Part shown: piece after piece, positions 1 to 64,000 of the stretch | Layout of the letters: the number at the start of each line of letters is the position of its first letter | How positions within the stretch are numbered: the first letter of the stretch is position 1 | Origin: Companilactobacillus allii | Lineage (GTDB): Bacteria > Bacillota > Bacilli > Lactobacillales > Lactobacillaceae | DNA: 64,000 nt | NCBI RefSeq assembly: GCF_001971585.1 | Contig: NZ_CP019323.1 | Span: forward strand, 548,053-612,052 | Direction: 5' to 3' | The notes under the pieces: model-generated | The model's database searches: none | What the model was told of the DNA's origin: nothing | What the model saw: the letters and a program-made list of their open reading frames with translations, nothing else | Position numbers and translations under genes: made by a program

Positions 1-102
1 CGCAATTTTTTCTTGTGTCTCTATATTCTTAACTTTTTTAGCAGCATTACCCTTTTGTTTTTCCGCTGCTTGCTTATTCTTCTCTCTTAAATCTTCAGCC
101 AT
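1..102 (-). CDS. 5' end of an unrecognised lysine/glutamate-rich protein (partial)
   Basis: Reading from the ATG at 102 towards the window edge gives 34 residues beginning MAEDLREKNK, rich in Lys, Glu and Gln, with no stop before base 1. The gene continues outside the window. A GGGGGAGAATTA Shine-Dalgarno region precedes the start, 15 nt after the ychF stop, so it is probably the next gene of the rsmG-parA-parB-ychF operon. In lactobacilli a DUF1129 membrane protein often follows ychF and has a charged N-terminus of this sort. That identity is positional inference only; the visible part has no diagnostic motif. Confidence 0.6.
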   Translation of the reverse strand, partial: MAEDLREKNKQAAEKQKGNAAKKVKNIETQEKIA

Positions 103-117
103 TAATTCTCCCCCAAA

Positions 118-1221
118 TTAGACGTTGAATCTAAATTCTATGATGTCACCGTCTTGTACTTCGTAATCCTTACCTTCAACACGTAACTTACCAGCTTCTT
201 TAACTGCTTGTTCACTACCTAATTCATCTAATGCGTCAAATGACATAACTTCGGCACGAATGAATCCACGTTCAAAGTCAGAATGAATAATTCCGGCAAC
301 TTGTGGTGCCTTCATACCTTTATGGAATGTCCATGCACGTGTTTCTTTTCCACCAGCAGTGAAGAATGTTCTAAGTCCTAACAACTTATAACTAGCCTTG
401 ATCAACTTATCAAGACCAGACTCTTTAACACCCTCTGCTTCAAGGAAGTCACGTCTGTCATCATCATCTAATTCAGCAATTTCTTCTTCTGTCTTAGCTG
501 AAACACCAATAACTTCAGCATTTTCCTTTTTGGCATAATCTTCAATGATCTTGTAGTACTTAGATGTTTCTGGGTCGGCCATATCATCTTCGGCAATATT
601 AGCAACATACAAAACAGGCTTTGAAGTTAATAGGAATAGTCCCTTAACAATTTCTGCTTCATCTTCATCGAAGTCAATTGTTCTAACCGCACCACCATCT
701 TCTAGAACTGGCTTAATCTTTTTAAGTACTTCAAACTCTTCTTGAGCATCTTTATCTTTAGCACTCTTAGCCATCTTTTCTACTTTGGCATAACGCTTAT
801 TGACACTATCAAGATCTGAAATACTCAACTCTAGATTAATTGTTTCAATGTCATCTAGTGGATCAACTGTACCTGTAACACTAGTAATATTGTCATCATC
901 AAAAGCACGAACAACGTGCACAATAGCATCAACTTGACGAATATTCTCGAGGAACTTATTACCAAGTCCCTCACCCTTACTAGCACCCTTAACGATTCCG
1001 GCAATATCTGTAAATTCAAATGTTGTGTGAATCAATTTCTTAGCAGGAATCAAACTATCGATTCTTGATAAACGTTTGTCAGGTACCTCAACCATACCGA
1101 CATTAGGGTCGATTGTAGCGAATGGATAGTTCGCCATTTCTGCACCAGCTTTTGTGATGGCATTGAATAATGTTGATTTTCCGACGTTTGGTAATCCTAC
1201 GATTCCGGCAGTTAAAGCCAT
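118..1221 (-). CDS. ychF: Redox-/ribosome-associated GTPase/ATPase YchF (OLA1 family)
   Basis: A 367-residue protein of full family length. The P-loop GLPNVGKST lies at about residues 8-16, the switch region NYPFATIDPN follows near 32, and DIAGIVKGASKGEGLGN carries the G3 region. The G4 site reads NIAED instead of NKxD, the hallmark of YchF/OLA1, which prefers ATP over GTP. The C-terminus (about 280-365, GGKETRAWTF to DGDIIEFRFN) is a TGS domain. It binds ribosomes and is linked to stress responses. Its ATG overlaps the stop of the upstream DUF951 gene (TAATG), so the two are probably translationally coupled. Confidence 0.97.
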   Translation of the reverse strand: MALTAGIVGLPNVGKSTLFNAITKAGAEMANYPFATIDPNVGMVEVPDKRLSRIDSLIPAKKLIHTTFEFTDIAGIVKGASKGEGLGNKFLENIRQVDAIVHVVRAFDDDNITSVTGTVDPLDDIETINLELSISDLDSVNKRYAKVEKMAKSAKDKDAQEEFEVLKKIKPVLEDGGAVRTIDFDEDEAEIVKGLFLLTSKPVLYVANIAEDDMADPETSKYYKIIEDYAKKENAEVIGVSAKTEEEIAELDDDDRRDFLEAEGVKESGLDKLIKASYKLLGLRTFFTAGGKETRAWTFHKGMKAPQVAGIIHSDFERGFIRAEVMSFDALDELGSEQAVKEAGKLRVEGKDYEVQDGDIIEFRFNV

Positions 1222-1487
1222 TATAAATTATCCTCATTTCCATTAATATTAGGTTGTACAATTTGTGTCTGCTTCAAATAAAATTCTTCTTGGCTCACAT
1301 CAACTTGCGCAGCTTCAGTAATCACTTTTTTAAGTTTCTTATTAAATTCATTTCTAGGAATCATTACGATATGTCCACATCCTAAGCACTTAACTTTAAT
1401 ATCTGCGCCCATTCGAATGATTTCCCACTTATTTGCCCCACAAGCATGAGGTTTTTTCATCATTACAATATCGCCTAAATTAAACAT
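1221..1487 (-). CDS. DUF951 family protein
   Basis: An 88-residue small protein. The N-terminal 60 residues (MFNLGDIVMMKKPHACG, then KCLGCGHIVMIPR) match the compact DUF951 fold common in Firmicutes, with Cys at HACG and CLGCG that could bind a metal. The last 25 residues are polar and probably disordered. It sits between parB and ychF, the position typical of lactobacilli and streptococci. Its molecular role is not known. It overlaps the ychF start by one base and starts 10 nt after parB ends, so it is inside the same operon. Confidence 0.9.
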   Translation of the reverse strand: MFNLGDIVMMKKPHACGANKWEIIRMGADIKVKCLGCGHIVMIPRNEFNKKLKKVITEAAQVDVSQEEFYLKQTQIVQPNINGNEDNL

Positions 1488-1497
1488 ATACAGTCCT

Positions 1498-2370
1498 CTA
1501 ATCTAAACTTATTCCTAAAATATCTAAAATACGATTGAGATCATTAGTGTTAGAAAAATCAATCTCTAGTTTTCCATGACCACCACGTGTTTCCTTAACA
1601 GCAACACCAGTATCAAATTTCTCTACCAATTTCTCTTCAGTTGCACGGATATATGGTGATTTTGATTTTGAAACTTTTTTCTTTTTCTTAATATCATGCT
1701 TAGTTTCTGTAGCTAATTGTTCAAGTTGTCTAACAGTCAAATCTTCGCTAACTGCACGCTTTGCTAATTTATCAATTTGTTCTTTATCTTTTAAACTCAA
1801 CAAAGTTCTTGCTTGGCCCATTGATAAGTCACCGTGTTGAACTAGTTTCTTGGTTGCTTCTGGAAGATTCAACAGCCTCAAATAATTGGCAATATATGGA
1901 CGACTCTTACCAAGGCGTTGTGACACTTGTTCTTGAGTCAAATTTAATTTTGTGATCAAAGTTTTATATGCATCTGCTTCTTCTAGAGGTGTCAGATCTT
2001 CACGTTGTAAATTCTCCAACACAGCAATTTCCATCATGCCTGATTCACTTAGTGGACGAACGATTGCTGGTACTGTTGTTTGCTTAGCAATTTTACTTGC
2101 ACGGAAACGACGTTCACCAGCAATAATCTCAAATCCATTAACACTTTCACGAACAATAATTGGTTGGAATACACCGTTTTGCTCAATGGATTTTGCCAAT
2201 TCATTCAAAGCGTGTTCATCAAAAGTCTTTCTTGGTTGGTAAGGATTAGGACGGATATCTTCAAGTGACAAGTCTACAACTGTCTCTGAATTTTCATCAA
2301 TAGCTTCAAATTCAGAAAAAATCGCATCGATTCCTTTTCCCAAACCTTTTTTATTTTTGTTTGATGCCAT
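1498..2370 (-). CDS. parB: Chromosome-partitioning protein ParB (Spo0J)
   Basis: A 290-residue ParB. The N-terminal tail (KNKKGLGKGIDAIF) is the ParA-stimulating peptide. The CTPase/ParB domain follows with IRPNPYQPRKTF and GERRFRA, the latter being the CTP-binding and parS-clamping motif. A helix-turn-helix (LTQEQVSQRLGKSRPYIANYLRLLNL) reads parS, and the C-terminal 40 residues form the dimerisation domain. It loads onto parS near oriC and recruits SMC. The start overlaps the end of parA by 20 nt, showing coupled translation. No second ParB-type gene (noc) is present between rsmG and parA. Confidence 0.97.
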   Translation of the reverse strand: MASNKNKKGLGKGIDAIFSEFEAIDENSETVVDLSLEDIRPNPYQPRKTFDEHALNELAKSIEQNGVFQPIIVRESVNGFEIIAGERRFRASKIAKQTTVPAIVRPLSESGMMEIAVLENLQREDLTPLEEADAYKTLITKLNLTQEQVSQRLGKSRPYIANYLRLLNLPEATKKLVQHGDLSMGQARTLLSLKDKEQIDKLAKRAVSEDLTVRQLEQLATETKHDIKKKKKVSKSKSPYIRATEEKLVEKFDTGVAVKETRGGHGKLEIDFSNTNDLNRILDILGISLD

Positions 2371-3127
2371 TACGTTTTAACACCTCCTTAGCAAGATCAC
2401 AATAAGCCTGTGCCCCACGTGATTTGTCATCAAAATCAACAATTGGTAATCCATAACTAGGTGCTTCAGCCAATCTCGTATTACGTGGCACGATTGCTTT
2501 ATAAACTCTATCACCGAAGTAAGATTTAACTTCTTCGACAACTTGTGCACCAAGGTTAGTTCTGGCATCTAACATAGTTAGAAGTACCCCTTCGATAGCT
2601 AGATTATTATTGAAGTGCTTTTGAACTAGTCGAATTGTATTGAGTAACTGGCTCAATCCTTCCAAAGCATAATATTCACTCTGAACAGGAATAATTATAG
2701 AATCTGATGCAGTAAAAGCATTGGTAGATAGCTGACCTAATGAAGGTGGACAATCAATCAAGACAATATCGTATTTGTCATCGACCTCTTCTAATCCAGC
2801 TCTAAGTCTAGTTTCTCTAGCCATCATTGTAGTTAATTCCATTTCAGCACCGGCCAATTGGATCGTGGCTGGTACGATGTCTAGATTCTTATGATTAGAA
2901 TGAATAATTGTTTTGGCAAGTGGATATTCATTTACTAAAACGTCATAAACATCTTTTTCAACGTTAGCTTTTTTAATACCCAAACCACTAGTAGCATTAC
3001 CTTGTGGGTCAATATCTACTATCAAAACTTTTTGACCTAAGTCAGTTAAGCACGCACCAAGGTTGATAGTAGTTGTTGTTTTACCTACACCACCCTTTTG
3101 GTTCGCAACGGATATTTTTCGTGCCAT
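2351..3127 (-). CDS. parA: Chromosome-partitioning ATPase ParA (Soj)
   Basis: A 258-residue Walker-type ATPase. The deviant Walker A motif KGGVGKTTTTINLG is at about residues 11-24, Walker A' is VDIDPQGNAT near 40, and Walker B is IVLIDCPPSLG near 120. It binds DNA non-specifically as an ATP dimer and is released by ParB. The length is normal for chromosomal Soj. It lies between rsmG (69 nt upstream) and parB (overlapping), the usual oriC-proximal arrangement. Confidence 0.97.
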   Translation of the reverse strand: MARKISVANQKGGVGKTTTTINLGACLTDLGQKVLIVDIDPQGNATSGLGIKKANVEKDVYDVLVNEYPLAKTIIHSNHKNLDIVPATIQLAGAEMELTTMMARETRLRAGLEEVDDKYDIVLIDCPPSLGQLSTNAFTASDSIIIPVQSEYYALEGLSQLLNTIRLVQKHFNNNLAIEGVLLTMLDARTNLGAQVVEEVKSYFGDRVYKAIVPRNTRLAEAPSYGLPIVDFDDKSRGAQAYCDLAKEVLKRNGIKQK

Positions 3128-3196
3128 TTTATTCCCCTATTCTTAATATATACATTAAATTTTAACATTTAATAGTGGTTAGTTTAAGGCTATCCA

Positions 3197-3922
3197 CTAT
3201 TTCACGAGTGGTTTTCTAGAAGGTGTACCTGGTTTACGAGGATACTTGGCTGGGGTATTCTTTTCTTTGTAAATAAAAACAAAGTTTCTAAGTCCTTCAT
3301 CATTTGGTAATTCAAATGATTTTTGATCTTTAATTGATCCACCGAGAACTTGGATCGAATATTTTGCCTGTTCAACTTCTTCAGGTGCTTTTTCAGATTT
3401 CATAGCGATGAATGTTCCACCAACCCTTGTGAATGGCAGACATAGCTCGTTTAATACATTCAATGCTGCAACGGCTCTTGCCGTTACAATATCGAATTTT
3501 TCACGATATAATTTGTTTTTTCCAACCTCTTCAGCACGTCCATGAACCAAGGTAACATCATCTAATTCTAATTTTTTAACTAAGCTATCAAGAAACTTGA
3601 TTCTCTTATTCAATGAATCAATAATAGTTATTTTCAATTTAGGATTAATAATCTTTAACGGAATCGATGGGAATCCAGCACCTGATCCAACATCACAAAG
3701 TGTTAGTTCGTCGCTCAAAAGTCTTTCGTCCACAAAATCCAAAACCAACGAATCATAGAAGTGTTTCAAATAAACTTGGTTTATTTCTGTAATCGTCGTT
3801 AGATTCATGACTTTATTAGTTTCCACTAACTCATGAAAATATATTTCGAATTGTTCCTTTTGTTTATCAGTAAGTTCAATGTTCTTTTGGGCTAAAGCTT
3901 GATAGAATTCTTCTGGTCTCAT
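3197..3922 (-). CDS. rsmG: 16S rRNA (guanine527-N7)-methyltransferase RsmG
   Basis: A 241-residue GidB/RsmG protein that methylates N7 of G527 in 16S rRNA using SAM. The SAM-binding motif DVGSGAGFPSIPLKI lies at about residues 77-91, followed by ITIIDSLNKRIKFLD and the RAVAAL region. The ATG at 3922 was chosen because GGAGG is placed seven bases before it; a GTG four codons upstream would place the Shine-Dalgarno inside the gene. In many Firmicutes rsmG directly follows mnmG, but here mnmG lies about 56 kb away at the other end of the window. The C-terminal tail (about 20 residues) is rich in Pro, Lys and Arg. Confidence 0.95.
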   Translation of the reverse strand: MRPEEFYQALAQKNIELTDKQKEQFEIYFHELVETNKVMNLTTITEINQVYLKHFYDSLVLDFVDERLLSDELTLCDVGSGAGFPSIPLKIINPKLKITIIDSLNKRIKFLDSLVKKLELDDVTLVHGRAEEVGKNKLYREKFDIVTARAVAALNVLNELCLPFTRVGGTFIAMKSEKAPEEVEQAKYSIQVLGGSIKDQKSFELPNDEGLRNFVFIYKEKNTPAKYPRKPGTPSRKPLVK

Positions 3923-3935
3923 TTTTTCCTCCACT

Positions 3936-3955
3936 CGTGAAACAAGTGTTTCACG
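3936..3955. promoter_or_regulatory. Everted parS half-sites upstream of rsmG
   Basis: Nine-base arms CGTGAAACA and TGTTTCACG face outward around a central AG. Each arm is a half-site of the ParB-binding parS consensus (TGTTTCAC/GTGAAACA), but the order is reversed relative to true parS. It sits just upstream of the rsmG Shine-Dalgarno, at the head of the rsmG-parA-parB operon. It could be a ParB-related autoregulatory site or only a hairpin; the similarity is seen, the function is inferred. Confidence 0.35.
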
Positions 3956-4037
3956 CTTCTTAATCCTATATTATTATCGACCTTAATTCAATGCCGATTT
4001 AACCTATAATATAGATATGATTTTAAGGAGGTTACAA

Positions 4038-4469
4038 ATGATTTCAGTAAAACATACAGATCAACTCGATTCTAAAGAACTGATTGATATATTAAAAGCT
4101 CGTGTAGAAGTATTTGTCGTTGAACAAAATTGTCCTTACCAAGAAGTTGATGACGATGACTATAATGATCTACATGTTCGCTTGATTGAAGATAACAATC
4201 TCAAAGCTTATACAAGGATTATCGACAAAGGTACAAAAATAAGTTTTGGTCGTGTATTAGTAGTGAAAAAATATCGTAAACAAGGTCTTGGTGAAAAAGT
4301 AGTCGCCGCTACAATTGAAGAAATAAAAAAGAGATTTCCAAGTAAACCTATACAAATTCAAGCTCAAGCTTATTTGCAAAAGTTCTATGCTCAATTTGGT
4401 TTTAAGCCAATTTCTAAAGTCTATCTGGAAGACAGCATCCCTCATATAGATATGTTTTTGGAATTTTAA
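4038..4469 (+). CDS. GNAT family N-acetyltransferase (ElaA-like)
   Basis: A 143-residue acetyltransferase of the GNAT fold. Conserved features are the N-terminal strand-helix with RVEVFVVEQNCPYQEVDDDD, the acetyl-CoA pyrophosphate loop VVKKYRKQGLGEKVV at about residues 75-89, and QAQAYLQKFYAQFGFKPIS near the C-terminus, all typical of ElaA. The substrate is unknown. The ATG at 4038 follows AAGGAGG with seven bases between; the upstream in-frame ATG at 4017 would bury that site. It is transcribed away from rsmG and ends in its own hairpin terminator. Confidence 0.9.
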   Translation: MISVKHTDQLDSKELIDILKARVEVFVVEQNCPYQEVDDDDYNDLHVRLIEDNNLKAYTRIIDKGTKISFGRVLVVKKYRKQGLGEKVVAATIEEIKKRFPSKPIQIQAQAYLQKFYAQFGFKPISKVYLEDSIPHIDMFLEF

Positions 4470-4487
4470 AAATTATTTTGTCAGATT

Positions 4488-4511
4488 AAGAGCATATTGA
4501 TGCTCTTTTTT
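4488..4511 (+). terminator. Rho-independent terminator after the GNAT gene
   Basis: Perfect arms AAGAGCAT and ATGCTCTT around a four-base loop, followed by a T tract, 19 nt after the acetyltransferase stop. Confidence 0.85.
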
Positions 4512-4551
4512 GATACTATTACTAATGTATCCTGAGGGGGAAATTTCAAAT

Positions 4552-5292
4552 ATGTCAAAGTTTATTAAAAATAATCCAGTCTTGATCGCGATTTACATTC
4601 TTATAGCAATTTTATTCTGCATCGTTAACACTTATATCGGCATCGCAAGTATCATCATTGAATTAGTCATTCTTGGTGTCATCTATAATAAAAGTAGCGG
4701 TGAAAAGACCAATTCCAATAACTATCTAGCAGAGGTCACAGGTATCGCCAAGTTAGACGAAACTATCGTTACAACGAAGGACTTCTTCGTTATGGAAGGT
4801 ATTGCATTCATTTTAAATATGCTGTCAATTTTCAGATTGCCTGTCCTTACAATCGATTCAACTATCAATAAGCTCAACCTAAGTAGTGACACGATGAACT
4901 CGATCAGCTCACTCTCACATAGAAGTGGTCTAACACTTTTTGATATTGGATTGCTTTTAACAAAGTCAGATATCTCATCACAAACTATTCAATACGGCCA
5001 ATACGCTATCCTCATCACAATTATCTTGGCATTCGTGGGAATAATTGCACAATTGTTTAGAAAATATAGCAATCAGCTTCTACTAATATCCAGCATCTTA
5101 CCCGCTGCCTTTTATATTATTTCTTATATTTCTAGTGGTAGTAACGCGATTATCAAAGGCATGATCGACACTGGATTTTATATGGGATTATTATCTTCAA
5201 TTGGATTAACTACAATCGCCCTATTGAAGATGAGTATTCTAAAGACTACTGCACCTCAAAAAAGAGAACGCGAAGAAAATAGTTTTAAATAG
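4552..5292 (+). CDS. Polytopic membrane protein of unknown function
   Basis: A 246-residue protein not recognised as a named family. It has about six hydrophobic segments: two at the N-terminus (roughly residues 8-45), one near 82-98, and three between about 150 and 235. A long polar loop from about 100 to 150 is rich in Ser, Thr, Asn and Leu. The C-terminus is highly charged (QKREREENSFK). The ATG at 4552 follows GAGGGGG; the spacing is long, so translation may be modest. The gene lies alone between a terminator and a convergent MerR-type gene. Confidence 0.75.
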   Translation: MSKFIKNNPVLIAIYILIAILFCIVNTYIGIASIIIELVILGVIYNKSSGEKTNSNNYLAEVTGIAKLDETIVTTKDFFVMEGIAFILNMLSIFRLPVLTIDSTINKLNLSSDTMNSISSLSHRSGLTLFDIGLLLTKSDISSQTIQYGQYAILITIILAFVGIIAQLFRKYSNQLLLISSILPAAFYIISYISSGSNAIIKGMIDTGFYMGLLSSIGLTTIALLKMSILKTTAPQKREREENSFK

Positions 5293-5407
5293 AGCGGGCC
5301 AAACATTGGAACAAAAATAGGGACCTCATGAAAGTGAAGTCCCTATTTTTGGCGCCAAACGTAAGAAATTGTGTTTTGTCACGCGTTTTCACTGCAAATT
5401 TAAACTA
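5292..5407. repeat. Dispersed intergenic hairpin repeat, copy A
   Basis: Fills the junction of two convergent genes. A hairpin with 12-base arms (AAAAATAGGGAC and its complement, 5313-5350) can terminate both strands. To its right, AAATTGTGTTTTGTCACGCG and TTTTCACTGCAAATTT match the arm sequence shared with the other copies (7041, 20100, 29603, 42338, 45443 regions). Confidence 0.75.
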
Positions 5408-5408
5408 T

Positions 5409-6131
5409 CTATTTATCTTCATTAAAAACTTCGACACAAAAGTCTTTTTCACCACAATTTGGACAAGTTAACTTTCTAGTTTTTATAGTATGTTTAGCAA
5501 AAAAGGCTTCTTTAAATCTTGGCTTGAATATTGTATTACAGTTAGGACAAATGTAATTGACCGATCCGAAATAGTACTTTGTTAACCAACAGGCTCCTGC
5601 AATAGCAACCAACATTCCCAATCCAAAAATCCACCAGTTACCACTTTTAATGGAATATATTAGCGTAGCAATTTCTACTATGTCAATCGGTAATCCAAAA
5701 AGGATCATCCTTACATGTACTCTTCTTAATGACTGTTTATTATTCATAATATAATCTATGTCTTCAACTGAATTGATTGGAAAATTGTCCATATCGGAAA
5801 GTCCATTCAAGAAATTATCGACAACTTTTATTTTTTGATCAGCTTCTTTTGCCTGACTTTGTAATGATTTCTTTTGTTCTGTCAAAAGCAATATCATGAT
5901 TTTAGTTGAATTATTGCTAGATAATATATCCTTGATAGAATTCAATGATAATCCCATACTTTTTAGAAGCATTATTAGCTTTAATTTGTTAAGATCATTA
6001 TCTGAATATAATCTACGCCCACTTTCTGTTATCTGAGTTGGACACAAAATATTCTTCTTGTCATAATATTGAATTGTTCGAACGGAAACATTCACTTTTT
6101 TTGCAATTTCACCAGTCGTGTATTCAGACAT
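5409..6131 (-). CDS. MerR-family regulator with membrane anchor and zinc ribbon
   Basis: A 240-residue protein with an unusual layout. Residues 1-70 are a MerR winged helix (YTTGEIAKKVNVSVRTIQYYDKKNIL), and about 75-115 are a coiled dimerisation helix. Two hydrophobic segments follow (about 142-160 and 165-185). The C-terminus carries two CPNC knuckles (YICPNCNTIF and KLTCPNCGEKDF) that look like a zinc ribbon. A DNA-binding domain tethered to the membrane would make a one-component sensor. The ligand is unknown. It is convergent with the upstream membrane protein and divergent from the EAL gene. Confidence 0.85.
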   Translation of the reverse strand: MSEYTTGEIAKKVNVSVRTIQYYDKKNILCPTQITESGRRLYSDNDLNKLKLIMLLKSMGLSLNSIKDILSSNNSTKIMILLLTEQKKSLQSQAKEADQKIKVVDNFLNGLSDMDNFPINSVEDIDYIMNNKQSLRRVHVRMILFGLPIDIVEIATLIYSIKSGNWWIFGLGMLVAIAGACWLTKYYFGSVNYICPNCNTIFKPRFKEAFFAKHTIKTRKLTCPNCGEKDFCVEVFNEDK

Positions 6132-6371
6132 AAAACTTCACCTCCATGAATAAACTTACATTATTACCCAACGTCACAAGCAAGTAAGAAACCAAAAATA
6201 AATAATTTGTCTTGATTTGGCGTTATGCCATCGTTTTATTTTTATGAAAATCATTTTCATCCAGTCTATACCATTGATGATGGGCAAAAAATAGATTACA
6301 ATTAATATTATTAAATATTATCAAATAAACATTTAGAAAGTATCGATTCTAAATAAAAAGGAGATGCCTCT

Positions 6372-7019
6372 ATGTATCGATTCTTTGCCCAGCCGCAAGT
6401 AAATGAAGAGGACAAGTCTATATTTGGATACGAATTATTATTGCGTACCAATGAAAATGGCTTTTGGACTTTGCCCAAGGATTTCACAAAAATTTCTATT
6501 GATGACCAAGCAGCATTGCTTGAAGTCATTTCCAAAAAGTTACACACAGAATTACATGATATAAAATTAGCATTTAATCTCAATCAAAAACAAGCCAGTG
6601 ATCCGTTTACTTTAGGATCGATCATCGCACTAAAAAAGCGCATCAATCCAGCTGCTCTGACGATTGAATTGACAGAGGCACCAACTTTAGAAGAGATGAA
6701 AGAAATCAGTTTTATGTTACATCAATATAAAATTGCTATCGTGCTTGACGATGTTGGTACTGGTTCTAATACATATGACAATGTTAAACATCTATTGCCA
6801 TACGTTGACCAAATAAAATTTGCAATGCAAAACCTCCGTATGGACGGTGATGCCGAAAAGATTCCTAGTTGTCTGAGTTTTTGGGTCGATTTAGCTAAGA
6901 AGTTCCGCTTAGAACTTGTCTTAGAAGGCGTTGAAGACAAAGAAGATCAGTCTCTAGCTAAAAAGTTTGGGATTAATATCCAACAAGGATATCTCTACGG
7001 TAAACCAGCGTTGCTCTAA
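6372..7019 (+). CDS. Stand-alone EAL-domain protein (c-di-GMP phosphodiesterase-like)
   Basis: A 215-residue protein that is essentially only an EAL domain. Motifs in order: YELLLR (the EAL position, ELL here), AFNLNQKQ with the metal-binding Asn, IELTEAP, LDDVGTGSNTYD (matching the DDFGTG motif), VDQIKFAM with the catalytic Lys, LVLEGVEDKED and QQGYLYGKP. Most acidic ligands are therefore kept, which suggests an active phosphodiesterase or a nucleotide sensor. No GGDEF protein is in this window. It lies alone, with about 240 nt of AT-rich DNA upstream in which I see no gene. Confidence 0.85.
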   Translation: MYRFFAQPQVNEEDKSIFGYELLLRTNENGFWTLPKDFTKISIDDQAALLEVISKKLHTELHDIKLAFNLNQKQASDPFTLGSIIALKKRINPAALTIELTEAPTLEEMKEISFMLHQYKIAIVLDDVGTGSNTYDNVKHLLPYVDQIKFAMQNLRMDGDAEKIPSCLSFWVDLAKKFRLELVLEGVEDKEDQSLAKKFGINIQQGYLYGKPALL

Positions 7020-7040
7020 TAATACTGGATTGCAAAAAAA

Positions 7041-7200
7041 GGATTGTGACATAACTCCTTTTCTACTCAAACTTGCAGTGAAAACGCGTGACAAAACGCA
7101 ACTTCCTCCGTTTAGTTCAAAAAAGCCCAGCATTTACTTTCGTAAATGTTGGACTTTTTAGTACTATACTCGAAAGCTGGGCGCGTTTTGGCACGCTCTC
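7041..7200. repeat. Dispersed intergenic hairpin repeat, copy B (most complete)
   Basis: Lies between convergent EAL and pepC genes. Order on the plus strand: palindromic GGATTGTGACATAACTCC, then CTACTCAAACTTGCAGTG, AAAACGCGTGACAAAACGC, a terminator-like hairpin (7119-7160; CCAGCATTTAC opposite GTAAATGTTGG), and the outer arm ending GGCACGCTCTC. The outer arms GCGTGACAAAACGC and GCGTTTTGGCACGC are inverted relative to each other, so the whole block can fold into one long hairpin. Confidence 0.8.
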
Positions 7201-7203
7201 TAA

Positions 7204-8535
7204 TTAAGCAATCGAATCCCAAGGTGCCAATACGATAGGTTCTTGTTTCAACATTTCTAACTCATCAGCACTTAGATACTTCTTATTAATAACAACATCA
7301 TAGACATTTCTATCGAACCATTGATCATCCATAGTGAAATAGCCTTTTTCACCATTAGCCTCACCCCATGAATTCTCAACTTTAAAACGATTTGGTTGAC
7401 CATTGATCAAGTTAACTCCAGTCAAAGTCATTGCATGAGTAATCTCAGATTGTTTATAATCCAACCCTTCACCCTTACTCATCTTAGTATCAATACCGAA
7501 TAATTGATCTATTTGATGCAAATCACCAGATAACAATCCCTTTGTACGGTGTGACTGCTTACCAACATCATTACCGAACCAAACAGTATCATTGCCCTTC
7601 ATTTGTGCAATACTTAATTCCTTTAAACGTTCGATTGGTAAATTCAGATAAGTTGTTTTTTGCCCACCGACCATATTTCCAGTGGCTTCAACCGTATAGA
7701 TCTTACCGAATTCTTTGGAATCTTGTGGGGCATTAATAATATCCACATAATCATCTAGCTTCATGGTGAAGTATTGTTTCAAGAATTCCTTTGGAGTAAT
7801 ACTTGCTTCTTCAATCATCTTTTTGCTATCAGTTCCAATCGATAACTCGAATTCCTTAGGTGGTTGTCCAAACGAATAAACACATACCTTGTAAATTTCA
7901 GATAACATTTCATCAACTCGTTCATTAATTACAGTCTCTGATTTGTTATCATTAACTAATTCACGTAACTCAATCCCATTCTTGCGCAACATAATACCAA
8001 TCACTGAATCAAACTCGGCAGTATTACTTGAAGCTGCAGTTTCTGGGAAAGCATAATCAGGAACGACACCATATTTCTTGATCAGGTCAGTCGCATATTG
8101 CCAGTATCCACCATCACCATTGGGCCTGCTGAACAAAGCATTCACTTTCCTATCAGTAACTGGTAAGTTGGCAGTTTCAATGATATTTTGATAAAAGTAA
8201 TTGGCCTTTTCCAAACGATCAAAGAACGATAAATAATTTTGAGATAACTCAAAATCTGCTACGTCATATTTCATAGCGAATTCTGTTCTTAAGTTTGTTA
8301 AAGACGAAAATAACCAACAACGACCAGATCTCTTCTGATTTGAGACCTTTCCGGTTGGAACTGTGATGTTAAAAGTAGGGTTCAATTTACTTTTTACATC
8401 TGAATTTTGAGCAGTTTGGAAAATTCCCACTTGCGCAACAGCGTTTTTCAAGATATTATTCGAAGCATCTTGATTTAAGTTTTTGTGAAAGTCTGCTAAA
8501 ATTTTACTATTAATTTCTTTAGTCAATTTAATCAC
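7204..8535 (-). CDS. pepC: C1B cysteine aminopeptidase (PepC/bleomycin hydrolase family)
   Basis: A 443-residue peptidase of normal length. The papain-like triad is visible: Cys in NQKRSGRCWLFSSL (about residue 70), His in EITHAMTLTGV (about 366) and Asn in VENSWGE (about 387). The family forms cytoplasmic hexamers that trim peptides imported by the oligopeptide system, an essential amino-acid route in lactobacilli. The paralogues PepE and PepG share these motifs, so the exact name is less certain than the family. It is monocistronic and divergent from gatD. Confidence 0.92.
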   Translation of the reverse strand: MIKLTKEINSKILADFHKNLNQDASNNILKNAVAQVGIFQTAQNSDVKSKLNPTFNITVPTGKVSNQKRSGRCWLFSSLTNLRTEFAMKYDVADFELSQNYLSFFDRLEKANYFYQNIIETANLPVTDRKVNALFSRPNGDGGYWQYATDLIKKYGVVPDYAFPETAASSNTAEFDSVIGIMLRKNGIELRELVNDNKSETVINERVDEMLSEIYKVCVYSFGQPPKEFELSIGTDSKKMIEEASITPKEFLKQYFTMKLDDYVDIINAPQDSKEFGKIYTVEATGNMVGGQKTTYLNLPIERLKELSIAQMKGNDTVWFGNDVGKQSHRTKGLLSGDLHQIDQLFGIDTKMSKGEGLDYKQSEITHAMTLTGVNLINGQPNRFKVENSWGEANGEKGYFTMDDQWFDRNVYDVVINKKYLSADELEMLKQEPIVLAPWDSIA

Positions 8536-8584
8536 CTCATTAAGATAATATATTACAATAGTTTTAACAACATTGGAGAAAATT

Positions 8585-9259
8585 ATGACTGAAACAATAA
8601 AAATTGCTTATTTATACGAAGATTTGATGAATACCTATGGGGATAGTGGCGATGTTAAGATATTATCCTTTTTATTGAAGGAAAAGGGTTACGATACTCA
8701 AGTTGATAATATCAGCTTAGGAGCAAAGTTTGACGCCTTTGACTATGACTTCTTATTCTGGGGTGGTGGCCAAGACTTTGAACAATCCGTCGTCGCTAAG
8801 GACTTAGTTAGACATAAAGACACCCTCGAGAAATATATCAATGATGATAAACCCATGCTTTGCATTTGTGGTGGTTATCAGTTCCTTGGTGCTTACTATG
8901 AAACATCTGGTGGTGAAACAATCAAAGGACTAGGAATTCTACCATTCCATACCATTTTCAAAGCCGATAGCCGTATGATCGGTGACACTGAATACGAAAC
9001 AGAATGGGGTAAGGTCAAAGCCTTTGAGAACCATTCCGGCCGTACTTACTTTGATGATAAATCTGTTTTAAAACCATTTGGTAAAATGATTGAAGGCTAT
9101 GGTAACAACCCTGAAGAAGGTAACGAAGGTATGCGTTATAAGAACACTATCGGTAGTTATTCACATGGACCTATTTTGAAAAATGAGAACATTGCCCGTG
9201 CCATTGCTGATAAGATTGTTACATCCCATAAAGAACGCATGGCTGCTACAGCTAAGTAA
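8585..9259 (+). CDS. gatD: Lipid II isoglutaminyl synthase, glutaminase subunit GatD
   Basis: A 224-residue class I glutamine amidotransferase of the CobQ/GatD type. MLCICGGYQFLG holds the nucleophile Cys, SYSHGPIL the catalytic His, and the N-terminal IAYLYEDLMNTYGDSGDV is characteristic of GatD. With MurT it amidates the D-Glu of the lipid II stem peptide. MurT normally lies next to gatD, but the neighbours here are pepC and an aldolase operon, so a partner gene must be elsewhere. The ATG at 8585 is preceded by GGAG; the TTG four codons upstream was rejected. Confidence 0.9.
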   Translation: MTETIKIAYLYEDLMNTYGDSGDVKILSFLLKEKGYDTQVDNISLGAKFDAFDYDFLFWGGGQDFEQSVVAKDLVRHKDTLEKYINDDKPMLCICGGYQFLGAYYETSGGETIKGLGILPFHTIFKADSRMIGDTEYETEWGKVKAFENHSGRTYFDDKSVLKPFGKMIEGYGNNPEEGNEGMRYKNTIGSYSHGPILKNENIARAIADKIVTSHKERMAATAK

Positions 9260-9287
9260 AGTACAGATAAAATTTTACTATTATAAT

Positions 9288-9340
9288 AGCATTATTGGAT
9301 ATGCTACCTTCCTAAGGTACACTTCTGGTAATGCTTTTTT
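9288..9340 (+). terminator. Terminator after gatD
   Basis: Arms AGCATTA and TAATGCT enclose a second small hairpin (TACCTT/AAGGTA) and are followed by TTTTTT. Confidence 0.75.
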
Positions 9341-9344
9341 GTAC

Positions 9345-9383
9345 TAAAAAATGGGTAACCCTTTCTGCCGAGGGTTACCCATT
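9345..9383. terminator. Strong hairpin terminator of the PTS/aldolase operon
   Basis: Perfect 13-base arms AATGGGTAACCCT and AGGGTTACCCATT around an eight-base loop. Read on the minus strand it is followed by a T run, so it ends the aldolase transcript. Confidence 0.85.
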
Positions 9384-9388
9384 TAATA

Positions 9389-9453
9389 TCTAGGGGTTCT
9401 AGATTTATATTGCGCGAAGAAATAAGTTGGTGACCAATTTTAATCCGCGCAAT
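9389..9453 (-). other. Structured 3' untranslated region of the aldolase mRNA
   Basis: Between the aldolase stop and its terminator two further inverted repeats can fold: ATTGCGCG/CGCGCAAT (9409-9453) enclosing GTTGGT/ACCAAT, and TCTAG/CTAGA. Neither has a T tract. Their role is unknown. Confidence 0.45.
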
Positions 9454-9464
9454 TAATTTACAAA

Positions 9465-10259
9465 TTATTGATTAATTGTTTCTAATTCAGAATTAGATTT
9501 GTGATTAAACAGAGCAATTTTTTTATTAAATACATCATCTAAAGTACCGATTTTAATTCCTTTAGAATAATATCCGTCTAAAGCTCCGTCTTTAATAAGC
9601 TTTGTTTGTTCCATAGCTATATGTGCGTTAAATTCCATAGTATCAACAACAGATACAGCTTTATGGATGGCTGTCATTCCTGACATATCTTTACCGCCAA
9701 CAGTAATTAATACACCGTGTGAGTTCAACAAATATTCGTGCATCAATGCTGCATCACCAATGTTTGCAATATGCTTTGAAACAAGTTCTGCAAGTTCTTC
9801 TGAACAATTTTCCTTAAATGGAAGTGGCTCAACTCCCTTAACCTTTTGTGTTGCTTCGGTCAAATTAGGAATAGGAACCCCCATTGTTGCCCATGCTAGT
9901 TGTTCTTTAGCATGTGAATGGAATACTGACTTAATATCTGGATTAGTATCATATATAGCTTCATGCATATTTATTTCTCTAGTAAGATTACCAACTCCGT
10001 CCAAAATCTTTCTAGTATGTGGTTCTACAACTAAAATTTGTGCTGGACTAAGATCACCCAAATATGCTTCAGACATCATTGTTGGTGTCATAATTATATA
10101 TTCTTTATCTTTATCACCATAATCTCCATCTTTATCAGTTACCTTAAATGAGAAATTACCTCCAGCAACATTTGTATCAAAACGATCAAAAATTGTTTTA
10201 ACTACTTTAGCCATATCTTCACGTTCTAGTTCAAACATCATTCTACCTAAATTACGCAT
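9465..10259 (-). CDS. Class II aldolase/adducin family protein
   Basis: A 264-residue protein of the family that includes L-fuculose-phosphate, L-rhamnulose-phosphate and L-ribulose-phosphate enzymes. The zinc-binding VFHSHAKEQLAW motif (HxH, about residues 114-125) and the third ligand LNSHGVL near 180 are present, as is NVAGGNFS near residue 30, which binds the phosphate. It probably cleaves or epimerises a sugar phosphate delivered by the PTS genes just upstream. It is the last gene of that operon and its start overlaps the preceding small ORF by 8 nt. The sugar cannot be fixed from sequence. Confidence 0.85.
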   Translation of the reverse strand: MRNLGRMMFELEREDMAKVVKTIFDRFDTNVAGGNFSFKVTDKDGDYGDKDKEYIIMTPTMMSEAYLGDLSPAQILVVEPHTRKILDGVGNLTREINMHEAIYDTNPDIKSVFHSHAKEQLAWATMGVPIPNLTEATQKVKGVEPLPFKENCSEELAELVSKHIANIGDAALMHEYLLNSHGVLITVGGKDMSGMTAIHKAVSVVDTMEFNAHIAMEQTKLIKDGALDGYYSKGIKIGTLDDVFNKKIALFNHKSNSELETINQ

Positions 10260-10452
10260 TTCTTTTACCTCTATTATTCAAATTTTTAAATCTCGTTTTA
10301 TAACCATATTCCTTAAATAAGTAGCAAGTGATTCCAATATAAAAGGGAATTACTAAAATATTAGTTTTGATGAAAATAATGAAAAGTATTATATTGATGA
10401 ACATCAACAAATCCCAAAAAGAATTACTTCTATTTTCAAAAATTTGCTTCAT
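10252..10452 (-). CDS. Small two-helix membrane protein in the PTS operon
   Basis: A 66-residue ORF starting 3 nt after the IIC stop and overlapping the aldolase start by 8 nt, so it is tightly packed in the operon. Two hydrophobic stretches (about residues 14-29 and 32-46) are followed by a very basic tail (KEYGYKTRFKNLNNRGKRNA). No known family is recognised. The packing supports a real gene, perhaps an accessory of the permease or an aid to coupled translation of the aldolase. Confidence 0.6.
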   Translation of the reverse strand: MKQIFENRSNSFWDLLMFINIILFIIFIKTNILVIPFYIGITCYLFKEYGYKTRFKNLNNRGKRNA

Positions 10453-10454
10453 TA

Positions 10455-11822
10455 TTATCCCTCAGATTTCTTTGTTAAATTTTCATATCTTTGAGATGGA
10501 AGTGGTGCCTTACTTATATGTCGATACATTAATACAAACAGTGCCATTAATGCCAAGAATCCGACATAAGCCCACCACTTTCCTTGTGCCATATAGGCAA
10601 ACATTATTCTTAAATCTGGAGCTTCAATTGAGGACCATGTAATTTCAGATCCTTTAGGAATATTAATTGCTTGTGTCATCTTACCCATCTTTGTAAGAAT
10701 AGGTGCTAAGAATGTTGCTCCATATAAGAACAAAGGTGTATACAAGAAACTCAATACAATCATTCTTAATAAATTTCCACCAGTCAATAACAATCCACCA
10801 ACGGCCAAGCAGTAATTAATTACTCCGGCAAATGGTAACGTAGAATTTCCTGGCAATACAATTGCCCAGAACATAAAGAAAATAATATTTATAGTAGCTG
10901 TTACCCAAAGTTCGGCACTTTGACCAACGATAGGCCAATCAAGTCCAATATAAAATTCACGGTTCTTGAATTTAGACTTCATGTATTTACTCATAGCTGC
11001 ACCAAACGGCGTAAGAGCTGATTGAAAATACTTAGCAACAACTGGGAATAAAGCCATAATTGCTAACATATATGTTGCAAAATTCAACACATTAGAAATG
11101 GGGGCTCTTGACAAGAGGCCAATTAGAATACCAATAATGAATCCCATTGCCCAAGGTTCTGATAACATTCCTATTTTTTGTTTCAAAGATTTAGCATCAA
11201 TTCTCTTATTGAAAATTGGAATAAAATCCATAAGTCTATTAACTGGATACATTATGACTGCAGTGAATGTTTCAATATGGGTCACTGTTGTATTTGTGTA
11301 ACCAAACATATCGGCAATTTGAGATTCCCATAAATCCCCCAGTTTCAATTCGATAATAACCTGAATAGTTGTTAACCCATATGCCCATAAATAAGAGCCT
11401 GATACGTAATAAATAATATAAGCTGTTAAAACTTTGCCCCATACATTCCACATATCGGCATTTATTGTTTTAGTCCAATTAAATATCAAAAGGATAAAAT
11501 TAACACCAATTGTTAAAGCAAAAAATGTAAAAGCTAACGACCAAGCCCAAGAAATAGCGGCAGCTCCCGTCCAACCAACATCAATCGCCGTTAAATGTAA
11601 TCCAGTGGCCTCACCTAGTCTTTTAGTCATAGGTGTAATCTGATCAACTAAGGCTCCGATAAGAATTGACATTCCAACAAAACCCACTACAAGATCAGCA
11701 CCAGATTTCACGGCCTTTCTTAACTTCATTTTGAAAAGTAGACCTAAAAGAATAATTAATACCGGTACAAACACCTGAGCACCAGGTGCAAGAATTGCCT
11801 GAACTATATCATTCATACCCAT
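10455..11822 (-). CDS. PTS system galactitol-type EIIC permease
   Basis: A 455-residue polytopic protein of the GatC/SgcC family. It opens with VQAILAPGAQVFVPVLIILLG and contains MKLRKAVKSG and GADLVVGFVG, typical of galactitol IIC. Around nine to eleven hydrophobic segments span it, with the substrate-site region near LSRAPISNVLNFATYML. It carries the sugar across the membrane while IIB phosphorylates it. It follows the IIB gene by 24 nt. Family membership is clear; galactitol itself is not proven, since this family also serves other polyols and sugars. Confidence 0.9.
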   Translation of the reverse strand: MGMNDIVQAILAPGAQVFVPVLIILLGLLFKMKLRKAVKSGADLVVGFVGMSILIGALVDQITPMTKRLGEATGLHLTAIDVGWTGAAAISWAWSLAFTFFALTIGVNFILLIFNWTKTINADMWNVWGKVLTAYIIYYVSGSYLWAYGLTTIQVIIELKLGDLWESQIADMFGYTNTTVTHIETFTAVIMYPVNRLMDFIPIFNKRIDAKSLKQKIGMLSEPWAMGFIIGILIGLLSRAPISNVLNFATYMLAIMALFPVVAKYFQSALTPFGAAMSKYMKSKFKNREFYIGLDWPIVGQSAELWVTATINIIFFMFWAIVLPGNSTLPFAGVINYCLAVGGLLLTGGNLLRMIVLSFLYTPLFLYGATFLAPILTKMGKMTQAINIPKGSEITWSSIEAPDLRIMFAYMAQGKWWAYVGFLALMALFVLMYRHISKAPLPSQRYENLTKKSEG

Positions 11823-11846
11823 TGGTATTTCCCCCTAAACTGAGCT

Positions 11847-12161
11847 TTATAGCCCAGCTTTCTTTTTGATATTTTCAAAAATTTCTTCTTGTGCATCATC
11901 ATCAAATGTCAGGTAGGGGTTCATATTATAATGATCTAAATTTAATTCCTCACATTTAGATGTCACTTCATCAGTCTCAACACCAATATATGCGATAATG
12001 CTTGAATCTGATTCTAAAATACTCACAGCTTCACCAACTGGATGAACCTCGGTAACAAGATCATTTTCTAAACCAGAATCTTCAATTTGATCATTGAACA
12101 ATGATGCAGTTGTTTCACTGCTTGCTACGCCACTTCCACAACAAATCAATACTTTTTTCAT
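11847..12161 (-). CDS. PTS system galactitol-type EIIB component
   Basis: A 104-residue IIB protein. The active-site loop KKVLICCGSGVASS at the N-terminus holds the phosphorylated Cys, followed by the acidic body typical of GatB. It accepts phosphate from IIA and passes it to the sugar bound by IIC. The ATG at 12161 was chosen because TTGGAGGATATTA precedes it; an upstream in-frame TTG lies inside the Shine-Dalgarno. Gene order IIA-IIB-IIC matches gatABC. Confidence 0.9.
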   Translation of the reverse strand: MKKVLICCGSGVASSETTASLFNDQIEDSGLENDLVTEVHPVGEAVSILESDSSIIAYIGVETDEVTSKCEELNLDHYNMNPYLTFDDDAQEEIFENIKKKAGL

Positions 12162-12183
12162 ATTAATATCCTCCAATATGGGT

Positions 12184-12666
12184 TTAATTCTCTTTATCTA
12201 AATAAGTTCTATATAATTCAACAAGTTCAGTTTCAGACCTTGACGTTTCTAATTTATTAATGAAATCATCATTTCTTAATGCATAAATGATATTTTTCAA
12301 CAATCCAGCTTGTCCTGAACCCTCTTTAATGCCCAAAAAACAAAAATTCGATGTTTCAATTTCTGTGTTGATTGCCATCTGTTTTATCTTTACCGGATTC
12401 TCGGTTCTACCAATAAAAATAAATGGAGATTTAACAAATTCAGGGTCAACGTGTGGAACTGCCAAAGTTATTTTTGGAGCTGCCAATCCTGTTGGGAATT
12501 CATTTTCACGATTCTTAACCGCTTCTATATATCCAGCATTAGCGTACCCTTTGGAAATCAACTGATTCCCAACATAATCAAAAACATCATTTTCTGTTTT
12601 TGCATGTATGTTCAAATTCACTAAATTGTCTTTAACCATATAGCTATAGCCTTTTACCGAAACCAA
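12184..12666 (-). CDS. PTS system EIIA component (fructose/mannitol-galactitol superfamily)
   Basis: About 160 residues of the PTS_EIIA_2 fold. The phospho-accepting His is in LAVPHVDPEFVKSP, preceded by the NEFPTGLAAPKI stretch usual in this family. The start is probably a TTG at 12666, because AGGAGG lies eight bases before it; the in-frame ATG at 12696 lies upstream of that site, and ATG 12639 is a later alternative. First gene of the minus-strand operon, facing the DeoR gene across a regulatory region with a possible cre box. Confidence 0.85.
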   Translation of the reverse strand: MVSVKGYSYMVKDNLVNLNIHAKTENDVFDYVGNQLISKGYANAGYIEAVKNRENEFPTGLAAPKITLAVPHVDPEFVKSPFIFIGRTENPVKIKQMAINTEIETSNFCFLGIKEGSGQAGLLKNIIYALRNDDFINKLETSRSETELVELYRTYLDKEN

Positions 12667-12690
12667 TATTATTACCTCCTGTTTAATAAA

Positions 12691-12717
12691 GTTCATCTAA
12701 GTTCAAAGATGTTCAAT
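12691..12717. promoter_or_regulatory. Phased GTTCA operator-like array
   Basis: GTTCA occurs at 12691, 12701 and 12711, exactly one helical turn apart. The last copy belongs to ATGTTCAAT (12709-12717), whose inverted copy ATTGAACAT is at 12831-12839 next to the DeoR gene. Direct plus distant inverted copies fit a DeoR-type repressor that loops DNA. Sequence seen; regulator assignment inferred. Confidence 0.5.
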
Positions 12718-12733
12718 TTGTTTACAAATGCAT

Positions 12734-12747
12734 TGTAAGCTCTTTCA
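12734..12747. promoter_or_regulatory. Putative CcpA cre box
   Basis: TGTAAGCTCTTTCA matches the cre consensus TGWAANCGNTNWCA except that the central CG is CT. It lies in the divergent region upstream of the PTS operon, where carbon catabolite repression would be expected. Confidence 0.5.
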
Positions 12748-12830
12748 ATGTTGATGTCAATAACTTTTATTTAATGCGCTTATTTATAGGGCTTCTATAA
12801 GATGTAAGAATAATATAACAATTTAACATT

Positions 12831-12839
12831 ATTGAACAT
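12831..12839. promoter_or_regulatory. Distal inverted operator half, DeoR side
   Basis: ATTGAACAT is the exact inverted complement of ATGTTCAAT at 12709 and lies about 50 nt before the DeoR start. Confidence 0.45.
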
Positions 12840-12888
12840 GTTTAAACTTTGGGGTATGATAGCCCTATAACGTAGAGCGGGTGATTGT

Positions 12889-13632
12889 ATGATTAGAGAA
12901 GAGCGACAAGCAAATATTATTGAAATACTTAACAAACAGGGATATATAAAAACTGAAGAACTTGCAGATATATTAAGTGTCACAGGTATGACTATTAGAA
13001 GAGATATATCTGAAATGGAGAAATCTCATCAATTAAAAAGAATACGCGGCGGTGTTGAATCCATCACAGTCAGTAAACGTGAAAAAACAACAAAAGAAAA
13101 AGAAGCCCTCAATAGCAACTTAAAACGACAAATTGCTACTAAGATAGGCTCCTTATTAAACGAAGGCCAAAGTATTTTTATTGGTGCTGGTACAACTATT
13201 AATATGTTGCTACCAAAATTATTAGGAAAGAATTTACATGTTATAACAAATAACCTCGGAGCATTTACATACCTAATTGATAATAATGAAGACGCAATGC
13301 TAACTGGTGGAAAGTTACATAAAATAACTGGTGAATTCTACGGAGAAATAGCCGCCCATTCTTTTGATAATTTAATACTCGATTACTCCATAGGATCAAC
13401 GAATGGAATCTATAATCAAAATGTGACAACTGCAAATACTGGTGAAGGACATATACAAACAGAAGCTTTCAAACACAGTAAAAAAATCATTATAGTTGCA
13501 GATCATACTAAATTTGATGAAAGCGATATGAATACTTTTATCAAGGCTGATGAGGTTGATCGTATAGTGACTGACAATGAAATAAGCGCATCAGTGAAAG
13601 AAAAATATTCTAAGTACTTTAAAATTATTTAA
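12889..13632 (+). CDS. DeoR/GlpR-family transcriptional regulator
   Basis: A 247-residue regulator. The N-terminal helix-turn-helix (REERQANIIEILNKQGYIKTEELADILSV then TIRRDISEM) is the DeoR signature. The C-terminal ISOCOT-like effector domain (about 75-240) includes IFIGAGTTINMLLP and TANTGEGHIQTEAFK and senses a sugar phosphate. It begins the plus-strand operon with the PfkB kinase and is divergent from the PTS genes, which it most likely represses until the phosphorylated substrate appears. Confidence 0.92.
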   Translation: MIREERQANIIEILNKQGYIKTEELADILSVTGMTIRRDISEMEKSHQLKRIRGGVESITVSKREKTTKEKEALNSNLKRQIATKIGSLLNEGQSIFIGAGTTINMLLPKLLGKNLHVITNNLGAFTYLIDNNEDAMLTGGKLHKITGEFYGEIAAHSFDNLILDYSIGSTNGIYNQNVTTANTGEGHIQTEAFKHSKKIIIVADHTKFDESDMNTFIKADEVDRIVTDNEISASVKEKYSKYFKII

Positions 13633-13649
13633 TTAGGAGTGTTAACAAA

Positions 13650-14609
13650 ATGATATTAACAGTAACAATGAATCCGTCAGTAGATATACTATACAGAATA
13701 AAAGAATTCAAATTAGATAACGTTAATAGAACTACTCCAAAAAAGTTTTTAGGTGGTAAAGGAGTTAATGCAGCCAGAGTATCATCCATACTGGGAGAAA
13801 AAACATTAGTAACAGGCTTTATTGGTGGCTTTAATGGTAAATATTTTTCTAAGCATTTAAATGATTTATCTCCAACGGAAAGACCAATGAAAAATGAATT
13901 TGTTTATTCTGAATTTGAAACAAGAAATTGCATAACAATTATGCACGACACTGAGTTGCAAACTGAGATAAATGAAATGGGATTTACTGTAAATAATTCT
14001 GAGATAGAGTCATTATATAAGAAAATTGAACAATCTATTAATTCATATGATATTGATATTATTGTATTGAGTGGTAGCCTGCCAAAGGGTACACCAAATA
14101 GTATATATTTTGACCTCATGAAATTTATAAAGAGTTTAAATACATCTATACAAATCATTTTGGATACATCTGATGAAATACTAAAAAGAACTATCGAACT
14201 TTGTTCTGAAAATAATATTTATCCAGACGCCGTAAAACCAAATCTTCAAGAATTACAATCTATTTCAAATTTAAAAACGGATAGCATTGATGAATTAATT
14301 AACTCAACAGATATTAAAAACATCCCAATAATTCTTGTTTCAAAAGGTTCTAAGGGGTGTTTTGCAAAAATATATGGGAAAAAATTCAGTGCAACCGTTC
14401 CAAAAATCATTGCCATTAATCCAACCGGCAGTGGTGATGCCACTGTTGGAGCACTCGCATATGCCTTACAAAACAGCTTGTCTAACAAAGCTTTATTGAA
14501 ATGTTGTATGACCGCTGGATTATGTAATACTCTAGAAGAAAATATTGGCTATATTTCAAAAGAAACATACAACCAATATTATTCTAAAATACTAATTAAA
14601 AATCTATAA
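13650..14609 (+). CDS. PfkB-family sugar-phosphate kinase (1-phosphofructokinase/LacC type)
   Basis: A 319-residue ribokinase-fold enzyme. It opens with ILTVTMNPSVDILY and FLGGKGVNAARVSS, the substrate-binding start of the FruK/LacC group, and ends with the catalytic anion hole NPTGSGDATVGALAYAL (Asp about 255). It probably adds a phosphate at C1 or C6 of a ketose phosphate to give the bisphosphate cleaved by an aldolase. It follows the DeoR gene by 17 nt with AGGAG upstream. Tagatose-6-phosphate or fructose-1-phosphate are both possible substrates. Confidence 0.88.
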   Translation: MILTVTMNPSVDILYRIKEFKLDNVNRTTPKKFLGGKGVNAARVSSILGEKTLVTGFIGGFNGKYFSKHLNDLSPTERPMKNEFVYSEFETRNCITIMHDTELQTEINEMGFTVNNSEIESLYKKIEQSINSYDIDIIVLSGSLPKGTPNSIYFDLMKFIKSLNTSIQIILDTSDEILKRTIELCSENNIYPDAVKPNLQELQSISNLKTDSIDELINSTDIKNIPIILVSKGSKGCFAKIYGKKFSATVPKIIAINPTGSGDATVGALAYALQNSLSNKALLKCCMTAGLCNTLEENIGYISKETYNQYYSKILIKNL

Positions 14610-14615
14610 TAAAAA

Positions 14616-14653
14616 GAAGTGTCTAAACTACGTTGCTGTAGTTTAGACACTTC
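14616..14653. terminator. Bidirectional terminator between kinase and ECF gene
   Basis: Perfect 16-base arms starting GAAGTGTCTAAACTAC around a six-base loop, flanked by A and T runs, so it serves both convergent genes. Confidence 0.9.
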
Positions 14654-14666
14654 TCTTATTTTCATA

Positions 14667-15257
14667 TCAATCCAAAAACTTATTGGCTTTCAAAATAGCT
14701 GCCGAAATAGCGGGAGCAATAATAATCGCCGCAATCATTTCTGGAACTCCATTCGTACCAACAATTATAAGCAACAACTTATTGAGCAAATCAGTCTGAG
14801 TCGTGTAGGCCTGCGATAAAGCACTGGCATACATTATTCGCATCAATCCCAATACCAAGATAGTATTAGTCAATGAACCAAATGCTGATGCGATTCCCAT
14901 TGCCACAACTCTTTTTTTGAAACGATTTTTTAAGGCTAAATATAAATATCCAGCAACCAATCCGACAACGATCCGTGGTAAAACAGCGACGAACGGGTTG
15001 GTAAACACAGTAGTATCAATAATAGATGTGGGACTAGTAAAGGCACGCACCATAGTTCCTAGTCCCCAAACAAGACCAACAATGGCCCCATCTTTAGGAC
15101 CAAGTACGATAGCAGCAACAATCACAGTGATATGAATTATTGTTATATTAATAAATCCTGTGGGAATGAATCCCAAAAAAGGCACTAATGACTGAACAAA
15201 AATGATCGCCATTAAAATACCCAAAATAGCGATGCGATAAGCTTTTCGTTTTTGCAT
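14667..15257 (-). CDS. ECF transporter substrate-specificity (S) component
   Basis: A 196-residue membrane protein with about six hydrophobic segments. The N-terminal AYRIAILGILMAIIFVQS carries the conserved Ala-rich helix that docks on EcfT. The central GPKDGAIVGLVWGLGTMVRAF and VLPRIVVGLVAGYLY resemble vitamin transporters of the PanT (pantothenate) type. The vitamin is an inference; no riboswitch is visible in the short upstream region. Energising EcfA/EcfT subunits must be supplied elsewhere. Confidence 0.85.
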   Translation of the reverse strand: MQKRKAYRIAILGILMAIIFVQSLVPFLGFIPTGFINITIIHITVIVAAIVLGPKDGAIVGLVWGLGTMVRAFTSPTSIIDTTVFTNPFVAVLPRIVVGLVAGYLYLALKNRFKKRVVAMGIASAFGSLTNTILVLGLMRIMYASALSQAYTTQTDLLNKLLLIIVGTNGVPEMIAAIIIAPAISAAILKANKFLD

Positions 15258-15322
15258 TAGCTATATTCTCCTCAAATTATTACTTCAATTCTATATTATT
15301 ATACAAAACTATTCAAAATTTA

Positions 15323-15889
15323 CTAATTACGATTGCGGATTCGACTTAATGACACTGGTGTAATCCCCAAAAATGATGCCACGAAATGTAACGGAACACG
15401 TTTTAAAACGATGGGATCATTACTGAGTAATTCTTGATAACGCTGTTCTGGAGAATGCTGAATTTGTGAGAAAAAAATATTGCGATATTCAATGAACCTC
15501 TCACAAATGAACCTAGTTATAGATGACTCTATTTCTGGATACTTCACTTTAATCGCATCAAAGTCCTTTTTACTTAGTTTTAAAACCTCAGTGTCTTCAA
15601 TAGCTTCAATTGAAAATCCACTCGGTTGCCCCAAGTAGAAGCTTTCAAAGGAGGAAACCATTTGATTTTCAAAGAAGAATTGCAACGTAATATCTTTACC
15701 GTCATCGTTATGCCACAATCGTAACGCACCGTTGGTAATAATATATATTTCTGTGGCTGTATCTTCTTCGTCCAACAATGTACTTCCTTTTTGAAACTTT
15801 TCAGAAATAAATAATGAATGAAGTTCTCCCCAATGTTCTTCAATTTCAGGAAATTTATTTTTTAAATACTCCGACAAATTTTTTTGCAT
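15323..15889 (-). CDS. Crp/Fnr-family transcriptional regulator
   Basis: A 188-residue protein with an N-terminal cyclic-nucleotide-binding-like beta barrel (about 25-115, including FQKGSTLLDEEDTATEIYII and WHNDDGKDITLQFF) and a C-terminal winged helix whose recognition helix is GITPVSLSRIRN, at the very end. It lacks an N-terminal Cys cluster, so it is not an Fnr iron-sulfur sensor. It is divergent from an oxidoreductase gene it probably controls. Confidence 0.9.
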   Translation of the reverse strand: MQKNLSEYLKNKFPEIEEHWGELHSLFISEKFQKGSTLLDEEDTATEIYIITNGALRLWHNDDGKDITLQFFFENQMVSSFESFYLGQPSGFSIEAIEDTEVLKLSKKDFDAIKVKYPEIESSITRFICERFIEYRNIFFSQIQHSPEQRYQELLSNDPIVLKRVPLHFVASFLGITPVSLSRIRNRN

Positions 15890-15914
15890 AAAATATCCAC
15901 TTTCTTACTGTAAA

Positions 15915-15928
15915 TTAACAATTGTTAA
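15915..15928. promoter_or_regulatory. Perfect palindrome in the Crp-like/oxidoreductase divergent promoter
   Basis: TTAACAATTGTTAA is a perfect 14-base palindrome 26 nt from the regulator start and 60 nt from the oxidoreductase start. A likely operator of the neighbouring Crp-like protein; function inferred from position. Confidence 0.5.
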
Positions 15929-15987
15929 GGCGCACTATTAATACTTCTCATAGAATAAGAATCATCAATAAATGCGAGGTATTAATT

Positions 15988-16575
15988 ATGAAAACTATTA
16001 TTATTTTTGACCATCCATACACAGCAACTGCTTCTGAAAATGTACCACACAATCGTTCTTTCTTGGCAGCATTATTAAAATCTACTATGCAACAACTGAA
16101 ATCAGAGAATAATGAAATTGATCTCATCGATTTACATGCTGACCATTTCAATCCCGTAATGTCAGCAACTGACCTATCTAATTGGAGACGCGGAAAAGCC
16201 ATCAGTGAACAAGTTGCTAATTACCAAGATAGACTTCTTGATGCCGATAGGATCATTTTCATGTTTCCTATTTGGTGGGAAGTTATGCCTGCTATGACAA
16301 AGGGTTTCCTTGATAAGGTATACGCAAAAAATATCTTGTATCAAGCTGACTCGATGAAAACTGAGTTGAAAAATCCAAAAATAGAAGTCATAACGACCAT
16401 GAGCACACCAAGTTTCGTATACAAATGTCTTATTGGCTCTCCTTTATCCAAGATGCTTTTTCGTGGAACGTTCCTCAAAACTAGACTATTTAATTTCAAG
16501 TGGAAGAATTTTTCCGGTGTAGAAAAAAAGCCCTTAGCCAAACGTGAACAACTACTACGTGACTTCAGACTTTAA
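15988..16575 (+). CDS. NAD(P)H-dependent flavin oxidoreductase (flavodoxin-like fold)
   Basis: A 195-residue quinone-reductase/KefF-type protein. It starts MKTIIIFDHPY, has the FMN-binding FMFPIWWEVMPAMTKGFLDKVY motif at about residues 92-113, and ITTMSTP near 130. The family reduces quinones or nitro compounds with two electrons using NAD(P)H. The ATG at 15988 follows GAGGT; an in-frame start 66 nt upstream would overlap the operator palindrome. Regulated probably by the divergent Crp-like gene. It ends 3 nt before the convergent proC stop with no terminator between them. Confidence 0.88.
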   Translation: MKTIIIFDHPYTATASENVPHNRSFLAALLKSTMQQLKSENNEIDLIDLHADHFNPVMSATDLSNWRRGKAISEQVANYQDRLLDADRIIFMFPIWWEVMPAMTKGFLDKVYAKNILYQADSMKTELKNPKIEVITTMSTPSFVYKCLIGSPLSKMLFRGTFLKTRLFNFKWKNFSGVEKKPLAKREQLLRDFRL

Positions 16576-16578
16576 TTA

Positions 16579-17346
16579 TTATTCACCTTCTGCAGCATCT
16601 ACAGCTTTTATAACGGCGTTACGGAAACCATATTCTTCTAATGCCGCAACTCCTTTAATAGTAGAACCACCTGGTGATGTTACTTCATCTTTTAATGCAG
16701 ACGGATTAAGATCAGATTGTAGTGCCAACTTACTTGATCCTAAAGCCATACCAATTGCAGCATCGTAAGCAAGTTTTCTATTCAATCCATGTTTAACGCC
16801 CGCGTCACTCAAAGCTTCAATGAATAAATCTAAGAATGCAGGGCTACAACCAGCGACTGTACCAAGAATTCCAAGTTGTGTTTCTGGTACTTCAACTAGT
16901 TGACCGGTGTATCCCATAATAGAGATCACTTGTTTCTTTTCCTGTTCGGTAAACTTTTCAGAGTAAGTAATTCCTGTAAATCCTGCACCAACTTTAACAG
17001 GTGTATTAGGGATTGCATGAGCAACTTTTGCGTCTGGTAAAGATTGTCTTAACTTAGCCACAGTCGCATTACCAGTGAAGGCAATTATCAACTTATCTTT
17101 ACTGATGGACTTCAATTCCAAAAGCACACTATCAAGTGCATTAGCACCAACACCAATAAATATTGGATTAACATCTTCCAATTGCTTTATCTTTTGGACC
17201 AATTTGAATCCTAAATGTTCCTGCAAAGCCTTTGTTCGATTTGACTTGCCACCTTTAACAACTATTTCTTTGGCATCATAACCATTTTTGATCAATCCAG
17301 TGATTACAGCACCACCAATACTACCTGCACCAATAAATCCAATCAT
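16579..17346 (-). CDS. proC: Pyrroline-5-carboxylate reductase
   Basis: A 255-residue ProC, last step of proline synthesis (P5C plus NADPH to proline). The Rossmann motif IGFIGAGSIGGAVITGL is at the N-terminus, and the substrate-site region TVAGCSPAFLDLFIEAL and SPGGSTIKGVAALE near the C-terminus are diagnostic. It is slightly shorter than the 265-280 residues usual for the family. It stands alone; no proA/proB is in the window. Confidence 0.95.
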   Translation of the reverse strand: MIGFIGAGSIGGAVITGLIKNGYDAKEIVVKGGKSNRTKALQEHLGFKLVQKIKQLEDVNPIFIGVGANALDSVLLELKSISKDKLIIAFTGNATVAKLRQSLPDAKVAHAIPNTPVKVGAGFTGITYSEKFTEQEKKQVISIMGYTGQLVEVPETQLGILGTVAGCSPAFLDLFIEALSDAGVKHGLNRKLAYDAAIGMALGSSKLALQSDLNPSALKDEVTSPGGSTIKGVAALEEYGFRNAVIKAVDAAEGE

Positions 17347-17489
17347 ATTAATACCTCTTTCCAGTATTCATTACTTCTATTCTATCTAAATTTTAATTTA
17401 ATTGAAATATAGAACTATTCATACATTACTTGCAACTATCCTGTTTCACTTAAATACCTGATAGTATAATCCTTTTCCAAAGGTTCACA

Positions 17490-17512
17490 CTAGTGTATTC
17501 TAAGTACACTAG
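17490..17512 (+). promoter_or_regulatory. Hairpin abutting the DUF975 ribosome-binding site
   Basis: CTAGTGTA and TACACTAG form an eight-base stem with a seven-base loop, ending directly at the GGGAGG Shine-Dalgarno. A TATAAT at 17465 suggests it lies in the 5' leader. It could modulate ribosome access or be an operator. Confidence 0.45.
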
Positions 17513-17525
17513 GGAGGATTAAATT

Positions 17526-18248
17526 ATGAAAAACTATCACTCAAGAGCTGAGCTTAAAAGAGAAGTTAAAAACTTACTCAAGCGCAGATGGACAACTGGT
17601 GTACTACTGTACCTGATTCCACTACTTATAACTGGTATGGGTAATACAGCAAATAATCATAATCCAAATACTAAATTTGTATATGGATCCACTGATTTTT
17701 ATGTAAATTTCACAATGTTATTTAGAGTTCTTGCTATTACAGGAATAATTACCTTTATACTTGGTGTTATTTTTTCACTAATATCCATTTCGGCAACATT
17801 TAGAGGATTAGACTGGGTAAATGATCCTGAACTAGATGTTCAACCACTAAAGAGTAACTTCACTTACTTCAGAAGCCCAGACTGGTGGAAGTTGATGCTT
17901 ACTTACCTATTAGTAAACGTCTTCACTTTTCTTTGGTCACTACTTTTGATAGTTCCCGGCATCATCAAGATGTTTTCTTATTCACAAACTTACTTTATCT
18001 ATAAAGACCTAAATGACCGTAACCTTGCGGATGATTATTCATTAACAGACTATATAACTAAGAGTAAAGAATTAATGAGTGGTAACAAATGGCGCTACTT
18101 TGTACTTCAACTTAGCTTCTTAGGATGGTTCATTTTGGGTGGAGTGACTGTAATTGGTATGCTTTGGGTATTCCCATATTACAAACTTACAATGGCTAAT
18201 TTCTATAAGGACTTAGCTGAACAAAATAAAGATATTTTAGGATACTAG
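17526..18248 (+). CDS. DUF975 family integral membrane protein
   Basis: A 240-residue protein starting YHSRAELKREVKNLLKRRW, the conserved amphipathic opening of DUF975. About five hydrophobic segments follow (near 28-42, 68-95, 125-155, 195-220). YSQTYFIYKDL and ITKSKELMSGNKWRYF are typical of the family, whose function is unknown. The 3' end overlaps by 53 nt the extended reading frame of the convergent IS transposase. Confidence 0.85.
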   Translation: MKNYHSRAELKREVKNLLKRRWTTGVLLYLIPLLITGMGNTANNHNPNTKFVYGSTDFYVNFTMLFRVLAITGIITFILGVIFSLISISATFRGLDWVNDPELDVQPLKSNFTYFRSPDWWKLMLTYLLVNVFTFLWSLLLIVPGIIKMFSYSQTYFIYKDLNDRNLADDYSLTDYITKSKELMSGNKWRYFVLQLSFLGWFILGGVTVIGMLWVFPYYKLTMANFYKDLAEQNKDILGY

Positions 18249-19935
18249 AGTACACAGAGTGTGAAAAAGCACGTTCAGTTTTCGAGTATAATCGCAAATA
18301 AGAGCTTGTGACAAAACTCCATAAAAAATAAGACCAGAACTTGGAAATCCGAAGATTTCCTGTTCTGGTCCTTTTGTTTTTTAAAGAAAAAGCCATTCTT
18401 TTGGCTAGTTTTCCCATATTCATTGCCATTAAGGCTAATCCCATTTGGCTTTTGACTTTATCAGTTCCACGAACCGTGAACCTGGTAAAATGCAAATAAG
18501 CCTTAAGGTGTCCAAAAACCGGTTCTACATCGATTTTTCGTTGGGCATATATTTTTGCCCCAACTTTACCATAAAGCTTCTCTCGTTCATGTGCTTTGAA
18601 ATATTCCCATTCAGAATTAATATAAATATATCTGACACCTCCACTTTTATTAAATGCCGCATCAATTATTTCTTGATTCTCATCTTTTGATTCGGCTTTA
18701 TAACAACGAAACTGTCTTTTAAATTTATATTTATCGGTTCTAATAGTAACTCTTAGAAAGTTGAATCTAACACCGTTGGGATCAATGTAATAATCATCGA
18801 TATCATGGTAGTCCCAGTTTAGAACTTTCTTTTCATCTGATTTCCATTTACGACTATTTTCCTTGAGCATCGTACCGTAAGGAATCAAGGAAGTTTGGTC
18901 TAGTAATTCATCTTCAATATATCTGTAGTTAGATTCTGAACCATATCCTGCATCAGCCACTATGAAACGTCCTAAAACTCGGTGGGTCTCCAGAGTTTTG
19001 AGGAATGGAATCAAGGTACGAGTATCGGTTGGATTCCAGAACAGATCATAATCCAAGGTAAATTGATTACTAGTGGCAATCTGTAGGTTATATCCAGGTT
19101 TCAGTTGTCCGTTTTGCATTGGGTCTTCTTTGACTCGCATGAATGTAGCATCATGGTCAGTTTTTGAAAAGCTATTACGTTCACCAAAAATCTTCATATC
19201 TTCTGAATATTTATCATGCTTCTCACTGATATGTTTTGTCTTGTTTAACTTGGATTTCATTATTCTCCGCACCCGCTTCGCAGAGTTAGGAGAGATTTTC
19301 TTGGTTTCTTCTACTTTTAAATCCAATTGTTCAATTCGTTCTTCTAACTTAGCAATAGTCAAATCTAAATTATCATAGTCCATGGGTAATGATTCTGAAA
19401 AGGCAGTGGTTTCAACTTCTTTTATTTCATTTAGAATGACTTCAGCTTTTTCGCGGTTTAAATCATCATAATGAATGATTTTCTTCTTCCAGACAAACGA
19501 ATATTTATTGGCATTCGCCAAAATCTTGGTCCCATCAATAAATACACAATCGTCAATCAAGTTATGTTCAACTAAAAAGCTACGCATAGATTCAAAACTT
19601 GATTGAATCATCTCCATAGCTTCGTCGGAAACTATAAAGCGTGCAATTGTGCGATATGAAGGAACGTGTTCTTGAGTCAACCAACGTGCATAGATATTCT
19701 CGCGAGCTTCTCGCTCAATTTGGCGACAAGTGTAGCGACCTCTAAGATATGAAAATAGTACTAATTTTAGGACGGCCCGCAAATCATATTCACGCGGACG
19801 TCCTGTCTCATAACTATCGTGAAACTCAATAGATTCCACTAATTCATTGATATAATACGCTTCGTGATCTTTCTCTGGAATAAATTCGATTGCCATATTT
19901 AAACTTGTCTGATTTATGTTATAATTATTGAACAT
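18196..19935 (-). CDS. IS1182-family transposase with C-terminal read-through
   Basis: About 579 residues. The N-terminal domain (GRPREYDLRAVLKLVLFSYLRGRYTCRQIE) and the DDE residues are recognisable: Asp in VFIDGTKI, Asp in IVADAGYGSESNY, and Glu in VEPVFGHLKAYLHFTRF. A helical insertion lies between the first two. The catalytic part looks intact. After KRMAFSLKNK the frame runs on through the internal hairpin and left inverted repeat and stops only in the neighbouring DUF975 gene, adding about 32 residues from host DNA; a lost stop or frameshift is possible. The second ATG (19935) is preferred, with AAAGGA upstream. Confidence 0.85.
   Translation of the reverse strand: MFNNYNINQTSLNMAIEFIPEKDHEAYYINELVESIEFHDSYETGRPREYDLRAVLKLVLFSYLRGRYTCRQIEREARENIYARWLTQEHVPSYRTIARFIVSDEAMEMIQSSFESMRSFLVEHNLIDDCVFIDGTKILANANKYSFVWKKKIIHYDDLNREKAEVILNEIKEVETTAFSESLPMDYDNLDLTIAKLEERIEQLDLKVEETKKISPNSAKRVRRIMKSKLNKTKHISEKHDKYSEDMKIFGERNSFSKTDHDATFMRVKEDPMQNGQLKPGYNLQIATSNQFTLDYDLFWNPTDTRTLIPFLKTLETHRVLGRFIVADAGYGSESNYRYIEDELLDQTSLIPYGTMLKENSRKWKSDEKKVLNWDYHDIDDYYIDPNGVRFNFLRVTIRTDKYKFKRQFRCYKAESKDENQEIIDAAFNKSGGVRYIYINSEWEYFKAHEREKLYGKVGAKIYAQRKIDVEPVFGHLKAYLHFTRFTVRGTDKVKSQMGLALMAMNMGKLAKRMAFSLKNKRTRTGNLRISKFWSYFLWSFVTSSYLRLYSKTERAFSHSVYSSILKYLYFVQLSPYRN
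18249..18295. repeat. Dispersed intergenic repeat, copy C, left part
   Basis: GAGTGTGAAAAAGCACGTTC then AGTTTTCGAGTATAATCGC matches the outer arm of copies D and F. It is cut off by the IS1182-like element and continues at 20100. Confidence 0.65.
18332..18382. terminator. Hairpin inside the left end of the IS
   Basis: GACCAGAAC/GTTCTGGTC continuing as GGAAATC/GATTTCC around CGAA, with T-rich flanks on both strands. It would end the transposase transcript and block read-in. Confidence 0.75.
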
Positions 19936-19968
19936 AATTTGGAACATCCTTTCGAGGGTGATTTCGTG

Positions 19969-20001
19969 GAGTATCGGTGTTCGGACCGGTGCTCTTTTTT
20001 T
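19969..20001 (+). terminator. Plus-strand terminator upstream of the transposase
   Basis: GAG..CGGT opposite ACCG..CTC followed by seven Ts on the plus strand; it would stop transcripts running out of the IS antisense to the transposase. Confidence 0.6.
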
Positions 20002-20022
20002 ATTATTCTTTTATTATACAAG

Positions 20023-20069
20023 AAGAGCCTTCATACGGAAACCGAACGTTTCTGTATGAAGGCTCTTTT
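20023..20069. terminator. Long hairpin at the right end of the IS
   Basis: Nineteen-base arms beginning AAGAGCCTTCATAC with one mismatch around a seven-base loop and a T tract. It probably shields the transposase gene from outside transcription. Confidence 0.75.
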
Positions 20070-20099
20070 AATGTAGAGTTATGTCACAAGCTCTTATTT

Positions 20100-20222
20100 T
20101 GATTAAACGGAGAAAATTGTGCTTTTTCACACGTTTCCACCGCAAGTTTGAGTAGAAAAAGAGTTACGTCACAACTCCCTTTTTAAAATCAAACAAAGAA
20201 AATTGCGTTATGTAACACGTTT
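20100..20222. repeat. Dispersed intergenic repeat, copy C, right part (tandem)
   Basis: Two adjacent related units: TTAAACGGAGAAAATTGTGC with CCGCAAGTTTGAGTAGAAA, then GAGTTACGTCACAACTCCC followed by AAAGAAAATTGCGTTATGTA. The same order (arm, GAGTTA motif, arm) occurs in copy D at 29603-29700. Confidence 0.7.
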
Positions 20223-20764
20223 TAACTATGTTCCAACATCGAATAGATATTTGCATCATGGAACTTACCATCAGAATAAATATGTTCTTTCAAAGTACCA
20301 TCTAAGTGGAATCCATTTCGAATTGCCACATTGTTACTAGATGTGTTTTCTACTTCTGCCAGTAAAGCGATTTTGTGCATGTCTAACTCTTCAAAGCCAA
20401 TCTTAATTGCAGCCTTCACTACACGTGTCATAACACCGTTATGTTGATAACCTTTGCCCAACCAATATCCAATGGAACAATGACGATCAGCATGATCAAA
20501 GTCGTGAAAGTCAAACATCCCTGCGACTTTACCATCAACCAAAATAGTCACTGGCCAAAGAGCTTTTTTAGTTATTTGTTTCTGGCAATATTCCAAAAAC
20601 CTATGCTCATTTGCGACAGTCTTAGTATCTTGTGCCCATGGCATATATTTTTCTAGCTGCTGTCTATTCTCATCAACTAAGGCAAATAAATCAGAGTCAT
20701 CATCTGGCTTAACAATTCTTAATTTGATGTGCTCATCAACTACCCAATCAACTTTCCCACTCAC
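20222..20764 (-). CDS. RimJ/RimL-type N-acetyltransferase
   Basis: A 180-residue GNAT of the ribosomal-protein-serine acetyltransferase group. DEHIKLRIVKPDDDSDLFALVDENR opens the fold, IGYWLGKGYQHNGVMTRVVKAAI at about residues 97-119 is the acetyl-CoA binding loop, and VENTSSNNVAIRNGFHLDGTLKEH is the family's C-terminal motif. The target is unknown. It sits 17 nt downstream of the MerR/TipAS gene, so the two probably form one operon. Confidence 0.9.
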   Translation of the reverse strand: MSGKVDWVVDEHIKLRIVKPDDDSDLFALVDENRQQLEKYMPWAQDTKTVANEHRFLEYCQKQITKKALWPVTILVDGKVAGMFDFHDFDHADRHCSIGYWLGKGYQHNGVMTRVVKAAIKIGFEELDMHKIALLAEVENTSSNNVAIRNGFHLDGTLKEHIYSDGKFHDANIYSMLEHS

Positions 20765-20781
20765 AGAATCACCTCATTATA

Positions 20782-21537
20782 CTATTTAGTATAATGGTAT
20801 ACCACATCTCGTAAAAGTTGTACAACTGGCTTATTAGCTTTGTTATTGTAATAATCTGAGAACCTTTTATCAGTTATATACATATCGACCAATCCACGAT
20901 GTGTACTAGCACTATAATTGGGCAAACTATAACTCAACCACTTCTTATGATCTTCATATACCAATTTTGCATAAACAGAATCTAAATCAGATTCATCAAC
21001 TTTCAAAAGATTAACAAACATATCCTCTTCAATTTTTTTCATCTTCTTAATATCCACTTGCCTTAATCCTGCAAATTTATGATTTGATTCATCTACCACA
21101 TCGTCACCATATTTGTCCCGTATTTCTTTTCCAAACTCAGATTCATTCTCTTTTATTTTAATATTTTTAAAAGCTTCAAACTTATCATTATCAGTCATTG
21201 TTATTTTCTCCTGTTTTGCCTTAATAGTTGCATTCACTGTATTGAGGAGTTCATCAAGATTCCTTTGTTTAAGTACCAATAACTCTTGTTGTTCTTTCAA
21301 AGCTGTCAATTCTGAATAATCGTCATCATTCATCAATTGTTTTATTTTTGATAGTGAAAACTCCAAAGCTCTGTAGAAGAGTATTTGTTGCAGTCGATCT
21401 ATCTGCTTTTCTCCATAAATCCTGTAATTATTTTTACTATTATATTTAGGTTTCAACAAATCGATTTGGTCATAATAACGTAATGTACGCGTACTTACAC
21501 CCGCCAAATCAGCAAGTTGCTTGATTGTATACTCCAT
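20782..21537 (-). CDS. MerR-family regulator with TipAS-like domain
   Basis: A 251-residue activator. The winged helix YTIKQLADLAGVSTRTLRYYDQIDLLKPK is at the N-terminus, followed by a dimer coil (about 75-115). The C-terminal half resembles TipAS, which traps drugs or hydrophobic ligands. It lies upstream of the GNAT gene and presumably switches it on in response to a ligand. A 138-nt divergent region separates it from the thiD-like gene. Confidence 0.88.
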   Translation of the reverse strand: MEYTIKQLADLAGVSTRTLRYYDQIDLLKPKYNSKNNYRIYGEKQIDRLQQILFYRALEFSLSKIKQLMNDDDYSELTALKEQQELLVLKQRNLDELLNTVNATIKAKQEKITMTDNDKFEAFKNIKIKENESEFGKEIRDKYGDDVVDESNHKFAGLRQVDIKKMKKIEEDMFVNLLKVDESDLDSVYAKLVYEDHKKWLSYSLPNYSASTHRGLVDMYITDKRFSDYYNNKANKPVVQLLRDVVYHYTK

Positions 21538-21675
21538 CTCTTCACCCCCAACAAAAAGAAGTTTACTGTATAACGTAACGTAAAGGTCAACAAAATTTTC
21601 AAATCAATATCACTTTTTTTACTTAACTGTTAATATTAAAGTTAAATAATATAAAAAAAGCTAGGTGAGTGAATT

Positions 21676-22485
21676 ATGAACGAATTTATTCAGGTATTAA
21701 CCATTGCAGGCTCTGACTCAGACGGTAGCGCCGGAGCTCAAGCAGATCTAAAAACTTTTATGGCACGTGGTGTTTACGGAATGTCTGTCTTAACTGCAGC
21801 AGTTGCAGGTAACTCATACGGTATTCATGATAGTATCAATATGCCATCAAGTTTTATCAAAAGCCAGATCAAGGATATCAAAGACGACTTTAATGTTTCT
21901 GCATTTAAGACTGGTATGCTTTCTGATTCCGAAATTATTCGTACTGTTGCCGAAGAGATCAAAGACAAACCATTTGGTACTTTTGTATTAGATCCAGTTA
22001 TTATTACAAAACATGGAGCAATGTTGCTTGAAAGTGAAGCTTATCAAACATTGATCGATGAACTATTCCCACTAGCAGACCTAATAACTCCTAACTTCTA
22101 TGAAGCTAAGAAATTATCTGGTCTAGAATTAAATAATCATGAAGAAATTGTTGAAGCAGCACATAAATTAAGAGATCTTGGACCTAAGAATATCATGATC
22201 AAAGGTGAACATGCCGACGAATCAATGGATTCTGTTGAAGACTTCGTTCTACTAGAAGACGGCCAATCATTTTGGATCTCTGAACCATATGTTAAAACTG
22301 AGCATGTTAACGGAACTGGCGACACTTTATCATCAAGTATCGTTGCCGAAATTGCTAAGGGTGAATCTATGGAAAATGCCATTAGAATTTCTAAGACATT
22401 TACATATCATGCTATTAAAAATGAAATTGCAGTTGGACATAAATATGGACCTATCAACCATTTCATCAAAGATGATGTAAAATAG
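21676..22485 (+). CDS. thiD: Hydroxymethylpyrimidine/phosphomethylpyrimidine kinase (ThiD/PdxK type)
   Basis: A 269-residue ribokinase-fold enzyme. LTIAGSDSDGSAGAQADLKTF is the ThiD signature with the usual SGG replaced by DGS, FVLDPVIITKHGAMLL is the middle motif, and VNGTGDTLSSSIVAEIA holds the catalytic Asp. It phosphorylates HMP (thiamine) or pyridoxine/pyridoxal. In Firmicutes lone copies like this often act as pyridoxal kinase, so the substrate is open. No other thiamine gene and no TPP riboswitch are visible nearby. Confidence 0.88.
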   Translation: MNEFIQVLTIAGSDSDGSAGAQADLKTFMARGVYGMSVLTAAVAGNSYGIHDSINMPSSFIKSQIKDIKDDFNVSAFKTGMLSDSEIIRTVAEEIKDKPFGTFVLDPVIITKHGAMLLESEAYQTLIDELFPLADLITPNFYEAKKLSGLELNNHEEIVEAAHKLRDLGPKNIMIKGEHADESMDSVEDFVLLEDGQSFWISEPYVKTEHVNGTGDTLSSSIVAEIAKGESMENAIRISKTFTYHAIKNEIAVGHKYGPINHFIKDDVK

Positions 22486-22521
22486 TACCTGTAGTGTCAA
22501 ACGAATCGGAGGGTTAAATTT

Positions 22522-23532
22522 ATGGTAAGAATCACAAAAATTTCTGCCGGAACAATATTATTGATTCTATCAATTATTTTAATGATAAAATCTGGCTTTG
22601 AAAATTTTATCGCGGCATTGGTTGGAACTGGTGCAATTGGTGGAGCAGCGGGAATTTTATTAGCTATCACTTACATTATTGCAGCAGCCGTTTATATCTT
22701 GACGAACAGATCTTACAGCGTCGTTCCTGATGTTGTCAGCTTCGTTATTTTGATTTTGGGTGGACTAATGGGATTATTTAACTCCAGTCTTCCTGGTACC
22801 AAGTTCTTAGTTATTTGGTCTTGGATCGGAATCGTTATCGGTGCTATTGTCTTAATAATCAGCATTGCCGATTTGATCTTGCACCCTGCTACTGAAGAGG
22901 ATGAAGAACCACTTGATGATAATTATGATCAACCAAATAATTATCAACAAAACCAAAACAATCAATATCCTCAACAAAACTATTATCAACAACCTATGCA
23001 ATATCAAGATCCTAATCAAAATCAATTCGGACAAAGTCCTTATCAACAACCAAATCCTCAGTTTAATCAGGGTCAAAATGGATACCAAGGACAAAATCCT
23101 CAATTCAATCAAAATCAGGGTAGCTACCAAAATAACCAATATAATAATCAAAATAGACAGCCTAATCAATATCCCCAAAATAATTTCAACCCTCAATTTA
23201 ATCAACAAAACCAACCTAATAGACAATTTGGTTCTTCGCAACAAAGTCAACAGACAAATTATCCAGTTCCAACAAACAATGGACAATTCAATAGAAATAA
23301 CCAAATTAATAACAATCAAATGAACCATAATAACCAACCAAATCGACCTAATCAATTTGGTAACATGAATCAAAATAACCAAATGGGTCAACAAACAATG
23401 AATAGACAATTTGGTCAACAGCAACAAGGTTTCAACCCGCAACAAAACCCAAATCAGCCTAATCAAGCACCCACAAATGGCCCTTATGGTTTTAAGAATT
23501 TTGATCCAACTAAGAGTCGTAGTCACAAATAA
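22522..23532 (+). CDS. Membrane protein with long Gln/Asn-rich tail
   Basis: A 336-residue protein of two parts. Residues 1-118 hold about four hydrophobic segments (near 8-26, 30-62, 68-88, 95-118). After an acidic linker (ATEEDEEPLDD) the last 200 residues are composed almost wholly of Gln, Asn, Pro, Tyr, Phe and Gly, with loosely repeated NQYPQ, PQFNQ and NRQFG units. Such a tail is disordered and prion-like in composition. The tail is probably cytoplasmic. No enzyme motif is present and I do not recognise a family. It is monocistronic with its own terminator. Confidence 0.85.
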   Translation: MVRITKISAGTILLILSIILMIKSGFENFIAALVGTGAIGGAAGILLAITYIIAAAVYILTNRSYSVVPDVVSFVILILGGLMGLFNSSLPGTKFLVIWSWIGIVIGAIVLIISIADLILHPATEEDEEPLDDNYDQPNNYQQNQNNQYPQQNYYQQPMQYQDPNQNQFGQSPYQQPNPQFNQGQNGYQGQNPQFNQNQGSYQNNQYNNQNRQPNQYPQNNFNPQFNQQNQPNRQFGSSQQSQQTNYPVPTNNGQFNRNNQINNNQMNHNNQPNRPNQFGNMNQNNQMGQQTMNRQFGQQQQGFNPQQNPNQPNQAPTNGPYGFKNFDPTKSRSHK

Positions 23533-23539
23533 ATTTAAG

Positions 23540-23573
23540 CACAAAATCATTTTTTTGATTTTGTGTTTTTTTT
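23540..23573 (+). terminator. Terminator after the Q/N-rich gene
   Basis: CACAAAATCA opposite TGATTTTGTG around a six-T loop, then eight Ts. Confidence 0.9.
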
Positions 23574-23673
23574 CAAAATTAGGTGCTTATTGTTGATTAT
23601 TTCACTAAGTAATCATATGATAAACGTGTATATTTAGGGATTACAAATATTGTTCATAAGGAGGCTATTTACC

Positions 23674-25116
23674 ATGCTTGATATTGGTTTAAGTATCGTC
23701 TCTTTGGCTCGTTTTCAGTTTGCTATGACAACCGTTTTCCACTTTTTCTTTGTCCCGTTTTCTATTGGGATGGCGGTTTTAGTTGCAACTATGGAAACTC
23801 TCTATGCAGTCAAAAAAGACAAGGTATATCTTGATATGGCGAAATTCTGGGGGAAGATATTTCTTTTGAGTTTTGCTGTTGGTATTGTTACAGGTATTAT
23901 TCAAGAATTCCAGTTTGGTATGAACTGGTCTGAATACTCACGTTTCATGGGTGATGTATTCGGTGCACCATTGGCTATTGAAGCCTTATTAGCATTCTTC
24001 ATCGAATCTGTTTTTATTGGGATTTGGATGTTTACTTGGGATAGATTCAAACCAGGCCTACATGCACTCATGATTTGGATGACTGCTATTGGTACTATGT
24101 TATCTGCTATTTGGATCCTAGCTGCTAACAGTTTCATGCAACATCCCACAGGATTCAAAATCAACAACACAACTGGACGTATTCAATTAACCGACTTTGG
24201 TGCTGTGATTACTAATCCTCAATTGTGGAGAGTCTTTCCACACGTTATTCTAGCAGCTATTATGACTGCTGGATGTGTTATTGCTGGTATGAGTGCTTGG
24301 GGACTATTGCGTAAGAAGAAAGATGAGAACCATTTCTTCAAAGTCTCACTACGTTTTGGTCTTTGGGTAAGTTTAATTTTTGCTATTTTATCCGCTGGTG
24401 CCGGAGATCTTCAGACTCAACAGATCATCAAAGATCAACCTATGAAGTTCGCTGCTACTGAAGGTATTTATAAAGATACTAAAGACCCTGCTCCATGGAC
24501 TGTAGTTGAAGCTATTGATGCTAAGAATCACACAGCATCTAGCCAAGTCGAGATACCCAAGGTATTGAGTATTCTTGCATATCACAGATTAAGCGGTTCT
24601 GTAAAAGGTATGAATTCTATCAATAAAGAACTACATGCTAAGTATGACAAGAAATTTGGAAAAGATATGAACTACTACACTCCACCTAAGACTTTATTCT
24701 GGAGCTTTAGAGTCATGACTGGTATCGACCTTTTGGTAATGTTAATTGCCTTTTTGGGAGTTATCTGGTCACGCAAAAAGAAAGATACTATCGAGAACAA
24801 GAAGTGGTTCATGGTTATCGTCGGATTAGCCATCTGGGTTCCATTTATTGGTAATTCAGCTGGTTGGTTCATTACAGAATTTGGACGTTACCCTTGGATT
24901 GTTTATGGACTGTTCACTATTGCTGATGCTGTTTCTCCAACCTCAACTGTTGGTACATTATTGTTCAGTAATATCGTTTACTTCTTATTATTCACACTAC
25001 TTGGTGGCGTTATGATCTGGTATAGCAGACAAACACTCCATCACGGACCTTATTACGAAATGGAAGATTCAAAACAAAATGTTGATCCATTTGCAAAGGA
25101 GGCCTTTGTAAAATGA
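23674..25116 (+). CDS. cydA: Cytochrome bd ubiquinol/menaquinol oxidase subunit I
   Basis: A 480-residue CydA, the haem-bearing subunit of the bd oxidase that passes quinol electrons to oxygen. LARFQFAMTTVFHFFFVPFSIG carries the axial His near the N-terminus, WSEYSRFMGDVFGAPLAIEALLAFFIES includes the high-spin haem region, and TEFGRYPWIVYG is the conserved GRxPW motif. The short Q-loop is the Gram-positive form. Start ATG 23674 follows AAGGAGG. Lactobacilli need external haem for it. First gene of a four-gene operon overlapping cydB by 4 nt. Confidence 0.97.
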   Translation: MLDIGLSIVSLARFQFAMTTVFHFFFVPFSIGMAVLVATMETLYAVKKDKVYLDMAKFWGKIFLLSFAVGIVTGIIQEFQFGMNWSEYSRFMGDVFGAPLAIEALLAFFIESVFIGIWMFTWDRFKPGLHALMIWMTAIGTMLSAIWILAANSFMQHPTGFKINNTTGRIQLTDFGAVITNPQLWRVFPHVILAAIMTAGCVIAGMSAWGLLRKKKDENHFFKVSLRFGLWVSLIFAILSAGAGDLQTQQIIKDQPMKFAATEGIYKDTKDPAPWTVVEAIDAKNHTASSQVEIPKVLSILAYHRLSGSVKGMNSINKELHAKYDKKFGKDMNYYTPPKTLFWSFRVMTGIDLLVMLIAFLGVIWSRKKKDTIENKKWFMVIVGLAIWVPFIGNSAGWFITEFGRYPWIVYGLFTIADAVSPTSTVGTLLFSNIVYFLLFTLLGGVMIWYSRQTLHHGPYYEMEDSKQNVDPFAKEAFVK

Positions 25117-26126
25117 CACTCGCTAATTTATGGTTTATATTAATCGGTTTATTATTTTCAATATTCCTATTTTTAGAAGGATTCGATTTTGGTGTAGGAA
25201 TGTCGACACGCTTTTTGGCAAAGGACTTTGATGAACGACTCGCACTAATGACTTCGATCGGACCTCACTGGGACGGTAATGAAACATGGCTAGTTACAGC
25301 CGGTGGTGCAATGTTTGCCTCATTACCACTAATGTATGCTTCATTATTCTCAGGCTATTACATTGTCTTGTTACTAGTCTTAGTTGGTTTAATTCTTCGT
25401 GGTGTTTCGTTTGAATTCGTTAAACACGCTGAAACAAGAACTGGTAAAAATATTTGGATGTGGACTTTCTTTGTAGGAAGTTTCATGGCACCATTCTTAC
25501 TATGCCTAATGCTTTTAAGTATGGTTCAAGGTATCCCCATGAATGCAAACGGTGATGCCTTTCCAAAATTCTTCGACGTTGTTAATTTATTATCAGTTGT
25601 CGGAGGTGTTGCTGGTACACTTTTATCCTTAGTTCATGGCTTGAATTTCATCAGATTAAGAGTAGAAGGACCACTACGTGATCGTGCTCGCAAGCTCAAT
25701 CAAATTCTTTATCCAATCCTTTTCTTAGGTGAAGTAGTCTTTGCAGTACTTGTATTCTTCCAAACAGACTTCTTTACTAAAAGATTCGGTTCATCATTAT
25801 TTATTACAGTATTAATCGTTCTCTTCTCACTTCTCGGCTACTACGGAGTGTTAAAGGACAAGGAAGGCTTTAGCTTTGCTGGTAGTGGATTATCACTCAG
25901 TATGGTTATCGTTCTTTTGTTCAATGGATTATTCCCACGTGTTATGATCGCTACAAATCCTGCACACAGTATTTTAATTAAAAATGCTGCTAACTCGCAC
26001 TATACATTGACGATTATGACGATTGTTGCTGCTATCTTGATACCAATTGTAGCTATATACTTCATTTGGTCATACACACTCTTTACTAAGAGAATTAATC
26101 CAAGGGAACATACGGTGAAATATTAA
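25113..26126 (+). CDS. cydB: Cytochrome bd oxidase subunit II
   Basis: A 337-residue CydB with about eight to nine membrane segments. It begins NLWFILIGLLFSIFLFLEGFDFGVGM and contains IGPHWDGNETWLVTAGGAMFA, both diagnostic. It stabilises the haem cluster of CydA. Its ATG overlaps the cydA stop (ATGA) and its stop directly abuts the next ATG at 26127, so all four cyd genes are translated as a unit. Confidence 0.97.
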   Translation: MTLANLWFILIGLLFSIFLFLEGFDFGVGMSTRFLAKDFDERLALMTSIGPHWDGNETWLVTAGGAMFASLPLMYASLFSGYYIVLLLVLVGLILRGVSFEFVKHAETRTGKNIWMWTFFVGSFMAPFLLCLMLLSMVQGIPMNANGDAFPKFFDVVNLLSVVGGVAGTLLSLVHGLNFIRLRVEGPLRDRARKLNQILYPILFLGEVVFAVLVFFQTDFFTKRFGSSLFITVLIVLFSLLGYYGVLKDKEGFSFAGSGLSLSMVIVLLFNGLFPRVMIATNPAHSILIKNAANSHYTLTIMTIVAAILIPIVAIYFIWSYTLFTKRINPREHTVKY

Positions 26127-27872
26127 ATGATCGATAAGCGTTTATTAAGCTTACCGGGAACAAAGAGGCTCTTCATAATGCTTGCAGGACTAACGTTCTT
26201 GCAAGCATTTGCTATATTATTCCAAGGTAAGTATTTAGCAGAAGCACTAGTAAATTCGTGGGAACAAAAATCGCTCCAAACTATTATTCTACCAATGTCT
26301 TTATTTGCAGTAGCCTTTTTATTAAGACATTGTTTTAACTGGATAAATAATAAAGTAGTTGAAAATTATGCCGAAAATACCTCAGAAGAAATACGTTCTA
26401 AATTACTTGATAAAGTCTACACATCAGGACCATCAATGATTTCTGAAGAAGGTACCGGTAATTTAGTAACTGCATCTCTTGATGGAATTGACTTAATCGA
26501 GAACTATTTCAAACTCATCTTTACAAAACTGATGAACATGTCTATTATTCCACCAGTTTTACTGATATATATTTACACACAAAACTTAGCCTCTGGAATA
26601 ACTCTTACAGTTATCGTTCCATTGGTGATCCTTTTTATGATTATTCTCGGTCTGGCAGCACAAGCTAAGGCAGACTCTCAATATCATCAATATACGATTC
26701 TATCGAATCACTTCTTAGACGCTTTGCGTGGATTACCCACTCTAAAAATGTTGGGACTAAGTAAACGTTATGCTAAGAACATTTATACCGTCAGTGACGA
26801 GTATCGTCGCCGTACGATGAATACACTACGTATTGCCATTCTATCGACATTCGCACTGGATTGGCTTACAACGCTTGGCATAGCCATATTAGCTGTATTT
26901 TTAGGCCTAGGACTAATAAACAACAGCTTCCCACTATTCCCCGCACTAGTAACCTTGATTTTAGCGCCAGAATACTTCTTACCTTTGCGTGACTTTTCAA
27001 GTGATTATCACGCCACACTGAATGGTAAGAATGCACTTAATTCTATTTTTGATATTTTAAATTACAAAGATACCGATACCGAGGATGGTCTGGAATCTCT
27101 TGAATGGAATGAGAAGTCAGAGGTTGACATAAAGAACCTTGTCTTCAACTATTCAAGAGACCAAAGTAACATTGATTCTAGTCTTGATATCGATCATCTG
27201 AAATTATCTGGATATAAAAATATTGGTGTAATTGGTAAATCTGGTTCTGGTAAAACTACTTTGATCCGTGCACTTGGGGGCTTTTTGACACCAGATAGTG
27301 GCGTTATAACGATAAATGATAAATCAATCGAACATTTTAAACAAAGATCTTGGCAAAACGAATTAACATTTTTACCACAGTCACCATATCTTTTCGCTAC
27401 CACTATCGCTGAAAATATCGCATTTTATAAACCAGACGCTACAAAAGAAGAGATACAAGCTGCGGCTAAAAAAGCCGGATTGACTGAGTTTATTGACACC
27501 CTATCACTCGGTTATCAAACGATAATTGGTGAAGGCGGACGTGGTATCTCTGGTGGACAACAACAAAGAATCATGTTGGCTCGTGCCTTTCTTGCAAAGG
27601 ATCGACACGTTCTTATTTTTGATGAACCTACTGCACATTTGGACATTGAAACCGAATATGCACTAAAAAAGCCGATGGAAGAATTATTCAAAAATCACTT
27701 AGTGATCTTTGCTACTCATCGTCTACACTGGATTCAAGAAATGGATTATGTCATCGTTATGAGTAATGGCCAGATTGCTGAACAAGGTACTCCTGAAGAC
27801 CTTTCTAAGCATAACGGTGCTTACAGTAAATTGATTTCTAATATGCGAGGTGATCAAAATGAACTTCTTTAA
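26127..27872 (+). CDS. cydD: ABC exporter subunit CydD (cytochrome bd assembly)
   Basis: A 581-residue half-transporter: six membrane helices in about residues 1-310, then an ATPase with Walker A GKSGSGKTTLIR, Q-loop LPQSPYLF, signature GISGGQQQRI and Walker B HVLIFDEPTAH. CydDC exports cysteine/glutathione or handles haem and is required to assemble the bd oxidase. In Bacillus naming this gene is cydC; the E. coli name is used for the first of the pair. It overlaps the next gene by 14 nt. Confidence 0.92.
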   Translation: MIDKRLLSLPGTKRLFIMLAGLTFLQAFAILFQGKYLAEALVNSWEQKSLQTIILPMSLFAVAFLLRHCFNWINNKVVENYAENTSEEIRSKLLDKVYTSGPSMISEEGTGNLVTASLDGIDLIENYFKLIFTKLMNMSIIPPVLLIYIYTQNLASGITLTVIVPLVILFMIILGLAAQAKADSQYHQYTILSNHFLDALRGLPTLKMLGLSKRYAKNIYTVSDEYRRRTMNTLRIAILSTFALDWLTTLGIAILAVFLGLGLINNSFPLFPALVTLILAPEYFLPLRDFSSDYHATLNGKNALNSIFDILNYKDTDTEDGLESLEWNEKSEVDIKNLVFNYSRDQSNIDSSLDIDHLKLSGYKNIGVIGKSGSGKTTLIRALGGFLTPDSGVITINDKSIEHFKQRSWQNELTFLPQSPYLFATTIAENIAFYKPDATKEEIQAAAKKAGLTEFIDTLSLGYQTIIGEGGRGISGGQQQRIMLARAFLAKDRHVLIFDEPTAHLDIETEYALKKPMEELFKNHLVIFATHRLHWIQEMDYVIVMSNGQIAEQGTPEDLSKHNGAYSKLISNMRGDQNELL

Positions 27873-29601
27873 AACTTTTAAAGGTGACACATGGGTCAAA
27901 CCGTATATTAAGCAATACAAGGGATTGTTGATTACCGTTTTACTATTAGGCTTGGTAACTTCCATTTGTGCTTCAGCACTGATGTTTACCTCAGGATATA
28001 CGATCGATAAGGCCGCAACACATCCTGTTAATATCCTATTGATTTACGTACCTATTCTACTAACACGTGCCTTTGGTATTGGACGCCCAACGTTCAAATA
28101 TATTGAGAGATTAAAAAGTCACAATTGGGTCTTACGTGTTACTTCTAATCTAAGAACTAGACTCTATACCACCCTAGAAAGTGATGCTGCATTTTTGAAT
28201 GAACATCATAAAACTGGTGATATTATGGGATTATTGTCAGAAGACATCAGTCATCTACAAAATCTCTATTTAAGAACTGTCTTCCCAACCGTTATTTCCT
28301 ATCTATTAACTATCATTGGATCACTAGTTCTAGGAATCTACAATCCGGCTTTTGGATTCTTTGTTTTCCTACTACTAGCAATTGAAGTTTTGATTGTCCC
28401 TTTAGTCTCTGTTTCCATTGAAAGTGCTAGAAGAGTACGTCAGAAACAAATAAAGGCTAATTTATATACTAATTTGACTGATAATATCTTAGGAGCTGAT
28501 GATTGGATTATTTCCGGTCGTCAAAAAGACTTCAAGAATTTATCTTCATCCAATATTTCTGAACTGAATAATTCTAAAGATAAATCAAAATCCTTTAGAA
28601 GAAATCGTGATTTATTTTTACAATTGATCTTTGTTGGAATTGCCATTTGTTTCATCATTTTTACAAATCTGACAATGACAGATGGACAGGAACAAGCCAA
28701 CTTTGTTTCAGCCGTTGTTCTTTGTTTATTCCCACTATCTGAAACTTTCATCCCGGTTAGTCAAGGATACGAAGAATGGCCCGAATATCGTGACTCAATC
28801 ATTAGACTAAATTCACTCAAGCCAGTTGAGTCCAACCTTCCAAAACAAGCACAACTTGATCCAAAGAAGTTCGAAAAAATCGATATTGAAAACATCGACT
28901 TTGAATATGACGCAGATTCACCTGTTTTAATTAAAAATTTCTCCCAAACCATACAAAAGGGTCAAAAAATTGCCTTGTTAGGACCTAGTGGGATTGGTAA
29001 AACAACTATCTTGCAGCTTATATTAGGTGACTTGATCCCTCAAAGTGGTTCGATAAAAGTAAATGAAAAAAACGTTCAAGAACTTCAAGAACATCGGGAA
29101 CAAATATTCTCGGTATTAAATCAAAAGCCGTTCCTATTCAACACTAGTGTCATGAATAATGTTCGACTTGGTAATGAAAGTAAGTCTGACTCTGAAGTAA
29201 AAGCGGCTCTTGAAAAAGTTGGCTTGAAGGATCTAATTGAAACATTACCAGATAAATACAATACACTTGTAGGCGAAAACGGCTCTAACTTTTCTGGTGG
29301 TGAACAGGAACGTTTGGCCCTAGCAAGAATCCTTCTACAAGATGCACCAGTAGTATTATTAGACGAACCAACTGTTGGATTAGATCCTATTACAGAAAAT
29401 GACTTGCTGAAGACATTTTTCACTGTTTTAGCAGATAAGACAATAATTTGGGTAACTCATCATTTACAAGGTATCAATTATGTTGACCATGTAATATTTA
29501 TGAATTCCAAAGAGATTGAGATGCAAGGCTCCCCAACTGATTTATACAAAACCAATAAGCATTTTAGAGAGTTGTATAAAATGGACCAGGGTTTTAAGTG
29601 A
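27859..29601 (+). CDS. cydC: ABC exporter subunit CydC (cytochrome bd assembly)
   Basis: A 580-residue second half-transporter. The membrane domain fills about 1-320, with the CydC-like SGYTIDKAATHPVNILLIYVPI near the start. The ATPase has Walker A GPSGIGKTTILQ, signature NFSGGEQERLALARI and Walker B VVLLDEPTVGLDP. It pairs with the preceding gene as a heterodimer. The ATG at 27859 follows GAGGTGATCAA; the GTG three codons upstream overlaps that site. Bacillus-style naming would call it cydD. Confidence 0.92.
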   Translation: MNFFKTFKGDTWVKPYIKQYKGLLITVLLLGLVTSICASALMFTSGYTIDKAATHPVNILLIYVPILLTRAFGIGRPTFKYIERLKSHNWVLRVTSNLRTRLYTTLESDAAFLNEHHKTGDIMGLLSEDISHLQNLYLRTVFPTVISYLLTIIGSLVLGIYNPAFGFFVFLLLAIEVLIVPLVSVSIESARRVRQKQIKANLYTNLTDNILGADDWIISGRQKDFKNLSSSNISELNNSKDKSKSFRRNRDLFLQLIFVGIAICFIIFTNLTMTDGQEQANFVSAVVLCLFPLSETFIPVSQGYEEWPEYRDSIIRLNSLKPVESNLPKQAQLDPKKFEKIDIENIDFEYDADSPVLIKNFSQTIQKGQKIALLGPSGIGKTTILQLILGDLIPQSGSIKVNEKNVQELQEHREQIFSVLNQKPFLFNTSVMNNVRLGNESKSDSEVKAALEKVGLKDLIETLPDKYNTLVGENGSNFSGGEQERLALARILLQDAPVVLLDEPTVGLDPITENDLLKTFFTVLADKTIIWVTHHLQGINYVDHVIFMNSKEIEMQGSPTDLYKTNKHFRELYKMDQGFK

Positions 29602-29602
29602 G

Positions 29603-29790
29603 AGAGCGTGACAAAACACAATTTTCTCCATAGAATTTAAGAAGTAGCTGTGGCATAACTCGTTTTCTAGCGAAAACGCGTGACAGAACACAATTTTCTC
29701 CCTATAAACCCTAAAAGACCGATATTTACTTACGTAAATACCGGCCCTTTAGGGTTTATAAACGAAAACTGAACGTGTTCTGTCACGCTC
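29603..29790. repeat. Dispersed intergenic hairpin repeat, copy D
   Basis: Between convergent cydC and the prenyl synthase. GAGCGTGACAAAACACAAT, a GTGGCATAACTCG motif, GCGTGACAGAACACAATT, then a long hairpin CTATAAACCCTAAA/TTTAGGGTTTATA enclosing ATTTAC/GTAAAT (about 29701-29763), and the outer arm GTGTTCTGTCACGCTC, which is the exact inverse of GCGTGACAGAACAC. Confidence 0.8.
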
Positions 29791-29795
29791 TTAAA

Positions 29796-30767
29796 CTATT
29801 TAATACGTCTCAATAATTTATTAACAACTTTTTTCAAAACAATCTTATTTGTATTATTTGGTAATCTGTTGATCCTTTTTAAGGCGTGTTGATTATAAGT
29901 TCTAGCAATATCTTTGGCACTATCAAGATAGCCTTCATTTTCAATGATATCTGCTGCCTTTTTAATATCCGAGTCACTCAAATCAGACTCTGATAAGATA
30001 TTGATCAATCGTTCATTCTTATCTTGTAGTCCAAGAATATATGGCAAAGTGTAGACACCATTCTTTAGGTCTTCCAAGTTAGGTTTACCAGTTACTCGAC
30101 TGTCACTAAAGTCTAGAATATCATCAATAATTTGAAAAGACATACCAATATCATGTCCAATATTTCTAGATAGACTCGTTAATTTCTCATCCGCACCACT
30201 GACAATAGCACCCATTTCAGTACTTAAGCTGAACAATTCTGCTGTTTTGCCAGAAACTTCGCGAATATACATTTTTGCTGTTGCATCAACATTATAATTG
30301 ATCAACATTTGATCCAATTCCCCAATTAAGATCTTTTTCATGCTTAAAGAGTTCAATAAAATATCACTTTTCTTCACTGAATATCTAGAGATCATCTCAA
30401 AGTATAATGTGAACAAGTAATCTCCAGCATATATAGCGTTACGCTTTCCGTAACGGGTATGAATTGTAGTCTTACCGCGACGTAGCGGTGAATCATCAAT
30501 GACATCATCATGAATCAACGTTGCAACGTGTAACAACTCTACTGAAGCGGCTAGTGGTATTAGTACCTCATCTGGTTTTCTATCAGGTCCAAAAGAACTG
30601 AACAATAGAAAAAATGCCGGTCTAAGCATTTTCCCACCAGATGTTAAATCAATTATCATTTGACTTATTTGCCTATTTCTAATCTTAACGCTGCTATGAA
30701 TAAAGGCAGTCGTCTGATCTAACTTACTATCGACTTGCGGATAGTCTTTCCAAATTGAATGCGCCAT
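29796..30767 (-). CDS. Polyprenyl diphosphate synthase (menaquinone side chain)
   Basis: A 323-residue trans-prenyl synthase. GGKMLRPAFFLL binds IPP, the first Asp-rich motif is LIHDDVIDDSPLRRG (about 87-101), GKTAELFSLSTEMGA follows, and the second is FQIIDDILDFSD near 210. It elongates farnesyl diphosphate with IPP to a long chain such as heptaprenyl or longer. It faces menA across 82 nt, so it most likely makes the side chain menA attaches. No separate small subunit gene is present, which suggests a homodimer. Confidence 0.92.
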   Translation of the reverse strand: MAHSIWKDYPQVDSKLDQTTAFIHSSVKIRNRQISQMIIDLTSGGKMLRPAFFLLFSSFGPDRKPDEVLIPLAASVELLHVATLIHDDVIDDSPLRRGKTTIHTRYGKRNAIYAGDYLFTLYFEMISRYSVKKSDILLNSLSMKKILIGELDQMLINYNVDATAKMYIREVSGKTAELFSLSTEMGAIVSGADEKLTSLSRNIGHDIGMSFQIIDDILDFSDSRVTGKPNLEDLKNGVYTLPYILGLQDKNERLINILSESDLSDSDIKKAADIIENEGYLDSAKDIARTYNQHALKRINRLPNNTNKIVLKKVVNKLLRRIK

Positions 30768-30849
30768 GAAATCCCTCTCACCCTATTACTTGTAGTATTG
30801 CTTAAACTAATTCTATAATATAGTTTATCAAATCCAAAGGAATGATTTT

Positions 30850-31764
30850 GTGAAACCGTCTGTATTTTTCGAATTAGTTGAAATTAAAGCAAAAACTGCC
30901 AGTGTTTTCCCATTTCTAATGGGAACATTGTACTCATACTATCACTGGCAGTCCATTAATGCTCTTGATTTAATTTTATTCTTCATCGCCATGTTTTTAT
31001 TTAACATGGCTGTTGATATCAATGATAATTATTGGGACTACAAAAACGCTACTGGAGCAGAGAGTTTTCGTAGGAATACCAACGTTATCGGTGTTAATCA
31101 TTTGAACATCCATCTAATAGGCTGGATTGATTTTACCTTCACAGTTGTTGCCGCACTTATTGGCATTTTTATCGTATACCGTACAGGTTTACCGTTATTA
31201 TTCATGGGAATATTCTCATTTGCTGTAGGCTTTTTATATGCCGGTGGACCACACCCTATTAATCGTGGTCCATTAGGAGAATTCTTCTCAGGTTTCACAA
31301 TGGGGTTCGTAATTTACCTAATTTCAATTTACATCAACGTCTTTGATTCACCTGCAGTGATTTTGGACTTTAAGTTTTACGGTGATGCACTACTCTCTTC
31401 ACTACTGACCGTATTCTCAATTTCCAATCTTCTTCTAGCCAATAATATTGCTGACGAAGAGGAGGACAAAACACTAGGTCGTAAGACACTCGTCTATTAC
31501 CTAACCAAGGACAATTCGATTTTTATATTAAAATCCCTATACGTCCTAGGATTCTTAGCCCTCACTTGTTCAGTAATAATTGGCCTATTACCAAAAATGA
31601 TGCTATTAACATTCTTAATAGCACCAATCGTATATAAAAATACCAAATCATTTTGTGATAATCCTATTAAAAAAGAGACATTTCCCTTTATCATAAAAAA
31701 TCTCTTGATGATCACATTGACCGAGGTAGTAACTTTCTTAATCGGAGTTTTGACCAACTTCTAA
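30850..31764 (+). CDS. menA: 1,4-dihydroxy-2-naphthoate polyprenyltransferase (MenA-like, UbiA family)
   Basis: A 304-residue UbiA-superfamily protein with about eight to nine membrane helices. The first Asp motif DINDNYWDYKNATGAESFRR (about 54-73) and the second NNIADEEEDKTLGRKTLVYYL bind the prenyl diphosphate through Mg. It joins the polyprenyl chain to dihydroxynaphthoate to give demethylmenaquinone. Start is GTG with AAAGGA upstream. No other men genes are in the window, so a naphthoate precursor may be taken up. The stop overlaps the convergent ackA stop. Confidence 0.9.
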   Translation: MKPSVFFELVEIKAKTASVFPFLMGTLYSYYHWQSINALDLILFFIAMFLFNMAVDINDNYWDYKNATGAESFRRNTNVIGVNHLNIHLIGWIDFTFTVVAALIGIFIVYRTGLPLLFMGIFSFAVGFLYAGGPHPINRGPLGEFFSGFTMGFVIYLISIYINVFDSPAVILDFKFYGDALLSSLLTVFSISNLLLANNIADEEEDKTLGRKTLVYYLTKDNSIFILKSLYVLGFLALTCSVIIGLLPKMMLLTFLIAPIVYKNTKSFCDNPIKKETFPFIIKNLLMITLTEVVTFLIGVLTNF

Positions 31765-32957
31765 AGAGTCAGTAACTGCGCAAACTTATAAGTATCTTGA
31801 GCAATCATTAATTCTTCATCTGTAGGCACTGTATATGCAGCAATCTTGGAATCATCTGTAGTGATACGGACTTCTTTTCCACGTAATTTGTTGTTATCAG
31901 CGTCTATTTTTATGCCTAAATAACTGAAAGCTTCAAGTATGTCGCCACGAACTTCAGGAGAATTCTCACCAACACCGGCGGTAAATGCTAATACATCCAC
32001 TCCACCCATTTCAGCGATATAAGATCCTACGTACTTAATGATACGATTACGGAAAATATCCAACGCCAATTTAGCACGCTTGTTGGTATCTTCAACAGCC
32101 TCAATGTCACGCATATCTGCAGAAACACCGGAAATACCGAGTAAACCAGATTTGTGATTCAAAATATCGATCATGTCATCAATATCAGTCAATCCTAACT
32201 TCTTCATCAGATAAGGTAAGATAGAAACATCAATATCACCACTTCTAGTACTCATTGTTATCCCAGATAGCGGTGTGAATCCCATTGAAATATCAACGGC
32301 CTTGCCATTTTTAATAGCACTTATCGAAGCTCCGCTACCTAGATGCATAACGATAACGTTCTTATCTTCAATACCACCATCGACTAGTTCATTCAAACGT
32401 TGTGCAATGTAGCGATGACTCGTTCCATGTGCACCATAACGGCGTGCTTTAAATTGCTTATAGTCGTCCAAATCAACACTATATAAATAATTTACTGCTG
32501 GTATGTCAGTGAAAAATGATGTATCAAAAACTGCTACTTCAATTGCTCTAGGAACTAATTTCTTAAAAACATTAATATAATATGCTTCTATTTTGTTATG
32601 TAATGGTGCATATTCTGATAATTGAAGAATTTTATCCAAGTTTTCTTCTGTAACAATCTCTGAATTCTTGAATTCCTCACCACCAGCTACAACACGATGT
32701 CCAAAGGCCGCGATGTCTTCAAACCTTTCAATAATGTGTCTTTCTTTAAGAGCATCAAGAACTGATAAAACGGCGATATCATTGGACTCAATGGCTTCTT
32801 CGTGCTCAATTTTTTCACCATTATATTTGAGTTTAAATATCGACTTAGGTGATCCCAAACGATCGATCATACCAGAAGCAATTGTCTTTTTTTCGGGCAT
32901 CTCAAACAGTTTCCATTTCAAAGTTGAGCTCCCCGCATTTATGGCCATTATCTTCAT
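31761..32957 (-). CDS. ackA: Acetate kinase
   Basis: A 398-residue AckA converting acetyl phosphate plus ADP to acetate plus ATP. All motifs are present: INAGSSTLKWKLF, VFDTSFFTDIP with the catalytic Asp, YGAHGTSHRYIA, VMHLGSGASISAI, SGDIDVSILP and FTAGVGENSPEVR. The ATG at 32957 follows AAGGGAG; ten upstream in-frame codons were dropped. It is monocistronic and overlaps menA tail to tail by 4 nt. Confidence 0.97.
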   Translation of the reverse strand: MKIMAINAGSSTLKWKLFEMPEKKTIASGMIDRLGSPKSIFKLKYNGEKIEHEEAIESNDIAVLSVLDALKERHIIERFEDIAAFGHRVVAGGEEFKNSEIVTEENLDKILQLSEYAPLHNKIEAYYINVFKKLVPRAIEVAVFDTSFFTDIPAVNYLYSVDLDDYKQFKARRYGAHGTSHRYIAQRLNELVDGGIEDKNVIVMHLGSGASISAIKNGKAVDISMGFTPLSGITMSTRSGDIDVSILPYLMKKLGLTDIDDMIDILNHKSGLLGISGVSADMRDIEAVEDTNKRAKLALDIFRNRIIKYVGSYIAEMGGVDVLAFTAGVGENSPEVRGDILEAFSYLGIKIDADNNKLRGKEVRITTDDSKIAAYTVPTDEELMIAQDTYKFAQLLTL

Positions 32958-33094
32958 ATGTAAAACTCCCTTATTTTTGATATTCACATTTAACTCAAGT
33001 GGTTGTCAAACCGCTTCACAACAACTTTACACCACTTTAAAAAAATGCTACTCTGTAGTAACTATTATAAGACTTTTGTTGGGGGAATTCATTC

Positions 33095-35011
33095 GTGAAA
33101 TTTTTAGATATGCTACGTAAATTAGATAATGAGCCGGAAAAAAGTTCTACAAGTACTGACAGCGCTTCCACTCAGGCGCCAAAAGACAATTCGGATAGTA
33201 CCGAAAAAGTCGAAGAAAATAATTTAAATAATGAAGTTGCTGAACAAAAAGAACAGCTTCCAGTTACAACGCATGACAAACGCGTGAACATTGAAGAACA
33301 AATGGACAGTCTTTCCAACCACTACGCTCAACTCCGTAACGATCTAAAAACAAATCTTTTCTCAGAAAAAGATGAACATGAAACAAAAAAAGAAACCCTC
33401 GACAAATATTTGAATACTCTTAAACGTGATCAAAAAGAATCTAATGAAAAGCTTGCAGATATTAAAGCACAAAACGACGATGCCGAGATCGAACGTCTCG
33501 CTGGTGTTCATGCTGATCAAAAGGAACAACAGGAATTACTCAACCAATTTAAAGAACAACAACAAGCATTATCTGACAAATTGACTGATGCCAATGACCA
33601 ATTAAATAATAAGCAAGACGAACTAGAGAAGAATGAAAAATCTGAAACTGACATGTCTGCTTCTATAAAAGAAGAAAAAGACCTTCAGAAGATGATGGTC
33701 CTGATGGAAAATCAGAAGAATTCAATCGATAAACTATATAAAGAACGTGCAAATGTTCAAAAAGATATCGATAATATCAAAGCTGATATTAATTCACTTC
33801 AAGAAAATGTAGATAACGTAAATAAGAATCTTAACAGCACTACTTCAACTCTTGACCTACTTAAATCTAAGGTAAATCAGATCGAAGATAAAATTAAAAA
33901 CGACAAAAACTACCGTATTGAAACAACTGCTGGACTGGAAAGACATCTTCAAAGCCTTGCAGATGAACGTGAAACAATTGAGGGTGAACTTAAAGAAGTT
34001 AATGACAATATTGACTATCTTGAAAAGTACATCAAAGATGTTTTCCATTCAGCATACTTGGTACGTGATGTTTATTTAGATTCAGACAAAGACTACTACG
34101 TAGTGGCTGATTCATTTGATGCTGAGTCAAAACAAGATGTTTTCGATACCATCAAACTAATCGAGACTAAGTTACAAAAGCCAGTTACTCTAGTTTCTAC
34201 TTTCTATAACAATCACTTAAACGACATAATAGATAAGAGTGCCAAGAAATCTAACATTCATATTCCAAATGTAGTCAGCTTGTTTGACCAATTACAAGCT
34301 AGCTCTAATCCAACGACTAATACTGTGTCTATCCCAGAAAACGACGGTTGGGTGACTCGAACAGACGTTAAGACTCATGACACTGTGATTTATGACCAAA
34401 GTAACACTTTACTAATGACTGTCGAATATAGTGAAGATAAGAAAATCGATCGTATAAACTACTACAAGAACGATCAAGTAGTTAAAACTAATCTTTATAA
34501 CGATGCTGGTCAATTGTCATCAGTCAAAAACTTCAATAAAGAGAAGGTTCTTACTGAACATAACTTCTATCGTACAGACGGATCAATTGTTCTTACTGTT
34601 ATCTTCGAAGATCAAAAAGCTATCAGCTATCAACTATTCGATAAGAACGGATTATTGGAACATGACTTCAATAACAAATCTGAACTAATCAATTGGTGGT
34701 TAGAGAGTATTTCACCTAATACCGATAATGCTATTTTCATCGGTAATAATAACGACCTTCTCTACAATCTATTGATCAAAGCAGACAATTTGGATAGTAA
34801 ATCAACTATTCCATTACTTCAAAACGTATCTGAAAACATCAAAGATATTATCTCGATGCTTGATAAGAATACTGATATAACTAATATCTTAGTTCAATAT
34901 AGTAAAGATCTACATGCTATAGAAAGTGAAACTAATCGTGATATTTGCGTTAGTGTCATAAGAAGTTCCGCCAGCGGAGAACTTGCATTACCAGAATCAT
35001 TGGAAATATAA
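33095..35011 (+). CDS. Large coiled-coil protein with glycosyltransferase-accessory-like C-terminus
   Basis: A 638-residue cytoplasmic protein. About residues 20-70 are polar and disordered. Residues 70-310 are a long heptad-rich coiled coil (Glu, Lys, Gln, Asp and Leu), without a Walker motif. Residues about 315-400 form a mixed region, and from about 400 a stretch (GWVTRTDVKTHDTVIYD, then YYKNDQVVKTNLYND and FYRTDGSIVLTVIF) resembles the repeated beta-strand part before the catalytic domain of Gtf-type glycosyltransferases. No catalytic motif is seen. GTG start with GGGGGA upstream. It precedes a GT2 gene, so a role in envelope glycan work is possible but inferred. Confidence 0.8.
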   Translation: MKFLDMLRKLDNEPEKSSTSTDSASTQAPKDNSDSTEKVEENNLNNEVAEQKEQLPVTTHDKRVNIEEQMDSLSNHYAQLRNDLKTNLFSEKDEHETKKETLDKYLNTLKRDQKESNEKLADIKAQNDDAEIERLAGVHADQKEQQELLNQFKEQQQALSDKLTDANDQLNNKQDELEKNEKSETDMSASIKEEKDLQKMMVLMENQKNSIDKLYKERANVQKDIDNIKADINSLQENVDNVNKNLNSTTSTLDLLKSKVNQIEDKIKNDKNYRIETTAGLERHLQSLADERETIEGELKEVNDNIDYLEKYIKDVFHSAYLVRDVYLDSDKDYYVVADSFDAESKQDVFDTIKLIETKLQKPVTLVSTFYNNHLNDIIDKSAKKSNIHIPNVVSLFDQLQASSNPTTNTVSIPENDGWVTRTDVKTHDTVIYDQSNTLLMTVEYSEDKKIDRINYYKNDQVVKTNLYNDAGQLSSVKNFNKEKVLTEHNFYRTDGSIVLTVIFEDQKAISYQLFDKNGLLEHDFNNKSELINWWLESISPNTDNAIFIGNNNDLLYNLLIKADNLDSKSTIPLLQNVSENIKDIISMLDKNTDITNILVQYSKDLHAIESETNRDICVSVIRSSASGELALPESLEI

Positions 35012-35027
35012 TAGAATAAATATTAAT

Positions 35028-35057
35028 GGGTACTCATCTATTTGAGTGCTCTTTTTA
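35028..35057 (+). terminator. Weak terminator after the coiled-coil gene
   Basis: GGGTACTCA opposite TGAGTGCTC, then five Ts; mismatched stem, so read-through into the GT2 gene is likely. Confidence 0.5.
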
Positions 35058-35082
35058 TAAGTCTAAGAAAGTGACGTAAACT

Positions 35083-36015
35083 ATGAAAACCATATCCGTA
35101 ATTGTTCCTTGTTATAACGAAGAAGAAACTATCAATTTGTATTACGACGCTATGACGAAGGTCAAAAATGAAAAAAATAAATTCAATTTTGAATATTGGT
35201 TCATCGATGATGGTTCAAGTGATAAAACCCTCAAAGTTTTGAAGGAGCTACAAGCCAAGCATAGCGATGAAGTTCATTATATTTCCTTCTCAAGAAACTT
35301 CGGTAAGGAAGCTGCGCTATACGCTGGTATAAACGAAGTTAAGGGTGAATATACCGCCGTTATGGACGTGGACTTACAAGATCCTCCAGAGATGCTTGAA
35401 GAGATGTTCGATACTCTTGAAGAAGGCGAATATGACTGCGTTGGTACAGCAAGAATGGATCGTGAAGGTGAAAATCCTATAATTTCATTTTTCTCAAACA
35501 GTTTTTATGGTGTTATCAACAAAATGTCACAAACCAAGATTGTTTCTGGTGCCCGTGATTTTAGATTGATGACTCGTCAAATGGTGGACGCTATTCTTTC
35601 AATGACTGAATATAATCGCTTTTCCAAAGGGATATTTAGTTGGGTAGGATTTAAAACTAAATACCTTCCATATAAAAACCGCAAACGCGTTGCTGGTGAA
35701 ACTTCATGGAACTTTTGGAAACTATTCAAATATGCCGTAACTGGTATCATTGATTTTTCAGAACGTCCCTTAATGTTCGCCACATGGATGGGTGTATTTT
35801 TCTCTGGTATTTCGATACTCGCAATCATCGGTATCATTATTCGTAAACTAGTCTTCCCACTAAGTAGTGTTACTGGTTGGGCCTCAATGGTTTCAATCAT
35901 CTTATTAATCGGTGGTATTCAATTATTGAGTATTGGTATTTTGGGAGAATATATTGGCAAAATATTCTTGGAAGTTAAAAGACGCCCTATTTATATCGTT
36001 AAAGAAAAAAAATAA
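35083..36015 (+). CDS. GT2 family glycosyltransferase, membrane-anchored (GtrB/DPM type)
   Basis: A 310-residue transferase. SVIVPCYNEEETI opens the GT-A fold, WFIDDGSSDKT and VMDVDLQDPPE carry the nucleotide-sugar and metal-binding Asp residues, and ARDFRLMTRQMVDAI is typical of the polyprenyl-phosphate group. Two membrane helices close it (about 232-255 and 265-290). It probably moves glucose or another sugar from UDP/GDP to undecaprenyl phosphate for envelope decoration. No flippase or acceptor transferase is adjacent. Confidence 0.92.
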   Translation: MKTISVIVPCYNEEETINLYYDAMTKVKNEKNKFNFEYWFIDDGSSDKTLKVLKELQAKHSDEVHYISFSRNFGKEAALYAGINEVKGEYTAVMDVDLQDPPEMLEEMFDTLEEGEYDCVGTARMDREGENPIISFFSNSFYGVINKMSQTKIVSGARDFRLMTRQMVDAILSMTEYNRFSKGIFSWVGFKTKYLPYKNRKRVAGETSWNFWKLFKYAVTGIIDFSERPLMFATWMGVFFSGISILAIIGIIIRKLVFPLSSVTGWASMVSIILLIGGIQLLSIGILGEYIGKIFLEVKRRPIYIVKEKK

Positions 36016-36028
36016 TATATAATCAAAG

Positions 36029-36062
36029 AATCCCAGCCCATAAATATGAGTTGGGATTTTTT
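36029..36062. terminator. Bidirectional terminator between GT2 and phosphatase genes
   Basis: AATCCCA opposite TGGGATT with an A/T-rich loop and flanking A and T runs. Confidence 0.75.
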
Positions 36063-36882
36063 AGTTTATCAAATAAATCTTTCTTAGTTTATTAATATCT
36101 TGTTTATTAAAACCTAAGACATTCTCAATATATCCAAGCGGTGTATCTGCTATTAATTTCATAGTTGAGATTCCAGCATCAATCACTTCTTTTCTTGTCG
36201 ACATTGCATTAGCTAAATACTGCAATGTAACTTTATCATCAGTATATTGCTCATACTCAGCCATTCTTCTAGCATTACGAGCGGAATTATATTTAGCAGT
36301 TAACATGTAATCTTTAATAACATCTTGTTCAGAGACTCCCAATGCAAATAGTACCAATGCAGATCCATAACCAGTTCTATCTTTTCCTCCACGACAATGT
36401 TGTAAAACAACGGCATCCAATCGAGCAATGTGTAAATCTAAAACATGACGATATAATTCCTGAGCCTTTGGATCTCTCACAAGTTTAATCATACTTTCCT
36501 TTAGTCCATCTACGGATAAATCTAAAGTGCCTTGTTTCTTCCTCGCAATTAACTTATCAATTTTTCTCTTATCTGATTTCAAATCTGCACTTGCCATAGC
36601 GGCAGTATCATCATCTGGTGATAAAACATAATATTCAGTATCAGGAATCTTTTTATCTGGTCGATTTATACGTTCGTTAATATTACGAAAATCAATGATT
36701 GTAGTTAAATGATTATCTACAAACCACTGTACATCAGCTGGAGTCAAAGTATATAAATCATCTGAGCGATATAATCTTCCCCATTTAACCATTCGCCCAT
36801 CCTCAGTTTTATATCCACCCAGGTCACGAGTATTAAAAGTTCCATCTAATTGGATTAATCGATTATTTTTAAATTCACTCAT
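36061..36882 (-). CDS. Tyrosine/lipid phosphatase, PTP-like (HCxxGKDRTG)
   Basis: A 273-residue phosphatase of the Y_phosphatase3/LipA type. FNTRDLGGYKTEDGRMVKWGRLYRSDDL is the conserved N-terminal block, and the P-loop VVLQHCRGGKDRTG holds the nucleophilic Cys, the Lys and Arg, and the DRTG end found in enzymes acting on phosphotyrosine and phosphoinositides. The ATG at 36882 is preceded by AAGGAG and starts 4 nt after the IIC stop, so it is co-transcribed with a cellobiose-type permease. It may act on a phosphorylated sugar or protein; the substrate is unknown. Confidence 0.88.
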   Translation of the reverse strand: MSEFKNNRLIQLDGTFNTRDLGGYKTEDGRMVKWGRLYRSDDLYTLTPADVQWFVDNHLTTIIDFRNINERINRPDKKIPDTEYYVLSPDDDTAAMASADLKSDKRKIDKLIARKKQGTLDLSVDGLKESMIKLVRDPKAQELYRHVLDLHIARLDAVVLQHCRGGKDRTGYGSALVLFALGVSEQDVIKDYMLTAKYNSARNARRMAEYEQYTDDKVTLQYLANAMSTRKEVIDAGISTMKLIADTPLGYIENVLGFNKQDINKLRKIYLIN

Positions 36883-36886
36883 ATTT

Positions 36887-38161
36887 CTACTCCTTTTCAA
36901 CTTGTTCAGCTTCTTGCTCTAATGTTTGTCTATCTAAGAACTTAATAAATGGATAGTAAAGTGCCATAGCAATAAACAATTGAATAACTTGCAATACCGC
37001 TGTACGCCAATCTCCAACAATCAGTCCAGAAACAACAGGTATATTCCATGGGAATGTGATACCTGTCATCCGTGGAATTAATTTTAACGAAGTTGCTGCA
37101 TAAGCCAAACCAACTGAGATTACTGGAGATAGTGTCATAGGAATGAACAAGATAGGATTAAGAACCATAGGAATACCAAATTTCATCGGTTCACTAATTC
37201 CAAAAATTGCAGGTATAATGGCTACCTTACCAACTGATTTCATATGATGACTTCGACAAATGAATAATAAAAGAAGTGCTAGTGCAAAATGACGAGGTCC
37301 TTTCATGACATCAATAAAAGTTTTGGTTAAAATATTTGGTAATGCCTGTCCTGCTGTATATGCGGCGAGATTTTGTAATTCAAGTGGTTGATATAATGTA
37401 TAAATAATTGCTGACGTAGCCATACTTCCATGAATACCAAAGAACCACAAGAATTCTGAAAAGAAAAGAATAAATAATAATGCCCAAATAGAACCACCAA
37501 GATGCTCTAATGGCGTCTGTACAATTGTATAAACCAAATCATGAATATCACCAAATGGTGTAGCACGTAGAATTCCATTTATTACGAGAACAATTCCAGC
37601 AATTATCCAAGCTGGCACTAATCCTGTAAAAGAATTAGAGACTGCAGGTGGAACACTATCAGGCATTTTGATAGTAATGTGTTTATTTTCCAGTAAACAA
37701 TAGAGTCGAGTCACACTTAATGAAACAATCATAGCAACAAACATCCCTTTAGAACCAAGGTAAGTGAGATCTAATCCAACAACTGCACTTCCTTTAACTT
37801 TAAAATTACTGATTGGTGTCAAAAGAAAGAAACTCATAACCGATAGAAGTATCGAATTAACCTTTGATCCATTCAATTTTTTAGAATATTCATATGCTAA
37901 AGATATCAAAACATAAATAGAAATCAGATTGGTCGTCATTTGAACTCCCATTGCAAAAATCGAACCAAATCCTATTTTATTAACAAATTCTTGATAACCT
38001 GGAAAACCTAAATTTCCAAGAATGGCAAAAACTGAACCAACCATTGTAACTGGCAAAAGTCGGATCATACCATTTGAAATTGCAGAAAGAAGTTTATTAG
38101 AAGCAAATTTACCCATGGAACTTTGGATCTTATTAGTAAAAGATTGCATTTTGGCACCCAT
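36887..38161 (-). CDS. PTS lactose/cellobiose-family EIIC permease
   Basis: A 424-residue CelB-type IIC with about ten membrane helices. It opens KIQSSMGKFASNKLLSAISNGMIRLLPVTMVGS and contains LWFFGIHGS and FGISEPMKFGIPMVLNP, the substrate-binding features of the family (His and Glu). No IIA or IIB and no phospho-glycosidase are adjacent, so it must borrow partners. The divergent RpiR regulator and two palindromic operators lie upstream. Confidence 0.9.
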   Translation of the reverse strand: MGAKMQSFTNKIQSSMGKFASNKLLSAISNGMIRLLPVTMVGSVFAILGNLGFPGYQEFVNKIGFGSIFAMGVQMTTNLISIYVLISLAYEYSKKLNGSKVNSILLSVMSFFLLTPISNFKVKGSAVVGLDLTYLGSKGMFVAMIVSLSVTRLYCLLENKHITIKMPDSVPPAVSNSFTGLVPAWIIAGIVLVINGILRATPFGDIHDLVYTIVQTPLEHLGGSIWALLFILFFSEFLWFFGIHGSMATSAIIYTLYQPLELQNLAAYTAGQALPNILTKTFIDVMKGPRHFALALLLLFICRSHHMKSVGKVAIIPAIFGISEPMKFGIPMVLNPILFIPMTLSPVISVGLAYAATSLKLIPRMTGITFPWNIPVVSGLIVGDWRTAVLQVIQLFIAMALYYPFIKFLDRQTLEQEAEQVEKE

Positions 38162-38249
38162 AAATAATTCCCCCTATTTTATATACCTGAATGATTTCGT
38201 AATCATGCTTTTAGAGTACCACCCAAAATTATTTCCATTACTATTCGTA

Positions 38250-38265
38250 TTATTTTATAAAATAA
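38250..38265. promoter_or_regulatory. Palindrome in the IIC/RpiR divergent region
   Basis: TTATTTTATAAAATAA is a perfect 16-base palindrome 89 nt before the permease start. It is very AT-rich, so it may be promoter-like rather than an operator. Confidence 0.35.
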
Positions 38266-38281
38266 ATCACTCATTTAAATA

Positions 38282-38302
38282 TATTTTCCAATTTGGAAAA
38301 TA
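38282..38302. promoter_or_regulatory. Probable RpiR operator 1
   Basis: A perfect palindrome with arms TATTTTCCAA and TTGGAAAATA around one central T, between the divergent permease and RpiR genes. A similar site is at 38382. Confidence 0.6.
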
Positions 38303-38381
38303 CTTTACAGAATTACAAAGTCATTGAAATTACTGATTTTTAATACTATTCTGACATTAAATGACAACTGGTTTAAAATCT

Positions 38382-38400
38382 ATATTCCATTTTAGAAAAT
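38382..38400. promoter_or_regulatory. Probable RpiR operator 2
   Basis: ATATTCCATTTTAGAAAAT matches 16 of 19 positions of operator 1 and ends about 25 nt before the RpiR start, suiting autoregulation. Confidence 0.5.
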
Positions 38401-38424
38401 AATGCAGAAAAGGCGTGAATTTTA

Positions 38425-39189
38425 ATGACATCAGCAAAATTTGATCAAAGAATTATTAATCTAACAAAAGATTTAACAACAAATGAGAAAAGTGTAATTG
38501 ACTATATTCACACTCATACAGCCGATATAAACAAAATGACGATTTCTCAATTGGCACAAAATGTTCATTATTCTAATTCCTTTATTTCTAAAGTCGTTAA
38601 AAAAATTGGTTATGCTGACTTTGCTGAAATGCGATATGAATTGAAAGAAGAGAACGAAAAAAATGATATTTCTAAAGAATTTGATGTTATCAGCCAGCAA
38701 CGTATAGATATCGCGAAAACAAACAGTCTATTACTTCAAACAAAGTTTGATTCCATTAATAAATTGCTGGATGAGGCCACTGCAGTGTATGTTTACGGTA
38801 CAGGGCATAGTCAGGCAAACTATATACGTGAATTATCACGTAATTTAATGTTACTAGTTAAAGTTCCAGTCATTCTTCTGTCCGGTTTAAGTGAATTCGA
38901 ATCTGTTCAACCATCTATAAAGAAAACAGATTGTGTTTTAATCGCATCTATCAGTGGAGAATCTCCAACCGTTATCAAAGGGGTTAAATATTTAGTGCTG
39001 AACAAAGTTCCTATTATCAGTTTGACTGAATTCTCAGATAATACCTTAGCTTCACTCTCTACTTATAATTTGTTTTATTACTCTACTCCTATCCCTAATC
39101 CTACAGGGCGAAAGGATGTTGTATCCTTCCTATCACTTGGATATTGTATTGACTTTGTTATTCGCGAATATATAGATTATTTAAACTGA
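38425..39189 (+). CDS. MurR/RpiR-family regulator
   Basis: A 254-residue regulator. The N-terminal helix-turn-helix (TTNEKSVIDYIHTHTADINKMTISQLAQNVHYSNSFISKVVKKIGY) is of the RpiR type. The C-terminal SIS domain (about 105-230, with AVYVYGTGHSQANYI and VLIASISGESPTVIKG) binds a phosphosugar. It is divergent from the permease and phosphatase, which it probably controls. Confidence 0.92.
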   Translation: MTSAKFDQRIINLTKDLTTNEKSVIDYIHTHTADINKMTISQLAQNVHYSNSFISKVVKKIGYADFAEMRYELKEENEKNDISKEFDVISQQRIDIAKTNSLLLQTKFDSINKLLDEATAVYVYGTGHSQANYIRELSRNLMLLVKVPVILLSGLSEFESVQPSIKKTDCVLIASISGESPTVIKGVKYLVLNKVPIISLTEFSDNTLASLSTYNLFYYSTPIPNPTGRKDVVSFLSLGYCIDFVIREYIDYLN

Positions 39190-39318
39190 ATTTTTAAATA
39201 TCTAACCGAACTAAATTTGCTTACATATTAACTATTTTCATTATCATCTGATAAGTGATACAAATACACACGGTCAATAGTATAATGGATATATTGAACA
39301 TGAGGATGGATAACAAAT

Positions 39319-39906
39319 ATGAATTCACGCGACAAACAAGCTGAGAATACGAAGAACGCAATTTTACGAGTAGCTGCTAAAGATTTTTTATCTCAAGGAT
39401 ATCAAGCTACTTCCACTAGAAAAATTGCTCAAGAGTTGAACATCACTCAACCCAATATGTATCATTATTACAAGAATAAAAAGGTTTTATATGCAAAAGC
39501 CATTGAAAATGAGGTTGGTGGTTTCAGTGAAAAGTTATATGCTGAATATAATAAAAATAAGGACCTACCGTTTGATGAAATGCTTACAACCATTTCAACT
39601 TTTATGGTAAGTAACTTTAAATTAAACTTTTTTATGTTGCGACATGATTTGGATACTGTTTTTACAGACGATGAGAAAAAAGACATCAGTAAAAATTGGG
39701 ATGGTGGATATTACAAAGTACTATTTAATATCTTCCAGGCACACAAAGAGGAATTACGCTCAGATCTATCGATTCCTGTTCAAGTAGGAACTTTTTTAAC
39801 AATGTTAGTTCCTTACATTGAATACAATGAAGCAAAGCGCAAACGAAACATTGCAAATCTGAATACTATGATTAAAATATTCATTCACGGTATCAAAAAA
39901 GAATAG
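39319..39906 (+). CDS. TetR/AcrR-family regulator
   Basis: A 195-residue repressor. The N-terminal helix-turn-helix NAILRVAAKDFLSQGYQATSTRKIAQELNITQPNMYHYYKNKKVLY is clear; the C-terminal ligand domain is not assignable. It ends 8 nt before the antiporter start, so it is co-transcribed with, and likely regulates, that transporter. Confidence 0.92.
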   Translation: MNSRDKQAENTKNAILRVAAKDFLSQGYQATSTRKIAQELNITQPNMYHYYKNKKVLYAKAIENEVGGFSEKLYAEYNKNKDLPFDEMLTTISTFMVSNFKLNFFMLRHDLDTVFTDDEKKDISKNWDGGYYKVLFNIFQAHKEELRSDLSIPVQVGTFLTMLVPYIEYNEAKRKRNIANLNTMIKIFIHGIKKE

Positions 39907-39914
39907 GAGAACTA

Positions 39915-41063
39915 ATGGAATTTATAACTCTTTTGGCATTAATGCTCTTCCTAACGTTGATCGTTAGTCACATTTTCAATAAAATGAACCTCCCCGCTGT
40001 TATTGGACAGCTAATTCTCGGCGTTATTCTTGGTCGAGGGATGTTGAATATCGTCAAATCAACAAACGAATTACAACTGTTTGCTGATATAGGCGTTATA
40101 CTTTTGATGTTCATAGCGGGTCTGGAAAGTGACTTGAAATTACTACGAAAACACTTAGGTCCCAGTATTACAGTCGCCATTTTTGGAGTTATACTTCCGG
40201 TAGCTCTAACTTTACTAACTTCTCTGATTTTCAACATCAATATGCGTGAGAGTATTTTCATTTCGGTCGTATTCGCCGCAACTTCAGTTTCCATTTCTGT
40301 TGAAGTTTTGAAAAGTCTCAATTATCTGTCTAGCACTTCCGGGACCGTTATTTTAGGTGCCGCTGTAGCTGATGACATTTTGGCAATTTCAATTTTAAGT
40401 GTCATGTCTGGAACGTTGACTGGTAATTTCTCAATGAAGAAAATCTGGACTCTGTTAGCGTTATGGGTATTATTTGTGATCGTAACTTACGTCGCTTATC
40501 GCTTTATAGTACCTGCGATCATGAAGCTAGCTGATTACGCAGAGGCCACACATGCACCAACTATTACTGCTCTAGTAATCTGTTTAATATTCGCCTACTT
40601 TGCTGATTGGGTCCAATTAGACTCTGTTTTGGGTGCATTCGTAGCTGGAATCGCCATCTCCAATACGCCAAATTATAATAGTAAAATAAATCGTAATATC
40701 GAAATTGTCGGCTATTCCGTCTTCATTCCGATATTCTTCATCAGTATTGGACTTAATCTAGAATTCACTAGTTTATTAAAAGACTTCTGGCTGATTTTCT
40801 TCTTCACTGTAACGGGTATCTTTGGGAAACTCATTGGAGCTGGATTTGGTGCTAGAATATCTGGTTTCAATATGAAAGATTCCTACGTTATTGGTTCAGG
40901 GATGATATCTCGTGGTGAAATGGCTTTGATTGTTGCTCAAGTCGGCTACAGTGTCCATCTATTATCAGAAGAATATTATTCGACCGTTATTATTAGTATT
41001 ATTTTAATCACCATACTTGCCCCATTTTTCTTGAAACATTCGATTAGTAAAAACCCTATTTAA
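39915..41063 (+). CDS. CPA2-family Na+/H+ (or K+/H+) antiporter
   Basis: A 382-residue membrane protein with about twelve helices. FADIGVILLMFIAGLESDLKLL and GAAVADDILAISILSVM are hallmarks of the KefB/NapA group; the adjacent Asp pair in ADD is the ion-binding site of electrogenic antiporters. There is no C-terminal TrkA-N domain, so nucleotide gating of the Kef type is absent. It exchanges cytoplasmic Na+ or K+ for protons. Confidence 0.9.
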   Translation: MEFITLLALMLFLTLIVSHIFNKMNLPAVIGQLILGVILGRGMLNIVKSTNELQLFADIGVILLMFIAGLESDLKLLRKHLGPSITVAIFGVILPVALTLLTSLIFNINMRESIFISVVFAATSVSISVEVLKSLNYLSSTSGTVILGAAVADDILAISILSVMSGTLTGNFSMKKIWTLLALWVLFVIVTYVAYRFIVPAIMKLADYAEATHAPTITALVICLIFAYFADWVQLDSVLGAFVAGIAISNTPNYNSKINRNIEIVGYSVFIPIFFISIGLNLEFTSLLKDFWLIFFFTVTGIFGKLIGAGFGARISGFNMKDSYVIGSGMISRGEMALIVAQVGYSVHLLSEEYYSTVIISIILITILAPFFLKHSISKNPI

Positions 41064-41150
41064 TCTTATCAGTACCACTTATTTATAGAAAAGATATATA
41101 ATGGTAGCGTAAGCAGCTTTTTAATCAATTATATGAAGGAGAAGGTTAAT

Positions 41151-42338
41151 ATGGCACATATTTTAGTACTTGGCGCTGGATACGGTGGGTTAACAGCCGC
41201 TCGTGACCTTGCCAAATCCACACCAGCAGGAACACAGATCGACTTAGTAGATAAGAATGTATTGCATGTTGAGAAAACCGGACTACACATGATTGCAGCA
41301 GGAACAACAAGGGCGGATGCTGTTACTTTTGATATCCACTCTGTTCTTCCTTCAAATGTAAACTTTATACAAGCTTGCGTTAAAGATTTAGATCTTGATA
41401 ACAAGACCGTTCATTTTGAAGACCATGACGACATTACTTATGACTATATTGTCGTAGCCCTTGGATTCCGTTCAGAAGACTTCGGTCTAGAAGGTGCTAG
41501 TGACAATGCCTTAATCCTCCAAGATTTAGATACTGCTAAAAATATCTATAAAACAATGAACAAAAATATTGCTAATTACAAAGACTCACAAGACCCAGCT
41601 GACCTTAGTATCGTAGTTTGTGGTGCTGGATTCACTGGTATTGAGATCCTTGGTGAATTAGTTGATACAGTTAAAATTCTAAAGGCCAAATATGGCGTTC
41701 CCGAAATCAAAGTTACATGTCTAGAAATGGCAACAAGAATTCTTCCTATGTTTGATGAAGAACTTGCTAACTATGCCGTTTCATATCTTGAAAAGAATGG
41801 CATCAAACTTCTTACAGGCGCAAAGATTACAAAGATCGAACCTAAAGCTGTTGTATACATGGACGGCGAAGAAGAAAAACAAGTCGAAGGTAGCACAATT
41901 CTTTGGACTGTTGGTGTTAGTGGTAGTGACGTTATCAAGGATTCTGGTCTTGAAGCTAGAAGAAACCGTGTTACTACAACTTCATTCTTAAACATTGAAG
42001 AACACCCCGAAGCATACTTTATCGGTGACGATTCAGCCATGATCCCAGAAGGTGCTGAACGTCCATTACCAACAACTGGCCAATTGGCTTCAGCTGAAGG
42101 TGTTGCTGTAGCATACAATATCGGTGCAGCCTTGAATGGTAAAGAATTGAAACCATTCGTTTATACTTCACTTGGTACAATCGCTTCACTTGGACAAAAC
42201 CATGGTATTGCCGAGATCTTGGGCAAAGGCTATAAGTTCAAGGGTCACACAGCTTCGTTACTCAAACATCTATCAGGAGATAGAAGTTTGATGGAAGTTG
42301 CCGGACTTAAAACAGCATTTAAAAAAGGCACTATTTAG
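41151..42338 (+). CDS. ndh: Type II NADH dehydrogenase (NDH-2)
   Basis: A 395-residue FAD enzyme oxidising NADH to reduce quinone without proton pumping. The first Rossmann motif VLGAGYGGLTAARDL binds FAD, VVCGAGFTGIEILGEL at about residue 158 binds NADH, and FIGDDSAMIP is the second FAD contact. The ATG at 41151 follows GAAGGAG. With menA, the prenyl synthase and cydAB it completes a minimal chain from NADH through menaquinone to oxygen. Other FAD-disulfide reductases are less likely because no CxxC is present. Confidence 0.9.
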   Translation: MAHILVLGAGYGGLTAARDLAKSTPAGTQIDLVDKNVLHVEKTGLHMIAAGTTRADAVTFDIHSVLPSNVNFIQACVKDLDLDNKTVHFEDHDDITYDYIVVALGFRSEDFGLEGASDNALILQDLDTAKNIYKTMNKNIANYKDSQDPADLSIVVCGAGFTGIEILGELVDTVKILKAKYGVPEIKVTCLEMATRILPMFDEELANYAVSYLEKNGIKLLTGAKITKIEPKAVVYMDGEEEKQVEGSTILWTVGVSGSDVIKDSGLEARRNRVTTTSFLNIEEHPEAYFIGDDSAMIPEGAERPLPTTGQLASAEGVAVAYNIGAALNGKELKPFVYTSLGTIASLGQNHGIAEILGKGYKFKGHTASLLKHLSGDRSLMEVAGLKTAFKKGTI

Positions 42339-42460
42339 AGCGTGACAGAACACGTAAATTTTCGATCATTAATCTAATAAAGGTTGATATCTGCGAAAGC
42401 AGGTATCAGCCTTTTTTAAATTAAACGGAAAAAATTGTGTTCTCACACGCGTTTTCACTA
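42338..42460. repeat. Dispersed intergenic hairpin repeat, copy E
   Basis: Starts on the ndh stop with GAGCGTGACAGAACACG, then a terminator hairpin (42379-42417, TGATATCTGC/GCAGGTATCA around GAAA with six Ts), then AAACGGAAAAAATTGTGTTC and CACGCGTTTTCAC. The only copy between genes on the same strand. Confidence 0.75.
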
Positions 42461-42577
42461 ATCCAACTAAACCACAAGAAATAGACAATATGTACTTTAT
42501 CAATCATTCCAAGTTATAAAAATTGTTAAATTAATATAAAAATATTAACATCTTTCATAAATGAGAGGTGATAAAAC

Positions 42578-43345
42578 GTGTCCGTCAAGAAAACTCAAAG
42601 CTGTATAATTTGCCATAAACGTTTCTCCCCCATTGAAGGACTCTTCCTCAGAGACCTAAATGACAGCTTAAAACAAGAAATCATTGATAAAAATGATTTT
42701 GCTAAAAGTTCAAGTTTTGTTTGCTTACGTGACCTACAGATAATTCGCCTTTCAAAAATGCAACACATCATCGATAAAGATCTAGAGATGGATCAAAAAA
42801 TGAACGACGAGTTTCAAAAGGAATTATCCAAGAACACCTATGTAATCAGAAACTTAAACGATACCATTCATGGGGAATTGACCCGCGGACAGAAGTTATC
42901 TGATGCTGTAGCCAGATTCGGTGGTAGTTGGGGATTTATTATCTCTTTTATTGTCATTTTAATTGTTTGGATGGCTTTTAACGTTGTCCATTTTCTAGGT
43001 ATCAACTTTGACCCCTATCCATTCATCCTGCTCAATCTGTTCCTAAGTTGTATTGCCGCAATCCAGGCTCCAATAATTATGATGAGTCAAAATCGCCAAG
43101 CTCAACGTGATCGTTTTGATGCTGAGAATGACTATCGTACCAATACAAAATCCGAGATGGAAATTAGAATTCTACATGAAAAAATCGATCAATTGAATGA
43201 AGTCCAATGGCCTCATTTACTGGATATACAAAAAATGCAGGTGGAGGTCTTGAGTGAACTGGAAAATGAGATTCAATCCAACCGAGCCGAACAAGAACGA
43301 TCCAATAACCCACAACATCGTCGACATAGGAATAGAAATCAATAG
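42578..43345 (+). CDS. DUF1003 family membrane protein
   Basis: A 255-residue protein. The N-terminus carries CIICHKRF, a possible metal knuckle. Two membrane helices at about 110-134 and 146-168 (GGSWGFIISFIVILIVWMAF and DPYPFILLNLFLSCIAAIQAPIIMM) with SQNRQAQRDR are the DUF1003 signature. The C-terminal 80 residues form a coiled coil with a basic His/Arg/Asn tail. Start is GTG with GAGAGGTG upstream. Its function is unknown; it precedes kup by 65 nt. Confidence 0.9.
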   Translation: MSVKKTQSCIICHKRFSPIEGLFLRDLNDSLKQEIIDKNDFAKSSSFVCLRDLQIIRLSKMQHIIDKDLEMDQKMNDEFQKELSKNTYVIRNLNDTIHGELTRGQKLSDAVARFGGSWGFIISFIVILIVWMAFNVVHFLGINFDPYPFILLNLFLSCIAAIQAPIIMMSQNRQAQRDRFDAENDYRTNTKSEMEIRILHEKIDQLNEVQWPHLLDIQKMQVEVLSELENEIQSNRAEQERSNNPQHRRHRNRNQ

Positions 43346-43410
43346 TGCTATTTTATTGAGAATTTCACAATCATGAACTAGTATCATCTTGCAAACTGGA
43401 GGATTTAAAA

Positions 43411-45441
43411 ATGAAAAAAACAACATCCTCATTTTCAAAATTGGGTATGCTGATAACTTTGGGAATTGTTTACGGTGATATTGGTACCTCTCCACTTTAT
43501 GTAATGAACGCCATCATAAATGACGCCGGTAATATGAAGAGTGCCGTTCCCGAGTATATAATCGGCAGTATTTCTTTGATATTTTGGACATTAATGCTCA
43601 TCACGACTATCAAATATGTCCTAATAGCCATGCGCGCAGACAATAACCACGAAGGTGGTATTTTTGCTTTATACGCCCTAGTGCGTTCCAAGAAATGGTT
43701 AATAATTCCAGCTTTGATCGGTGGATCAGCTCTTTTAGCCGATGGTACCTTGACACCAGCAGTGACTGTAACGTCTGCTATGGAAGGATTAAAGGGTCAA
43801 GAAATTGGTGGGTTCACCATGTCCAACAGTCAAAGTGTCATCTTGATCCTAGTTACTATCATCTTGTTAACTATTTTCATAATTCAAAAATTCGGTGCTG
43901 AACGTATCGGTAAATCATTTGGACCAATAATGTTGATTTGGTTCAGTTTCATCGGTATCGTCGGATTGGTCAATATCTCCAATGATTTCACAGTCCTAAA
44001 AGCCTTGTCACCAGTTTATGCCATCAAGATTCTAACTAGCCCCGTGAACCACGCAGGGATCTTCATTCTAGGTAGCGTATTTCTAGCTACTACTGGTGCA
44101 GAAGCACTCTATTCTGATATGGGACAAGTTGGTAAATTCAATATCTACGGAACTTGGCCATTTGTTTATATAACGTTGATGCTCAACTATCTTGGTCAAG
44201 GTGCTTGGGTTATGTCACATTATATGGACAAGCAATATATGAATCTCAATACCGTTAATCCCTTCTATGAAATGTTACCAGGACAGTTAAAGATATTCGC
44301 CATCTTGATTGCTACAATGGCCGCCGTGATTGCTTCTCAAGCCTTGATCACAGGTTCATTCACCTTAGTTGAAGAAGCCATCGGTTTGAAAATTTTGCCT
44401 AGACTTCGTGTGAAATTCCCAGGTAATATCAAGAGTCAACTATACATTGGATCAGTCAATTGGTTGTTGTGCCTTGTAACGCTAAGCGTCGTTTGGGGAT
44501 TTAGAACTTCAGAACATATGGAAGCAGCTTATGGTTTGGCCATCACTATGACTATGTTAATGACGACCATCTTGCTTCACCAATTCTTAGTCATGAAACA
44601 TCATAAAGTTGGCGCTACGATATTTGTTACCTTCTTTATAATCCTTGAATCACTATTCTTCATTTCAAGTTTGGTCAAATTCGTTCATGGTGGTTATATC
44701 ACCGTTATAATCACCGCTATAATACTGATGATCATGGTAATTTGGTATTACGGTAACAAGCGCCGTGATTCATATCTAAATGAAAGCCAGTCGGTCTCCT
44801 TGCTAGATTATATCCCTCAATTAGAAAAACTTAGCACCGATACGAATATTCCACTTTTTGCCACCAACTTGGTATTTCTCAATCGTATTGAAGATGATTA
44901 TTCCATCAAACGTTCCATCATTTACTCAATCCTTGACCAAGATCCAAAACGGGCTAAAGTGTACTGGTTTATTACGGTCAATCAGACTAATAACCCTTAC
45001 GAATGTAACTATAGCGTCGATATGATGAATACTAGAAACGTCGTAGATGTGCAATTGAATCTAGGTTTCAAGAAGTCACAACACGTTAATATCTATATTA
45101 GACAGATTGTGAATGCACTGCTCGACGAGAAGATAATCGACCCACAAACTCCTGACTACTCAATGATGAAGAATCGTCGTGTAGGATCATTCAAGTTCGT
45201 TATTTTAAATGAACAGTTCCAAGATCTTGGTGCGCAAGAACATATGAAGAGTTTGGACAGATTCTTGATTGGTGGAAGAATCCTTCTCCAAAATATGACT
45301 CTACCACCTGCTTTATGGTATGGACTAGAGTTCAGTGATGTTACCGAAGAAAAGGTACCATTGTTCCTAGGCAGTCATGTTGATAACTATCTAGTTAAGG
45401 ATAGCGTTACAAATGTTAAGAGCGAACCAAAAAATGAATAA
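43411..45441 (+). CDS. kup: Potassium uptake protein Kup
   Basis: A 676-residue K+/H+ symporter of the KUP/HAK/KT family. It opens [22 protein letters not shown], the K+ binding start, followed by about twelve helices up to about residue 450 ([17 protein letters not shown] and [19 protein letters not shown] are conserved). The C-terminal 220 residues are a cytoplasmic domain that in related proteins binds c-di-AMP. Full length. Confidence 0.96.
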
Positions 45442-45442
45442 A

Positions 45443-45555
45443 TTAGAGTGTGCTTAACACGTTCAGTTTTCGTTTATAAGTTCAAAAAGCCGATATTTAC
45501 TTACGTAAATATCGGTTTTTTGGATCATATGAAGAAAATTGTGTTTTGGCACAAC
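45443..45555. repeat. Dispersed intergenic hairpin repeat, copy F
   Basis: Between convergent kup and nicotinamidase genes: GTTCAGTTTTCGTTTATAAG arm (shared with D), hairpin AAAAAGCCGATATTTAC opposite GTAAATATCGGTTTTTT (45484-45521), then GAAGAAAATTGTGTTTTGGC. Confidence 0.8.
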
Positions 45556-45567
45556 CACTTTATCGAT

Positions 45568-46125
45568 TTATTTAACTATTTTGGCTCCTAATACCTTCTC
45601 AAAATGTTCCAAGGCCCAATCATGTCCCAATTGATTGAATGAAGCTACACAAGAAGAATGAATAACAATATTGTAATTCAAATTATATGCGTCAATCGCA
45701 GTATGTAAGACACAAATATCAGTACAAACACCGGCGAGATGAATAGTATCCACATCACGCTCACGAAATCTCATGTCCAGATCAGTTCCTGCAAATGCGC
45801 TATAACGAGTCTTGTCGAAGAACTTTAGATTCTCTTCATCAGCATGTTTCTCATACCAAGGCTTCAATTCACCGTACAATTCTCTGCCCCAAGTATCTTG
45901 AACATTGTGTGCTGGAAATAGCTTAGTCTCTGGGTGGTAGTGATCAAATGGTACATGAAGGTCAGTTGGTAGCCATACCCAATCCCCATTCTTACGCATT
46001 TCTTCTGCCACTTTAATAATATTGGGTTCAATAAGTTGGCCCGGTTTGCCACAAGTCAATGCTCCATTATCTGCTACAAAGTCATTCGTGTAATCCACAA
46101 TAAGTAAAGCTTCATGTGATGCCAT
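45568..46125 (-). CDS. pncA: Nicotinamidase / isochorismatase-family hydrolase
   Basis: A 185-residue cysteine hydrolase. LLIVDYTNDFVADNGAL carries the catalytic Asp, DLHVPFDHYHPET the metal-binding DxHxxxH, and LAGVCTDICVLHTA the nucleophile Cys after a cis peptide. It converts nicotinamide to nicotinate for NAD salvage. The second ATG (46125) is preferred because AGGGAT precedes it. It is divergent from cas9. Confidence 0.9.
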   Translation of the reverse strand: MASHEALLIVDYTNDFVADNGALTCGKPGQLIEPNIIKVAEEMRKNGDWVWLPTDLHVPFDHYHPETKLFPAHNVQDTWGRELYGELKPWYEKHADEENLKFFDKTRYSAFAGTDLDMRFRERDVDTIHLAGVCTDICVLHTAIDAYNLNYNIVIHSSCVASFNQLGHDWALEHFEKVLGAKIVK

Positions 46126-46224
46126 GTTCATCCCTGCTTTCTTAGTTATTTGATTAACTTGATTATTGATGGTTGTTGGTGGGATGTCAATGGATATGTG
46201 TTTGGTAAAAAAATCAAAAAAGGC

Positions 46225-46252
46225 TTTAAAGCGTTGTTTCCTCTGTTATTAT
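46225..46252 (+). promoter_or_regulatory. Candidate promoter of the cas operon
   Basis: TTTAAA (46225) and TATTAT (46247) are separated by 16 bases, with the cas9 start 32 bases further on. Weak -35; inferred. Confidence 0.4.
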
Positions 46253-46283
46253 TAAATTGTTTAAGTTATAGGAGGAAAAAGTG

Positions 46284-49200
46284 ATGAATAGAAAAACCAC
46301 CAAGTACAATGTTGGGTTAGATATTGGTACCGCCTCAGTTGGATGGGCTACTACAGGTAACAATTATAATCTGTTAAAAGCAAAAAAAAGAAATCTTTGG
46401 GGAGTCAGATTATTTAATACTGCTGAAACTGCCGCAGATCGAAGAATGAATCGTTCTATAAGAAGACGATATCGAAGACGTAGAAATAGGTTGAATTGGC
46501 TAGATGAGATATTTTCTAGTGAATTATTCAAGACTGATCCAGGATTTTTAAATCGTATGAAATATTCTTGGGTATCCAAAAATGATAAGTCCCGGACCCG
46601 TGACAACTATAATTTATTTATTGATAAAGATTTTAATGATCAAACTTACTATGAAGAATATCCTACTATTTTCCATCTCAGAAAGCGTCTAATTGAGAAT
46701 CCTGAAAAAGCAGATATACGTCTAGTCTATTTGGCAATTCATAATATTTTAAAATATCGTGGGAATTTCACTTACGAACATCAAAAGTTCGATGTTTCGA
46801 GAATGAACGATGGACTTGAATATACTTTGAAAGAATTGAATCAAGCATTGGATCAATTTGGATTGAGTTTTCCAAATGATACTGATTTCAAATTAATTGG
46901 CGATATTTTAGTCAAAAAAGATTGGAATCCTAGTAGCAAAGTAAGTCGAATCATCAAGGAACTTAATCCTACTAAAGATATGAAGCAATTCTATACTTAT
47001 GTAATAAAACTATTAGTTGGAAACAAGGCTGATTTAACAAAACTGTTTAACATTGAATCAAATGAACTAAGTCCTATAAGTTTCTCATCAAATTCGATTG
47101 AAAATGACTTAGCCACCGCTGAAGAAGTACTGTCAGATGAACAATATAACATTATTCTGCTAGCTAATTCTATTTACAGCACTATTGTATTAAATAATAT
47201 TCTAAATGGTAAAACCTATATAAGCTTTGCTCAAGTGGAAAAATATACTGAACATCATGAAGATCTTATGAAACTCAAAAATATTTGGAGAAATGACGAA
47301 GACACTGCTGCAGTGAAAAAGGCTCGTAATGCTTACGAAAAATATTTGAATAATGGTAAATATACCATTCAGGAATTTTATAAAGATATAGGCAAATATT
47401 TAGAAGAAAAAGATGATGACGATTCAAAAAATGCTTTAGAAAAAATTGACAATAATAAATACTTATTAAAACAAAGAACTAGCGACAATGGAGTAATTCC
47501 ATTCCAATTGAACGAAGCCGAATTAATAAAAATCATTGATAATCAATCACAATATTATCCCTTCTTAAAAGATAACAAAGACAAAATTCTATCATTAATA
47601 AACTTCAGAATTCCTTATTATGTTGGACCACTACAAAGTAAAGATAAAATACAAAGTAAAGATAAAATACAAAGTAAAGATAAAAGCGGTTTTGCATGGA
47701 TGGCTAGAAAAGAAAATGGTCCGATCAGACCATGGAATTTTGATGAGAAAGTAGATAGAGAAAAATCATCAAATAACTTCATCCGTCGTATGACATCAAC
47801 TGACACTTATTTAATTGGTGAACCAGTTGTTCCAAAGAATAGTCTGATCTATCAAAAATACGAAGTTCTTAGTGAGTTAAATAACGTAAAAATTGTAAGT
47901 ACTGGTGAAGGATCAGAGAATCAAGAACGATTACGTGTGGAAGTTAAGCAACGTATCTTTAATGAATTATTTAAAAAATATAATACTGTATCCGCTAAAC
48001 GATTAAAGGACTGGCTAATAAAAGAAAGTTATTATTCAGCACCTGAAATTCATGGATTATCTGATAAAACAAAATTCGTATCAAGTCTATCGAGTTATCG
48101 TAAACTATCCAAAATATTTGGAAATGACTTTGTAGATAATGTGAAAAATCAAGATCAATTAGAACAAATCATCGAGTGGCAAACTGTTTTTGAAGACAGA
48201 GAAATCCTCAAGTTAAAGCTCAATAAGTCTAACCAATATGATGAAAAACAAATCAATCAATTAGTAGCCATTAGATATCAAGGTTGGGGAAGATTTTCCA
48301 ACAAATTATTAACACAATTATTTGTAAATACTAAAATTGGAAATGAGCATGAACCAAGTAATCATTCTATTATTGATTTACTATGGCAAACCAAGAGTAA
48401 TCTCATGGAAATATTGCGTGATGATAAATACAACTTTGAATCACAAATCAAAGAATTAAATATTGAGGATAGTTCAGATAAAAAACCACTAGAATTAGTC
48501 AACGACCTGCATGGCTCTCCAGCTCTAAAACGTGGTATCTGGCAAGCCATCAGCATTGTTCAAGAATTATCTGAATTTATGGGACATGCCCCAGAACATA
48601 TCTTCATTGAATTTACACGTGATGACCAAGACAGTTCAATAACTAAATCAAGATATAACAGCCTTAAAAAGCGTTATCAGGACATTAAACAAATGGTTAC
48701 AGATTTAGCACCTACTTTGAAAGAATCTCTATTTCCTACTAAAGACCTTGAAGACCTAATGAAGGACAAAAGAAATTCCCTATCAAATCAGCGACTTATG
48801 CTGTACTTCTCACAAATGGGCAGAAGTCTATACAGTGATGCTGAAATTGATATTACCAGATTATTCACATCTGATTATCAGGTTGATCATATCCTACCTC
48901 AGTCATACATTAAAGACGATTCTCTTGAAAACAAAGCACTGGTTAAAGCTAGTGAAAATCAAAGAAAACAAGATGACTTACTATTATCCAAAGATATAAT
49001 AGCAAATAATCTAACTCGTTGGGAATATTTGAAAAAAGCAGGTTTAATGGGACCTAAAAAATTTGCTAATTTAACTAGAACTGTAGTTACTGATAGACAG
49101 AAGGAAGGTTTTATTAATCGTCAGTTGGTTCAAACATCCCAAATGGTTAAAAATGTTGCAAACATTCTAGATTCAATTTACCCAGATACTCAAGTTATTG

Positions 49201-50381
49201 AGACTCGTGCCAGTTTGGGGATGGGATTTAGAGATTCCTTTAGTAATTTGAATAAAAAAACATGGCATTACGAACATCCAGAATTTGTTAAAAATAGGAA
49301 CGTAAATGACTTTCATCATGCTCAAGATGCTTACATATCAACTATCGTCGGAACATATCAACTTAAGAAATACCCACGAGACAATATGCGATTGGTTTTT
49401 AACGCTTACTCTAAATTTTTTGAAGATGTAAAAAAGAAAACCAGACAAGAGCGTGGTAAAATTCCTGCTTACTCAAGTAATGGTTTTATTATTGGATCAA
49501 TGTTTAATGGTAAAACTCAGGTTAATAAAAATGGTGAGATTATTTGGGATCAGCAAATCAAGGATAGTATTAGTAAGACATTCAAGTTTAAACAGTACAA
49601 CATCACTAAACAAAACTATATTAATGATGGAGCCCTATACAAGCAAACTATTCTTAACAAAAACAACAAAGAATTAATTCCACTCAAAAAGGATCTTGAT
49701 CCACATATCTACGGTGGCTACACTGGCGACATCACCTCATACTCTGTTCTTATCGATGTTGATGGCAAGAAAAAGCTGATAAGTATCCCCGTAAGAATTG
49801 CTCGTGAAATCACTGCCAAAAGGATAAATATTAAAGACTGGATATCTAATAAAGTAAAACACAAAAAGGAAATCCAAATACTCATTGATGTCGTTCCAGT
49901 TGGTCAGTTAGTAAAGAGTGGAGACAAAGGGCTTATTTCTTTACCATCCGGTACAGAAATAGCAAATGCAAATCAATTAATACTTGATTACAAAGAAACA
50001 GCACTTCTTTCATTACTAGAACATTCCACTCTAGACAATTACAGATTTATACTAAGTGGTGACAATGAAGATATTTTACAATCTATATATTCTGATTTGA
50101 TTTTTAAAATCCAAAAATTATATCCACTTTATTCAAGTGAATCAAAACGTTTCAATGATAACTTAGATGAATTTAATAACTGCTCGATTTATGACCAATT
50201 TAATATCATCGAACAAATTCTGAATCTTCTTCACGCTAATTCAACTTGCGCCAACTTGAATTTTGGAAACATTAAATCAACACGCCTCGGTAGAAGATCC
50301 AATGGTTATGAATTTTCTGATTCTGACTTCATTTACAAATCACCAACAGGACTATATGAATCAATAATTCATATAGATTAA
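46284..50381 (+). CDS. cas9: Type II-A CRISPR effector nuclease Cas9
   Basis: A 1365-residue Cas9. RuvC-I GLDIGTASVGWA has Asp13, the Arg-rich bridge helix DRRMNRSIRRRYRRRR follows, RuvC-II IFIEFTRDDQ has Glu776, HNH DYQVDHILPQ has Asp868 and His869, and RuvC-III NDFHHAQDAY has His1012 and Asp1015. Both nuclease sites look intact. The C-terminus is the PAM-interacting region; the PAM cannot be read from sequence. The ATG at 46284 is preferred over the adjacent GTG because AGGAGG is eight bases before it. An 18-nt unit is triplicated at 47632-47685, adding two extra QSKDKI copies after PYYVGPL. Confidence 0.98.
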   Translation: MNRKTTKYNVGLDIGTASVGWATTGNNYNLLKAKKRNLWGVRLFNTAETAADRRMNRSIRRRYRRRRNRLNWLDEIFSSELFKTDPGFLNRMKYSWVSKNDKSRTRDNYNLFIDKDFNDQTYYEEYPTIFHLRKRLIENPEKADIRLVYLAIHNILKYRGNFTYEHQKFDVSRMNDGLEYTLKELNQALDQFGLSFPNDTDFKLIGDILVKKDWNPSSKVSRIIKELNPTKDMKQFYTYVIKLLVGNKADLTKLFNIESNELSPISFSSNSIENDLATAEEVLSDEQYNIILLANSIYSTIVLNNILNGKTYISFAQVEKYTEHHEDLMKLKNIWRNDEDTAAVKKARNAYEKYLNNGKYTIQEFYKDIGKYLEEKDDDDSKNALEKIDNNKYLLKQRTSDNGVIPFQLNEAELIKIIDNQSQYYPFLKDNKDKILSLINFRIPYYVGPLQSKDKIQSKDKIQSKDKSGFAWMARKENGPIRPWNFDEKVDREKSSNNFIRRMTSTDTYLIGEPVVPKNSLIYQKYEVLSELNNVKIVSTGEGSENQERLRVEVKQRIFNELFKKYNTVSAKRLKDWLIKESYYSAPEIHGLSDKTKFVSSLSSYRKLSKIFGNDFVDNVKNQDQLEQIIEWQTVFEDREILKLKLNKSNQYDEKQINQLVAIRYQGWGRFSNKLLTQLFVNTKIGNEHEPSNHSIIDLLWQTKSNLMEILRDDKYNFESQIKELNIEDSSDKKPLELVNDLHGSPALKRGIWQAISIVQELSEFMGHAPEHIFIEFTRDDQDSSITKSRYNSLKKRYQDIKQMVTDLAPTLKESLFPTKDLEDLMKDKRNSLSNQRLMLYFSQMGRSLYSDAEIDITRLFTSDYQVDHILPQSYIKDDSLENKALVKASENQRKQDDLLLSKDIIANNLTRWEYLKKAGLMGPKKFANLTRTVVTDRQKEGFINRQLVQTSQMVKNVANILDSIYPDTQVIETRASLGMGFRDSFSNLNKKTWHYEHPEFVKNRNVNDFHHAQDAYISTIVGTYQLKKYPRDNMRLVFNAYSKFFEDVKKKTRQERGKIPAYSSNGFIIGSMFNGKTQVNKNGEIIWDQQIKDSISKTFKFKQYNITKQNYINDGALYKQTILNKNNKELIPLKKDLDPHIYGGYTGDITSYSVLIDVDGKKKLISIPVRIAREITAKRINIKDWISNKVKHKKEIQILIDVVPVGQLVKSGDKGLISLPSGTEIANANQLILDYKETALLSLLEHSTLDNYRFILSGDNEDILQSIYSDLIFKIQKLYPLYSSESKRFNDNLDEFNNCSIYDQFNIIEQILNLLHANSTCANLNFGNIKSTRLGRRSNGYEFSDSDFIYKSPTGLYESIIHID
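47632..47685 (+). repeat. Perfect 3 x 18-nt in-frame tandem repeat inside cas9
   Basis: Three identical copies of TACAAAGTAAAGATAAAA encode QSKDKI-QSKDKI-QSKDK at residues about 451-467, between the conserved PYYVGPL and FAWMARK blocks. No base differs between copies, so the expansion is recent. Confidence 0.95.
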
Positions 50382-50394
50382 CCTAAAAAAGTGC

Positions 50395-50486
50395 AAAAAA
50401 ATAGCTCCCACGCGGGAGCGGTCACTTGAGACTATTTAACATAAATGTTGATTTTAACTTAGTATGTCATTCTTAGTAGTTTGAAC
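50395..50486 (-). ncRNA. tracrRNA
   Basis: Read on the minus strand it begins about GTTCAAACTACTAAGAATG. A 23-base stretch to ACATACTA is exactly complementary to the CRISPR repeat, followed by AAGTTAAAAT, then a short nexus region and a terminal hairpin GCTCCC/GGGAGC (50404-50419) with seven Ts. This is the usual order anti-repeat, nexus, terminator. It lies between cas9 and cas1, opposite to both, and is about 90 nt long. The 5' end is estimated from the promoter. Confidence 0.93.
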
Positions 50487-50492
50487 AAGTTA

Positions 50493-50521
50493 ATTATAAG
50501 TTATTCCTACAAAAAAATCAA
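50493..50521 (-). promoter_or_regulatory. tracrRNA promoter
   Basis: On the minus strand TTGATT (50516-50521) and TATAAT (50493-50498) are spaced by exactly 17 bases, placing the start about 7 nt downstream at the anti-repeat. It overlaps the leader before cas1. Confidence 0.8.
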
Positions 50522-50536
50522 TATAGGAGAATAATC

Positions 50537-51415
50537 ATGGGATGGGAAACGATATATATAACTTCAAGATCCAAACTATCTTATAAATCCAATCATTTGT
50601 TAGTACAAACGGTAGCTGACATTCAAGAAATTCCTTTTCATCATATTGGATGCATCGTTATTGCCACAACACAAGCAGTAATTACTGGTTATTTAGTTGA
50701 GAAACTAACTCAAGCAGATATTAAAGTTATTTTTTGTGACAGTGATCATAATCCATGTGCTGAACTAAATGGATATTATTCAAATAATAACCGTAATCAA
50801 AATATTGAAAAGCAATTTTCTTGGCCAATACCCAAAAAAGAACTTCTTTGGACTAGTATTGTTACCAACAAAATTGAAAATCAAATTAACGTATTGAAAC
50901 AATATAACTTAGATACAACGGCTATCATACAAGAATTTAATCAAATAAAAGACAATGACAAAACAAACCGTGAGGCAGTAATAGCAATGAAGTATTTCCC
51001 AGCATTATTTGGTAGCAACTTTTCAAGAGGTAATAAAGAAGATAATATCAACAAAATGCTTAATTATGGATATACTATTTTGTTATCATCAGTCAATCAA
51101 GAGATAATTGCACAAGGATATCTAACACAATTGGGCATTCATCATCACAGTAATCAAAATGACTTTAATTTATCTAGTGACCTTATGGAGCCTTTTAGAC
51201 AATTCGTCGATCAAATAGTAGTTGAACATAAAGATAGTGATTTTGATCTAGAAACAAAGCTAGATATATTAGCAGTCTTAGAAAAGCAAATATCATACAA
51301 TGATAAAAATTACATTTTAAAAAATGCTATTAATCAACACGTTCAAAATTGCTTTAAGTTTTTAGACTCACAGAAGCTTTCTGTAGCTAAGGTGGACTTC
51401 AAAAATGAGGTGTAG
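50537..51415 (+). CDS. cas1: CRISPR integrase Cas1 (type II-A)
   Basis: A 292-residue Cas1, the integrase that inserts spacers with Cas2. The N-terminal beta domain (GWETIYITSRSKLSYKSNHLLVQ) and catalytic residues are visible: Glu in NREAVIAMKYFPALFG, His in LTQLGIHHHSNQNDF and Asp/Glu in LSSDLMEPFRQFVDQ. It begins 155 nt after cas9, across the tracrRNA region, with TAGGAGA upstream, and overlaps cas2 slightly if the earlier cas2 start is used. Confidence 0.97.
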   Translation: MGWETIYITSRSKLSYKSNHLLVQTVADIQEIPFHHIGCIVIATTQAVITGYLVEKLTQADIKVIFCDSDHNPCAELNGYYSNNNRNQNIEKQFSWPIPKKELLWTSIVTNKIENQINVLKQYNLDTTAIIQEFNQIKDNDKTNREAVIAMKYFPALFGSNFSRGNKEDNINKMLNYGYTILLSSVNQEIIAQGYLTQLGIHHHSNQNDFNLSSDLMEPFRQFVDQIVVEHKDSDFDLETKLDILAVLEKQISYNDKNYILKNAINQHVQNCFKFLDSQKLSVAKVDFKNEV

Positions 51416-51419
51416 AATT

Positions 51420-51725
51420 ATGAGATTAATGATAATGTTTGATTTGCCAACATTGACTGCTCAAGATAGGAAGAATTATAGACAGTTTAGAAAGAATCTT
51501 CTAAATGATGGATTCATAATGATGCAAGAATCTATCTATACTTGTTTATTAGTCAATGGGACTTCCGCAAAATTCTTAGAAAATAAAATCAACGTCTACG
51601 CTCCAAAAAAAGGATTGATTCAATCTTTGATTATTACTGAAAAGCAATATGAAGCTATGCGATTAATCACTGGAGAAAAGAACAATCGACCCGAAAATCG
51701 TTTTGAAAGACTGGTGGTAATATGA
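51420..51725 (+). CDS. cas2: CRISPR-associated Cas2
   Basis: A 101-residue Cas2 with the ferredoxin-like start MRLMIMFDLPTLTAQDRKNY (Asp after the first strand) and NRFERLVVI at the C-terminal strand. It forms the central dimer of the Cas1-Cas2 integrase. The ATG at 51420 is chosen because GAGGTG lies seven bases before it and the family starts here; the ATG at 51405 lies inside cas1. It overlaps csn2 by 4 nt (ATGA). Confidence 0.95.
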   Translation: MRLMIMFDLPTLTAQDRKNYRQFRKNLLNDGFIMMQESIYTCLLVNGTSAKFLENKINVYAPKKGLIQSLIITEKQYEAMRLITGEKNNRPENRFERLVVI

Positions 51726-52428
51726 GCCCTGAATCTATTACTATTTTCCCTTATAAGCCATTCGATATCGAATATGGTATGACTATTTTTAATCTTCAAA
51801 ATGAGGAAGAATTCTCAAACTTATTATTTAATTTGAATCAATTAAAAAAACACGAAGCCTTTATTGATGATGTTGACCAATATATTCATTTTTATGTAGA
51901 CGAAGAAGATAATTTAAAGACATCTCTTAAGCAAGTAGCCATGCTGGGTGATTTGACTAGTTATAATATCAATTCTGTCGGCAATTTGAAACTAGTATTT
52001 CAAAAGATCGTCGCTGATAACCAAGTAATTAACCGAGATAAACTAGAATCATTAAACAAATTAACGAACTTGTTTTTGATTCCATCAATGGTTACGACGA
52101 AAATTTTTATTATGATTTAATGCCAGAATTAACAAAATTACTTAAATCAAAAGAACTTTCAATAGATACTAGTAATTGGCAGAATTATTATGATAAACTT
52201 CAATCAGTTATTAGATTTTACGTAGAATTCGATAACAAAAGATTGTTATTATTTCATGGGTTAGAACGCCTATGTAGTTTGGAACAAATTAACGAATTGA
52301 ATGATTACTTAAAATCCGTCGAGTTATCTGTAGTTAGTCTAGAATCATACCCAATGACATTGAAAAGGCCTGGTTTGAACACCCATGTTTATTCAATAGA
52401 TGAGGATCATGTTAGATTTGATTACTAA
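51722..52428 (+). pseudogene. csn2: csn2 split by an apparent 1-nt deletion
   Basis: Frame one (51722-52120) gives MSPESITIFPYKPFDIEYGM through NKLTNL and then an unrelated tail; frame two from 52072 gives VFDSINGYDENFYYD and continues to the stop at 52428. Joined at about 52069-52072 they make a protein of about 235 residues that follows the Csn2 pattern throughout (MLGDLTSYNINS, then LTNL-VFDSI, KRLLLFHGLERL). Adding one base restores the frame. Csn2 is a ring-forming DNA-end binder needed for spacer acquisition. The second part could also start at ATG 52120, which overlaps the first stop as TAATG, so two coupled fragments might be made. A sequencing error is possible. Confidence 0.85.
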
Positions 52429-52454
52429 CATTTAAAGTTAACGTTAACTAGGTG
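52429..52454 (+). promoter_or_regulatory. Very short CRISPR leader with perfect palindrome
   Basis: Only 26 bases separate the csn2 stop from the first repeat. They contain AGTTAACGTTAACT (52436-52449), a perfect 14-base palindrome, and end CTAGGTG at the repeat, the place of the leader-anchoring sequence in type II-A systems. Confidence 0.6.
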
Positions 52455-53348
52455 GTTTTAGTAGTATGTCATTCTTAGTAGTTTAGAACCAAAAAAATTG
52501 GTAGTTCTTTCACAGGAGCAGTTTTAGTAGTATGTCATTCTTAGTAGTTTAGAACCAAAACGTTAAAAATAAACTGAGTCTCGTGTGTTTTAGTAGTATG
52601 TCATTCTTAGTAGTTTAGAACCCTAGAACTGCTGACAAAGCGACTTTTGACAGTTTTAGTAGTATGTCATTCTTAGTAGTTTAGAACCAATGAAGTACTA
52701 GTTAAGAACTTTAATATGGTTTTAGTAGTATGTCATTCTTAGTAGTTTAGAACCTGTTCTAAAAATACAAGAGGCAACCAAGCGGTTTTAGTAGTATGTC
52801 ATTCTTAGTAGTTTAGAACCATATATGTCACGTAGCAAATCAGTAAACTTGTTTTAGTAGTATGTCATTCTTAGTAGTTTAGAACCTGGCGTCAGCGTCA
52901 ATGTTTGCCATGTTGGGTTTTAGTAGTATGTCATTCTTAGTAGTTTAGAACCTGCTTTGAGTAATTCTTCGATTCTGTTCTCGTTTTAGTAGTATGTCAT
53001 TCTTAGTAGTTTAGAACCAATGTTAAACAAGATTGAGAGTCAAGCTACGTTTTAGTAGTATGTCATTCTTAGTAGTTTAGAACCTGTAATATGCTATAGT
53101 GAGACTATTAAATAGTTTTAGTAGTATGTCATTCTTAGTAGTTTAGAACCATTTTTAACGTTCTCAATGAGTAATATTGAGTTTTAGTAGTATGTCATTC
53201 TTAGTAGTTTAGAACCATCTCCTAAAGCAACAATCACGCAGCTAGAGTTTTAGTAGTATGTCTTTCTTAGTAGTTTAGAACCAATATTGAGTGAGCCCCG
53301 TACAGTAACACGGTTTTAGCAGTATGTCTTTCTTAGTAGTTTAAAAAC
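52455..53348 (+). CRISPR. Type II-A CRISPR array, 14 repeats and 13 spacers
   Basis: Strictly periodic 36-nt repeats and 30-nt spacers (66-nt period) starting at 52455, 52521, 52587 and so on to 53313. The repeat starts GTTTTAGTAGTATGTC and ends AGTAGTTTAGAACC. Repeats 1-12 are identical; repeat 13 has T for A in the middle (TCTTTC), and repeat 14 adds more changes including a damaged 3' end. Decay away from cas genes shows the leader is at the csn2 side. All spacers differ. Twelve of 13 begin with A or T. Targets are unknown without a search. Confidence 0.99.
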
Positions 53349-53378
53349 TTTGAATAGCTTTAAAAGTAATGGTAATAA

Positions 53379-53414
53379 GTTTTAGCGACACATAGTGTAA
53401 TATAGATCCACACA
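53379..53414 (+). repeat. Decayed fifteenth CRISPR repeat
   Basis: Exactly 30 nt after repeat 14, in register, GTTTTAGC recurs and matches the first eight bases of repeat 14; the rest no longer matches. It marks an old end of the array and a possible fourteenth spacer (53349-53378). Confidence 0.5.
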
Positions 53415-53450
53415 AAATGACGTTGGTGATTGATCATCAACGCCATTTTT
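53415..53450 (+). terminator. Terminator after the CRISPR array
   Basis: AAATGACGTTGGTGAT opposite ATCATCAACGCCATTTTT; long stem with two mismatches and a T tract. It would end the pre-crRNA. Confidence 0.75.
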
Positions 53451-53529
53451 ATTATTCAAAAATTAATGAAACTCAAAAAGAACATCACACCCTACACTAT
53501 GGTTCAAGCAACTGAACAAATGAGGTATT

Positions 53530-53655
53530 ATGATGCCCTTAAATCTACTTGAAATGGCAGACGAGAATATTGATATTATTGAATACCACGAAAATTCTAT
53601 TGGTAAATATGATATAAAAGAATACCAAATAAACACAATTAATATCACATTTTGA
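53530..53655 (+). CDS. Small ORF between the CRISPR array and tnpB
   Basis: Forty-one residues starting MMPLNLLEMADENIDIIEYH, with GAGGT placed a few bases before the ATG. The acidic helix followed by a short strand vaguely recalls the start of ImmA/IrrE-type phage proteins, but this is too short to claim. It may be a truncated remnant. The rest of the 53451-53775 gap is AT-rich with no other convincing gene. Confidence 0.35.
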   Translation: MMPLNLLEMADENIDIIEYHENSIGKYDIKEYQINTINITF

Positions 53656-53775
53656 CCTACTCACCAATTAACACTTTTCATAGCTTCAGATTAGTCTAAA
53701 ATGCTAATAAATTTAATTTATATGCTATGATTATATCATTATGATCAAGGAGGTGAATCTATCCTGATTAAGACC

Positions 53776-55020
53776 ATGCCACAACTTCCCTATTACTATG
53801 GAACCAAAGTACGTATTTTTCCATCTAACAGTCAAAAAAGATTAATCAAGAAAAATAGTGACGCTAGTCGTTTTATCTATAATCAAATGGCCGGAATCAA
53901 TCAAGAACTATATTTCCTTAGACAAGTTAAAATACCAATCAAAATTGTACAAAAACGTATTGACACACTAGAAGAGCGCTTGAGAAATCCTGCTACTGGA
54001 ATTTCAAATATTCATGGTTGGCTTAATGATAAAGAACTAGATAGCCTAATGAAGGCCAATGCAATTAGAAACTATCGGTCAGCTTGGAGTATGTTTTACA
54101 AAGTACACAATACGGGAATACCAGTATTTCACAAAAAAGGAATTGAACAAAAATATCAGACTTCCTGTATGTATGCTGGCAAATTACCCATAACTAATAT
54201 GAATAATGGCAATGTTCGGCTACTCAATAATCGATATATCCATCTACCTAAACTAGGAAACATACGATTTAAAGGTATGCCTAAAAAATTACTTTCTCGT
54301 AAAGAAAACATTCGCATTGGTACCACCACGGTCTCAATGGATTCTACAGGTTGTTACTATATCTCCTTACAACTGGCATCAGAACAACCATTTGTAACTG
54401 TGCTAAATATTAATAACAGCTCTCCAATCGGTATTGACTTGAATACCGATAATTTTATAACCGATTCTGATGGTAATACCATTGATAATCCACGTTATTA
54501 TCGATCTATTAAGGGCAAACTAGCGAAGGCACAACAAAAGTTATCTCGTCGTGCACTACGTGCAAAAAGAGAGCATAGGTCATTATGCGACTCTAAAAAC
54601 TACCAAGAACAACGCAAAATTGTTGCAACTATCCAACGTAGAGTAACTAATTGTCGTAAAAATTTCTTACATAATGTATCGACAACACTTATCAAAAACC
54701 ACGATTTGGTTGTCGCTGAAGAGCTTCGAAGTAAGAATATGTTACAGAATCATGCACTTGCCATGAGTATTGCCGATGTTGGCTGGAAAATATTTTTAAA
54801 TATGTTGACCTACAAGGCTGAACTTTACGGACAAAAATTTATTACTATTAGTCCATACAATACAACGCAGAAATGCAGTAATTGTGCATTTGTAATGCGC
54901 GGTAATCAGAAACTAACGTTAGCAGATCGAAAATGGACATGTCCAAAATGTTGTATGCACCATATTCGAGACCATAATGCTGCCAAAAACATTCTGAATA
55001 AAGGATTAATATTGAATTAA
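53776..55020 (+). CDS. tnpB: IS200/IS605-type TnpB RNA-guided nuclease (orphan)
   Basis: A 414-residue TnpB. The N-terminal helix-turn-helix-like domain (GTKVRIFPSNSQKRLIKKNSDASRFIYNQMA) is followed by an OB-like barrel and RuvC: SPIGIDLNTDNFITD (Asp), LVVAEELRSKNM (Glu) and HIRDHNAAKNIL (Asp), with the zinc finger KCSNC...CPKC between the last two. All catalytic residues are kept. No tnpA is near. The strong AAGGAGGTG (53747-53755) lies 20 nt from this ATG, too far, so translation may begin at an upstream non-ATG codon such as CTG 53764. Confidence 0.9.
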   Translation: MPQLPYYYGTKVRIFPSNSQKRLIKKNSDASRFIYNQMAGINQELYFLRQVKIPIKIVQKRIDTLEERLRNPATGISNIHGWLNDKELDSLMKANAIRNYRSAWSMFYKVHNTGIPVFHKKGIEQKYQTSCMYAGKLPITNMNNGNVRLLNNRYIHLPKLGNIRFKGMPKKLLSRKENIRIGTTTVSMDSTGCYYISLQLASEQPFVTVLNINNSSPIGIDLNTDNFITDSDGNTIDNPRYYRSIKGKLAKAQQKLSRRALRAKREHRSLCDSKNYQEQRKIVATIQRRVTNCRKNFLHNVSTTLIKNHDLVVAEELRSKNMLQNHALAMSIADVGWKIFLNMLTYKAELYGQKFITISPYNTTQKCSNCAFVMRGNQKLTLADRKWTCPKCCMHHIRDHNAAKNILNKGLILN

Positions 55021-55101
55021 ATCTCTAAAAAGTCTGTCTGGCAACCTGCAGACTATAAAGTCTTTGGTAATTGGCAAATAAGACCTATAAAGGCAAGTAT
55101 T
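55000..55101 (+). ncRNA. Candidate omega RNA (reRNA) at the 3' end of tnpB
   Basis: In TnpB elements the guide RNA scaffold overlaps the tnpB 3' end and right element end. Here two hairpins can form just after the stop: GTCTG/CAGAC around 55030-55055 and AGTCTT/AAGAC around 55059-55095. Boundaries and activity are inferred. Confidence 0.35.
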
Positions 55102-55143
55102 AAAAAAGATCTGACCAAATTAAAAATCTGGTCGGATCTTTTT
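55102..55143. terminator. Bidirectional terminator between tnpB and hydrolase
   Basis: AAAAAAGATCTGACCA opposite TGGTCGGATCTTTTT around an 11-base A/T loop. Confidence 0.9.
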
Positions 55144-55151
55144 ACAAAACG

Positions 55152-56018
55152 TTACTTATCATCAATACTCTCAACCTCAGTATAATCAAAGTCCTTAGTA
55201 TCATCGTCAAATTTAACAATCATATCACAAACTTCCTTAGGCTTCTCAATCATCCCCACATGACCAGCACCCAACAAATCCTTAATAACCAAGTGTGGCA
55301 CACGGCCAATAGTAGCCTTTGCATCTTTAACACCGGCTTCAGTCAAGATTTGATCACCATCAGAGAAAATTGCCAATGTAGGCAACCCAACGACACGAAG
55401 ACGCTTATTCAAGGCCTTTTCTTCCAAATATTCCTCAGCAATCTTCCCCAACTTCTTATCAGTTTTACGATTAACTGTATTGGCAGCATCGTTAACAACG
55501 TTTTGATTCTTCAATTTAGAAGTATCAAAATCTTTAGAGAAGTACAAGCTGGACTTAACTGGCGACTTAGCCAATTTACCAAGCAATGGAATGCTTGCTA
55601 GAGATGAATGAGCATCCATATCAGCGTATTTTGCGTTAGCTGGTGTATTTAGTAGCACAAACTTTGAAATAGCAAAGTCACGCAATTCTGCCATTCTCAT
55701 AGCAATCAAACCACCGATACCATATCCAAATACCATGATTTTCTCAGTGATACGCAATCTAGCAATAACTTCCAACATGCTCCAAGCTTGCATATCAATA
55801 TTGTACTTTCCGTCATCTGATAAGGTCGACTTACCCTGGCCCAACAGATCAAGCGCCACAACAGTATACTTTTCCTGCAATAATGGTGTTATCTCATCAA
55901 AATATTCAATCGTGCCATTAATCCCAGGAATCAAGGCAATAACTGTCTTCTCACTATCAAGATCTCCGGTAACTTTAACGTTTACCTTGCCCTTTGAAAT
56001 TTCAAATACTTTTTCCAA
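55152..56018 (-). CDS. Alpha/beta-hydrolase-fold protein lacking the nucleophile Ser
   Basis: A 288-residue alpha/beta hydrolase by fold: IALIPGINGTIEYFDEITPLL (oxyanion region), VALDLLGQGKS, and late DGDQIL and GAGHVGMIEKP, which hold the Asp and His of the usual triad. The nucleophile elbow, normally GxSxGG, reads FGYGIGGLIA, with Gly (GGT) in place of Ser. It may be a non-catalytic binder or use another residue. Start is TTG 56018 with AGAGGAA upstream. It is convergent with tnpB and divergent from nagB. Confidence 0.88.
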   Translation of the reverse strand: MEKVFEISKGKVNVKVTGDLDSEKTVIALIPGINGTIEYFDEITPLLQEKYTVVALDLLGQGKSTLSDDGKYNIDMQAWSMLEVIARLRITEKIMVFGYGIGGLIAMRMAELRDFAISKFVLLNTPANAKYADMDAHSSLASIPLLGKLAKSPVKSSLYFSKDFDTSKLKNQNVVNDAANTVNRKTDKKLGKIAEEYLEEKALNKRLRVVGLPTLAIFSDGDQILTEAGVKDAKATIGRVPHLVIKDLLGAGHVGMIEKPKEVCDMIVKFDDDTKDFDYTEVESIDDK

Positions 56019-56214
56019 ATTTTATTCCTCTTTTATTTAATTTACTTTTTAAAATCACTTTGCTTACCTACAAAAATATACCGAACTTCTACAACATTTG
56101 CATTATTTTAAACATCTTTTTCTTTTTTTTCATAAAACAGAGTTTTTTAATTGACTTTTACCTTAAAACACGTTAAATTGGACTAGACCTGATAAAGAGA
56201 TGGGAGATTAAAAT

Positions 56215-56916
56215 ATGAATATTATTAAAGTTCAAGATCAAGATTTAGGCGGTAAGGAAGCTTTCAATCTTATTGCTACAGATATTAAAAATGGAGCTAA
56301 GGTTCTTGGTTTGGCTACTGGTAGCAGCCCTATCACTCTTTACAAAGAAATGACAAATAGCGATATCGACTTCTCAAATATTACATCAGTTAACCTTGAT
56401 GAATATGTTGGTTTGAACGCAGACAATGAACAAAGTTACCACTACTTCATGAAGGACCACTTATTCAGCAAGAAACCATTTAAGAATTCATACGTTCCAG
56501 ATGGTTCAAACTCTGATGCTAAAGACGCTACTTCAAAATACGACAAGATCATTGAAGAAAATCCTATCGATGTCCAAGTTCTTGGTATTGGTAGAAATGG
56601 TCACATCGGTTTTAACGAACCCGGCTCACCACTTGATGGTAAGACAAGCAAGGTATCACTAACAGAATCAACGATCGAAGCTAACAAGCGCTTCTTCGAT
56701 GATGAAAAAGACGTTCCCCGTTATGCTTACTCAATGGGTATCGGCTCAATCATGAAAGCTAAAAAGATCATCTTACTAGCTTACGGTGAAAATAAAGCTG
56801 ATGCAATTGCCAAAACAGTTAACGGACCAGTTACTTCAGATGTTCCAGCTAGTGCATTGCAAAACCACCCTGATGTTACAATCATCGTCGATGGTGCTGC
56901 AGCAGCAAAACTTTAA
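56215..56916 (+). CDS. nagB: Glucosamine-6-phosphate deaminase
   Basis: A 233-residue NagB of the short Gram-positive type. [15 protein letters not shown] binds phosphate, [10 protein letters not shown] holds the catalytic Asp, and [15 protein letters not shown] the active-site Asp/His region. It converts glucosamine-6-phosphate to fructose-6-phosphate and ammonia, feeding amino sugars into glycolysis. The allosteric C-terminal extension of enteric NagB is absent. Monocistronic with a strong terminator. Confidence 0.96.
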
Positions 56917-56939
56917 TTAAATTATTAAAAATTATTGAT

Positions 56940-56982
56940 AGTCTTTTGAAATAATTAATTTTATTTCAAAAGACTTTTTTTT
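56940..56982 (+). terminator. Terminator after nagB
   Basis: AGTCTTTTGAAATAA opposite TTATTTCAAAAGACT around TTAATT, then a T run; perfect 15-base stem. Confidence 0.9.
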
Positions 56983-57036
56983 ATTGACATAAACATGTCT
57001 AAACCCGTAATCTATAAAGGTTGCTTAGGAGAAAAT

Positions 57037-58410
57037 ATGTTAAAAAAATTATTTAAAAAAGCGGATTATAAACAATATATTGCTGACGATTCGCACTTTT
57101 CAAAGACTTTAACCAAGAACAATTTAATCGCCATGGGAATCGGCTCGATCATTGGTACCGGGATTTTCATCCTACCTGGTATCGTCGCATATGCAACTTC
57201 TGGCCCAGCTATTACTATATCATTTATTCTAGCCGCCATTGTTTGTGTTTTAGCCGCAATGTGTTTTGCTGAATTATCTTCAACCTTTCCGGTTGCTGGA
57301 AGCACTTATTCATATGGAAGCATTATTTTTGGACAATTTCCCGGATGGATCGTCGGGTGGGCCTTGTGTTTAGAATATATATTGGGAGTATCTGCTGTGT
57401 CATCAGGTTTTTCAGCATACTTCGTCAGTATGTTTAACAACTTTGGGATACACCTACCACACGCCATAACTGGCCCATTTATTCCCTCCGAAGGAACTTT
57501 TATTAACCTTCCATCAATTATAGTGCTGATTCTAATTTACTTCCTATTAAGACGTGGTGTCCAATCATCAGCACGCATGAATACTATCGTCGTATTTATC
57601 AAATTGGCAGTTATTATCGCCTTTATCGTCATAGGATTATTCTATATAAAGCCGCAAAATTACCATCCCTACTTTCCAATGGGAGGTGTTGGTGTTGTCA
57701 AAGGTGCCGCCCTTGTTTTCTTTGCTTATTTAGGCTTTGATGTCATACCGTCTTCTGCACCTGAAGTAAAGGATCCACAGAAAAATATTCCAGCCGGGAT
57801 TATGATTTCCTTATCAATCTGTGCAGCTCTTTACTTGATCATGGCAGCCGTTTTAACTGGAATGGTCAACTACACCAAGCTTAATGTCTCTGATCCTGTA
57901 GTTTTTGCCTTAAAAGAAGTGGGATTAAGTAAAATAACTTTCTTGATTAGTATTGGGGCGTTGGCTGGAATGTTCACCATGATGTTAAATACCATTTATG
58001 GAGGTTCAAGATTAGTCTATGCATTAGGTAGAGACAAGTTGATCCCAGAAGTGTTTGGAAAAATCGACAATAAGTCAAAAATGCCTAAGACGTCATTGAA
58101 TGCCATTACTATTTTGGCAGTATTACTAGGTGGTTTCGTATCATTAGAGGAACTGACCAGTTTAGTAAATATCGGGACACTGCTATCCTTTGTCTTCGTA
58201 TCTCTTGGTGTAATTAAATTACGTCAACGAAAAGATGTCCCAAAAAGTGGTTTTAAAGTTCCATTTTATCCATGGTTCCCAGCTATTTCAGCCGGTCTAT
58301 GCATTCTATTAATGACACAAGTAAGTATCAATTCATGGATTGCATCTATAGGGTGGTTTGCGATAGGAATAGGCATTTATTTTGCTTACGGATACAGAAA
58401 AGCTGAATAA
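57037..58410 (+). CDS. APC-family amino acid permease
   Basis: A 457-residue transporter with about twelve helices. NLIAMGIGSIIGTGIFILPGIVA is the conserved substrate-binding first helix, and FFAYLGFDVIPSSAPEVKDPQKNIP is the helix 6 to 7 motif of cationic-amino-acid (CAT/YfnA) transporters. It imports an amino acid, which one is open. The ATG at 57037 follows TTAGGAG; the upstream 14 codons are dropped. Confidence 0.92.
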   Translation: MLKKLFKKADYKQYIADDSHFSKTLTKNNLIAMGIGSIIGTGIFILPGIVAYATSGPAITISFILAAIVCVLAAMCFAELSSTFPVAGSTYSYGSIIFGQFPGWIVGWALCLEYILGVSAVSSGFSAYFVSMFNNFGIHLPHAITGPFIPSEGTFINLPSIIVLILIYFLLRRGVQSSARMNTIVVFIKLAVIIAFIVIGLFYIKPQNYHPYFPMGGVGVVKGAALVFFAYLGFDVIPSSAPEVKDPQKNIPAGIMISLSICAALYLIMAAVLTGMVNYTKLNVSDPVVFALKEVGLSKITFLISIGALAGMFTMMLNTIYGGSRLVYALGRDKLIPEVFGKIDNKSKMPKTSLNAITILAVLLGGFVSLEELTSLVNIGTLLSFVFVSLGVIKLRQRKDVPKSGFKVPFYPWFPAISAGLCILLMTQVSINSWIASIGWFAIGIGIYFAYGYRKAE

Positions 58411-58436
58411 TATTAAACTGAATTTTTTACAAAATA

Positions 58437-58520
58437 GAATATGAAAAAGCACGTTTTTTCATATATGAACACAAACAAGCCGGTATTTACGAAAGTAAGT
58501 ATCGGCTTGTTTGTGTTCAT
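58437..58520. repeat. Dispersed intergenic hairpin repeat, copy G
   Basis: AAAAAGCACGTTTTTTC arm followed by a very long hairpin (58465-58520): ATGAACACAAACAAGCCG opposite CGGCTTGTTTGTGTTCAT, enclosing TATTTAC/GTAAGTA around GAAA, similar to the inner stem of copies D and F. It lies at a convergent junction. Confidence 0.65.
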
Positions 58521-58534
58521 TTCTTCATCCAAAT

Positions 58535-58550
58535 TGTTTCATGTGGAACA
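58535..58550. promoter_or_regulatory. Probable parS site
   Basis: TGTTTCATGTGGAACA differs from the parS consensus TGTTTCACGTGAAACA at two positions, one in each half. Intergenic, and in a region carrying mnmE-mnmG on one side and parA-parB on the other, so an origin-proximal ParB site is expected. Confidence 0.6.
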
Positions 58551-58593
58551 TATTGTATCAAAAACACCTGTTCTCACTAGATATGGTATTGAT

Positions 58594-59502
58594 TTATTTA
58601 TTACTACTATCAGCCAAATCCGCACAAATCTTATGGCTCAAAATTGACGACTCCGGACTGATTGGATTATCACCACTTGAAGAAACAGCGCTCAAGAATT
58701 CCAATATCAATGGTTCAAAACCTCTTGTTACCAAATTTCTTTCCCAATCTGGGCGTGTGGTTTGTTCTTTGATCCCAGTTTGATACGTATCAAGTAAATT
58801 CAGATTAGTCACTTGAGCACGTTGCTCACTACTTTGAACTGTAGTTTGTTCAAGATTGACACCACCGACCAAGTTGTTAGTTATCTGAACCTGACTATGT
58901 TCACTAGTCAATGTAACGTAACCTTGTTCCAGATACTTGCCCTTTGTAACCAAATGATTATTTACACTCTTTATTGGTTCATCCATTAAATACAGCGCTG
59001 TATCAACCGAATGGATCATGAGATCAAAAATAGCAAATTTAGTCTCTTGTTGTGCACCTTCTCGTATCTTCTCAGACATGATAAGTCTCTTGTCTGGAAT
59101 TGCCTTAAGTACCTGATCAAATGGTGCAAATCGTCTATTAAACCCACATGTCAGCATTAAATCCTTTTCCTCAGCCAACTTATACAAGTCTTTTACAACC
59201 GACAGATTTTCTGAAACTGGCTTATCAACGTACACATTGATCCCAGCGTTTAATAATTGACGGATAATTTGTTCGTGGGTACTCGTTGGAGTGTGTACAA
59301 AAACTGCCAAGGGCTGTTCTGCGATCAATTGATCTAGTGTCTGATGTACATGAGTGAATCCATATTTCTTAGCCAACTTCTGGCCCTTTTCACTATTTCT
59401 CGTGGTCAAATGCCATTCATATTTGTCCTGTAAACTAGCCATAACAGGCAAATATGCTTTTTGTGCAATATTGCCTAATCCGATAACACCAATTTTTTTC
59501 AT
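58594..59502 (-). CDS. Gfo/Idh/MocA-family NAD(P)-dependent oxidoreductase
   Basis: A 302-residue dehydrogenase. The Rossmann motif IGVIGLGNIAQKAYLPVM is at the N-terminus; the catalytic EKP motif is present as YVDKPVSEN at about residues 95-103. The C-terminal alpha/beta domain closes with Asp/His-containing IFDLMIHSVDTALYLM. The substrate, a sugar or inositol-like compound, cannot be set. It stands alone. Confidence 0.92.
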   Translation of the reverse strand: MKKIGVIGLGNIAQKAYLPVMASLQDKYEWHLTTRNSEKGQKLAKKYGFTHVHQTLDQLIAEQPLAVFVHTPTSTHEQIIRQLLNAGINVYVDKPVSENLSVVKDLYKLAEEKDLMLTCGFNRRFAPFDQVLKAIPDKRLIMSEKIREGAQQETKFAIFDLMIHSVDTALYLMDEPIKSVNNHLVTKGKYLEQGYVTLTSEHSQVQITNNLVGGVNLEQTTVQSSEQRAQVTNLNLLDTYQTGIKEQTTRPDWERNLVTRGFEPLILEFLSAVSSSGDNPISPESSILSHKICADLADSSNK

Positions 59503-59644
59503 TAAAGTAATCTTCTTTCTAAAAAAATCAAACAGACTTCACTAATTAAGATTGTAGCAAATCAATGACAACGTTTACAGTGAAAAGATCTAACTTCCAT
59601 CTTCTTCTGCAATGGTAAAATCTATTTTCAGAAAATAAATTAAA

Positions 59645-59998
59645 TCAATCACTAGATTTGCCGTTTAAAATTTCTTGTTTTCTGAAAGTGATAATTGACT
59701 TAATCAGATCTTCTGGAAGTTTTTGATCATAAGGAAACTGAATAGCACCTTTAGAAGTCTTATAATCCTTCAACTGTATTGAGAATTCAGCAATCGGTCC
59801 TGGTGTAGGATAAAATCCTAGGTGATTTTTCATCCCAGCAAAATGTACGATATTTTCATCCAAATAAAAAGTTGGCATCCCATAAGAAATCTTTTCATTG
59901 GCATCACAGAGTTCATTTTTTAATAGATAGTACATCGAATTCAACATCTCTTGTTGATTTTTTGGAGCGTTCTTAATATATTCTTCAATCGGACTCAT
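59645..59998 (-). CDS. DUF1801 family protein (YdhG-like)
   Basis: A 117-residue protein with the family's opening SPIEEYIKNAPKNQQEMLNSMYYLLK, ISYGMPTFYLDENIVHFAGMKNHLGFYP in the middle and IQFPYDQKLPEDLIKSIITFR near the end. The fold is frataxin-like (an iron chaperone role was proposed for YdhG); the actual function is unknown. Monocistronic. Confidence 0.92.
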   Translation of the reverse strand: MSPIEEYIKNAPKNQQEMLNSMYYLLKNELCDANEKISYGMPTFYLDENIVHFAGMKNHLGFYPTPGPIAEFSIQLKDYKTSKGAIQFPYDQKLPEDLIKSIITFRKQEILNGKSSD

Positions 59999-60038
59999 CT
60001 TTACCTCTAATTTTTACCATAATTATACCCTATGCCAA

Positions 60039-60070
60039 GAAAAAAAGTGCTCACCCAACAGTGAACACTT
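60039..60070 (-). terminator. Terminator after mnmG
   Basis: AAGTGCTCAC opposite GTGAACACTT around six bases; A run at 60040-60046 gives the T tract on the minus strand. Confidence 0.85.
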
Positions 60071-60082
60071 CTCTATAATTTT

Positions 60083-61984
60083 TTATGAAATCTTAGCAAT
60101 TCTACCTTGTTCGATATAAACACTCAAAATTCCGATATCAGCAGGATTGACCCCACTAATACGACTTGCTTGTGCAATCGTTTCAGGTGTTATCTTACTC
60201 AACTTTTGAACTGCTTCAGTAGCAAGTGAGGGAACCTTTGTATAATCTAGGCGATCAGGGATTTTCTTTGATTCCATCTTCTTAAGACGCTCAATCTTCA
60301 TTTGTTCCTTCTTGATATATCCAGCGTACTTAATGGCAATCTCGACTTGTTCCTTAACACGACGATCTACCGGTACACCCTCTGGGTCTCCGATCATAGC
60401 GATGATATCCTCATAATGAACCTCTGGTCTTCTCAATAAATGATCAGCCAAGATACCATCCTTTAGACTCTTGAAACCATGGTCTTCCATGAATGATTCT
60501 GCCATGCTAGGTGTGATCATCTTACGGTTCAAACGTTTCAATTCTGCTTTTGTAGCGTCACGTTTGTCATTGAATCTAGCATAACGGTCATCACTTATCA
60601 GCCCTAGGTCATATCCCTTATCAGTTAAGCGTAGATCAGCGTTATCATGGCGTAATATCAAGCGATATTCTGCACGACTAGTCAACAATCTATATGGCTC
60701 ATTTGTACCCTTAGTTACTAAGTCATCGATCATAACGCCGATATAAGCTTCGTCACGTCTCAAAATAAAAGGATCTTTATTCTGTGCACGTAATGCAGCA
60801 TTGATTCCAGCCATCAAACCTTGACCAGCAGCTTCTTCATAACCAGAAGTTCCGTTCATTTGACCAGCAGTAAATAGATTCTTAACAACTTTTGTTTCTA
60901 GATTCAACTTCAATTGCCAAGGCTCAATAACATCATATTCAATTGCGTATCCTGGACGCATCAACTTAGCATGTTCCAATCCAGCAACTGAATGGATCAT
61001 CTTTAATTGAACTTCTTCAGGCATAGATGTTGAGAAATCACCAACGTAATACTCTTTAGTATCTCTTCCTTCTGGTTCAAGGAAGATCTGGTGACGTGGC
61101 TTATCAGCAAAGCGGACGATTTTATCTTCGATTGAAGGACAATATCTAGGTCCAACACCTTTTATAACGCCGGAGAACATTGGAGCACGATCAAGATTCT
61201 CACGAATGATTGCATGTGTCGTAGCGTTAGTATAAGTCATCCAACAAGACATTTGATCCTTCAAGTATTGTGAGTCAGGTGTCTCAAATGAGAAGTGATT
61301 AGGCTCTTTATCACCAGGTTGTTCTTCGGTCTTATCAAAATCAATAGTTGCCTCATTAACACGTGGTGGTGTCCCAGTTTTGAAACGAGTCAATTTGAAT
61401 CCATGACTTTCCAAATCCTCTGACAGCTTGATTGATGGAATACTATTATTTGGACCAGATGAATATGTCAACTCCCCAATAATGATCTTACCACGTGATG
61501 AAGTACCAGCTGTAAGAACTACAGATTTAGCATGATATCTAGCACCAGTAGCCGTTACAACACCCTTACATACGCCATCTTCAACGATCAATTTGTCAAC
61601 AACACCTTGACGTAATGTTAGATTGGGCTCATCTTCTAAAACTTCTTTCATCATACGGTGATACATATTCTTATCAGCTTGAGCACGTAAAGCACGAACA
61701 GCTGGACCTTTACCAGTATTCAACATTCTCATTTGAACATAGGTCTTATCGATATTTCTACCCATTTCGCCACCAAGAGCATCTACTTCTCTGACGACGA
61801 TTCCTTTAGCGGGTCCACCAACTGAAGGGTTACATGGCATAAACGCTACCATGTCCAAATTTATCGTCACTAAGAGTGTTTTCTGTCCCATTCGGGCACT
61901 TGCTAGCGCAGCCTCAGAACCCGCGTGACCGGCTCCTACAACGACGACATCGTAATTCTCTGAATCAAATTCCTTAACTTGCAT
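60083..61984 (-). CDS. mnmG: tRNA uridine-34 carboxymethylaminomethyl synthase MnmG (GidA)
   Basis: A 633-residue FAD protein of full length. [20 protein letters not shown] binds [15 protein letters not shown] is the first GidA signature with its catalytic Cys, and [20 protein letters not shown] the second. With MnmE it installs cmnm5U at the wobble position of certain tRNAs. It begins 8 nt after mnmE ends. rsmG, its usual downstream partner, is far away at 3197-3922. Confidence 0.98.
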
Positions 61985-61992
61985 ACTTTCAC

Positions 61993-63378
61993 CTATTTTC
62001 CTAAACAGAATTGTGAGAATAGTTGTGTGATCAACTCATCCGGATAGCTCTCACCAGTTATTTCACCTAAAGTATCCCAGCATGATGTCATGTCGATCTG
62101 TACTAGATCAATTGGCATACCAGCCTGAATCCCAGAAATAACATCATTAAGATTGATCTTTGCTTGGCGTAATAGCCCTGCTTGTCTAGCACTAGTGATT
62201 ATAACGTCAGTGCTACTATCTTCAATTCCTGCATTAAAAATCTTTCCGATTGTTTGTTTTATTGTATCGATACCATCATTTTTAATCGCTGATGTAACAA
62301 TGATTATGTCGTCATCTTTCAGTTGTGAAACATTTTTTGGCGTTATAACGGGTATAAGGTCGTTCTTGTTAAAAATAATGATGCGGCGTTTATCTTTTGT
62401 TGCATCTAATAATTCAATATCATCAGATTCTAACTCACGACTAGAATCCAAAACTAAAATCACTAGGTCAGCTTCATTCAAAGCCTTGATAGAACGCTCT
62501 ACTCCAATTTTTTCAACCTTATCTTGTGTATCACGGACTCCAGCTGTATCAATGAGTTTGAGTGGAACACCGTCAATATTTACATATTGCTCAACAACAT
62601 CTCGAGTAGTTCCGGCAACGTCTGTCACGATTGCTTTATCTTCATCAAGCAAACGATTCAAAAGACTCGACTTACCAACATTTGGCTTACCAACAATTGC
62701 CGTTGCTAGACCATGTTGGAGAATTTCACCAGAGTCTGCTGTTTTCAATAAACTATCAATATTGGACCCAACTAACTTAGCCTTTTCCAACAACATCTTG
62801 GTAGTCATTTGTTCAGTATCATACTCTGGATAATCAATATTCACTTCAACTTGTGCCAATGCATCAAGTATTTCTTGACGTAAATTAGAAATCAAATGGT
62901 TCAAATTACCATCCAACTGATTCACAGCAACTTGCATTGCCTTGTCTGTTTTGGCACGGATCAGATCCATAACTGATTCAGCCTCAGTTAGATCAATTCT
63001 CCCATTCAAGAAAGCACGCTTAGTGAATTCACCTGGTTCAGCCATACGTGCCCCAGCACCGATCAATAACTGCAAAACCTTGTTGGTCGGTACGATTCCA
63101 CCATGAGTGTTGATCTCCACGACATCTTCTCTAGTGAAGGTCTTAGGCGCACGCATAACGGATACCATGACTTCATCAACTAGACTTTTATCGGTTGGAT
63201 CATATATATGACCATAGTTGATCGTATGTGTAGCAACCTTGGTTAAATTCTTGCCTTTATAAATTTTCTTAGCAATATCTATTGCTTGATCACCTGAAAG
63301 TCTAACAATTGAAATACCGCCTTCCCCAGGTGGTGTTGAGACAGCTGCAATAGTGTCATATTCAGTTACTGTTGGCAT
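61993..63378 (-). CDS. mnmE: tRNA modification GTPase MnmE (TrmE)
   Basis: A 461-residue GTPase. The N-terminal tetrahydrofolate domain ([22 protein letters not shown]) is followed by a helical domain and the G domain: P-loop [27 protein letters not shown] and FNKNDL. It ends with the conserved Cys-containing SQFCLGK. It partners MnmG. The ATG at 63378 follows AAGGAG; the eleven upstream in-frame codons are dropped. Confidence 0.98.
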
Positions 63379-63409
63379 AATAATCTCCTTAATTTCTAAT
63401 TTTGAGCAC

Positions 63410-63452
63410 AAAAAAAGTGCGTAATCCGCCCCAAAAGACGGAAAAGCACTTT
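63410..63452 (-). terminator. Terminator after yidC
   Basis: On the minus strand AAAGTGC opposite GCACTTT with an inner CCG/CGG pair and a long T tract, between yidC and mnmE. Confidence 0.8.
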
Positions 63453-63528
63453 GACTACTTTTCTATGTATATAACAATTTAAAAAACAAATTCTCAAACA
63501 TCTTAACTAGATTTGTTTCAATTGTCAA

Positions 63529-64000
63529 TTATTTACGACGTTTATAGACACGCTTCTTAGCTTTTCTAAGTTTACGTTCCTTTTCACGTTCTTCTTCTTC
63601 TTTTTCTCTTCGTTCACGACGATACTTGAAGGGATTTTGGAAAGCCAATGTCTGCAATACTTGGAATGCATTAGTAACAACCCAATAAATAGTGATAGCT
63701 GATGGGAATGTTAAAGCAGGAACAAAGATAAAGATCGGCATTACATACGTCATAATCTTTGTTGTAGCATTTTGTGTTGGCTGAGAGTAACTAGAGATGT
63801 AGGTACTCAAGAAAGTAAATAAGGCAGCCAAGATAGCCATTATGTAGTAAGGATCAGCTTTACCCAATTGCATCCATAAGAAACTACCATCACGCAATTG
63901 TGTTGTTTTGTAAATTGCTTGATACAAAGCAAACATAACAGGCATCTGAACAGCTAGTGGTAAACAACCAGCGACCGGGTTAACTCCGGCTTCACTATAA
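63529..64000 (-). CDS. yidC: Membrane insertase YidC/OxaI (3' part, 5' end outside window)
   Basis: The frame stays open to base 64000, so about 156 C-terminal residues are seen. GVNPVAGCLPLAVQMPVMFALYQAI is the conserved YidC block, followed by hydrophobic segments (YYIMAILAALFTFLSTYISS, IMTYVMPIFIFVPALTFPSAITIYWVVTNAFQVLQ) and a strongly basic tail (KYRRERREKEEEEREKERKLRKAKKRVYKRRK) that contacts the ribosome. It inserts proteins into the membrane. No jag gene lies between it and mnmE, unlike the usual order. Confidence 0.95.
   Translation of the reverse strand, partial: YSEAGVNPVAGCLPLAVQMPVMFALYQAIYKTTQLRDGSFLWMQLGKADPYYIMAILAALFTFLSTYISSYSQPTQNATTKIMTYVMPIFIFVPALTFPSAITIYWVVTNAFQVLQTLAFQNPFKYRRERREKEEEEREKERKLRKAKKRVYKRRK

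Follow-up and report, generated by a model that had tools for sequence, protein, structure and literature searches.

The window analysed here, a stretch of 64,000 nucleotides of the Companilactobacillus allii chromosome, holds a type II-A CRISPR-Cas locus whose csn2 gene is divided between two reading frames. Its features, in window coordinates, are the following.

46281-50381, + strand: cas9, 1366 aa, uninterrupted (TIGR01865, 849.8 bits)
50395-50486 (ends approximate), - strand: putative tracrRNA with anti-repeat, promoter-like site and terminator
50404-50419, - strand: terminator hairpin and T-run of the putative tracrRNA
about 50451-50486, - strand: anti-repeat of the putative tracrRNA
50521-50493, - strand: promoter-like TTGATT-17-TATAAT of the putative tracrRNA
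50537-51415, + strand: cas1, 292 aa, uninterrupted (TIGR03639, 293.6 bits)
51405-51725, + strand: cas2, 106 aa, uninterrupted (TIGR01573, 73.5 bits)
51722-52120, + strand: csn2 piece 1, 132 aa, with a tail of ~20 residues outside the ancestral frame
52057/52058, + strand: 4-nt gap relative to the csn2 of relatives (DNA alignment; placement uncertain by a few nt)
52120-52428, + strand: csn2 piece 2, 102 aa from ATG, TIGR01866 match
52429-52454, + strand: leader, 26 nt, containing a near-palindrome common to six relatives
52455-53348, + strand: CRISPR array, 14 repeats of 36 nt and 13 spacers of 30 nt

Composition and conservation of the locus

Gene order and family matches place cas9, cas1 and cas2 side by side in a predicted operon, the array of 36-nt repeats adjoins csn2, and a putative tracrRNA with an anti-repeat can be recognised by sequence, as belongs to a type II-A system. 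A single full-length Csn2 frame is missing, which makes this a degenerate II-A locus. Assignment to type II-C was also considered and rejected, as the Csn2 remnant found here and the csn2 genes of the relatives rule out a csn2-free ancestry. The Cas9 product contains what we take to be the RuvC and HNH motifs. An Rfam search returned no tracrRNA match, its one match falling far below the threshold of its own family. The array has a 66-nt period, with 12 identical repeats followed by two distal degenerate ones (one and four mismatches), a pattern usual for the old end of an array. Shortly downstream of it, at 53776-55020, lies a gene for a TnpB-family RNA-guided endonuclease of 414 aa.

The type II-A loci of C. 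jidongensis, C. nodensis and C. insicii, all with the short form of Csn2, have the same gene order and start/stop overlaps as C. allii, as well as 36-nt repeats starting with GTTTTAG and an array directly after csn2. In these species, however, Csn2 is one frame of 236 aa, whereas in C. allii it is broken, and the repeat sequence and two leader positions of C. allii also differ from those of its relatives. We compared positions that are invariant among 12-15 other loci of the genus, leaving out for each gene the loci with an interrupted copy. Cas9 showed no departure at 280 positions (12 other rows), while Cas1 and Cas2 showed one departure each, at 94 (14 rows) and 40 positions (15 rows), respectively. 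The two Csn2 pieces kept all 41 comparable positions, one further position being masked at the break. A previous sequence-only reading of this DNA had described csn2 as broken while cas9, cas1, cas2 and the array look intact, and the family matches and repeat comparison bear this description out.

A 4-nt gap divides csn2

The same reading had proposed that two overlapping + strand frames jointly yield Csn2, and that one base missing near 52069-52072 separates them. We found agreement on the first point from the translations, from the match of the C-terminal piece to NCBIfam TIGR01866 (49.8 bits, E 3.5e-13) and from the alignment of window 51722-52087 with residues 1-122 of C. jidongensis Csn2. 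Piece 1 alone matched no Pfam or NCBIfam family at E 1e-3. The position and size of the lesion had to be revised. The csn2 gene of C. allii measures 707 nt, vs 711 nt in C. jidongensis, C. nodensis and C. insicii, its three closest relatives, each of which has a single open frame of 236 aa; one base cannot account for this difference. Instead, DNA alignment with these species placed a single 4-nt gap at codon ~112-114, that is 12-15 nt upstream of the proposed missing base, in a gene otherwise free of indels. Alignment to the Csn2 of relatives thus upheld the break but not its attribution to a single base.

Just upstream of 52069-52072 the -1 frame reads KQINEL, where the relatives have QINDL or EINEL, and it carries the ancestral peptide from about this point onward. 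The -1 frame of piece 2 is open from 52042, and both frames are open only within 52042-52117 (76 nt). No run of at least five A or T is present at the gap, the nearest being a T5 at 52073, downstream of it. At the break, the C. insicii peptide is NKQIN, which would fit an A-rich, slippage-prone ancestral stretch. Replication slippage that dropped one unit from a short A-rich repeat may have produced the gap.

The break lies inside the stretch of Csn2 that is homologous to solved chains, at about profile position 112-114: a profile of the Csn2 proteins of the genus was homologous over positions ~47-210 to PDB 3toc/3v7f and 3qhq (E 2.5e-10 and 2.2e-9; 57-210 in the case of 3toc), which we take to be the Csn2 of Streptococcus pyogenes and S. 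agalactiae, respectively. An AlphaFold2 model of C. insicii Csn2, built from 7 sequences, had a mean pLDDT of 37 and was discarded.

The split is probably present in two assemblies

A sequencing or assembly error in an actually intact csn2 would leave the gene otherwise unspoiled, as we observed. However, a 4-nt difference away from A/T runs of five or more is atypical of indel errors, and both pieces were also found on a contig whose length differs from that of this chromosome. In the protein database, three contigs encode the identical 132-aa product of piece 1 (P0020). Piece 2 is present there as a protein of 114 aa (P0001), encoded on two contigs, whose first residue falls at ATC 52084, 12 residues ahead of ATG 52120. 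The longest contig carrying them is in both cases 2,508,658 bp long, vs 2,506,167 bp for the chromosome analysed here, and for this reason the split csn2 is probably carried by two assemblies. We accordingly regard an error as very unlikely. Both assemblies may come from one strain, so a mutation acquired in the laboratory could also account for the split. The protein database search gave no intact csn2 copy from the same species, and the nearest intact Csn2 in it was 78-79% identical.

Neither two polypeptides nor recoding is likely to restore Csn2

The two products started at ATG both lack ancestral residues ~113-134, about 22 central residues; if the start of the 114-aa form were used, only about 10 would be missing. 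According to the sequence-only reading, the start of the second frame at ATG 52120 overlaps the stop of the first. This overlap is indeed present, as TAATG at 52118-52122, and had raised the alternative of a translationally coupled Csn2, in which termination and reinitiation at TAATG, or an earlier unusual start, would supply a second polypeptide that assembles with the first. The conserved residues kept in both pieces and the 114-aa form in the protein database are also compatible with this arrangement. Nevertheless, the letters before ATG 52120 are CGAAAATTTTTATTATGATTTA, and by eye we recognised in them no stretch resembling a ribosome site at the usual distance, while piece 1 has GGTGG upstream, and the central residues would still be absent from both ATG-started products. 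Moreover, a split at the same place is absent from the 15 other loci of the genus, and the C-terminal-only Csn2 matches found elsewhere in the family (genomes G031, G424, G071 and G152) do not include a clean second example. The coupled arrangement was not sustained by these results, and we consider it extremely unlikely.

Full-length Csn2 could alternatively be made in some amount by ribosomal -1 frameshifting or transcript slippage within 52042-52117, as both frames can be read through these 76 nt, which contain T5 runs at 52073 and 52104. However, we found no in-phase slippery heptamer of the X XXY YYZ type in it, the sole heptamer of this form, AAATTTT at 52101, being out of phase; a T5 is short for transcript slippage; and the 4-nt gap explains the difference in length unaided. 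There is thus hardly any likelihood that recoding rescues the gene. Nor did we find a substitute for the broken Csn2 among the searched genome and plasmid records: whole-genome searches gave one Csn2 match only, and plasmid records gave none at E 1e-5.

csn2 decay in the genus and family

To place the break in context, we examined 16 genus loci, namely the window and the loci with the closest cas1 in 15 genus genomes (60 genomes searched; other type II loci of the genus were left out). By tblastn, csn2 was broken in two of them (the window and G031), cas9 in three (G023 and G031 carry stops, C. nodensis a frame change), cas1 in one (a frame change in G009, locus L077) and cas2 in none. These counts show no excess of csn2 lesions, cas9 being hit about as often as csn2 among these 16 loci. 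G031 (L068) has an independent 10-nt deletion in csn2, and its cas9 is interrupted by a stop at codon 62. In G023 (L079), a TAA occupies cas9 codon 620. The cas9 frame change of C. nodensis (L003) is possibly a draft error.

The collections searched hold one genome per species. In 397 Lactobacillaceae genomes we obtained 136 Csn2 matches, distributed over 132 genomes, and the split-gene check was centred on the 10 of these 136 rows that were short or interrupted, the only criteria for a two-frame arrangement being coverage and an open frame. Three rows stop at contig ends and are not judgeable (G396, G134 and G425:C27), and the remaining 7/136 are broken or fragmentary (G000, G031, G227, G419, G424, G071 and G152, the window included), the verdict on G071 and G152 being based only on the search rows and on tblastn. 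Besides the window, a C-terminal-only match was seen in G031, G424, G071 and G152. The last two contain stops inside the Csn2 match, and in G071 cas1 is also in pieces, whereas in the window csn2 alone was hit. In G424 (L071), csn2 lacks its first part and the upstream sequence reads by eye as an IS3-type transposase, suggesting an insertion. Decay of csn2 in C. allii is an ordinary event, similar to decay elsewhere in the family, and nothing that we found pointed to the split having a special function.

With respect to published loci, the nearest precedent that we found is in PMC6882279, the accessible part of which describes three mollicute loci in which csn2 was not detected, with disrupted genes marked in a figure. 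The split C. allii csn2 is not reported in the accessible parts of this article or of PMC5727150, PMC4607530, PMC5382924, PMC6070500 and PMC11893278. The retrievable text of the literature on csn2 frameshift, truncation or leader likewise contained no report of it, and among publications naming C. allii no title or opening of an abstract concerned CRISPR.

The break is probably recent

Neither piece of csn2 has acquired a further stop in its own frame. For the pieces of the window, dN/dS was 0.08-0.15 in the four of six pairs with finite dS, compared with 0.03-0.12 among pairs of intact relatives where dS was finite, and csn2 is thus strongly constrained in the relatives. Since further stops are absent, dN/dS is low, and the invariant positions and repeats are unspoiled, the sequence suggests that the break is probably recent. 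In piece 1, dN was 0.105 on the window branch vs 0.03 on the C. insicii branch, which could mean some relaxation. However, we draw no conclusion from this difference, because cas1 is also faster on the window branch (0.08 vs 0.046) and piece 2 differs little (0.065 vs 0.05).

The leader and the 3' half of csn2

In 7/16 genus loci a near-palindrome is present at the end of csn2 adjoining the array; it reads ACTTAAAGTTAACGTTAAGT in the six relatives and includes the stop codon of csn2 in G023 and G017. Eight further loci have a leader that ends in CG, and one was assigned to neither class. The C. allii leader, which belongs to the same class as that of the six relatives, ends in TAGGTG. For 167 II-A loci, leader ends ATTTGAG, CTRCGAG and CG have been described in the part of PMC5382924 available to us; C. 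allii has none of these ends, and the palindromic Companilactobacillus class falls outside the three leader-end classes given there. The core pattern of the palindrome was found in 6/397 family genomes, all of them Companilactobacillus (C. nodensis is outside this sample). The palindrome of C. allii departs from that of the six relatives by a C to T and a G to C change at mirror positions. Both could stem from constraint having relaxed once acquisition was lost, or from the leader having co-evolved with the changed repeat.

We also observed that the 3' half of csn2 (~52100-52428) conserves codons more than the 5' half: at conserved amino acids of 13 intact genes, the observed/expected ratio of identical codons was 1.22 vs 1.06, a contrast reached in 9/5000 column permutations, which for related sequences is no strict probability. 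As the leader is so short, we suggest that csn2 may contain the promoter of the array or an element of the leader, in which case a portion of the gene would be kept for its DNA sequence, whether or not the protein is made.

Probable interference without acquisition

Taken together, we conclude with good confidence that csn2 of C. allii is a recent frameshift pseudogene in a type II-A locus that should still cut but would no longer acquire spacers. With an out-of-frame tail on piece 1, no evident ribosome site for piece 2 and ~22 central residues in neither piece, no working Csn2 ring would be expected to form. Existing spacers should still guide cutting, because no damage is seen in Cas9, the array or the putative tracrRNA. 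In contrast, new spacers would be neither captured nor integrated, since acquisition in II-A systems needs Csn2 beside Cas1, Cas2 and Cas9. The need for Csn2 has been established in streptococci; Companilactobacillus is a different genus, and its leader at this locus falls outside the published classes. The proposal of the sequence-only reading that the locus may still cut but no longer learn is therefore the best inference from a broken csn2 and intact remaining parts.

The explanations weighed here are not all mutually exclusive, as one of them accepts a broken csn2: the locus could still acquire spacers without Csn2, in a II-C-like manner, and the break would then be nearly neutral. The leader-proximal repeats are perfect, Cas1 and Cas2 remain conserved, and II-C systems lack csn2 according to the accessible part of PMC5727150. 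The same part of that source states, however, that II-A acquisition needs csn2; the gene is under strong constraint in the relatives; and perfect repeats with constrained cas1 and cas2 are equally expected from a recent break. The 12 perfect repeats show recent array growth, which may precede or follow the break. We judge acquisition without Csn2 to be unlikely. More speculatively, and quite improbably in our view, those II-A loci of Companilactobacillus that carry the palindromic GTTAACGTTAA leader might be capable of acquiring spacers without Csn2, which would make this strain a natural csn2-independent II-A system.

C. allii is a kimchi bacterium. The strain is almost certainly WiKim39: its second contig, 28,011 bp long, matches p3_WK39, a WiKim39 plasmid record of equal length, at 100% identity over the initial 20 kb. 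If csn2 is indeed a pseudogene that has cost the locus its acquisition, the strain would be a natural csn2 knockout in a food-grade background, suited to studying interference without acquisition, and its spacer content should be frozen. Recognition of the split corrects the annotation and guards against scoring the locus as fully active.

Finally, we searched for targets of the spacers. The whole array gave only weak matches to phage and plasmid records (best E 0.3), and 19-21 bases of each of spacers 1, 2, 3, 7, 8 and 11 (6/13), 21 bases in the case of spacer 11, gave no exact match in viral contigs. Against the phage and plasmid records, the best result was that of spacer 11 (53151-53180), with exact matches of 22-23 bases to six records and E of at least 0.3, to be taken as a lead only; some of these six are annotated as cytosine methyltransferase.
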